Shown one piece after another: positions 1 through 35,372 of a stretch of DNA of 35,372 bases. The notes beneath the pieces are model-generated. The model worked only from the letters and a program-made list of their open reading frames with translations. It made no database searches and was not told where the DNA came from. Every line of letters begins with the position of its first letter. The first letter of the stretch is position 1. The stretch is from Nitrospirota bacterium (lineage in GTDB: Bacteria > Nitrospinota > Nitrospinia > SZUA-224), in NCBI GenBank assembly GCA_003229375.1, contig QIDP01000163.1:1-35372 (forward strand), read 5' to 3'. The position numbers and the translations under genes were made by a program.

Positions 1-158
1 TATAGGGGTCTTACAGTTCTGAAGACAAAAAATGCAATGTTTCTGCGGGGTTACAGGCAGCAGGAGACTTTATCTCTTAAACTCCTGTTAAAGAAAGTTA
101 AAAACAAAAATCCCAAAAATCTGGTGGTCCGTGCTCCTTTGGGATTGGACAAACTTAT

Positions 159-193
159 GGGTGGCATGGACAAACTTTGTTTGTCCGTGCCAC
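159..193. repeat. REP-like palindrome, copy 1
   Basis: The arms GTGGCATGGACAAAC (161-175) and GTTTGTCCGTGCCAC (179-193) are reverse complements except for one position that would form a G-U pair, and the loop is three bases. The same element, inverted, lies at 32690-32720. It sits about 130 bp upstream of a REP-associated transposase remnant, which fits the known REP/RAYT association. Whether this transposase family mobilised it is inference. Confidence 0.75.
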
Positions 194-296
194 TCAGGGA
201 GAGGGAATTTTTCTCTGAAATGTCCCTTTTATTGAAAATTGAACATCAATAATTGAAAATTAAAAGTTGAAACTATTCATATCACTCTGATTCTTA

Positions 297-656
297 ATGT
301 TCTCCTATCTGCTCTTTGAGGAATGGTTACCATTTGAAGCGAAGCGAGCCATGAATTCCACTGCCGGGGAGGTAGAAAAACCATCTTTTTTGACCGTTGA
401 CTGGATACTTGCAGAATTTGGGAGCAATAATACATCGAGAAAGAGACAATACAAACAATTCGTCATGGATGGAATGAAGGAAGAATTTTCATGGAAAGAT
501 ATGAAAGGGCAAATATTGTTAGGTACAGACAGCTTTGTTGAGAATATGAGTGAGTTTTTGAAGGACACGGAAATGTTAAAGGAAATACCGACGCAAACAC
601 CCTTCCAATCCTCTTTTCCCATGATTATGCTTTGCTTCGGTTTTGTCAGATTTTAG
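297..656 (+). pseudogene. C-terminal remnant of a REP-associated tyrosine transposase (RAYT, IS200-like)
   Basis: The open frame encodes 119 aa. From about residue 20 it resembles the C-terminal half of RAYT transposases: a FLTVDWILAEFG segment, an RKRQYKQFV segment, then WKDMKGQILLGTDSFVE, the usual 'RGQ-LGS-FVE' tail. The N-terminal catalytic half, with the HUH pair and the Tyr of Y1 transposases, is absent, and nothing upstream (1-296) restores it. The family normally ends a little after a KEIP motif. Here KEIP is followed directly by 31 bases that match the interior of sat, so the native C-terminus has been replaced. The ATG at 297 has no clear ribosome-binding site. It is almost certainly non-functional. 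The family assignment rests on motif recall only. Confidence 0.6.
592..622. repeat. 31-bp displaced copy of sat internal sequence
   Basis: Bases 592-622 match 9402-9432 inside sat at 30 of 31 positions, with one A/G difference. The minus strand here would encode [10 protein letters not shown], residues 61-70 of the Sat protein. Similarity stops abruptly on both sides. The patch is fused in frame to the end of the transposase remnant. Read on the plus strand it is antisense to sat mRNA; read on the minus strand it is sense. Confidence 0.85.
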
Positions 657-667
657 GCATTTGACAT

Positions 668-1819
668 TCAGATAGCTGTGCATCCGCTGAAAGTTCCAAA
701 ACCATCACCACTCCAGGTACCTGAAAATGTTCCATCAGTTGCAAATGTTCCGGTAAAAGAAACGCCTGTTGAAGTATTGCCAATAGCAATCTGATTTCCA
801 ACTGAGGTGCCTGTGATAGAAAAATTAGCATCATCAGTGCCAGAATATCCTGTTCCTAAGATGTTTCCATTTCCATCAATTGCAATGCTAAATATGCCTA
901 CATCAGTTCCACTAAAAGTGCCTGTGTAAATAGTACCACTGGCGCCAGGTGGTAAGCTTAAGATAACTCTGTTGCCAGTAAAAGTACCTGATTCTTCATA
1001 AGGTTTATCCTCCCATGTACCTGAGAACATTCCGTCAGTTGTAACTGTTCCCTGCCAAGTTGAAGTACCATCTGTTATGCCTGCAGCAAAAGAATTTGTA
1101 GCATCCACATTTAACTGGCCAATAGCAGTAAAATACTCATTCCATTTATTATCATATCCCATCCCTATAATATTCCCTGTCAGGGCGTCTATTATAGTTG
1201 CCCACCAACCGGAAAAATCGCCTGAGAATGTTCCTTTGAAGCCGCCACTATATGCACAAAAGACTGTGCCTTTCAGATGAGATTCGGCTGTAGCAGCATC
1301 TGGTAATGTTGCCGTTCTGTTATAAGCGTTACTAACGCCCTGAATTATACTTGATACCTCTGATGCAAAGTCTGACGCTGTGAAGTCAACGTTAGACCAA
1401 TTTGCCGCAATGTTTAACACCTCTTGGGAAATGGTTATGCCATTAGTTAGATCGTCATCACTGTCCAACATCATGAGAAAACGTGTTATATTTTGGACGG
1501 TCGTATTTGTAGCATTTCCTCCAGAAACCAGATTAACAGGTGTTACTATTTCCTGACCAGTTGCTTGACCTATCGTTACTCCACCTATGGAGAACGTAAC
1601 AGGTTGCCCAATTTCATACGTGAACGTACCGTTGGCATCAGTGAGGCCAGACTGATTACCAGAAACATAGCTCAGTCCTTGAACGGCACTATCTAAGAAT
1701 TTTCCGGTTCCTATGGTTGGCCCACCACCGTTGCCACCACCGTTACTATCGCCTCCGCCACCTCCACAACCTGCAAAGATAAGAGAAAAACCAAACATTA
1801 GTACCAATAACTTTTTCAT
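668..1819 (-). CDS. Secreted lipoprotein with Gly-rich linker and C-terminal beta-repeats
   Basis: 383 aa from the ATG at 1817-1819, which has AGGAGG nine bases upstream; an in-frame ATG at 1882 lacks a ribosome-binding site. Residues 1-17 are a signal peptide ending in a lipobox (IFAGC, lipidated Cys18), followed by a Gly/Asn linker to about residue 35. A domain at about 37-100 (G-x-FLDSAVQGLSY ... TDANGTFTY) resembles one found at the N-terminus of many secreted lipoproteins of Desulfobacterota. The C-terminal half carries repeated GTFSG/GTFATDG-FSGTW units, probably a beta-sandwich or solenoid. It is likely outer-membrane anchored or surface exposed. I cannot name a function. It stands alone as a transcription unit facing the beta-barrel gene at 1930. 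Confidence 0.8.
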   Translation of the reverse strand: MKKLLVLMFGFSLIFAGCGGGGGDSNGGGNGGGPTIGTGKFLDSAVQGLSYVSGNQSGLTDANGTFTYEIGQPVTFSIGGVTIGQATGQEIVTPVNLVSGGNATNTTVQNITRFLMMLDSDDDLTNGITISQEVLNIAANWSNVDFTASDFASEVSSIIQGVSNAYNRTATLPDAATAESHLKGTVFCAYSGGFKGTFSGDFSGWWATIIDALTGNIIGMGYDNKWNEYFTAIGQLNVDATNSFAAGITDGTSTWQGTVTTDGMFSGTWEDKPYEESGTFTGNRVILSLPPGASGTIYTGTFSGTDVGIFSIAIDGNGNILGTGYSGTDDANFSITGTSVGNQIAIGNTSTGVSFTGTFATDGTFSGTWSGDGFGTFSGCTAI

Positions 1820-1929
1820 TTTTTTAAGCCTCCTGTAAATAAAGAAGTCCCGACTTGTTGAGATTTGGGCGAAGCAAAGCATAGCCTCTTACACCAGCTT
1901 ATCTTGCCATGGCAGGCGAAACCTATATA

Positions 1930-2526
1930 TTAATAGCCCAGAACATTAACAGTGAACATGAGCGAGAATGAATTAGAAGTGATCTCAACTCCAGATACTT
2001 CATTGCTAGGGTTCCCCCACATCAGATTAATTTCTGTACTCCAATGTCTGGCAAACTCATATCCACCACCTACGAATAGACCAAAACCCGTCCAGGTGTC
2101 TGTATTTTCCTCGAACGGTGCAGCCCACGATGAAATACCAATTCCTCCGGATAGAAATGGTGAAGGAGCAGCTTGGTTGAAAAAATATGTTACTCCCAAA
2201 CTAGAGAGACCATTTGTAATAGTTACATCTTCCCCAAGGGCATTGGTTATGCCAAACCAGGAAACCTTGTTATCATAATATATCGCTAAGGTATTATTTG
2301 GAGCATAACCAATCTTGAAATCAGTGTTTAGGGCTAACTTATTTTCGCGGTCCGATGTTTCACTGACTCCCAAATACTCTACCTCCTGCGTAAATGAGGT
2401 CAGCCCAAAACCTGAGCCAACACCCAAGATGAACCCCTTACGTTGGCCATCCCACGCAGAGACGTTTGTCGTAATACCGAGCAAAACAACAGCAATCAAG
2501 ACTGCAAAAGTTTTCTTTGTAAACAT
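1930..2526 (-). CDS. Outer-membrane beta-barrel protein
   Basis: 198 aa. The start is fixed by AAAGGAGGA just upstream of the ATG. A signal peptide of about 24 residues ends NVSA-W. The rest alternates hydrophobic and polar residues with Gly/aromatic turns (FILGVGSGFGLTSF, YFFNQAAPSPFLSGGIG, GGGYEFARHWSTEINLMWG), typical of 8-stranded OmpA/OmpW-like or OprF-like barrels. It has no periplasmic peptidoglycan-binding domain. Its 36-base leader (2534-2569) is almost identical to a stretch upstream of the 1074-aa lipoprotein gene. A specific role (small-molecule pore or structural barrel) cannot be assigned. Confidence 0.8.
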   Translation of the reverse strand: MFTKKTFAVLIAVVLLGITTNVSAWDGQRKGFILGVGSGFGLTSFTQEVEYLGVSETSDRENKLALNTDFKIGYAPNNTLAIYYDNKVSWFGITNALGEDVTITNGLSSLGVTYFFNQAAPSPFLSGGIGISSWAAPFEENTDTWTGFGLFVGGGYEFARHWSTEINLMWGNPSNEVSGVEITSNSFSLMFTVNVLGY

Positions 2527-2533
2527 TTTCTTC

Positions 2534-2569
2534 CTCCTTTAGGGTTCACTCAAAAATAACTTACCATTT
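2534..2569 (-). repeat. 36-base leader shared with 7658-7693
   Basis: 35 of 36 bases are identical to 7658-7693. Here it contains the ribosome-binding site of the beta-barrel gene (AAAGGAG on the minus strand) and the region directly upstream. At the second copy the equivalent of the start codon reads ATA followed by TAA, so no gene begins there. Confidence 0.8.
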
Positions 2570-2603
2570 TTCTACAGGCCATTCTTGACCGGCCCTCCAC
2601 TAC

Positions 2604-2939
2604 TTAAAACCGAAACGACAACCCCACAGCCACTCCTTTGTTCTTAGTCATCCCCAGAGATACAGTAGGTAATTTACTCTTCTCTTCTGGTACCAAAAGG
2701 TTAGAGATTATATTTTTCTTTTTAGATTTTACTTTCTTTGCAATCACATAGATTAAAACAGCTCCAACCAGAACACCGCCTGCAATGCCTACTACAAGAG
2801 CCGTGTTGCTCGAGTCATCATCCAAGCCAGGAAGCTCATCGCTTTTATCTTCCCATTTTGCCGCCGCTCCTGTGCATGTCATCTGCAACATAAAGATTGC
2901 AATCAGCATTACACCTAAAATTTTTGAAAACCTGAACAT
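2604..2939 (-). CDS. Small exported membrane protein, hypothetical
   Basis: 111 aa with a GGAG ribosome-binding site just upstream. There is an N-terminal signal sequence (residues 1 to about 27), then an acidic stretch (DELPGLDDDSS). A strong transmembrane helix follows at about 47-66 (ALVVGIAGGVLVGAVLIYVIA), then a Lys-rich segment (KKVKSKKK). The C-terminus, SVGLSFRF-like with a final Phe, resembles the terminal beta-strand signature of outer-membrane proteins, which is odd next to an alpha-helical span. It lies between two beta-barrel genes on the same strand and may belong to the same envelope unit. I do not recognise the family. Confidence 0.65.
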   Translation of the reverse strand: MFRFSKILGVMLIAIFMLQMTCTGAAAKWEDKSDELPGLDDDSSNTALVVGIAGGVLVGAVLIYVIAKKVKSKKKNIISNLLVPEEKSKLPTVSLGMTKNKGVAVGLSFRF

Positions 2940-2974
2940 AACTATTTCTCCTTTCTATTTTTTAATTCGTAAAA

Positions 2975-3589
2975 TTAGAACTTATACTTAACCCCGGCAT
3001 TAAATATTAAACCACCATATGGAGTGTCATACTTTACCCCAACTATGTCAAACTCAGGCTCTACGGAAACCCACTTTATCTCACCGCCAATGGCAATATT
3101 GTCTGAAATATTAAAATCAGCGCCTCCCACAACATGAAAACCAAATGCATTTGCATCGTAGGACATTGATACTCCTGCAATTTCAGCTTCCGATGTAGCC
3201 AGGTAAAGGCCAATACCTACGCCACCATAAAATTCAACCTTATCACCTGGCAAGGGGATAATTCCTTTTGCTGTGACAGTAATAGGAATGGCAGAAGCTG
3301 TAGCTGTAGCCGAATAATCCACTCCATATATTGTTACTGTCTCTTCATACTCAGAGCTATACCTGCCTATTCCACCCTCAACCGCAAAATTCGGATTTAT
3401 TTTATACCCGTAGGCAACCTCAATATTGTAGCCTGTATCAAAATCCTTTAATCCCTCCTCATCGCTATTTGGGCTAAAGGCACCACCACGAAGCGCAATA
3501 TACCCACTTCCAGCAAATACCGGCACTGCAACAAATACCATGACAAACATTACAACCGCTAACAAAACTTTTTGTCGAGTAGAACTCAT
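2975..3589 (-). CDS. Outer-membrane beta-barrel (porin-like) protein
   Basis: 204 aa, with AAGGAGGA upstream of the ATG. The signal peptide ends VFA-GSGYIALRGG. The mature protein opens with a first beta-strand and the motif GAFSPNSDEEGL. It continues with repeated amphipathic strands (YNIEVAYGYKINPNFAVEGGIGRY, VEFYGGVGIGLYLA, YGGLIFNAGVKYKF) and ends in Phe, the recognition residue for the BAM assembly machinery. This is the general OMP beta-barrel family (OprF/OmpW-like, 8 strands by length). No periplasmic domain is present. Confidence 0.8.
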   Translation of the reverse strand: MSSTRQKVLLAVVMFVMVFVAVPVFAGSGYIALRGGAFSPNSDEEGLKDFDTGYNIEVAYGYKINPNFAVEGGIGRYSSEYEETVTIYGVDYSATATASAIPITVTAKGIIPLPGDKVEFYGGVGIGLYLATSEAEIAGVSMSYDANAFGFHVVGGADFNISDNIAIGGEIKWVSVEPEFDIVGVKYDTPYGGLIFNAGVKYKF

Positions 3590-3690
3590 AAATAATCCTC
3601 CTTGTTGTTTTTAAATTGATATGGCCGAAGTTTTCTAAGACTTCGGTTAAAAATAAAACCTGCCGCCTCCTTTCTATTTAAATTTTCTCG

Positions 3691-3720
3691 CCTTACACAT
3701 TGCAAGACCTGACCCCATTC
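3691..3720. repeat. Possible transposase-leader remnant in the gap 3590-3755
   Basis: On the minus strand this reads GGGGTCAGGTCTTGCAATG with flanking bases. From memory, this type of sequence occurs upstream of many RAYT/IS200-like transposase genes. No transposase frame follows it here. The gap also holds an imperfect hairpin at 3625-3646 (CCGAAGT/ACTTCGG) without a T-tract. This rests on recall, not on an alignment. Confidence 0.3.
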
Positions 3721-3755
3721 TCTCTATCTAAAAAGAAACCTCTTACCTGCGACTC

Positions 3756-4229
3756 CTATTTCTTACGGTATGATACACTCACATTGTCGATCCAGAGTTC
3801 AGCCTCCACGTAAGGGTTAGGTCGGGTCGAGCTGTATGTTTTGAAAGTCATCTCGACAATTGCGATCTCGGTTTCATCAATATTAATATGAGACAAAATC
3901 TCCTCGACCGAGAGCAAATAGTATCTATTGACATTTTCCACAACTTGAATTGCGGCTCTATTTGGATCAGTTGCGACGTTGTCGAACGGGTATTGCGTAG
4001 TAGCTGCTAAAAAGGATACTCTCCCAAGAAAGGCACCCTCGGAATCGTTAAAGTTGAAATCTACACCGGATTTGCCATAGTAGTTGCTCGGAGCCGCTCC
4101 AGTGGATGATACTCGGACTTCCATCTCAAATTTGTTTTGATGAGTCGAGCAGACGTAAGGATTATTCCTTATGCCACTCACAGAATCCATAATATCCGTG
4201 GTCTCCCTCTCGCTAAGCCTGAAAGTCAT
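3756..4229 (-). pseudogene. Probable fragment of a secreted beta-sandwich protein
   Basis: The open frame gives 157 aa from ATG 4229, but that ATG lies only six bases after a terminator hairpin and has no ribosome-binding site. An internal Met (residue 14) has a weak purine-rich stretch upstream. There is no signal peptide, although the composition looks extracytoplasmic. The C-terminal pattern (VEMTFKTYSS...VEAELWIDNVSVSY) resembles the last strands of lectin-like or carbohydrate-binding beta-sandwich domains, where 'xLWIDNVxV' is common. It follows the 1074-aa lipoprotein gene on the same strand and may be the surviving 3' part of another surface gene. An intact small gene cannot be excluded. 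Confidence 0.45.
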
Positions 4230-4234
4230 GACCG

Positions 4235-4262
4235 AAAATAGCCGGCCGGCTTGGCCGGCTAT
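4235..4262 (-). terminator. Rho-independent terminator after the 1074-aa lipoprotein gene
   Basis: A perfect 10-bp stem, ATAGCCGGCC/GGCCGGCTAT (4238-4247 and 4253-4262), with a 5-base loop. On the minus strand it is followed directly by TTTT. It lies 60 bases past the stop codon of the large lipoprotein gene. Confidence 0.8.
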
Positions 4263-4322
4263 CTGGTCAGTGGTTGTAAAACCAGGTTTTACTTCCTTGA
4301 TGCCTTAATTATAGGATCAATC

Positions 4323-7300
4323 TTACCAATCGCAGGCCAGCGGACCGCCATATGCGCCCATATCATTCCTTGCTGTGTCATGCGATGGGGGGAAACACAC
4401 GTCATCGTAGATCGGATCGAGATTACCAGCATCTATGGCCGAGGAACCAATTGCCAACTCTAAATCGCTGGCCTCATACCCTGTCCCAACGAATGCTGGA
4501 TGAAGGTTAATATTCCCTTCACCTTCGTAGCCGCCTTGGACATCGGAATAGGTGATTGTGGGTGTGCCGCCTACCTGTGTTCCATCGGCGTTATTGAAGT
4601 AGATGATGGAGTTCAAAATGTCTAACGTACCGCCAACAACGTGAACGCCAGTGGCATCAAAGTTTCGGGAGATAGTGCTATTGATGACTGTCACCAAGCC
4701 ACCGTTCACATAGAGTCCACTGCCATTCTTTGGACCAACACAACCGCGCGTGGTCATAGTGTTACCCGAAAGTACAACATTCGTAAGTGTGACCGTGCCA
4801 CTGTTCACAAAAACACCTGCACCATAACTTCTAGAATACATACCAGAGAAGCAATAATCATCGCTGTTTGCATCCGTATGATTTTCACGAATATTGCTGT
4901 TTTCGACTGTAACATTGCCAGTACCACTGATATATATCGCCCCTCCGCGGGCGGTAGTATTGCAACCATCCCACCTACCATAGCACTTTGAATTGCTACG
5001 ATTGCCTATGAATTGGCCGTTTTTAATAATTGCATCTCCTGCTGCAAGGTACAGGGCACCTCCTACGTAATTGCCGTTGGCCTGTGAAGGATTTGCGGTG
5101 TTGTTTTCAAAGATGCTGTCAATTAATGAAAGAGTTTGCTCAGTGCTTAAAACTGCATTTATTCCTCCACCGTGTCCTGGAGATGTATTGTTTCTTATTG
5201 TGCAGTTGTTGATATCAGGGGTGCTCTCGATAAGAGTGATTCCACTATCATCCGAGTACTCTATGATAGCATGAGTGAATTCCGAACCGGATGGCGTATT
5301 CTGAAACTTTATTCCTTTCCACCGCTGATTAGTAGGTTCTGTTGGTTTTTTGGAAGAAAACAGAATGGGATCTTCTTCTGTGCCAATAGCCGTAATCGTT
5401 GACAATACCTCAATTTCGTATGGTCCGTCCACCAAAACTTCCACCCCAGGTTCTATTGTCAGAAGGCTTACCTGAATATCTCCTGTTACGCAGTAGGGAG
5501 AGCCGTCAACTGTCCATGTTTGGCCGGCCACTAGACCAGAGTCAACCGTTGTTGTGCATGATACGTCGATTGCTGTAAAGCTCCAGGGATAATCGTCCTC
5601 AAGCGGATTGTGCGCGAGGTCGGTTGCGCCGGTGGTTATTGTGGCGGTGTATTCGTGTGCAATAGTGAGATCGTCATCCGGGTCAAAGATGGCGGTGTTT
5701 GAGTTGCTATCGTATGAAACGGTACCATTAACGCTGGTGGACGCAGTAACGTCATAAAGCGTAAACGTATCCGTAGTTATAGTAGATGCGACCATCGGTT
5801 CGCTGAACGTGGCGGCAATGTTTGTATCCAGCGCAATGTCATCGTCGCCGTTCATTGGAAACGTAAGATCAACGGTGGGCGGTGTTATATCTTCTACGCA
5901 GTCGACTTTTACATTGGTAACATCTGCGCTGGTAATATCTCCGCCGCCGTTAGCAGTGACACTGCACGTCTGAGCAACCGGATGGGTTAAAACCGTAACG
6001 TTGTAAGACGATCCGTCGGCAAGCTCAGTTGCGAAGGTAAATTCTTCTGCCGTAACGTCAAGATCGTCACCTCCGTTATTCTGCAATGTTACGGTGCCGG
6101 TAAGTCCGCTGACCGTACCGCCGACACCGTAAGTGAATTCGGAGCAGAAAACCAGTACGCCTGTTACATTTGCCCCAGGGATCTTGCCCTTGCCGTTTAC
6201 GACCGTGCATGTCTGGTTGGCGGGCTGGGTTGCAACAGTAACGTTGTAGATCGCGCCGCTATGAAACACCGTGGAGAAGGTAAATGCTCCATCCGCCGTA
6301 ATATCAAGGTCGTCGCCGTCATTGAGCCGCAATACCACCGTGCCGTTAAGGCCGCTTACCGTGCCGCCGACAGTATAAGTTAAGATGTCGCCTCCGTGGC
6401 AGACGTAATTTGTGCTATCAACTTCTTCGGGGTTGAGTCCTCTGTCACGGTCATCGTCCAGTCCGACCTCAATCTTTATGCCGCCATCTGCGCAGTTGAG
6501 CCCGGCTGGCTCTTTGTTTATTGATATTAAACTTGTCAGGCCATCTGCATCACCACCTGCGCCGTTACAGACATAGGCGGTATCAGAAACTTCATTAGGA
6601 TCAGAATCGAGTACTCCATTGGCGTTATCGTCAACGCCAACCTCAATCTTTTTGCCGCCATTTGGGCAATTGTCTCCCGGACCTTCATCTGTTATGGAAA
6701 TGAGAGAAGTCAGGCCGTCCTGACCATCTTGACCGTCCTCGCCATTACAGACATACCAGGTATCATCAACTTCCTCTGGGTCGAGGACTCCGTCGTCGTT
6801 ATTATCAATACCGACTTCGACCTTTTTACCGCCATTGGTGCAGCTTTCGCCAGCATCGCTTACTGAGATAAGAGTGGCAGGTGCGTCATTACCATCACAG
6901 ACATATGCGGTATCATCAATTTCTTCGGGATCGAGTATTCCGTCGCCGTCATGGTCCAGCCCCACATCAACCTTTATGCCGCCATTGGGGCAATTGTCCC
7001 CGGAAGCCTCGTCGGTTATCGAAATTAAAGTCGTTAAACCATCTGTACCGTCCGCTCCGTCTTGACCGTCTTGTCCACCCTGACCATCCTGTCCGTCTAT
7101 TCCATCTTCGCCATTACAGACGTAATGGGTTTCATCAACCTCATCAGAGCCAAGCTCGCCGTCGCCGTCATTGTCAACGCCAACCTCAATCTTTTTACCG
7201 CCATCGGCGCAGTTGTCTCCTGGATCTTCATCGGTTATGGAGATTAAAGTTATCAGTCCTCCGTCTACTCCGTCCTCGCCGTTACAGACAACCTGGGTTT

Positions 7301-7547
7301 CATCCACCTCGTCCAGATCAAGTACCCCATTGCCGTTATCATCTATACCCGTATCGATTGATATGCCTCCATTGGGGCACTCATCACCCGCCTCGATTGG
7401 CGAAGCGTTCACTGCTACAGAGGGATTTCTATCAGCCTGATCCCCACCACCACCGCCCCCATCATCACTAGCACATCCAATCATCAATCCTGCTCCGAGG
7501 CATAAGGTCAACGCCATAATAAATGAAAACCGTGCTATCTTTTTCAT
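4323..7547 (-). CDS. Modular calcium-loop and beta-helix surface lipoprotein
   Basis: 1074 aa from the ATG at 7547 (GGAAAGAG upstream); the longer frame to 7628 lacks a signal peptide at its start. Lipobox LMIGC gives Cys25, then a Gly-rich linker. About residues 30-385 hold six repeats of about 50 aa, each with C-x-x-GG, an EF-hand-like loop (for example DNDGDGELGSDE) and a closing YVCNG. This is the pattern I associate with DUF7151. Two linkers are collagen-like G-x-y runs. Residues about 386-553 contain two copies of a VGGTVSGL...domain, about 554-660 a Big_5/SbsA-type Ig-like domain (TPPTVDLTFPMNG), and about 662-1074 a right-handed parallel beta-helix ending in SSAIDAGN...DMGAYGG, as in choice-of-anchor Q proteins. 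It is probably a surface adhesin or polysaccharide-binding protein. A dyad-flanked promoter at 7801-7830 suggests control by the adjacent XRE regulator. Confidence 0.85.
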   Translation of the reverse strand: MKKIARFSFIMALTLCLGAGLMIGCASDDGGGGGGDQADRNPSVAVNASPIEAGDECPNGGISIDTGIDDNGNGVLDLDEVDETQVVCNGEDGVDGGLITLISITDEDPGDNCADGGKKIEVGVDNDGDGELGSDEVDETHYVCNGEDGIDGQDGQGGQDGQDGADGTDGLTTLISITDEASGDNCPNGGIKVDVGLDHDGDGILDPEEIDDTAYVCDGNDAPATLISVSDAGESCTNGGKKVEVGIDNNDDGVLDPEEVDDTWYVCNGEDGQDGQDGLTSLISITDEGPGDNCPNGGKKIEVGVDDNANGVLDSDPNEVSDTAYVCNGAGGDADGLTSLISINKEPAGLNCADGGIKIEVGLDDDRDRGLNPEEVDSTNYVCHGGDILTYTVGGTVSGLNGTVVLRLNDGDDLDITADGAFTFSTVFHSGAIYNVTVATQPANQTCTVVNGKGKIPGANVTGVLVFCSEFTYGVGGTVSGLTGTVTLQNNGGDDLDVTAEEFTFATELADGSSYNVTVLTHPVAQTCSVTANGGGDITSADVTNVKVDCVEDITPPTVDLTFPMNGDDDIALDTNIAATFSEPMVASTITTDTFTLYDVTASTSVNGTVSYDSNSNTAIFDPDDDLTIAHEYTATITTGATDLAHNPLEDDYPWSFTAIDVSCTTTVDSGLVAGQTWTVDGSPYCVTGDIQVSLLTIEPGVEVLVDGPYEIEVLSTITAIGTEEDPILFSSKKPTEPTNQRWKGIKFQNTPSGSEFTHAIIEYSDDSGITLIESTPDINNCTIRNNTSPGHGGGINAVLSTEQTLSLIDSIFENNTANPSQANGNYVGGALYLAAGDAIIKNGQFIGNRSNSKCYGRWDGCNTTARGGAIYISGTGNVTVENSNIRENHTDANSDDYCFSGMYSRSYGAGVFVNSGTVTLTNVVLSGNTMTTRGCVGPKNGSGLYVNGGLVTVINSTISRNFDATGVHVVGGTLDILNSIIYFNNADGTQVGGTPTITYSDVQGGYEGEGNINLHPAFVGTGYEASDLELAIGSSAIDAGNLDPIYDDVCFPPSHDTARNDMGAYGGPLACDW

Positions 7548-7657
7548 ATCTCTTTCCACCCTTTCTTTATATAAATTCATTGCCTTCGGCGAGGCAAGTT
7601 TTTTAACCTCAACCATCATAAATCCCATTAACCGTAATTTTTTTTATATTCTTCTTA

Positions 7658-7693
7658 CTCCTTTAGGGTTCACTCAAAAATAACTTAACATTT
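7658..7693 (-). repeat. Second copy of the 36-base leader
   Basis: Matches 2534-2569 at 35 of 36 positions. It lies within the long 5' leader of the 1074-aa lipoprotein gene, about 110 bases before the assigned start. The ribosome-binding sequence AAAGGAG is intact but is followed by ATA and TAA instead of a start codon. Confidence 0.8.
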
Positions 7694-7800
7694 GGAGGCA
7701 TAAGTGAACTATCTCGGATAATACCTCCCTATCTAATTACTCATATCTAAAGACTCATGAGCTTCTGTTTTAGGAATAATACCATTCAATATTTCGCATT

Positions 7801-7830
7801 ATCATAACACTGTGTAATATTTTATGTCAA
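7801..7830 (-). promoter_or_regulatory. Sigma-70 promoter for the 1074-aa lipoprotein gene
   Basis: On the minus strand, TTGACA (7830-7825) and TATGAT (7806-7801) are separated by 18 bases. Transcription would start near 7794 and give a leader of about 245 bases. The -10 box and most of the spacer overlap the first operator-like dyad (7804-7818). Confidence 0.7.
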
Positions 7831-7875
7831 GAGAAAAATTACACAGTGTATTTGTAAGTAATAACAGGGTGTTAT
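7804..7875. promoter_or_regulatory. Three operator-like dyads for the XRE regulator
   Basis: Three 15-base near-palindromes are visible: ATAACACTGTGTAAT (7804-7818), ATTACACAGTGTATT (7838-7852) and ATAACAGGGTGTTAT (7861-7875). The first two also form a perfect 12-bp inverted repeat, 7807-7818 with 7838-7849. The third sits 12 bases before the XRE start codon. The arrangement suits repression of the divergent promoter and autoregulation. Binding by the 7888 product is inference. Confidence 0.65.
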
Positions 7876-7887
7876 AAAATTCTCAAG

Positions 7888-8331
7888 ATGAAAAGAAATA
7901 ATATAGTTGGTGAAAATCTTAGCAAAATAAGGACAAGAAAGGGGCTTACACAGGAAGAAGTTGCTCTTAGAAGTGGCTTAACACAGGGTTATATCAATCA
8001 GCTTGAGAGCGGTAAAAGAATGTTTACACAAAAATCCCTTGAGCAGATAGCAGAGGCATTGAATGTCCCACTCATTGATTTCTTTAAGAAAATGGAGAAA
8101 AAGACTGAGGGGGTTTGTGAAGATGTATCTAAATATAAGAGAAGAGAGTCTCCTTCTAAAAAAGAAATACTTGCCCTCTTAAACGAGCTCCCTCCCCAAC
8201 TCAGAGAGCATTATTTTACCCTCTTGAAGCTCGAAAAGGAGCTATGGAAAAAAAGGAGCTATGGAAAAGGTAATTACAGAGGTAGGCAAGTTTTTTTCAA
8301 AAAAGGGAGGAGTCCCAACCATCCTGCTTAG
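7888..8331 (+). CDS. XRE-family (HTH_3) transcriptional regulator
   Basis: 147 aa. Residues about 8-66 form a helix-turn-helix of the HTH_XRE/Cro-C1 type: LSKIRTRKGLTQEEVALRSG, then LTQGYINQLESGKR and SLEQIAEALNVPLIDFF. The next part, to about residue 120, is a Lys/Glu-rich helical tail (ILALLNELPPQLREHYF). The C-terminus is abnormal. A perfect 17-bp tandem duplication (8234-8267) shifts the frame after residue 121. Without it the protein would stop at 122 aa (ending LEKELWKR); with it, 25 new and basic residues are added. The gene is divergent from the large lipoprotein gene, with operator-like dyads between, so it probably controls that gene and itself. Confidence 0.85.
   Translation: MKRNNIVGENLSKIRTRKGLTQEEVALRSGLTQGYINQLESGKRMFTQKSLEQIAEALNVPLIDFFKKMEKKTEGVCEDVSKYKRRESPSKKEILALLNELPPQLREHYFTLLKLEKELWKKRSYGKGNYRGRQVFFKKGRSPNHPA
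8234..8267. repeat. 17-bp perfect tandem duplication inside the XRE gene
   Basis: The unit AAAAGGAGCTATGGAAA occurs at 8234-8250 and again at 8251-8267 with no differences. Because 17 is not a multiple of three, it changes the reading frame and bypasses a TAA at 8271-8273. Confidence 0.95.
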
Positions 8332-8356
8332 AAATCCAAGATAGGATGATCGGGAC
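8312..8356. terminator. Imperfect hairpin between convergent XRE and sat genes
   Basis: Arms 8312-8325 and 8343-8356 pair at 12 of 14 positions (GTCCC...CATCCT with AGGATG...GGGAC). On the minus strand a CTTTTTT tract follows about nine bases later, so it could end the sat transcript. It overlaps the last codons of the XRE gene. The T-tract distance makes it a weak candidate. Confidence 0.35.
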
Positions 8357-8394
8357 CTAGTGGAAGAAATTTTGAAGTGATTGTATATACTTCT

Positions 8395-9612
8395 TTATGC
8401 TCCTTCTGCGTATTTATGAAGTTTGACCTCAACCTTGTCCTCGAGCTTTGAGTAGAAATCCTGCAATATCGCAAGCACTTCAGGCCGGCTGAAATGATCA
8501 GGGACTTCTGCCCCTTCAGAGAGCATCTTCCTTAACATTGTTCCGCTTAGTATCAACCTGTCATCTTTACCATGCGGGCATGTCTTCATAGAGGCCATGC
8601 CATCGCATTTAAAGCAATAAAATGTCCAGTCAATCTTCAATGGCTGGAGTTCAAGTGAACCTTTTGGAATTTCATTAAATATGTGATGGGCATCAAAAGG
8701 ACCATAGTACTCCCCAACACCGGCATGATCACGTCCTACAAGGAGATGACTGCACCCGAAGTTCTGCCTGAAGACAGCATGGAGGAGTGCCTCACGTGGT
8801 CCTGCATAGCGCATCTCCATAGGATAACCACCCTGGATACATGTATCTTTTACAAAATATTTTTCTACCAGTACATCAATGGCCTGTGTTCTTACGTCAG
8901 CAGGTATATCCCCTGGCTTTAACTTTCCTACTAACTGGTGGATAAACACACCATCGCAGATCTCAATAGCTATCTTTGCCAGGTATTCGTGTGATCTATG
9001 CATAGGGTTTCTCAACTGCAATGCTGCTATTGTACTCCATCCCTTTTCCTCAAACATCTTTCTGCTCTCTGCCGGACGCATATACAGACCTTTGAACTGC
9101 CCGGGATAATAGCTCTCACTGAATACCTTTACAGGCCCGGCAATGTTTATATCTCCCTGTGACATTACCTTTGCAACACCAGGATGCTCTGTGTCATCTG
9201 TTTTAAAAACCTGTTTGCACTCGTGGACCTTATCAATGGTATATTTCTCTTTGACCGTTATACTTCCCATTAGCTCTCCGGTCTCTTCATCAATGAGGGC
9301 TGCTTCTGATCCCTCTTTTAAGCTGTCTGCCTGTTCTTTTGTTGTTGAAAGGGTTATAGGTATTGGCCAGAAGAGACGACCGTTGCTCATTAAATAGTCA
9401 TCGCAAACACCCTTCCAGTCCTCTTTTCCCATAAATCCATCAAGAGGTGTAAATGCCCCGATACCCAGCATAATCAGATCTGATGTTTCTCTCGAAGACA
9501 TCTTGATCCGGGGCAATCCTTTAGCCTTTTCTTTCTCTTTATTAAGCTCTTCACCACTAAGCAATAAAGGCCTTAACTCTCCACCACCATGGGGGGGAAC
9601 TAATCTTGACAT
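8395..9612 (-). CDS. sat: Sulfate adenylyltransferase (dissimilatory ATP sulfurylase)
   Basis: 405 aa, a normal length for homo-oligomeric bacterial Sat, with AAAGGAGGA before the ATG. It catalyses ATP + sulfate to APS + PPi, reversibly. Visible signatures are [11 protein letters not shown] (199-209, the nucleotide-binding QxRNPxHxxHE motif), GRDHAGVG (293-300), and a Cys/His cluster at 333-347 (CFKC...CPH), a zinc site typical of dissimilatory Sat. There is no APS-kinase domain. It is the last gene of the apr-qmo-hppA-adk-sat run, 24 bases after adk, so it is probably co-transcribed. Codons 61-70 are the source of the displaced copy at 592-622. Confidence 0.97.
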
Positions 9613-9636
9613 ATCTATTCCTCCTTTATAAATTGT

Positions 9637-10284
9637 TTATTTACTATCCAGCACTTTGCTTATATCAGCAAAGACATCATTGACAGTACCCATACCATCA
9701 ATATTACAGAGCAGATCCTTTTCTGCATAATACTTCTTTAAGGGTTCTGTCTGATCTTCATATACCTTTAAACGATCGCGATGCACCTGCTCTGTGTCAT
9801 CAGAGCGGCCTATTATCTTTCCCTCGCAGTCATCGCATTTACCCTCAACCTTTGGGGGGCTAAAGAATACGTTATAATCCTTTCCGCATTTTTCACAGGA
9901 ACGACGACCTGACAGACGCTTTAAAATAATATCCCTGTCTGCTTCAAGACTGACAACATAATCTATCTTAAGATTCTTCTCTTCCATGACCTTATCAAGG
10001 GTAATGGCCTGAGAGATATTCCGGGGAAAACCATCGAGCATAACCCCTTTTGCATCCCCCACATTCCCTATAGCGTTAACAACGATTCCTACAACAATAT
10101 CATCCGAGACAAGTTCCCCTTTATCCATGGCCTCTTTTGCCTTGAGACCGAGTTCGGTCTGATTTTTAACCTCTGCCCTCAGGGCCTCCCCTGTTGAAAG
10201 ATGAAGAAGATTATATTTATCTCTTAATCTGTTTGCCTGTGTACCTTTACCGACCCCCGGGGGGCCAAAAAGAATGATGTTCAT
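9637..10284 (-). CDS. adk: Adenylate kinase, zinc LID type
   Basis: 215 aa. P-loop GPPGVGKGT (7-15), AMP-binding DGFPRN (84-89), and a long LID domain with four cysteines (C130, C133, C150, C153) that would bind zinc, as in many thermophilic and anaerobic bacteria. It converts ATP + AMP to 2 ADP in the cytoplasm. Its place between hppA and sat makes sense because APS reductase releases AMP, which must be rephosphorylated. Whether this is the cell's only adk cannot be told here; adk is usually in a ribosomal-protein operon with secY, so this position is unusual. Confidence 0.96.
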   Translation of the reverse strand: MNIILFGPPGVGKGTQANRLRDKYNLLHLSTGEALRAEVKNQTELGLKAKEAMDKGELVSDDIVVGIVVNAIGNVGDAKGVMLDGFPRNISQAITLDKVMEEKNLKIDYVVSLEADRDIILKRLSGRRSCEKCGKDYNVFFSPPKVEGKCDDCEGKIIGRSDDTEQVHRDRLKVYEDQTEPLKKYYAEKDLLCNIDGMGTVNDVFADISKVLDSK

Positions 10285-10331
10285 ATTCTGTCCTTTCTTT
10301 CTTATTTACACCCTTAAACTACTGTATATTT

Positions 10332-10457
10332 AAATCCTAAATCCTAAATCCTAATATCTAAAATTCTAAACAAATTATATAGCGAATAGTATTTTAGTCT
10401 TTGATATTTTGGTTTTACTATATACCACCAAATACTAACGACTAAATACTAACGACT
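10332..10457. repeat. Short tandem repeats in the hppA-adk spacer
   Basis: Three 7-base units AAATCCT (10332-10352) and two 14-base units AAATACTAACGACT (10430-10457) lie in an AT-rich 171-base spacer. The second set runs into the hppA stop codon (10456-10458). No hairpin terminator is visible, so readthrough from hppA into adk and sat is possible but not assured. Confidence 0.75.
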
Positions 10458-12534
10458 AAATAAACAGCGGTGCAAGAACCAGTGCGACTACACTCATAAG
10501 CTTGATCAAAATATTGAGTGAGGGTCCTGCTGTATCCTTGAAAGGATCACCCACTGTATCTCCCACTACTGCTGCCCTGTGCGGATCACTCCCTTTTCCA
10601 CCTAAGGCGCCGGCTTCGATATGCTTTTTGGCATTGTCCCATGCACCTCCGGCATTTGACATAAAGATGGCCATAAGAACACCGCATACAGTAACACCGG
10701 CCAAAACTCCTCCGAGCATCTCTTTATCGACGAATCCGAAAACAACCGGTGTCACAATTGCGAGAAGTCCGGGCGCGACCATCTTTTTGATTGCTGCAGC
10801 AGTTGAGATGTCAACGCACCTTGCATAGTCAGGTCTTCCAGTCCCCTTAAGAATTCCCGGTATTTCACGAAACTGCCTTCTTACCTCTTCTATCATATCA
10901 AAGGCCGCCTCACCTACTGCCTTCATGGCAAAAGAAGAGAAGAGAAACGGCATCATCCCTCCAATAAGAAGACCCGCCATAACCATTGGTTTGCTGACAT
11001 CTATAGACTCAATCCCTGCGGTCTGCATAAAGGCCGAGAAGAGGGCAAGCGCGGTCAGGGCGGCTGACCCTATTGCGAACCCTTTTCCAATTGCCGCTGT
11101 TGTATTACCAACTGCATCAAGTTTATCTGTCCGTTTGCGTACCTTAGATTCAAGTCCGGCCATCTCTGCGCATCCACCTGCATTATCTGCAATTGGACCA
11201 TATGCATCTACAGCAAGCTGTATGCCAGTGGTAGCCAGCATGCCAACGGCGGCAATGGCAATACCGTAAAGTCCTGCATACTTATGGGCAACAACTATTG
11301 CAATTGCAAGGACGATCAAGGGCGCTGCTGTGCTTTGCATACCATTGGCCAACCCTGCTATAATATTTGTAGCAGGACCGGTCTTTGAGGCCTCGGCAAT
11401 TTTATGTACCGGTGTCTTTGATTCTGCTGTATAGTACTCTGCCAGCAAGCCAATGGCAACACCAGCAATTAATCCGGTAACTGTAGCCATAAAGATCCCT
11501 GTTCCATCATATGTTATCCCGCCTAAGACAAATGGATCCGGAACTATCTTTTTAATTATGGGATAGGAAGCAATTAGCATGAGGATCGCTGCTCCAAATG
11601 TCCCTATATTAAGTGCTGTCTGTGGGTTGCCCCCCTCTTTGGTTCTTACAAAGAATGTACCTATTATTGAAAAGAGTATACCTACACCTGCAAGAACAAG
11701 GGGTAGTATTACCAGATTTATCCCCGCACCTACAGCCATTGCGCCGAGTACCATGGACCCCACAATCGAGCCCACATAAGACTCAAAGAGATCAGCACCC
11801 ATGCCTGCAACATCCCCCACATTATCCCCCACATTATCTGCAATGGTGGCCGGATTTCTTGGGTCATCTTCCGGGATCCCTGCCTCTATCTTTCCGACAA
11901 GGTCAGCGCCTACATCTGCAGCCTTGGTATAAATACCCCCGCCTACCCTTGCAAAGAGGGCAATGGATGAAGCGCCTAAAGAAAAACCGCTCAAGATCGG
12001 AAGAACTAATCCCCTTAATATACTGACAGTTTCTCCAAAAAGGGTCGTATAAATAAGAAATAAAGAGGTTAGTCCTAATACACCCAGCCCAACAACAGAC
12101 ATCCCCATAACTGCCCCGCCATTAAATGCTACTCCCAGGGCCTGGTTTAATCCCTTTCGTGCTGCATTAGTGGTTCTGTAATTTGCAGCAGTGGCTACCC
12201 GCATGCCAAAAAAGCCGGCTAATCCTGAACAGACTGCCCCAACTACAAAAGAGAGTGCGGTCAGGACCAGGAATTTCTTAAGATGCGTCGGTGCCAGAGG
12301 GTTTTCGATTATGATATTAGCAATAACCAGTAATATGGCGACAATAATAACAAATATACCTAAGACCTTGTATTCTCTCGCAAGGAATGCCATGGCACCC
12401 TCACGAACCGCCTTTCCAATCTCAATCATCTTTTCTGTTCCCTCTTCCTGTCTGTTGACCCAATTGGATCGCCATAGGGCAAACAGAAGAGCCAAAATAC
12501 TGCAAAATATGACAAAAACAAGATAACCGGTCAT
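10456..12534 (-). CDS. hppA: Membrane-bound ion-pumping pyrophosphatase
   Basis: 692 aa with about 16 hydrophobic helices, the normal size for bacterial membrane PPases. It hydrolyses PPi in the cytoplasm and pumps H+ or Na+ outward. Substrate motifs are intact: [11 protein letters not shown] (207-217), [16 protein letters not shown] (233-248), [12 protein letters not shown] (443-454) and [15 protein letters not shown] near the C-terminus. The segment [10 protein letters not shown] (476-485) has Ala at position 480, where potassium-independent enzymes have Lys, so this is the potassium-dependent class. Glu251 in DLFESY sits where the Thermotoga sodium pump has its gate Glu. Placed with sat, it would remove PPi and conserve its energy. 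Confidence 0.96.
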
Positions 12535-12574
12535 TTTTTTCCTCCTATTAATTAAAAGTTTACCTTCTTTCCCA

Positions 12575-13687
12575 TTAGTGCTCCCTCCCCGAGTACTTTG
12601 AGTACACCATTGCCACAGTTCTATAAAGCAGGTGGCCCAGTTTAGAATAGGGGAGATAAGCTATAATATAGAAAACCGCTACCAGGTGAATGAAATAGAT
12701 TGGATAAGCCAGAAAGGCAATCCCTGCCAATCTTGTTAGCTCAGCTAGAAATCCTGTTATTACCAATGCAAATATCATCCCTATCAATGTCCAATCATAA
12801 GATGTAGTAGATGTTATATCCTTATTCTTGAGTCTGTTGAGGACGACCAGGGTGATACCAATAAAGAGCGCTATACCACTCACGTTTCCAAGTATCTTTA
12901 CAGGATGTATAAGAGAAAGAGGAGTTTCAACGTGCAAGAAATCTACCAATACAAGGACAATGTTGGTTGTAATAAATAATCCTACAAAACCATAAAATAC
13001 AAGGAGGTGAGCATTATATCTATCTTTGTTTACACCGCAATCTTTAAATTTATTATGCCCGAATATTTCAGTTGCGGTTGAAATAATGCTGGGGAAAAGC
13101 CCCATACTCGGCACCCAGAGATTGGAACTTTTATTCATGTCTTTCCAAAAGTTTAATACCCCTATGCCGGCTGATAGCAAGGCAAACATAGAGACAGCAA
13201 TAAAGAGGGCATCAACATAAAAAAGAGGGAAAAATTTTGAGAACACGATCTCCCCTTCCGGTATGTTGAGGTGTCCAATAGAGGCGAGCAAAATAATCAT
13301 GATAATTATTGGGACAGCTAAAAGATAAGGTAGATTTTTTGCATCACCCAGGAGCTTACCCATAAATTTCGGGAATGCGTACTTTGTGAAACTATATCTT
13401 CTCACAGCAGCCAGGACATCACCTGGCTTTGCCCCTCTTGGACAATGCAAGGAACAATCATTGCACTGATGACACAACCATATATCAGGATTACCTGCAA
13501 GCCTGTCCATTAACCCCCATTGAGCATATATCATCTCTTTCCTTGGAAACGGCCTGGTATCACCGGATAAAGGACATACTACCGAGCATGTTGCGCACTG
13601 AAAACACTTTTTTAGTGTCCCGGCCCCGGAACCGGTTAGTTCTTTGACAGCCTTTAAATCAGGTTCTACCATATATCTGTCTGACAT
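12575..13687 (-). CDS. qmoC: Quinone-interacting membrane-bound oxidoreductase, subunit C
   Basis: 370 aa. The N-terminal third is HdrC-like, with two 4Fe-4S motifs: C28, C31, C34, C38 and C72, C75, C78, C82. From about residue 118 it has about six transmembrane helices resembling the HdrE/NarI cytochrome b subunit, with several membrane His residues for haem. This HdrC-HdrE fusion is diagnostic of QmoC. It anchors the complex and exchanges electrons with menaquinone. GGAGATAT precedes the ATG at 13687. The gene lies 38 bases downstream of qmoB on the same strand. Confidence 0.95.
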
Positions 13688-13725
13688 ATATCATATCTCC
13701 TAAAAATCATATCAGTTCACAGTTA

Positions 13726-16023
13726 CTAAAAATCTTTAAATGGATTAGGACCTATCTCATCTATCTTTTCCAGAAACTTGTCAAAGATAGCCGGTATCTT
13801 ACTATATTCATCTATTGAGAATTGATGAATCTCGATCCTTTCAGCCTCAAGCTGGAGTTTGTTCAATGTATCCTGGACCTTTCCCAATCTAACCTCTGCC
13901 AATTCACTCCCCTTTATAAAATGGCACTGATAGTCATCACCATGTTTACATCCCATCATGATTAACCCATCTATACCCTTTGACATAGCATCAGCAATCC
14001 ACACCAGATTTGTTGAGCCAAGGCATCTGAGCGGAATAACCCTTATATTCGGATTATAAGTGAGACGTTTGATTCCAACCATATCGATTGCAGGATAGGC
14101 ATCATTCTCACATACCAGGGCTACAATCCTCGGCTTCTCCTCATCCTCTTCAGGAACATCTATAGCCTTAAGCATGGATGAGATTATATCGACACTATAG
14201 TTTTTAAAGGAAACTATCCTTTCCGGACATGCCCCCATACAGACCCCGCATCTTCTGCATCGGGTCGGGTTTGGCTTTGGAGTCCCTTTTTCATCTTCAT
14301 CCAATACACCAAAAGGACATTCTATGGTACATCGTTTACACTGGGTACACCTCTGCAGAAAGAATTCCGGATAGGTCTGATCTCCTGCCCTGGGATGAAC
14401 CGCCTTTCCCTGAGCCGTAAGTTCCATACATTGAATAGCCTTTAATGCTGCTCCTGTTGCATCATCAGCGCTGGCACCCCCATCCATAGGATGTTTCGCA
14501 CAACCCGCAGTATAGATACCCGTCCTGCGTGTCTCATAAGGAAAACAGAGAAAATGAGAGTCCGGGAACCCATACTGTAACTCAGGTATCTCCGGCCCCT
14601 GCCTGTATTGAAGATGGAGTATGTTAGGTACCTTATGAGACTCTATAATCTCCTCTTCTTTTTCAGTCTTGTCCGGGGCAGCTTGATCTGCTGCATCTTT
14701 TTCTGCCATCTCCTTTTTAAATGCCTCAAATTTCTCTTCAGATATCTTGGTATTCGGCTCCAGACCAACTGCCAGAACAACCATATCAGCCTTTAACTTG
14801 ATCTTTTCTCCCAGCAAGGTATCGTCAGCCTCAATAATCAAATTATTTCCAGCCTCTTCCTCTACCCCTGTAATCTCTCCTTTTGTGAAAAATATACCCT
14901 CATCTTCCTGTACCTTCTTGTAAAAGTTTTCATGCTGACCCGGAGATCGTATATCTTTATAAAGGATATATACCTCTGTATCGGGATCCTGCTCTCTGAG
15001 ATATTTTGCCTGTTTTAACGAAGTAAGACAACAAACCGCCGAGCAATATGGTAAATGATTTTCATCCCTTGAACCGGCACACTGAATAAATGCTATTTTC
15101 TTTGCTTCCTTTCCATCCGAGGGGCGTACGATCCTGCCCTTTAACGCCATCTCCTCTATCATAACGCTGGTTACAACGTTGGGGTATTTTCCAAATCCCA
15201 GGTGATCCACCTTTGCAGCATCATAGGGCCTCCATCCTGCGGCCAGGATCACCGAACCCATCCTCATGGTCTCGGAATTACCATTTTGTCTTATAGTGAC
15301 GTCAAACATCCCCGGGGCGCCGGCTATCTTCTCTATCTCTGCCGAGGTAAAGACCTTTATATTTTGATTCTCTTCAACCTCTTTAATCTTCGATTCAATA
15401 CCGGTCTCTTCCATGTCATGATAGGGAGGTCTCTTGGGAAACTGTTTGTAGAGCTTGGCCATAAACCCTCCCAGTTTTGGGGTCTTTTCAACTAAAACAA
15501 CCTGGTACCCGGCCTTTGCCGACTCAAGGGCTGAAGTCATCCCGGTAATTCCGCCTCCGACTACAAGGATAGACTTAGCCATCTCCTCCTTAAAAGGCTC
15601 GGGGAGCTCACTCTTTTGGGCCTTTACAATACCCATCCTTAAGTAATCTTCACCCATCATCTGAATATCTTCATCTACTTGAGCGGTCTCACCTTTTTCA
15701 GAACCCTCTCCATTTTTAGGCTTTTGGCACCATACAACCTGTTCCCTTAAATTGACCCTTTCTGATATTATTGATAAAGGATCAAAATAAAAGACATCAT
15801 AATTTACACGGGGCGAACAGGCAGCTATTATGACTGTATTTACGCCCTCTCCTTCTATATCCTTCTTAATAAGGTCAACCCCTTCTTCACCACACAAAAA
15901 TGAATGGGATTTACAAATCGGGACCTTATATTTCTTGGTGGCTACTGTTGATAGCTTATCTATATCAAGGGATTCTCCTATATCACAACCAGTGCAGATA
16001 TACACCCCAACCTTTTTGTCCAT
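13726..16023 (-). CDS. qmoB: Qmo subunit B, HdrA-like flavoprotein with MvhD domain
   Basis: 765 aa. Residues 1-135 are an HdrA-type N-terminal region (VYICTGCDIGESLD). An FAD-binding fold follows with VVGGGITG at 154-161 and a central CCLTSLKQAKYLREQ segment. Two 4Fe-4S motifs are at C559, C562, C565, C569 and C589, C592, C595, C599. The C-terminal domain (about 630-765, with C638, C667, C692 and C700) is MvhD-like, as in methanogen hydrogenase-heterodisulfide reductase complexes. An acidic/Ala-rich insert at about 430-460 is likely a linker. With QmoA it passes electrons between QmoC and APS reductase. It begins six bases after qmoA ends, indicating tight co-translation. Confidence 0.95.
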   Translation of the reverse strand: MDKKVGVYICTGCDIGESLDIDKLSTVATKKYKVPICKSHSFLCGEEGVDLIKKDIEGEGVNTVIIAACSPRVNYDVFYFDPLSIISERVNLREQVVWCQKPKNGEGSEKGETAQVDEDIQMMGEDYLRMGIVKAQKSELPEPFKEEMAKSILVVGGGITGMTSALESAKAGYQVVLVEKTPKLGGFMAKLYKQFPKRPPYHDMEETGIESKIKEVEENQNIKVFTSAEIEKIAGAPGMFDVTIRQNGNSETMRMGSVILAAGWRPYDAAKVDHLGFGKYPNVVTSVMIEEMALKGRIVRPSDGKEAKKIAFIQCAGSRDENHLPYCSAVCCLTSLKQAKYLREQDPDTEVYILYKDIRSPGQHENFYKKVQEDEGIFFTKGEITGVEEEAGNNLIIEADDTLLGEKIKLKADMVVLAVGLEPNTKISEEKFEAFKKEMAEKDAADQAAPDKTEKEEEIIESHKVPNILHLQYRQGPEIPELQYGFPDSHFLCFPYETRRTGIYTAGCAKHPMDGGASADDATGAALKAIQCMELTAQGKAVHPRAGDQTYPEFFLQRCTQCKRCTIECPFGVLDEDEKGTPKPNPTRCRRCGVCMGACPERIVSFKNYSVDIISSMLKAIDVPEEDEEKPRIVALVCENDAYPAIDMVGIKRLTYNPNIRVIPLRCLGSTNLVWIADAMSKGIDGLIMMGCKHGDDYQCHFIKGSELAEVRLGKVQDTLNKLQLEAERIEIHQFSIDEYSKIPAIFDKFLEKIDEIGPNPFKDF

Positions 16024-16029
16024 ATGGTC

Positions 16030-17283
16030 TTACCTCCTCACACATTGAATAGCCTTAAGGGCCATGCCAGTAGCATCTTGAATTGATGAAGCAACATTCA
16101 CGGGCTTCTTGGCTACTCCGGCAGCATAGATTCCTGCCTTTTGAAGATCGTTAAAGACAAATCCAAATTCATCATAAGTTATATCAGATGGGATCTTTGA
16201 ATCTGCAATTGAAGGAGCCATTCCAGTAGCCAGCACCACCATATTAACCTTTTCCTTGATCTTATTTCCTGAAATTGTATCTTCACCTTCAACAATCAAA
16301 TCATCTGTTGGTTCATACTCTGCAATCTTAGCAATCTTCCCTTTATGAAAGATGATATTTTCATCCTTTTGAACCTGTTGATAAAATGTCTCATACTTTC
16401 CAAGGGCACGCAGATCAATATAGAATATATAGACCTTGGAATCAGGATATTGCTCCCTCACATAAATCGCTTGTTTCAAAGAAGCCAGGCAACATACAGT
16501 TGAGCAGTAAGGCAAATAATTCTCATCTCTGGAACCGGCACATTGGACAAAGGCAATGCTCTCAATCTCTTTTCCGTCAGAGGGACGCACTATTTTGCCC
16601 TTTGTCGGTCCGTTAGAAGCAGCGAGTCTCTCCATCATAACATTCGTTATGACATTTGGCTGCTTATCATATTCAAAGTTTTCAATACTTGCTGCATCGA
16701 ACGGCTTCCAGCCTGTAGCATAAACTATAGAGCCTGCTTTTATATTTCTAGTCTCCGGCTTCATGTCGAGATCAATGGCCTTGTAATCACATACCTCAAC
16801 ACATTTGCCACATTCAGCCCCTTCACAAACATCAGAATCGATCACATATCTCAGAGGAAAGGCCATCTCATGAGGCAGGTAAATCGCCCTGGTTTTATCC
16901 ATTCCATAATTAAATTCATTTGATCTTTCCACAGGACACACATCAACGCACTTGTTACATGAGGTGCATTTCTCATTAACAAGACGGGGACTCAACTTTA
17001 CTGTTACATCATAATCCCCTGCCTGGCCGGATATGTTTTCTATTTCTGCCTGAGTAAGGATTTTAATATTATTATTTTGTTTAATCCGTTTGAAATTGAT
17101 CTCAAGCCCGCATGAAGGTGGACAGAGCTTAGGAAAGTACTTATTCATCTTAGCTACTCTTCCACCCAGATATGGGCTCTTCTCAAGGAGGATTACCTTA
17201 TAACCAACTTCTGCAGCTTCCACAGCAGTAGTTATTCCACTGATTCCCCCTCCAACAACCAAAATGCTTTTTTCTTCTGCCAT
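16030..17283 (-). CDS. qmoA: Qmo subunit A, HdrA-like flavoprotein
   Basis: 417 aa, as usual for QmoA. FAD motif VVGGGISG at about 9-16, an HdrA-type CPPSCG (54-59), and two 4Fe-4S motifs: C106, C109, C112, C116 and C153, C158, C161, C165. The segment FVQCAGSRDENYLPYCS is shared with HdrA and with QmoB downstream, consistent with an old duplication between the two subunits. It is a soluble subunit of the Qmo complex, bound to the inner face of the cytoplasmic membrane. It is the first gene of qmoABC and is separated from aprA by a 235-base spacer carrying a strong terminator, so its expression depends on readthrough or a separate promoter. Confidence 0.95.
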   Translation of the reverse strand: MAEEKSILVVGGGISGITTAVEAAEVGYKVILLEKSPYLGGRVAKMNKYFPKLCPPSCGLEINFKRIKQNNNIKILTQAEIENISGQAGDYDVTVKLSPRLVNEKCTSCNKCVDVCPVERSNEFNYGMDKTRAIYLPHEMAFPLRYVIDSDVCEGAECGKCVEVCDYKAIDLDMKPETRNIKAGSIVYATGWKPFDAASIENFEYDKQPNVITNVMMERLAASNGPTKGKIVRPSDGKEIESIAFVQCAGSRDENYLPYCSTVCCLASLKQAIYVREQYPDSKVYIFYIDLRALGKYETFYQQVQKDENIIFHKGKIAKIAEYEPTDDLIVEGEDTISGNKIKEKVNMVVLATGMAPSIADSKIPSDITYDEFGFVFNDLQKAGIYAAGVAKKPVNVASSIQDATGMALKAIQCVRR

Positions 17284-17410
17284 AAATCTCCCCCCAACTC
17301 AATTTAGTTACTTAGCTATATTAATAATTAAGCTCGCAAGACCAAAATGGACGGACTATTATGATAGCTTATGAATTCAAATTTTGTTTAGTCCTAAATA
17401 ATTTGTTCGA

Positions 17411-17475
17411 GGTTCCTGGAGTTTTTTTAGCCCCCAATCGTGTGATCATTAGGAGCTAAAAAAACTCCAGGCACC
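17411..17475. repeat. Long inverted repeat that includes the aprA terminator T-tract
   Basis: Arms 17411-17431 and 17455-17475 are complementary at 20 of 21 positions, the inner 17 perfectly (CCTGGAGTTTTTTTAGC with its complement), around a 23-base loop. On the minus strand the first arm contains the T-tract of the terminator at 17458-17492, so the transcribed U-run can be duplexed with a downstream A-run. The rest of the aprA-qmoA spacer (17284-17410) is AT-rich with no clear promoter. Confidence 0.85.
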
Positions 17476-17492
17476 GAGCTTTACGGTGCCTG
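17458..17492 (-). terminator. Rho-independent terminator after aprA
   Basis: On the minus strand, a 9-bp stem CAGGCACCG/CGGTGCCTG (17492-17484 with 17476-17468) and a 7-base loop are followed by GAGTTTTTTT. It lies 27 bases past the aprA stop. It should reduce transcription into qmoABC, and so into hppA, adk and sat, relative to aprBA. Confidence 0.85.
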
Positions 17493-17518
17493 AAGATTTA
17501 GAAGGCTTACTTCCACTC

Positions 17519-19438
17519 TTAGGCAGGTATTATCTGCTTGTATTCCTTTTTGAATACATCCCATTTACCTGTCTCTGGATCGTACTTTGAATTCACGAAG
17601 CACTTCCAGTTCTCGTCATCGATTAAGTCGAAGTCTGACCTATAGTAGAAGCCAGGATATCTGGATTCTTCCCTAAACATAATATGTCTGAGATGGGCTT
17701 CAACCGTCCAGATTCGATGATAATTCTCCCACGCCCTCATCAATTCATGGAGATCGCCTGCAGCCATCTTCTGTGAATCTTCTCTCAGCATCTCAAGAAG
17801 TTCCATCGCCCTATCCAACAGCTTTCCACTCGTGATATAATTGGTAGAACATCCACCGCCGTATTCATCCGTAATCTTTACAAGCCTCATTAATAACCCC
17901 TTTGGCTTGATATAATTAGGATTAATATCCAGAGCCGTGCTTAGGTCTTTAAACTCGTGAAAAAGCTTAACCGGTGCATAGATCTCATCTGCGAGTTCCT
18001 TAGCGCTGCTCTTCAGGCTAGGAGCAAAATCAGCATTGTCACGGATATATTTGGCCATAGACTTTGCAGCGATCCTGCCTTCTGCATGTGAACCGGATGA
18101 GAACTTGTGACCTGACGCACCAACACCATCACCAGCAGTGAAGAGACCGTTAACAGTGGTCATCCTGTTATATCCCCAACTCCACTCTGAAGGACCAATA
18201 TCTTCCGGACCGCTTACCCATATCCCGGAGCATCCTGAGTGTGAACCTAACAAGTAAGGCTCTGTTGGCATGAGCTCGGAATTTGTTTCCTCAGGGGCAA
18301 TACTCATACCTGCCCAGAGTCCGGCCTGGCCAACAGTCATATCCAGGAAGTCCTCCCATGCCTCGGCCTCCAGATGTCTCTTCTCCTTCTTGTCCTTACC
18401 TTCAAAGAGTTTCGCCATTCCATCAACAGTATTCATGTAGATAGGACCACGGCCACTTTTAATCTCATGAAGCATCAGGTGATTTCTAAGGCAGGTAGGA
18501 GTGACTGGCGCGCTTCCGTATGGTTCGTACTGCTTTAACATATCTTTATTTCTAACCATGTAATCCTCGCCAAGGGCATTTACTGCCTTGCACTTAAAGA
18601 GGAGGAACCATGCCCCAACAGGACCGTATCCATCCTTGAATCTCGCAGGTACAAAGCGATTTTCCATCATGGTCAATTCAGCGCCAACCTGCATGGCCAT
18701 GGTATGAGTTGAACCGGCATTCCATACAGGATACCAGGCCCTACCCATTCCTTCGCCCGTTGAACGAGGCCTGAATACGTTCACAGCGCCTCCACAGGCC
18801 ACCAGCATGGTCTTGCACTTGATTACATAAACCTTATTTTCCCTTGTGCTGAATCCAACAGCACCGGCTATTGTGTTAGGCTTATTTGCATCGAGAAGGA
18901 TCTTTACGATAAATACCCTCTCCATGATGTTATCCATACCCAAGGCAGCCTTAGCAGCCTCAGCCACGATAGGCTTGTAAGACTCACCATTAATCATTAT
19001 CTGCCATTTACCGGACCTGACAGGCTTCCCACCCTCAGCTAAGGGCTTATCTTCATCACCAGCTTGTTTCCAGACTGGCAGCCCCCATTCTTCAAAGAGA
19101 TGGACCGAGTCATCAACATGCCTGCCGACATCATAAATAAGGTCTTCCCTGACAATACCCATCAGGTCATTCCTAACCATCCTCACATAATCCTCTATTT
19201 TATTTTCTCCAAGGTATGTATTGATAGCGGAAAGCCCCTGAGCAACAGCGCCACTTCTCTCCATAGCGGCCTTGTCAACCAGAAGAATCTTTGCATTCGG
19301 AGCCCATTTTTTTACCTCAATAGCGGCTCCGCAGTTAGCCATACCTCCGCCGATAAACAGAATATCAACCTCACGCTCTTCAATTTCCGGATCTACTACC
19401 GCTGGAAGCTCACCTAACGGCTTATTTGGTAATGCCAT
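17519..19438 (-). CDS. aprA: Adenylylsulfate (APS) reductase, alpha subunit
   Basis: 639 aa, close to the usual length. It reduces APS to sulfite and AMP at FAD, or the reverse. The N-terminal FAD fold has DILFIGGGMANCGAAIE (about 25-41), and DKAAMERSGAVAQGLSAIN follows as in the succinate dehydrogenase/fumarate reductase flavoprotein superfamily. Further AprA-type segments are GGAVNVFRPRSTGEGMGRAW and SSGSHAEGRIAAKS. AAGGAGGA lies just upstream of the ATG. It follows aprB by 47 bases. No aprM is present, and electrons would come through QmoABC encoded next. The alpha and beta subunits form a cytoplasmic heterodimer. Confidence 0.97.
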   Translation of the reverse strand: MALPNKPLGELPAVVDPEIEEREVDILFIGGGMANCGAAIEVKKWAPNAKILLVDKAAMERSGAVAQGLSAINTYLGENKIEDYVRMVRNDLMGIVREDLIYDVGRHVDDSVHLFEEWGLPVWKQAGDEDKPLAEGGKPVRSGKWQIMINGESYKPIVAEAAKAALGMDNIMERVFIVKILLDANKPNTIAGAVGFSTRENKVYVIKCKTMLVACGGAVNVFRPRSTGEGMGRAWYPVWNAGSTHTMAMQVGAELTMMENRFVPARFKDGYGPVGAWFLLFKCKAVNALGEDYMVRNKDMLKQYEPYGSAPVTPTCLRNHLMLHEIKSGRGPIYMNTVDGMAKLFEGKDKKEKRHLEAEAWEDFLDMTVGQAGLWAGMSIAPEETNSELMPTEPYLLGSHSGCSGIWVSGPEDIGPSEWSWGYNRMTTVNGLFTAGDGVGASGHKFSSGSHAEGRIAAKSMAKYIRDNADFAPSLKSSAKELADEIYAPVKLFHEFKDLSTALDINPNYIKPKGLLMRLVKITDEYGGGCSTNYITSGKLLDRAMELLEMLREDSQKMAAGDLHELMRAWENYHRIWTVEAHLRHIMFREESRYPGFYYRSDFDLIDDENWKCFVNSKYDPETGKWDVFKKEYKQIIPA

Positions 19439-19485
19439 ATCATTTTCCTCCTTTACTCACTTTTTATGTTAGTTATGTTTATATG

Positions 19486-19905
19486 TTAAGGTGTAGGTAG
19501 AGTTTTACCCTTTTCTGAATAGAGGTTTTCGTTATCCAGGCCATCTCCGGCCACATCATTTTTCGCATCAATAGACCCCTCAGCCGTGGTCCGGATAGGG
19601 AACTTAAACCTTTTAAGTGTCCCGTTTCTGAATTTAATCGTCCACATAATGTCTTCTGTCCCTCTTAAGGGTATAATGCTGCCGCCCATGGGGACAAAGT
19701 CTGAATAAGCTCTAACCTCAACACCCTGACTGGGGCATATCTTTACGCAGGAATAACATTCCCAGCATGCATCAGGTTCCTGATTGTATGCCTTCATGGT
19801 CTCAACATTCAATACCATCAAATCATTAGGGCATACATACATACATGCGGTCTTATCCCCTCCCTTACAACCATCACATTTTTCATTAATCACAAAACTT
19901 GGCAT
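19486..19905 (-). CDS. aprB: APS reductase, beta subunit (ferredoxin-like)
   Basis: 139 aa from the ATG at 19905, which has AAAGGAGGT eight bases upstream; an in-frame ATG at 19944 has no such site. Two 4Fe-4S motifs are visible: C10, C13, C21, C25 (with the characteristic spacing C-DG-C-KGGDKTA-C-MYV-C) and C47, C50, C53, C57 (C-WE-C-YS-C-VKI-C). The C-terminal tail after about residue 75 wraps around AprA in known structures. It is the first gene of the cluster, with a 5' leader of about 300 bases from the promoter at 20211-20239. Confidence 0.97.
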   Translation of the reverse strand: MPSFVINEKCDGCKGGDKTACMYVCPNDLMVLNVETMKAYNQEPDACWECYSCVKICPSQGVEVRAYSDFVPMGGSIIPLRGTEDIMWTIKFRNGTLKRFKFPIRTTAEGSIDAKNDVAGDGLDNENLYSEKGKTLPTP

Positions 19906-20175
19906 ATAATAACCTCCTTTACAATATTTAATAGTCCTCCCCAAAAACCTCTATATTAACTCCCTTCCAAATCCATGATCCATCTTTTTAAAAAGGCTTT
20001 TTATCGGACTATCGATTTCCAAGACCCTCGAAAATTCCACCCTATTTTCATTAAATCTGTTAAACTTTTCCTCTTCTTATTCCACCTCCCTTCAATACTG
20101 TTCGTCTTTAACAGTAGAGAAACTGCACATTCTTTATTACTTTTTTAATCGATTTTTTTCTGACAGGCTATGTCC

Positions 20176-20239
20176 TGCATATTCAAATGTAGGAATAATC
20201 TAATATTAAGATATTAACAAAACCGAAAAATAATGTCAA
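20176..20239 (-). promoter_or_regulatory. Near-consensus sigma-70 promoter and adjacent dyad of the apr operon
   Basis: On the minus strand, TTGACA (20239-20234), a 17-base spacer and TAATAT (20216-20211) give a predicted start near 20204. Just downstream, around 20174-20193, CCTGCAT and ATGTAGG form a short dyad with one mismatch that could be a regulator site. The rest of the 300-base leader (19906-20173) is AT/pyrimidine-rich, with no structure I can name. The promoter sits within 65 bases of the rdgB stop codon. Confidence 0.75.
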
Positions 20240-20273
20240 GATTTTTTTTGGGCTTTTTAAAAAATAATAACTT

Positions 20274-20876
20274 TTACATTTTACATCTCATCTCTTTTAT
20301 GATAGGAATGGATGTCCGTGCAGCATTTCCACGGTGGCTGATCTTATGTTTCATTTCAGGAGAGATCTCAGCCATGGTCTGATTAAGCTCAGGAATAAAG
20401 AAGATAGGATCATATCCAAAACCATTAGACCCTTTAGGGTCGCGGCTAATCATGCCTTCTACTATACCATCGGCAGTCTTTATCATGCCTGATGGTGTGG
20501 CAATGGCCACAACACAGCGAAAACGGGCTGTTCGTTTCTCCCATGGGACCTCTTTCAATTTGGACAACACTATTTCATATCTACGTACATGTTCATCTTT
20601 GCCGGTACCACCATATCGAGCTGAATAGACACCCGGTTCTCCTCCCAGTGCGTCTATCTCCAGGCCGGAATCATCAGCAAGTGTCAATAACCCGCCAGCC
20701 CCGGCAAAGGCCCTCGCCTTAAGCACAGCATTATCCTTGAAGGTCTTCCCTGTCTCCTCAGGCTCCATGGTTATCCCTTCTTCATCCAGAGATACTATCT
20801 TAACAGGCAGATCGTGAAATATCTCGCGGTATTCACGTACCTTACCGGGATTATGAGTGGCGATCAGTAATTTCAT
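20274..20876 (-). CDS. rdgB: XTP/dITP diphosphatase (RdgB/HAM1)
   Basis: 200 aa. It hydrolyses ITP, dITP and XTP to monophosphates and so cleans the nucleotide pool. Visible signatures are the N-terminal IATHNPGKVREY, LADDSGLEIDALGG with catalytic Asp residues, SARYGG, NGFGYDPIF and the C-terminal SHRGNAA. The ATG at 20876 follows a G-rich stretch (GGGCAGGGTAGC) that serves as ribosome-binding site. A perfect GC hairpin (20895-20915) lies about 20 bases upstream. It is oriented like the apr operon but separated from it by the apr promoter. Confidence 0.95.
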   Translation of the reverse strand: MKLLIATHNPGKVREYREIFHDLPVKIVSLDEEGITMEPEETGKTFKDNAVLKARAFAGAGGLLTLADDSGLEIDALGGEPGVYSARYGGTGKDEHVRRYEIVLSKLKEVPWEKRTARFRCVVAIATPSGMIKTADGIVEGMISRDPKGSNGFGYDPIFFIPELNQTMAEISPEMKHKISHRGNAARTSIPIIKEMRCKM

Positions 20877-20894
20877 GCTACCCTGCCCCCCTCA

Positions 20895-20915
20895 CCCCCC
20901 TTTGCTAAAGGGGGG
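20895..20915. repeat. GC-rich REP-like palindrome before rdgB
   Basis: CCCCCCTTT, loop GCT, AAAGGGGGG: nine perfect base pairs. Palindromes of this form are a common dispersed repeat in many bacteria. In the rdgB transcript it would form a hairpin close to the ribosome-binding site and could lower translation. Confidence 0.7.
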
Positions 20916-21016
20916 ATGAATATGTTACCAGAAATGTTAATTATACATCTATAATAATACGTAAAAAATTAACATTTATTGTTTATATTGTCAAATGCGC
21001 AGGACATCCGAGCAAT

Positions 21017-21113
21017 TCCCGGTGAAGAGAGGGTATGCCGGGATCTCTTTTCCTCACCCGGGGGTTTTTCTTTTGCTTTTATTTATGATAATGTTAGGGT
21101 AGCAAAAGAAAAA
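21017..21113 (+). promoter_or_regulatory. Structured leader upstream of pdxA: terminator-like hairpin with alternatives
   Basis: CCCGGTGA (21018-21025) can pair with TCACCCGGG (21054-21062) with one bulged G, followed by GGTTTTTCTTTTGCTTTT, as in a Rho-independent terminator. A competing helix pairs TCCCGG (21017-21022) with CCGGGA (21038-21043). The T-tract region 21065-21077 is also perfectly complementary to 21101-21113 (13 bp, 23-base loop). A possible -10 box, TATAAT, is at 20950-20955, with a poor -35. It could be an attenuator or a small RNA. It fits no riboswitch class I can recognise. Confidence 0.5.
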
Positions 21114-21143
21114 ATAAATGTGTATTGATTGAGGTTTGATCCT

Positions 21144-22142
21144 ATGAGAAGACTCCCTATCATAGCTATAACAATGGGTGATCCTGCGGGTATTGGCCCT
21201 GAAATCATACTTAAGGCAGGAAGAGAGGATATCTTTAAATTCTGTACCCCGATAGTTGTAGGTGATTACAGATTTTTGGAGAGACTGAATAAGAGATTTA
21301 ATATACCTGTAACGATCTGCAGTATACAGAGAATAGATGAGATATCTGCCCTAAGTGAGAGATTGTATGTCCTTGACCTCCACAACATAGATTATGATAA
21401 GGTTGAGGAGGGAAAGGTGAACAGGTTGGCAGGAAAGGCATCAGTGGAATATATCACAAAGGCTGCTCATCTTGTCTTGAAAGGAGAGGTTGATGCCATT
21501 ACTACTGCACCCATAAATAAAGAAGGCCTCCATTTGGCCGGTTATTCCTATGCAGGTCATACAGAACTCCTATCAGAGCTTACCAGAACCGAGGATTATG
21601 CCATGATGCTTGTAGGCGGGGATATCAGGGTAGTACTTGTCACAATTCATACTCCTCTGAGAGATGTGAGTGATCTGATAAAGAAGGAAAGGATAACAAG
21701 GATAATCCGGTTGACTCACTCTTCCCTCAGGTCATTCGGGATAAAGTCCCCGCATATTGCTGTCTCTGCACTGAATCCACATGGTGGAGAGGGGGGGATA
21801 TTCGGGAATGAGGAGATTACAGAGATAATCCCGGCTGTAAAGGAGACCTGTTCAAGCGGGATAGATATAGAGGGACCGTTCCCTGCAGATACCCTATTTA
21901 CACCTGCCGGGAGAGAGGGGTTTGATGCAGTGATCGTGATGTATCATGATCAGGGGTTGATCCCTATAAAGATGGCCTCCTTTGGAAAAGGGGTGAATGT
22001 TACGCTTGGACTTCCGGTTATACGGACATCGGTAGATCATGGGACGGCTTATGACATAGCTGGTAAGGGGGCAGCAGATCCATCGAGCCTCATAGAGGCA
22101 TTAAGATTAGCTGCAGGGTTGGTGCATGGGAAATTCAGTTAA
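21144..22142 (+). CDS. pdxA: 4-hydroxythreonine-4-phosphate dehydrogenase
   Basis: 332 aa from the ATG at 21144, with GAGG nine bases upstream; an in-frame TTG at 21129 is a less likely start. It oxidises 4-phosphohydroxy-L-threonine in the DXP-dependent pyridoxal phosphate pathway, using NAD and a divalent metal. Signatures are ITMGDPAGIGPE at the N-terminus, TAPINKEGLHLAGYSYAGHT with a metal-ligand His, SALNPHGGEGG, and the C-terminal VMYHDQGLIPIK. The length is standard. It overlaps rsmA by 17 bases, the pdxA-rsmA pairing known from many bacteria. Confidence 0.95.
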   Translation: MRRLPIIAITMGDPAGIGPEIILKAGREDIFKFCTPIVVGDYRFLERLNKRFNIPVTICSIQRIDEISALSERLYVLDLHNIDYDKVEEGKVNRLAGKASVEYITKAAHLVLKGEVDAITTAPINKEGLHLAGYSYAGHTELLSELTRTEDYAMMLVGGDIRVVLVTIHTPLRDVSDLIKKERITRIIRLTHSSLRSFGIKSPHIAVSALNPHGGEGGIFGNEEITEIIPAVKETCSSGIDIEGPFPADTLFTPAGREGFDAVIVMYHDQGLIPIKMASFGKGVNVTLGLPVIRTSVDHGTAYDIAGKGAADPSSLIEALRLAAGLVHGKFS

Positions 22143-22920
22143 AAGATATCCAAAGAAGAGACTTGGCCAGAATTTTCTGGTGGACGATTCTGTGGTAGAG
22201 GATATAATCCGTATAGCAAATCTTGATGAGAATGAGACAATCCTGGAGATAGGTCCGGGGAAGGGGATTCTTACATATGCCCTTGCAGAGAGGGTAAAGA
22301 GGGTAATCGCCCTTGAACTGGATAAGGATCTGTGCGGGTTTTTAAAGGATCATCTTGCCAATTTTTCCAATGTAGAGATAATCCATACCGATGCCATTAC
22401 CTTTGATTACAGAGGATTACAAGAGAAATTCAGGGTAATATCAAACCTCCCCTATTATATCTCCGTACCTATTATGGTTAAACTCCTTGAGAAAAGGGAG
22501 ATCATACCGGAGATGCTCCTTATGCTGCAAAAGGAAGTAGCCAATAGAATAACCTCGCGGCCAGGGATAAAGGATTATGGTTCCATCTCTGTTTTTGTCC
22601 AGTATCTTTCTAATGTAGAAATAGTACTGAATGTTACTAAGGAGTCATTTAGACCAATACCCGGGGTAGATTCAGCAGTGGTAAGAATAACACCATTGTC
22701 AAGACCACTGGTAGAGGTAATGAATGAGGATCTCTTTTTTAGGATTGTAAGATATGCCTTTGCTTTACGCAGAAAAACACTGAGAAACAGTTTGAAGGCC
22801 ATCAATATACCTCCCGACAGATTAAAAGATGCCTTCAGAATTGCAGAGATTGATCCTTCAAGGAGAGGGGAGACATTGAGCCTTCAGGAGTTTGCCAATC
22901 TGAGTAATGCAATAGTATAG
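22126..22920 (+). CDS. rsmA: 16S rRNA dimethyladenosine transferase
   Basis: 264 aa. It dimethylates two adjacent adenosines in helix 45 of 16S rRNA during small-subunit assembly. Signatures are KRLGQNFLVD (11-20), the SAM-binding EIGPGKG (41-47), the acidic ELD (64-66), the catalytic NLPYYIS (107-113), and the C-terminal FRPIPGVDSAVVRI and LRRKTLRNSL. The ATG at 22126 lies inside the end of pdxA, so translation is probably coupled. It is the last gene of this unit, with a hairpin terminator immediately after. Confidence 0.96.
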   Translation: MGNSVKRYPKKRLGQNFLVDDSVVEDIIRIANLDENETILEIGPGKGILTYALAERVKRVIALELDKDLCGFLKDHLANFSNVEIIHTDAITFDYRGLQEKFRVISNLPYYISVPIMVKLLEKREIIPEMLLMLQKEVANRITSRPGIKDYGSISVFVQYLSNVEIVLNVTKESFRPIPGVDSAVVRITPLSRPLVEVMNEDLFFRIVRYAFALRRKTLRNSLKAINIPPDRLKDAFRIAEIDPSRRGETLSLQEFANLSNAIV

Positions 22921-22921
22921 G

Positions 22922-22950
22922 AAGTAACCGTTCACAGTTACTTATTTTTT
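22922..22950 (+). terminator. Terminator after rsmA
   Basis: AAGTAAC (22922-22928) pairs with GTTACTT (22937-22943) around an 8-base loop, followed by ATTTTTT. The stem is AT-rich and only seven pairs long, so it is a moderate candidate. The loop region GTAACCGTTCAC is one copy of a motif also present at 34142-34153. Confidence 0.5.
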
Positions 22951-22955
22951 ATGGT

Positions 22956-22998
22956 TCTTTCGTGAAAAAGTTGAGTGACTCAACTCAAACACGAAAGA
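22956..22998. repeat. Inverted repeat with nested palindrome in the rsmA-mlaE spacer
   Basis: TCTTTCGTG (22956-22964) and CACGAAAGA (22990-22998) are perfect complements. They enclose the near-palindrome GTTGAGTGACTCAAC (22970-22984). It lies directly after the rsmA terminator. The remainder of the spacer to 23090 is AT-rich and holds a possible promoter for mlaE (TTGACT at 23053, TAATTT at 23076, 17-base spacer). Confidence 0.65.
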
Positions 22999-23090
22999 GA
23001 GAAAATATATTTACTTTTTAATTGTTTATTTTGATATTTGATATTTTATCTATTGACTAATCTGCTATAAGATGATAATTTTTTTCTGCA

Positions 23091-23864
23091 ATGTTCATAT
23101 TTATCTTGGAAAAGGTCGGAAATATTTTTATAGGTTTTTTAAAAAGGACAGGGAGAATGGTCATCTTCTTTTCCTCTGCCATCTCATTAGCAGTAAGACC
23201 ACCTTTTAAGCCCGGCCATATAATAAAACAAATACACTTTATCGGTGTAAAATCCCTTTTTGTCATTATACTTACAGGGTTATTTACAGGGATGGCACTC
23301 GGATTACAGGGTTATTATACCCTGGCAAGGGTCGGGTCAGAAGGTCTGCTGGGTTATGCTGTTGCACTCGGTATGATAAGGGAGCTTGGCCCGGTACTTT
23401 CGGCATTAATGGTTACCGGGAGGGCAGGTTCATCAATGGCGGCAGAAATAGGGATTATGAAGATTTCCGAGCAGCTTGATGCCCTTGATACAATGGCGAT
23501 AAATCCTGTCAAATATGTTGTTGTTCCCAAAATTATTGCGGGGATCATAGCAGTACCGCTCCTGACAGCTATCTTTAACATTATCGGGATCCTCGGTGGA
23601 TATCTTGTAGGGGTAGAATTAATGGGGGTAAATCCAGGGACATTCTTCGGGGAGATGCAGAATAGGGTCGTCTTTAAGGATATTCATCTCGGATTTGTGA
23701 AGTCAGTAAGTTTCGGGGCAATAATTAGCTGGGTGAGCTGTTTTGAGGGATACTACACGGGTTTTGGTGCAGAAGGGGTTAGCAAGGCAACAACAGTATC
23801 AGTGGTTTTATCGTCAGTATTGATCCTGATATGTAATTATTTTATAACCTCTGTAATGCTATAG
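23091..23864 (+). CDS. mlaE: MlaE-type phospholipid ABC transporter permease
   Basis: 257 aa with about five to six hydrophobic spans. It is the inner-membrane permease of a retrograde phospholipid transport system that keeps outer-membrane asymmetry. The family signature is clear in the middle: LGPVLSALMVTGRAGSSMAAEIG, then MKISEQLDALDTMAINPVKY. The ribosome-binding site is poor (CTGCA before the ATG), and the candidate promoter would start only a few bases upstream, so the mRNA may be nearly leaderless. The gene is followed by mlaF after eight bases. Confidence 0.93.
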   Translation: MFIFILEKVGNIFIGFLKRTGRMVIFFSSAISLAVRPPFKPGHIIKQIHFIGVKSLFVIILTGLFTGMALGLQGYYTLARVGSEGLLGYAVALGMIRELGPVLSALMVTGRAGSSMAAEIGIMKISEQLDALDTMAINPVKYVVVPKIIAGIIAVPLLTAIFNIIGILGGYLVGVELMGVNPGTFFGEMQNRVVFKDIHLGFVKSVSFGAIISWVSCFEGYYTGFGAEGVSKATTVSVVLSSVLILICNYFITSVML

Positions 23865-23872
23865 AGGCTGAT

Positions 23873-24613
23873 ATGATAAAATTGGTAGATGTATATAAAA
23901 CATTTAATGGTCAAGAGGTGCTAAAGGGGATCACTTTAGAGATACCAAAGGGAAAGACAACCGCGATCATCGGACGAAGCGGGGGTGGCAAGAGTGTTCT
24001 CCTCAAACACATCATAGGACTCTTAAAACCTGATAGCGGTCAAATACTGGTAGAAGGCACGGATATTTCAAGACTTAATAACAGGGATCTTAATAAAATA
24101 AGAAACAGATTTGGTATACTCTTTCAAGGGGCAGCCCTCTTCGATTCTTTGACGGTCTATGATAATATCGCCTTTCCTTTGCGTGAGAAGACCAGACTGA
24201 AAGAGAATGAGATTAGAAAGCTGGTCGATGAGAAACTGGCACAGCTCGGTCTTGAAGGGATGGGATATAAATATCCCGCTGAGATCAGCGGAGGTATGAA
24301 GAAGAGGGTCGGTCTTGCAAGAGCGCTCATAATGGGTCCGGAGATAATGCTTTTTGATGAACCAACTACAGGGCTGGACCCGATAATGAAAAATGCAATA
24401 TATAATCTGATATTAGAGATGCATAAGAAGTTTGGTTTTACTGCTGTGGTGGTAAGTCATGAAATACCTGATATCTTTGGTATAGCTCATCATGTAGCTA
24501 TGTTGAACAATGGGGTTATTGCTGAGTCAGGGACATCAGCAGATATCCAGAAGTCTACCAATCCGGTAGTAACAGAGTTTATATCCGGGGGGAAAAAGGA
24601 GGAGATTATATGA
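23873..24613 (+). CDS. mlaF: MlaF-type ABC transporter ATPase
   Basis: 246 aa. Walker A GRSGGGKS (34-41), Q-loop FQGAALFDSLTV (84-95), signature SGGMKKR (139-145), and Walker B with D-loop LFDEPTTGLDP (160-170). The FQGAALFDSLTV and GGMKKRV variants are characteristic of the Mla/Ttg2A subfamily rather than generic importers. It powers lipid movement through MlaE. Its stop overlaps the mlaD start by four bases (ATGA), indicating translational coupling. Confidence 0.95.
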   Translation: MIKLVDVYKTFNGQEVLKGITLEIPKGKTTAIIGRSGGGKSVLLKHIIGLLKPDSGQILVEGTDISRLNNRDLNKIRNRFGILFQGAALFDSLTVYDNIAFPLREKTRLKENEIRKLVDEKLAQLGLEGMGYKYPAEISGGMKKRVGLARALIMGPEIMLFDEPTTGLDPIMKNAIYNLILEMHKKFGFTAVVVSHEIPDIFGIAHHVAMLNNGVIAESGTSADIQKSTNPVVTEFISGGKKEEII

Positions 24614-25050
24614 AGAGATTCAGTACCGAGGCAGTCGTGGGTCTTTTTGTGTTAATCGGGATATTCTGCCTTATATATCTATCGGTAAAGCTGGGAAATG
24701 TCGAAATCATCGGTAGTGATAGCTATACAGTCTATGCTAAATTTGATTCTGTCTCAGGATTGAGAGAAGGCGCTGCTATAGAGATAGCAGGGGTTGAGAT
24801 TGGAAGGGTTGAACATATAACACTGAACGAAGATATGGCAAAGATAGCCATGAAGATAGATTCGGGTGTTGCACTCCAGGAGGATGTCATCGCCTCAATA
24901 AAGACCAGAGGATTGATCGGAGACAAGATCATTAAGATCAGCCCTGGCGGCTCGGACAGGATAATCAAGCCTGGAGAAATGATCAGGGAGACAGAATCTG
25001 CTCTCGATATTGAAGAGCTTCTGAGTAAATATATATTCGGGAAGGTGTAG
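24610..25050 (+). CDS. mlaD: MlaD-type MCE-domain lipid-binding protein
   Basis: 146 aa. A single N-terminal membrane helix (about 8-27) is followed by one MCE domain (about 36-120): YTVYAKFDSVSGLREGAAIE, AGVEIGRVEHI and SIKTRGLIGDKIIKISPGG. In known systems MlaD is a periplasmic hexameric ring that takes lipid from MlaC. It is shorter than the E. coli protein because the C-terminal helix region is reduced, ending LDIEELLSKYIFGKV, which may still line the central pore. Confidence 0.93.
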   Translation: MKRFSTEAVVGLFVLIGIFCLIYLSVKLGNVEIIGSDSYTVYAKFDSVSGLREGAAIEIAGVEIGRVEHITLNEDMAKIAMKIDSGVALQEDVIASIKTRGLIGDKIIKISPGGSDRIIKPGEMIRETESALDIEELLSKYIFGKV

Positions 25051-25063
25051 ATTTAGGGAGGAT

Positions 25064-26434
25064 ATGTTGGTGAAGAAAATATCTGCATGGGTGATGCTTG
25101 CATTCTATCTTCTGCTTTTTCCCTTTGAAAATGAAAGTCCTTATGCCAGGGAGGTCAATTCTTCAACAGAGGTGTTACTGACACTGGAGGAGTGCATAAA
25201 GAGAGCTCTAATAGCAAGCCCAGAGATTAAAGAAAAGGAATATGATTTAGAGATAGCAAGGGCAAAGCTGAGGGAGGTAAATGCAAACCGTTTCCCTAAA
25301 CTGACATTCATCGGTATGGTGGGACCGGTTCAAAGGGCGCGGGGTGATCATATCTATTCACCGGATCAGGTCACTGAAGTTAATGGATTGTCAGATTTTG
25401 AGAAAATAGATGTTAATATGATTCAACCCTTATATACCTTTGGAAAGATCAGCAGCGGTCTCAAGGCCGCTGCCCATGGTATCAATGTAAAGAAGGCGAT
25501 GGTGACACAAAAGGCAACAGATATTGTGTTAAAGATAAAGGAGTATTACTATGGCCTGCTTTTGGCAAGGGAGATCAGAAGGATTGTTATGAATGTCAAG
25601 CAGGATCTTGATACTGCTCAAGATAAGATCAATGATCTCCTGAAAAGGGATTCTGAAAATGTGGATGAGGCTGATCTGCACAAACTGAATACCTATTATG
25701 GCGAGATGGAAAGACATCTGCAAGAGGTTGAAAAATCCATAAAGCTTGCCCATAGCGCCTTGAAGATGTATGTAGGTATAACCGGGGATATAGATTTTGA
25801 TATAGCCTCGGCCACCTTGAAACAGGTTGATAAGGAGACAGGGGATCTTAGTTTACATATAGAAAAGGCAAAAAAGATGAGGCCGGAATTTACCCAGATA
25901 AAGGAAGGGCTCCTTGCCCGTGAATCACTTGTCAAGGTGGCAAGGAGCGATTATTACCCCTCTATATTCCTTGGGGGTCTCTTTTCTTATGCCCAGGCCA
26001 GTGAAAGGACAAGGATCAAGAATCCTTTTATCACTGATGAGTTTAATCATTTGTATGCCGGCGTGGTTGTCGGGGCTAAATGGGATATTGATTTTGGAAT
26101 AACAAAGGCAAAGGTAGAGACTGCCTATGCCGAGAAACTCAAGCTTGCGAAGACTAGAGAATTTGCTGAAGCAGGTATACCATTACAGGTGAAAAAGGCA
26201 TATCTGGAGGCTGAGGAGGCAAAGAACAATATCATATCCACCAAGAAATCATATAAGGCAGCCAGGAAATGGCTGGTAATTGCTGTAGCAAATTTTGACA
26301 TGGGTATCGGGCCTGCAAAAGAGATATTCGAGGCACTTGCAGCACATGCAAAGATGAAAGTAGAGCATTTCAAATCAATTTATAATTACAATATAGCCCT
26401 GGCAAATCTATCTCATGCAACAGGGGAAAAATAA
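25064..26434 (+). CDS. TolC-family outer-membrane channel
   Basis: 456 aa with GGGAGG upstream of the ATG. The signal peptide is about residues 1-28. The mature part has the two-fold repeated OEP architecture: LTLEECIKRALIASPEIKEKEYDLEIARAKLREV at the start, long heptad-rich helices around 160-240 and 350-450, and a first beta segment near QPLYTFGKISSGLKAAAHG. The mature C-terminal half repeats the pattern (YAGVVVGAKWDIDFGITKAKVETAYAEKLK). It forms a trimeric channel through the outer membrane and periplasm in type I secretion and efflux. Its place between mlaD and mlaC suggests a lipid-export or maintenance role; no adaptor protein is encoded nearby. Confidence 0.88.
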   Translation: MLVKKISAWVMLAFYLLLFPFENESPYAREVNSSTEVLLTLEECIKRALIASPEIKEKEYDLEIARAKLREVNANRFPKLTFIGMVGPVQRARGDHIYSPDQVTEVNGLSDFEKIDVNMIQPLYTFGKISSGLKAAAHGINVKKAMVTQKATDIVLKIKEYYYGLLLAREIRRIVMNVKQDLDTAQDKINDLLKRDSENVDEADLHKLNTYYGEMERHLQEVEKSIKLAHSALKMYVGITGDIDFDIASATLKQVDKETGDLSLHIEKAKKMRPEFTQIKEGLLARESLVKVARSDYYPSIFLGGLFSYAQASERTRIKNPFITDEFNHLYAGVVVGAKWDIDFGITKAKVETAYAEKLKLAKTREFAEAGIPLQVKKAYLEAEEAKNNIISTKKSYKAARKWLVIAVANFDMGIGPAKEIFEALAAHAKMKVEHFKSIYNYNIALANLSHATGEK

Positions 26435-26440
26435 TGATAG

Positions 26441-26573
26441 ATTTTCAGATAATAAATTACACAAGGATAGAAGGAGAAATTCGGGTAGAGGCAGGTTTTA
26501 CGCCTGCCCTTACTGAGTAGCACATCGTCGAGGATTTCGACTGATAACGCAGTGTAATTTGTTATCTGGAAAT
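26441..26573. repeat. 133-bp inverted-repeat (MITE-like) element between the TolC-like gene and mlaC
   Basis: Terminal arms 26441-26462 and 26552-26573 are complementary at 20 of 22 positions. Inside are two further hairpins: GGCAGG/CCTGCC around 26490-26508, and GTCG/CGAC around 26527-26541, giving a cloverleaf-like layout. There is no open frame. The element begins seven bases after the TolC-like stop and ends just before the mlaC ribosome-binding site, so it would be transcribed within the operon. Confidence 0.75.
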
Positions 26574-26590
26574 ATAGAGGAGATAAGAAA

Positions 26591-27211
26591 ATGAAGATGA
26601 CAAAGAAAGGAGGAGTTATTATATTTATAGTGGCACTCCTCCATACTGTAAACATATGTAAGGTATTCCCTTCTGAGGTAACAGAGGGATTGAAGAGAAC
26701 TATCTCTAAGGTGATTGAGATCGTATCGAATAAGGATCTTAAACAGCCGGACAAAAAGGAAGAGAGACGTAAACTCCTAAGAGAGGCAATGAAGGAGAGA
26801 TTCGATTTTGAAGAGATGTCTAAGAGATCCCTTGCCAGGCATTGGAGAAAGAGGACACCGGAAGAGAAAAAGGAGTTTGTAGAGATATTCAGTAAGTTGC
26901 TGGAGAATTCTTATATCGATAAGATCGAATCATACAAAGATGAAAAAGTGGTTTATGCCAATGAATCTGTAGAAGGGAATTATGCGATTGTCAGGACAAA
27001 TATCACAAGAAAGGAGTATGATGATATCCCTATTGATTATAAATTGATAAAAAATGGGAATAAATGGATGGTCTACGACTTTGCAGTAGAGGGGGTAAGC
27101 ATGATAAACAACTATCGATCACAGTTCAATAAAATAATAAGGGGCTCTTCTTATGAGGAGCTGGCAAAAAAGATGAGGATAAAAATAGAGGATATATCCT
27201 TAGAGGAGTAA
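26591..27211 (+). CDS. mlaC: MlaC-type periplasmic phospholipid shuttle (Ttg2D family)
   Basis: 206 aa, with GAGGAGA before the ATG. It has a signal peptide of about 28 residues. The mature domain carries the family pattern FDFEEMSKRSLARHWRK and TPEEKKEFVEIFSKLLENSY, then YDDIPIDYKLIKNGNKWMVYDFAVEGVSMINNYRSQFNKII. MlaC carries phospholipid between the outer-membrane and inner-membrane parts of the Mla system. The Lys/Arg-rich character suggests a basic pI. Its TAA overlaps the first possible ATG of motA, which is an uncommon neighbour. Confidence 0.93.
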   Translation: MKMTKKGGVIIFIVALLHTVNICKVFPSEVTEGLKRTISKVIEIVSNKDLKQPDKKEERRKLLREAMKERFDFEEMSKRSLARHWRKRTPEEKKEFVEIFSKLLENSYIDKIESYKDEKVVYANESVEGNYAIVRTNITRKEYDDIPIDYKLIKNGNKWMVYDFAVEGVSMINNYRSQFNKIIRGSSYEELAKKMRIKIEDISLEE

Positions 27212-27216
27212 TGCCA

Positions 27217-27978
27217 ATGGACATAGGAACTATAGGAGGAATTCTCTTAGGCCTTGGGTTGATATTTACTTCACTTGCCATGGGTGAATCAGGAATATCT
27301 GCCTTTTTTAATGTACCGGGTATTTTTATAGTCTTTGGAGGGACAATCGCTGCAACCTTTATAATGTTCCCGATGAACTCTGTGCTTAAGACGTTTAAAG
27401 TGGCAATGAATGCCTTTTCAGTAAAGCTGAAGTCTCCTCAAGACATTATAAATAGATTTGTAGACCTTGCGGCAAAGGTTCGCAAGGATAGTGTTCTGGC
27501 ACTGGAAAAGGAACAATTTGAGGATAAATTCTTAAGTAAGGGAATAAGACTTATGATAGATGGAAGTAAGACAGGCACTATAAGAAATATATTGACTACC
27601 GAACTGTCACTTCTGAAGGAAAGGCATGGTACGGGGCAGGAAATATTTGAACAGATGGGGGCTCTTGCCCCTGCATTTGGCATGATAGGTACCCTTATCG
27701 GTCTGGTTCAAATGTTGAGGACACTCTCAGAACCATCAGCTATAGGCCCTGCTATGGCTGTAGCCCTTCTTACTACCTTCTATGGAGCTGTAGTGGCAAA
27801 TCTGTTATTTATACCTATTGCCAAGAAACTGGAGCAGCGATCAAAGGAGGAATCCCTTGTCAAGGAATTGATAATTGAAGGAATAATGTCCTTATCCAAT
27901 CAGGATAATCCAATGATTGTTAAAGACAAATTAGAGATATTTCTCGCTCCAAATCTGAGATCTGAGAAAAACGAGTAA
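27217..27978 (+). CDS. motA: Flagellar motor stator protein MotA
   Basis: 253 aa from the ATG at 27217, nine bases after AGGAG; an in-frame ATG at 27211 is only three bases from it. The protein has four hydrophobic spans: two near the N-terminus (IGGILLGLGLIFTSLAMG and VPGIFIVFGGTIAATFIMF), and two in the C-terminal half (GALAPAFGMIGTLIGLVQML and GPAMAVALLTTFYGAVVANLLF). The pattern with the conserved Pro residues is that of MotA/PomA. It forms the ion-channel stator with MotB in the inner membrane. The ion (H+ or Na+) cannot be told from this sequence. No other flagellar gene is in the window. Confidence 0.94.
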   Translation: MDIGTIGGILLGLGLIFTSLAMGESGISAFFNVPGIFIVFGGTIAATFIMFPMNSVLKTFKVAMNAFSVKLKSPQDIINRFVDLAAKVRKDSVLALEKEQFEDKFLSKGIRLMIDGSKTGTIRNILTTELSLLKERHGTGQEIFEQMGALAPAFGMIGTLIGLVQMLRTLSEPSAIGPAMAVALLTTFYGAVVANLLFIPIAKKLEQRSKEESLVKELIIEGIMSLSNQDNPMIVKDKLEIFLAPNLRSEKNE

Positions 27979-28084
27979 TAAGTAAGTGCCGAAAGTTAAC
28001 TAAAGTTAAAAGATTATTTTATTAAGTTTAGCTCCTTTTAGGCACTTCTCTTAGGGGAACCAGAAGGTGCCGGAGAGAACAAAA

Positions 28085-28861
28085 ATGACAAAAGAAAAGG
28101 TTGTTGTTGAAAAGCCAGAGGAGGAAGAGGAGATAAAAAGGCCTGCCATGATCAATGGCGCCAAAAAGAGTCCATCAGGAGCACCGGCGTGGGTAGTAAC
28201 ATTTGCTGATCTCTCTACATTGATGTTGACCTTCTTTGTCCTCCTCCTCTCCTTTGCAAATATGGATATCGTAAAGTTTCGGGATATGTTAGGATCGGTT
28301 CAACAGGCATTCGGGGTCCAGACCAAGACAAGGGGTGAGTATCAGGCAACACTGAAGGGGCCATCTGCCGGGGCAGAGGTAGCAACAAGTACCGCAAAAG
28401 TAAAGGAAAAAAAGAAAAAGGAAGAAATAGCCGATGAGCTCAGAGATGTAGCAGCTAAGACAGGTTTGAGAGAAAGTATCAAGATTATAACAGAATCTAA
28501 TGGGGTAAGGATAAGGGTAAAAGGACAAACATTCTTTGGTGCAGGTTCAGCAGAATTAAAGAATGAGGCATTACCATTGCTGGATGGTATAGTTAAACTT
28601 ATGAAGGAGGCGCCCCTTCATCTCTCTGTTGAGGGTCATACAGATAATATCCCTATATCTACTGATCGCTTTCCTTCAAACTGGGAGCTTTCAGCGGTTA
28701 GGGCAACTACTGTCCTTAGATATATCATGGAGGGGGGGTCTATACCACAGGAGAGATTGATGGCTATAGGCTTTGCAGATAATAAACCATTAGGACCAAA
28801 TAATACCCCTGAGAATAGGGCAAAAAACAGGAGGGTTGAGTTTCTCTTTACAAAAAAATAG
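28085..28861 (+). CDS. motB: Flagellar motor stator protein MotB
   Basis: 258 aa from the ATG at 28085, with GGAGAG eight bases upstream; an in-frame GTG at 28067 is a weaker start. A Glu/Lys-rich cytoplasmic N-terminus is followed by the membrane helix PAWVVTFADLSTLMLTFFVL, which contains the ion-carrying Asp42. Residues about 150-258 are an OmpA-like peptidoglycan-binding domain (VEGHTDNIPI, NWELSAVRA, GFADNKPLGPN and RVEF). The spacer from motA (27979-28084) contains an inverted repeat, AAGTGCC/GGCACTT (27984-27990 with 28041-28047), which may modulate the MotA to MotB ratio. Confidence 0.95.
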   Translation: MTKEKVVVEKPEEEEEIKRPAMINGAKKSPSGAPAWVVTFADLSTLMLTFFVLLLSFANMDIVKFRDMLGSVQQAFGVQTKTRGEYQATLKGPSAGAEVATSTAKVKEKKKKEEIADELRDVAAKTGLRESIKIITESNGVRIRVKGQTFFGAGSAELKNEALPLLDGIVKLMKEAPLHLSVEGHTDNIPISTDRFPSNWELSAVRATTVLRYIMEGGSIPQERLMAIGFADNKPLGPNNTPENRAKNRRVEFLFTKK

Positions 28862-28988
28862 GGTAACTACTCAGGTGGATAGTCTATAGGTATTTAGCTG
28901 AATAGTGAGGAAAAAATATGCGGGATAATACAAAGCTCAGAGCGGAGTCTTGCGCAGTCCTAACAGACTACAGTCTAAACAACCTGAT

Positions 28989-29630
28989 TTATTGTTGTCC
29001 AAGTTTTCCTAACTCTTCGATGGAGAGGATAATCTCGTCTTTCTCCTCCTTCCTGTGAATCGTATTTAATTTCTTTACTTCCTCTATATTAAAGGAGATA
29101 TCTCTATCTTCCCTTTGCCATCTATCCTCTTCATCCCTCTTATGCGGCAGGATAAAATCATCACTACTATTTTTAATACCATCGGGTCCCAATGAGATAA
29201 TAGTAAAGTCGTACGATTTATCCGAATCAGCTATCTCAAATCTGATCTCATTGCCCCATGCATCAAGGGGACGCTTTATCTCATAGCCTGTAGGGTAAGA
29301 TCCCTTTTTCTCCTTATATGAGATGAGTATATTTTCTAGCTTAATCATCTGCCTCGAGGTCCATGATTTGAGTAATGTCCCCGGTGAATATCCTCCTGGC
29401 TCAAGTTTCTTTTTGATCCTCTCCAGTACCTCTGTACCTGAATACTTTTTCGCTATATTATCGTATATCCTGAATACTTCTATCTCTTTTCCTAGTTTAT
29501 CCAGCCTCCCGGCCTCATTATAAAGCGCCTCTGCTTCTGCCTCCCTTTTCTTCCCTGCCTCCTCTTTGTCTTCACAACCTGAATAGGATACAATTGATAT
29601 ACTTAATAATATAATAATAAATATTCTCAT
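28989..29630 (-). CDS. Lipoprotein with a GspG-like C-terminal domain
   Basis: 213 aa. The signal peptide ends in a lipobox (SYSGC, lipidated Cys19). A helical Glu/Lys-rich part (about 20-90) contains a tetratricopeptide-like segment (ALYNEAGRLDKLGKEIEVFRIYDNI). Residues about 95-155 match the calcium-binding C-terminal part of type II secretion major pseudopilins: SYPTGYEIKRPLDAWGNEIRF then YDFTIISLGPDGIKNSSDDF. The N-terminal type IV pilin cleavage site and helix of GspG are missing, so it is not a pseudopilin. Function unknown. It is convergent with motB and divergent from dksA; the 127-base gap 28862-28988 holds only a small palindrome (AGACTACAGTCT, 28965-28976). Confidence 0.75.
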   Translation of the reverse strand: MRIFIIILLSISIVSYSGCEDKEEAGKKREAEAEALYNEAGRLDKLGKEIEVFRIYDNIAKKYSGTEVLERIKKKLEPGGYSPGTLLKSWTSRQMIKLENILISYKEKKGSYPTGYEIKRPLDAWGNEIRFEIADSDKSYDFTIISLGPDGIKNSSDDFILPHKRDEEDRWQREDRDISFNIEEVKKLNTIHRKEEKDEIILSIEELGKLGQQ

Positions 29631-29706
29631 AACCCCGCCTCTTAATCTCTTATATAGCTCCTTAAACTCAATATAAGTGTTCAGAACAGATTGTCAAATT
29701 TTATAC

Positions 29707-29735
29707 TTGACATATCCCCTTATTGGCGTTAAATT
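29707..29735 (+). promoter_or_regulatory. Sigma-70 promoter of the DksA/TraR gene
   Basis: TTGACA (29707-29712), a 17-base spacer and TAAATT (29730-29735). Transcription would start near 29742. The short palindrome GGATGAGTCATCC follows in the leader, around 29754-29766. Confidence 0.65.
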
Positions 29736-29800
29736 AATGTATTAGTTTATGAGGGGATGAGTCATCCTCATTTACCCATAATATTAAGAGGTAATAAAGA

Positions 29801-30163
29801 ATGGAAAATAGTCAACTAGATTTCTTTAAGAAGGATCTGTTAAAAAGGAGGCGGGAACTTCTTGAGGATGCAAATAAGACCTTAAATGATGGTCTGCACG
29901 TTCGGAAAGAGGAACTCCCCGACACAGTGGATCGCTCATCATCTGAGTCTGACCGTAACTTTATGCTGAAGTTGAGGGAGAGAGAGAGGAAATTGATAAA
30001 GAAAATAGATGAGGCGCTTCAAAGGATAGAGAATAAGACCTTTGGAATATGCGAAAAGTGTGAAGAGGAGATAGGAGAGAAGAGATTAATTGTCCGTCCT
30101 GTAGCAACTCTATGTATAGAGTGTAAAGAGGAACAGGAGAGAGAAGAAAAGCTATCAGTTTAG
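29801..30163 (+). CDS. dksA: DksA/TraR-family zinc-finger transcription factor
   Basis: 120 aa, with AGAGG about 10 bases upstream of the ATG. A coiled-coil helical hairpin (about 5-75) carries acidic residues in the tip region (LPDTVDRSSSESD). A C4 zinc finger follows with C84, C87, C105 and C108 (FGICEKC...TLCIEC). These are the hallmarks of DksA, which binds the secondary channel of RNA polymerase and works with ppGpp to reset rRNA and amino-acid promoters. The protein is shorter than E. coli DksA (151 aa) and is typical of the shorter DksA-like members. It is a single-gene unit. Confidence 0.88.
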   Translation: MENSQLDFFKKDLLKRRRELLEDANKTLNDGLHVRKEELPDTVDRSSSESDRNFMLKLRERERKLIKKIDEALQRIENKTFGICEKCEEEIGEKRLIVRPVATLCIECKEEQEREEKLSV

Positions 30164-30167
30164 ATTT

Positions 30168-30815
30168 CTATGCCTTACCATTATTCTTCAATTGTCTGTA
30201 ATTATTAAAGACCTTTTCAGAATATCTATGGGAGAGAGATTTCCCTTTATTCAGTATTCTGGTAACCCTTGCAGGACCTCTGTTGTATGCCTCTAGTGCC
30301 AATCCAAGATCATCAAACCTCCGGACAAGTTTTGAGAGGTAATGTGTTCCCAGTGTTATGTTAAGATGGGGAGTATGAAGTGTTTTCTTTCCTTCCCACT
30401 CAACATTAGTTTCCCGGGCAACCTCTCTGCCGGTCGGCAGAAGTATCTGCATAAGCCCCCTTGCTCCGGCAGTGGAGATAGCCCCATTATAAAAGGAGCT
30501 TTCTGTCTTAATTATCGCTGCTAAGAATAAAGGGTCATAGCCATATTTTATCCCTTGACTGTATATGACATCAGCAAGATGTTCCCTCTCATTAGGCGTG
30601 AGGCCGGTTCTGTAACTATCTATTATATTACGAATCTGGAGCTTGATATCTAATTCCCCGGATATCAACTTCTCTTCAAAATATTCCTCTTCCAGTTTCC
30701 TGATCTCCCGGTCTTTTTCTGCCAGGAAATAAAAAGAGGTATAGGTTTGGCATAGAAAGATTAATACAAGAGAGATGTTTAATATTATGCTTATTCCGGT
30801 TGTAAATCCTATCAT
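30168..30815 (-). CDS. Membrane-anchored lytic transglycosylase (SLT domain)
   Basis: 215 aa from the ATG at 30815, which has AGGTGA nine bases upstream. A farther in-frame ATG (30887) lies at or ahead of the predicted transcription start. One membrane helix near the N-terminus is followed by a short coiled coil (AEKDREIRKLEEEYFEEKL). The C-terminal 130 residues are the SLT/goose-lysozyme fold: IKTESSFYNGAISTAGARGLMQIL (catalytic Glu in ESSF), LNITLGTHYLSKLVRRFDD and ALEAYNRGPARV. It cleaves peptidoglycan to 1,6-anhydro products in the periplasm. It is like the MltC/Slt70 catalytic family but lacks their accessory domains. Confidence 0.88.
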   Translation of the reverse strand: MIGFTTGISIILNISLVLIFLCQTYTSFYFLAEKDREIRKLEEEYFEEKLISGELDIKLQIRNIIDSYRTGLTPNEREHLADVIYSQGIKYGYDPLFLAAIIKTESSFYNGAISTAGARGLMQILLPTGREVARETNVEWEGKKTLHTPHLNITLGTHYLSKLVRRFDDLGLALEAYNRGPARVTRILNKGKSLSHRYSEKVFNNYRQLKNNGKA

Positions 30816-30890
30816 ATTTCTGTTCACCTGAAAATACCATTTTATGCCGACTTGTCGACATGAGTATTTCCTCAAGAATGAATGCATATT

Positions 30891-30899
30891 ATTATATCA
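30891..30899 (-). promoter_or_regulatory. Extended -10 promoter of the transglycosylase gene
   Basis: On the minus strand TGATATAAT fits TGn-TATAAT, with no good -35. It predicts transcription from about 30884, which places the 30887 ATG outside the message and supports the start at 30815. Confidence 0.5.
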
Positions 30900-31193
30900 G
30901 AATTTGAAAAGAAAAATCTATACATTTTCATATTCAATATTTGTGCCGTTTAATCCTCTGAAATCATTTTTTTCGAAAAACATATAACCAATTGAAAAAT
31001 AATGAATAAAGGTAGTATACAAGCCTCAAGCTTGTATTACAATACAGATAGGCCGGGGGTTACAACATCTCTTATGTGCCAAATGGGATAAAGGGATTAG
31101 AAGATTCAAACACCTTCGGGAAGTAATAACATAAATTACAATAAGTTATGATTTAATACCGAATAAGCACAAGAAATCCTGTTTGGGCGAGCC
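30900..31193. other. AT-rich intergenic region between the transglycosylase and gatB genes
   Basis: No supported gene. It contains a short dyad, ATACAAG/CTTGTAT, around 31016-31040. At the gatB end, GTTTAGGGCTCGCCCAAAC (read on the minus strand) overlaps the gatB stop codon and may be a weak terminator, without a good T-tract. Confidence 0.5.
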
Positions 31194-32639
31194 CTAAACA
31201 TTACAATCCAACCTATCCTTCAAAAACTTGTTGACCAGCGCCGGATTTGCCTTTCCCTTACTTGCCTTCATCACCTCTCCAATAAAGTAACCAAAGAGTT
31301 TAGTCTTCCCTTTCTGATAGGCTTCCACCATATCGGGATTCTCTTCTATCACCCGATCTACAAATATGAGTAATTCCCCCTCATCAGATATCTGAACCAA
31401 TCCCTTCTCCTTCACAACCTCATCAGGCATCTTTCCTGATCTGTACATCTCCTCGAATACAATTTTGGCTATCTTACCGCTAATTCTCCCGTCCTCTATC
31501 ATCCTCAGCATCCCTGTCAGATGCCCGGGGGTAATAGGACATTCGCTGATCCCTCTTTCATCATCCTTTAATTCCCTTAATATGTCCCCCATCACCCAAT
31601 TACTTATGATTTTAGGGTTAGGGAATAATCTTACACACGCCTCATAATAGTCTGCCAGGGATCTGGAAGAGGTCAGCACCCCTGCATCATACTCCGGGAT
31701 TCCGTATTCCCTCACAAAACGTTCCTTCTTTGCATCCGGGAGTTCAGGGAGTTTACTTCTGACATCCTCGATCCAATCTTCACTTATTACGGTTGGAACG
31801 AGATCCGGTTCAGGAAAATATCTATAATCATGTGCCTCCTCCTTGCTCCTCATGGATATGGTTCTCTCACTATTCACATCCCAGAGCCTTGTCTCTTGAA
31901 CAATCTCTTCCCCTTTCTCAAGGGTCTGAACCTGTCTCTTTATCTCATACTCCAATGCCCTCTGGACATTCTTGAAGGAATTCATGTTCTTTAACTCTGC
32001 CTTTACCCCGAATTCCCTTCTCCCTTCGGGTCTAACAGATATGTTTGCATCACAACGGAGGTTTCCCTCCTCCATATTACAGTCACATACCTCGATATAT
32101 TCCAGAATGGCCTTCAGCTTCAATAGATACTCCCGTGCCTCCTCCGGCGCACGGATATCAGGTTCGCTTACAATCTCCATAAGGGGAACCCCTGTCCTGT
32201 TAAAATCGACATAGCTGCTGTCAGGATGTCCAAGATTCTCACCATGTATAAGCTTCCCTGCATCCTCTTCCATATGGATACGGGTTATCCCTATCCTCTT
32301 TTTCGTTTCATTGGAGCCTATTTCGATATAGCCATCCATTGCAAGAGGGAGTTCATACTGGGATATCTGATACCCCTTGGGGAGATCAGGGTAGAAGTAA
32401 TTCTTTCTGGCGAATCTATTGGATGGGGCGATTCTGCAATTGGTGGCCAATGCAGTCCTTATAGTAAACTCTACAACATCCCTGTTGAGGACAGGCAAGA
32501 CCCCCGGCATACCCAGACAGATAGGACAGGTATGCTGATTCGGCTTTGCACCGAATTGTGTACTGCAAGAACAGAAGATCTTCGACTTTGTGAGCAGTTG
32601 TGTATGTACCTCCAGACCTATTATTGCCTCGTAATCCAT
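31194..32639 (-). CDS. gatB: Asp-tRNA(Asn)/Glu-tRNA(Gln) amidotransferase, subunit B
   Basis: 481 aa, full length, with AGGAGGA before the ATG. It is the tRNA-binding kinase subunit of GatCAB: it phosphorylates misacylated Glu-tRNA(Gln) (or Asp-tRNA(Asn)) for amidation by GatA. Signatures are [35 protein letters not shown] (the zinc ligands are CSC and CPIC), [21 protein letters not shown], and [11 protein letters not shown]. The C-terminal YqeY-like tail ([17 protein letters not shown]) is present. gatA and gatC are not adjacent, so the subunits are scattered in this genome. Confidence 0.97.
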
Positions 32640-32689
32640 AATTTCCTCCTATTTGTTAATTTCCCATGAAAATCCCCTTTCACTCTCTC

Positions 32690-32720
32690 GCACGGACAAA
32701 CAAGTTTGTCCATGCCACCC
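32690..32720. repeat. REP-like palindrome, copy 2, in the gatB upstream region
   Basis: GCACGGACAAAC (32690-32701) and GTTTGTCCATGC (32704-32715) form an 11 of 12 bp stem. Read on the minus strand it begins GGGTGGCATGGACAAACTT, the same as copy 1 at 159. The rest of the gap 32640-32902 holds no supported gene. One segment (32788-32815) resembles 30844-30871 at about 22 of 28 positions. Confidence 0.75.
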
Positions 32721-32902
32721 CCTACATTCATCTATTCCCCTAACCGCAGTACTGCAACACCGTAGCACTGTTTTTCATTCCCCTTTGTGCCGACTCCTCA
32801 GCATGGGTGTTTCCTTTATTATAAAGGGTTTTGAGGTTGGTTACACCACTTTTTTTGCCTTTTCTCTAATCTCCCATACCTATAAATAAAATTCAAAAAC
32901 TA

Positions 32903-32931
32903 TTGACATTAACTATTATAGTCTTTAGAGT
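32903..32931 (+). promoter_or_regulatory. Promoter of the 97-aa gene
   Basis: TTGACA (32903-32908), a 17-base spacer and TAGAGT (32926-32931). The -35 is consensus and the -10 is weak. The start would be near 32938, 33 bases before the TTG start codon. Confidence 0.5.
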
Positions 32932-32970
32932 TAGAGATGGTGAAATTTTAATTAGAATAAGGGCCTGGTT

Positions 32971-33264
32971 TTGCTAAATTTAAAGAATAAACAACATATT
33001 TTATTCAGATATTTTAGTTTAATAGTTGTGTTGTATATATCTTTTGCATCGTATTCATGTGCTTCATTTAAGCAGCTTAATCCTAACAATACAAAAAATG
33101 ATGTCACATTGAAATATCAAAAAGACCTTTACGGTAATTCCATAAAAACTGAAAAGGGATTATCTCTATCAGAGAAGGCCGGTGCCGTATTAATAGGAAC
33201 GATTATGGTTATATCCAGCCTGGCTTCTATTGCACTGCCTATTCTCTTTTTGGTTGGTCTTTAA
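32971..33264 (+). CDS. Small exported membrane protein or lipoprotein, TTG start, hypothetical
   Basis: 97 aa. There is no ATG near the front of the frame; a TTG at 32971 downstream of a plausible promoter is the best start, with only a weak GGG-containing site upstream. Residues 1-29 form a signal sequence with Cys30 (FASYSC), which fits a lipobox imperfectly. The middle is polar. Residues about 68-96 are a hydrophobic hairpin or single helix (AGAVLIGTIMVISSLASIALPILFLVGL). I do not recognise the family. It precedes the TerB/DnaJ gene by 115 bases. Confidence 0.55.
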   Translation: MLNLKNKQHILFRYFSLIVVLYISFASYSCASFKQLNPNNTKNDVTLKYQKDLYGNSIKTEKGLSLSEKAGAVLIGTIMVISSLASIALPILFLVGL

Positions 33265-33379
33265 GGGACTGTAAAGTAATAACCGGCATAGAAGAAGTTT
33301 AGCTATAAGATATAGCTAAGAAAAATTTAAATTTGTTATATGGAAATTTATAACGGCTAAACACTTACGGGGAGGGGAT

Positions 33380-34102
33380 ATGAGCTGGCTTTTAGGTGCA
33401 GGAATGGGGCTTTTGTTGGGTGGGCCTCTGGGTGCTGTGGTGGGGGGAGTTTTACAGCACATGGTAACAAAAAATACGCGTGATACGGGGCTATCGAAAC
33501 CGAATCATATCAACCAGGAGACAGTTTTCGTGACAAACCTTGCAGCTATAATGACAAAGATAGCCATGGCTGATGGTCGCATAAATCCGGAGGAGGTGCG
33601 GACAATACGCAATTTCTTTGCCCAAAAACTTGGCTACAGCGGACAAGACCTGGAATATATATATGGAATAATAAAGGAGACAGAAAAAGTAAATCCGGAT
33701 CTATGGAAAATCTGCCATGCCTTCAGGCAGTATGCAGGTTATGAAATCCGGATGCTCCTTCTGGACCTGGCATACCAGATAGCAATAACAGATCACATTA
33801 TCACTGATGCAGAACAGAGGGAGATTAATACTGTCGCCTCACTGATCGGTGTACCTGATGAGGAACACCAGAGGATCAAGAACAAGTATTTATCGGTCCA
33901 AAGAACTGATAACTACTCTATACTCGGTCTCAGGCAAGAGGCTTCTCCGGAGGAAATAAAAAAGGCCTATAGGGTAATGGCTGCACAGTACCACCCTGAC
34001 AAGGTTTCACATCTTGGAAAGGAACTCATCGATTTCGCCAACCAAAAATTCAGAGAGATCAACAAGGCATACGATGAATTGATAAAGGTGAGAGGGGTGT
34101 AA
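33380..34102 (+). CDS. DjlA-like membrane co-chaperone (TerB domain plus J domain)
   Basis: 240 aa, with GGGGAGGGG before the ATG. Residues 4-26 form a Gly-rich membrane helix (LLGAGMGLLLGGPLGAVVGG). Residues about 50-155 are a TerB-like helical domain (AAIMTKIAMADGRINPEEVRTI and IAITDHIITDAEQREI, two similar halves with acidic loops). Residues about 175-240 are a J domain with the HPD motif (AAQYHPDKV). This layout matches DjlA, a membrane-bound DnaK partner linked in E. coli to envelope stress. The two TerB halves may bind a metal. Confidence 0.88.
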   Translation: MSWLLGAGMGLLLGGPLGAVVGGVLQHMVTKNTRDTGLSKPNHINQETVFVTNLAAIMTKIAMADGRINPEEVRTIRNFFAQKLGYSGQDLEYIYGIIKETEKVNPDLWKICHAFRQYAGYEIRMLLLDLAYQIAITDHIITDAEQREINTVASLIGVPDEEHQRIKNKYLSVQRTDNYSILGLRQEASPEEIKKAYRVMAAQYHPDKVSHLGKELIDFANQKFREINKAYDELIKVRGV

Positions 34103-34141
34103 GCGAGGTGGAAGGCAGAAGATTGGAACTTTACTAAAATC

Positions 34142-34245
34142 GTAACCGTTCACGGTTTGAAATTGGAAATTGGAAATTTGTGTTATCATATTGCAGCTAT
34201 TCATTTTTTTCTAATTTCCAATTTCAGTGTTCTGTGAACGCTTAC
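34142..34245. repeat. 104-bp nested inverted-repeat element after the DjlA-like gene
   Basis: The outer arms GTAACCGTTCAC (34142-34153) and GTGAACGCTTAC (34234-34245) pair at 11 of 12 positions. The inner arms 34159-34171 and 34213-34225 (GAAATTGGAAATT and complement) are a perfect 13-bp match. No coding frame is present. It lies between convergent genes, so it could also act as a bidirectional terminator. The outer motif recurs exactly at 22924-22935. Confidence 0.75.
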
Positions 34246-34276
34246 TTTATTTTTTTACTCTTTTCCCTTACACCCT

Positions 34277-35347
34277 TCACCCTTCACCTTTCTCCTTATA
34301 TTCATGCCATAGACCATTAATCATTAGAAGGATCAAAGACAGAGAAGCAATTATCCGAACCGATGCCGGGAATATTTCTTTTACCTGTCCTGAAAGTGCA
34401 AATGCCTTAATTCCCAAAGCCAAATAGACATAGTCTAATGTTAATCCCAGTATCAATGACATAACTGCGATGGTTGCCAGATAGATACCTGTTGCTTTTT
34501 TACCAAGAAACTTAGTGATAACAGGTATGGATGTTGTATTGGTGGCCGGTCCTGCAAGTAAAAATACAAGAGCTGCCCCGGGACTCATCCCTTTTAAAAC
34601 CAATGCAGCAGCAATAGGTGTCGATGCTGTGGCGCAAATATAAAGAGGGATACCTATTATTAACATGATTATCATTGACTGAATTCCTCCTCCCAGGTAT
34701 TTTACTACAAAGTCTGGAGGGATAAGATATGAAATCAGTCCGGCAATTACTATTCCTATAATAAGCCATTTTGCAATATCACCTATAAGGTCTATAAAGG
34801 CATACTTTAATCCGGCCCATAATTTTTCTAAAAATGAATGGTGTCTTTTATGTTCATCCTCACTGCAATTATCACCCGAACAACAACCATCGACCTTACA
34901 GGTTTCCTGCGTCAAATTAACGTATGATTCGGACTTACTACCGGATATATTTTCTAAAATACCTGCGGTTGTCCCTGTAATAAATGCAGATATTGGTCTT
35001 GCAATGGTCATAATAGGGTCAAAAAGGGCATAGGTTATAGCAATGGAATCAACACCGGATTCCGGGGTAGAAATCAAAAAAGCTATGCTTGCTCCATTGT
35101 TTGCCCCCTGTTTCTTTAATGAAACAGCGGTTGGAAGAACCCCGCAGGAACAAAGAGGGATAGGAATGCCCCAAAAGGAGGCGTATATTACAGATCGAAT
35201 TTTCCCTCTTCCCAGATATTTAGCAATTTTTTCCGGTGAAACAAAGATATAAAGAAGCCCGGCTACGAAGAAACCAAATAGAATGTATATGGATGACTCC
35301 ATCAAAATATCCCACGATTCCCTCAGAATGCCGATAATTACTTCCAT
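34277..35347 (-). CDS. SO_0444-family Cu/Zn efflux permease
   Basis: 356 aa with about ten hydrophobic spans, and AAAGGAGA upstream of the ATG. Both halves carry the permease signature of this family: IPIPLCSCGVLPTAVSLKKQ and AFLISTPESGVDSI (about 61-101), then CATASTPIAAALVLKGMSPG and FLLAGPATNTTSIPV. The central hydrophilic loop has C150, C155, C156 and C161, followed by H166, H169 and H170, a likely metal-binding cluster. C66 and C68 in the CSCG motif may form the transport site. It probably exports copper or zinc; arsenic or organoarsenical export (ArsP) is a related alternative. The gene is complete within the window. Confidence 0.85.
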   Translation of the reverse strand: MEVIIGILRESWDILMESSIYILFGFFVAGLLYIFVSPEKIAKYLGRGKIRSVIYASFWGIPIPLCSCGVLPTAVSLKKQGANNGASIAFLISTPESGVDSIAITYALFDPIMTIARPISAFITGTTAGILENISGSKSESYVNLTQETCKVDGCCSGDNCSEDEHKRHHSFLEKLWAGLKYAFIDLIGDIAKWLIIGIVIAGLISYLIPPDFVVKYLGGGIQSMIIMLIIGIPLYICATASTPIAAALVLKGMSPGAALVFLLAGPATNTTSIPVITKFLGKKATGIYLATIAVMSLILGLTLDYVYLALGIKAFALSGQVKEIFPASVRIIASLSLILLMINGLWHEYKEKGEG

Positions 35348-35372
35348 TAACTATCTCCTTTGATCATTTAAT

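Follow-up and report, generated by a model that had tools for sequence, protein, structure and literature searches.

Why should the genes for an adenylate kinase and a membrane pyrophosphatase be found among those for sulfate activation and APS reduction? It is the release of PPi and, one step later, of AMP that makes sulfate activation cost two high-energy bonds. In the stretch of DNA analysed here (35,372 nucleotides, the window), the minus strand carries, from position 19908 to 8395, the genes aprB-aprA-qmoA-qmoB-qmoC-hppA-adk-sat, all eight of them intact. The gene set, strand and order given in a preliminary description of the window are borne out, with profile matches for the genes. The window is contig C13 of the draft genome of an uncultured bacterium, G000 (2.56 Mb, 203 contigs, 93% complete), and we have used two relatives of the same genus, G001 (58% complete) and G002 (83% complete), together with a comparison set of 80 fetched qmoC loci.

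The locus and its probable transcription units

The two subunits of the APS reductase are encoded by aprB (beta; 19486-19908, minus strand as for all the features of the locus; TIGR02060, 201.5 bits), starting at an ATG at 19908 with an in-frame TTG at 19944, and aprA (alpha; 17519-19438; TIGR02061, 996 bits). The next gene, qmoA (16030-17283), is HdrA-like and was identified by its position and its similarity to the qmoA of the fetched qmo loci; qmoB (13726-16023), HdrA-like with a VhuD-like end, was assigned by synteny and similarity to other qmo loci, and qmoC (12575-13687), coding for the membrane subunit, by its match to NF038018 (479.8 bits, cut-off 300). These are followed by hppA (10456-12534; TIGR01104, NF001955), a membrane pyrophosphatase of the K+-dependent class, adk (9637-10284; NF001380, 276.9 bits), an adenylate kinase of 215 aa with a four-cysteine lid, and sat (8395-9612; NF003166, 518 bits; TIGR00339), a dissimilatory-type ATP sulfurylase that has the Allochromatium Sat (4dnx) among its best matches with a solved structure. 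With sat, aprB, aprA, qmoA, qmoB and qmoC all intact and together, this is a locus of dissimilatory sulfate activation and APS reduction.

The intergenic gaps, from aprB to sat, are 47, 235, 6, 38, 40, 171 and 24 bp. The gap between aprA and qmoA contains a strong hairpin (17465-17495, minus strand) with a 12-bp stem, 8 G-C pairs and a T7 tail, a consensus match to an intrinsic terminator (putative) that makes a single transcript doubtful. The 171-bp spacer between hppA and adk (10285-10455, minus strand) is AT-rich, contains short direct repeats and is poorly conserved in G001; no terminator-like site was found in it. Spacer and hairpin together weaken the case for one transcript. The best promoter-like site upstream of aprB (TTGACA-17-TAATAT) lies at 20239-20211, but such sites are overall no commoner than in shuffled sequences. 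A single operon aprBA-qmoABC-hppA-adk-sat appears doubtful, and the locus is probably divided into two transcription units, aprBA and qmoABC-hppA-adk-sat.

Three neighbouring genes deserve mention. A gene on the strand of aprB and about 365 bp upstream of it (20274-20876, minus) was recognised by eye as that of an RdgB-like XTP/dITP pyrophosphatase, presumably a PPi-releasing enzyme given its family. The gene of a small XRE-type helix-turn-helix regulator (7888-8331, plus; also by eye) is convergent with sat and ends 63 bp from it, and further on there is a 1101-aa protein (4323-7628, minus) in which 'NGEDGxDG' blocks recur and whose start resembles that of a lipoprotein.

Direction of the pathway

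The enzymes of this locus could work in either direction, and indications come from the Dsr genes. Contig C23 of G000 carries dsrAB (TIGR02064, 577.6 bits), dsrC, dsrM, dsrK and a gene for a DsrL-like protein, with dsrE/F/H and tusA on the other strand. Directly after dsrB, in G000 as well as in G002, is a gene for an 88-aa DsrD-like protein. It had no match to the DsrD profile PF08679, and a search of the PDB gave chance matches only, but it aligns with a divergent Nitrospirota DsrD encoded at the same place (hhalign probability 96.8). The presence of dsrD together with dsrL-2, or without dsrL, has been associated with reduction (PMC10591310). The DsrA of G000 is 57-75% identical to those of Nitrospirota and others; a search of viral contigs for DsrA references found no match. 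The closest DsrA with a solved structure is that of the sulfate reducer Archaeoglobus (559 bits, versus 502 for the next), in a comparison made without an oxidative reference.

If the pathway were oxidative (reverse Dsr), AprBA and Sat would consume AMP and PPi and make ATP, Adk would supply AMP from two ADP, and HppA would draw on the ion gradient to make PPi. The DsrL-like oxidoreductase gene that follows dsrAB(D) and the adjoining genes for DsrE/F/H and TusA are found in sulfur oxidisers as well, and many Nitrospinota have been described as rDsr sulfur oxidisers (PMC10839748). The DsrD-like protein of both genomes and the proximity to the Archaeoglobus DsrA, with the composition of that comparison in mind, argue against this direction, which we consider unlikely. 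Judging from the sequences, the pathway probably runs reductively.

Divergent DsrD-like proteins that PF08679 misses were seen directly after dsrB in L260 (8320-8586, minus) and L265 (10656-10913, plus), and several Nitrospirota DsrD score only near the threshold of this profile. Calls of direction based on DsrD may therefore miss such genomes.

Copy number and position of adk and hppA

Searches of G000 found one adenylate kinase (PF00406) and one membrane pyrophosphatase (PF03030), which are those of the window; with no other adk or ppa gene counted, the copies at this locus are not extras. The soluble pyrophosphatases of family I (PF00719) and the domain of those of family II (PF02833) had no match in G000, G001 or G002, and G002 (83% complete) yielded neither hppA nor ppa nor ppaC. 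As the G000 assembly is a draft (203 contigs), a second adk or a ppa may have been missed. Each gene being single-copy in G000, an origin as extra copies dedicated to sulfate metabolism was discarded, and both, as the only copies found, must serve general metabolism too. The preliminary description had seen here a self-contained, energy-balanced module that saves PPi energy as an ion gradient. Self-containment holds in so far as the genes for the enzymes that would dispose of PPi (HppA) and AMP (Adk) lie beside those for its producers, but these enzymes are the only pyrophosphatase and adenylate kinase found rather than dedicated ones. The ion gradient agrees with HppA being a membrane pyrophosphatase and, as predicted from its sequence, a pump; an energy balance can be inferred, beyond what sequence evidence reaches.

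The former position of adk can be recognised in other genomes. In nine relatives from the class adk follows secY, with map next in six of them; in G000 and G002 there is no adk between secY and map, which lie 4 bp apart. In the window's genus adk has left its ribosomal-operon site. Its new surroundings vary within the genus: a short contig of G001 reads hppA-adk-sat, and G002 has qmoC-adk-sat, where qmoC and adk overlap by 4 bp, which suggests translational coupling. The adk-sat linkage is kept in the three species, and we estimate the chance that a sole adk lies next to sat, among some 2,400 genes, to be of the order of 1 in 1,000. Among the 59 relatives searched besides G000, qmoC scored above the curated cut-off only in G002, of the same genus, so that within the class the sulfate genes appear to be a trait of this genus.

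A similar displacement of adk is found in Nitrospirota. Directly after qmoC there is an hppA in 37 of the 80 loci of the comparison set, and 20 loci have the run adk-sat-aprB-aprA-qmoA-qmoB-qmoC (17 labelled Nitrospirota, 3 unlabelled bacteria), with hppA next in all except one of these 20. In 20 genomes carrying such loci secY and map are adjacent without adk; secY-adk is present in all eight of the other genomes checked (Deltaproteobacteria, Actinomycetota, Chloroflexota, Zixibacteria, Nitrospinota and one labelled Nitrospira sp.). The relocation in Nitrospirota may perhaps be unconnected with sulfate reduction. The absence of adk between secY and map provides a simple marker to find further lineages of this kind. 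The order without hppA and adk, which had been taken as the textbook one, is kept by the Deltaproteobacteria, Actinomycetota, Chloroflexota, Omnitrophota and Zixibacteria contigs of the comparison set but does not apply to Nitrospirota, where the same eight-gene set is common. The preliminary description had itself reckoned that an order common and already described in the lineage would speak against its proposal, and this is largely the case for the gene content, standard in Nitrospirota sulfate reducers, and not for the order, the HppA class or the lineage.

Adk and HppA are general enzymes, and the cluster of G002 lacks hppA and is ordered differently from that of G000, all of which would fit a neutral rearrangement in which both genes landed here by chance, without any special tie to sulfate metabolism. 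Such a rearrangement is hard to reconcile with the same association in Nitrospirota with a different class of HppA, with the linkage kept across the genus and with the lack of second copies elsewhere, and we regard it as quite improbable. The explanation that we favour, and consider probable, is that the locus is the sulfate activation and APS reduction site of a dissimilatory sulfur metaboliser into which the only adk and the only pyrophosphatase of the cell have been brought. In the reductive direction Sat would make APS and PPi, and HppA would hydrolyse the PPi and pump ions (Na+ or Na+/H+ being likelier than H+ alone), thereby pulling the Sat reaction, as proposed by Zecchin et al. (2018; PMC5812927), and conserving some of its energy. 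AprBA would be fed by QmoABC and release AMP, which Adk would convert with ATP to two ADP for re-phosphorylation. With adk and hppA located beside qmoC and sat, both would be expressed along with sulfate respiration, the process that probably yields more AMP and PPi than any other in such a cell, and general metabolism would still be served.

HppA class, ancestry and comparison with known loci

The K+ site reads GNTTAAIG in the window HppA and its G001 orthologue and GNTTKAVT (GNTTKAVTKG), of the K+-independent class, in all 32 full-length qmoC-adjacent HppAs compared; in the HppA tree the window protein and the qmoC-adjacent ones form separate clades. The window HppA has A12.46, G12.49 and E6.53, the latter placed through an alignment with the Vigna PPase, whose E6.57 is four residues further. 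A12.46/G12.49 with E6.53 characterise Na+ or dual Na+,H+ pumps, and K12.46 the K+-independent H+ pumps (PMC10897367). These residues are common to the K+-dependent Na+ or Na+,H+ PPases of the Thermotoga maritima and Clostridium leptum type, and along these lines the window HppA is predicted to be a Na+ or Na+/H+ pump. It scores higher, however, against the Vigna H+ pump (627 bits) than against the T. maritima Na+ pump (548 bits), so that its ion specificity is a prediction and not settled. The GNTTAA type is shared by other members of the class, with which the window HppA groups in the tree, although on a long branch; hppA may be the lineage's own.

Other proteins of the locus also branch apart from those of Nitrospirota. 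The window Sat is nearest to Actinomycetota Sat, and AprA to that of Desulfobacterales/Myxococcota (73%). In the Adk tree the window protein is a branch of its own that belongs neither to the class clade nor to that of Nitrospirota, and AU tests did not reject forcing it either together with Nitrospirota Adk (p 0.18, 0.11) or into the class clade (p 0.08-0.14). A simple relocation of the native adk of the class does not appear supported. The least likely alternative is that the cluster was taken as a block from sulfate-reducing Nitrospirota and then permuted: the eight genes, the loss of adk from between secY and map and the unrejected grouping of the Adk proteins would agree with it, but Adk has its own branch, and as the source of hppA, sat and aprA such a transfer was discarded, HppA being of another class and clade and Sat and AprA being nearest to other groups.

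Two observations concern the Nitrospirota loci themselves. In the sat slot of their cluster the Sat proteins are, over the best segments, about 33%, 41-44% or 67-75% identical to the window Sat with the gene order unchanged (the groups contrasted were L046, L066, L068, L074, L110 and L069, L077, L097, L101, L102, L111 versus L050, L056, L058, L073, L100), and sat seems to have been swapped in place. Also, L072 (PNOF01000093.1), labelled Syntrophus, has a qmoC-hppA pair of the Nitrospirota type and groups among the Nitrospirota in the HppA tree; it is either a mislabelled bin or a transfer.

The window locus looks like a second, independent assembly of the arrangement known from Nitrospirota. 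More tentatively, at least two lineages could have independently moved their sole adk out of the ribosomal spc operon and put a membrane pyrophosphatase, of differing class, into the sulfate locus, the whole of AMP and PPi recycling being then expressed with sulfate respiration; in the window's genus the energy would be saved as a gradient of Na+ instead of H+. The sole adk and sole pyrophosphatase within a sulfate locus, a state apparently arrived at on two or more occasions and with different classes of pump, suggest a selection that matches supply to sulfate flux, and the energy yield of PPi (by H+ pumping, Na+ pumping or plain hydrolysis) becomes comparable between sulfate reducers.

In the open-licence literature we found no publication, which is weak evidence, that describes adk in an hppA-qmo-apr-sat run or with sat, aprBA or secY. 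The closest known system is that of sulfate-reducing Nitrospirota (Thermodesulfovibrionia; e.g. L050, L058, L074, L084 and L102), which has the same eight functions in one cluster and, like the window's genus, its sole adk inside it and none between secY and map. The pair adk-sat is upstream in that cluster (adk-sat-aprB-aprA-qmoA-qmoB-qmoC-hppA) and downstream in the window, HppA is of the K+-independent rather than the K+-dependent class, and the sat, aprA and adk of the window belong to other branches. Zecchin et al. (2018; PMC5812927) described Candidatus Sulfobium and related MAGs, in several of which the locus tag of hppA is next to those of qmoC, qmoB, qmoA, aprA, aprB and sat; adenylate kinase is unmentioned there, and the phylum label, gene order and HppA class differ from those of the window. 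The loci of Deltaproteobacteria, Actinomycetota/Aquicultor, Chloroflexota, Omnitrophota and Zixibacteria have the core aprBA and qmoABC in common with the window but, unlike it, no hppA or adk nearby, and in the genomes checked adk follows secY. What is known, then, is the eight-gene set of Nitrospirota; the window differs in gene order, HppA class and lineage.
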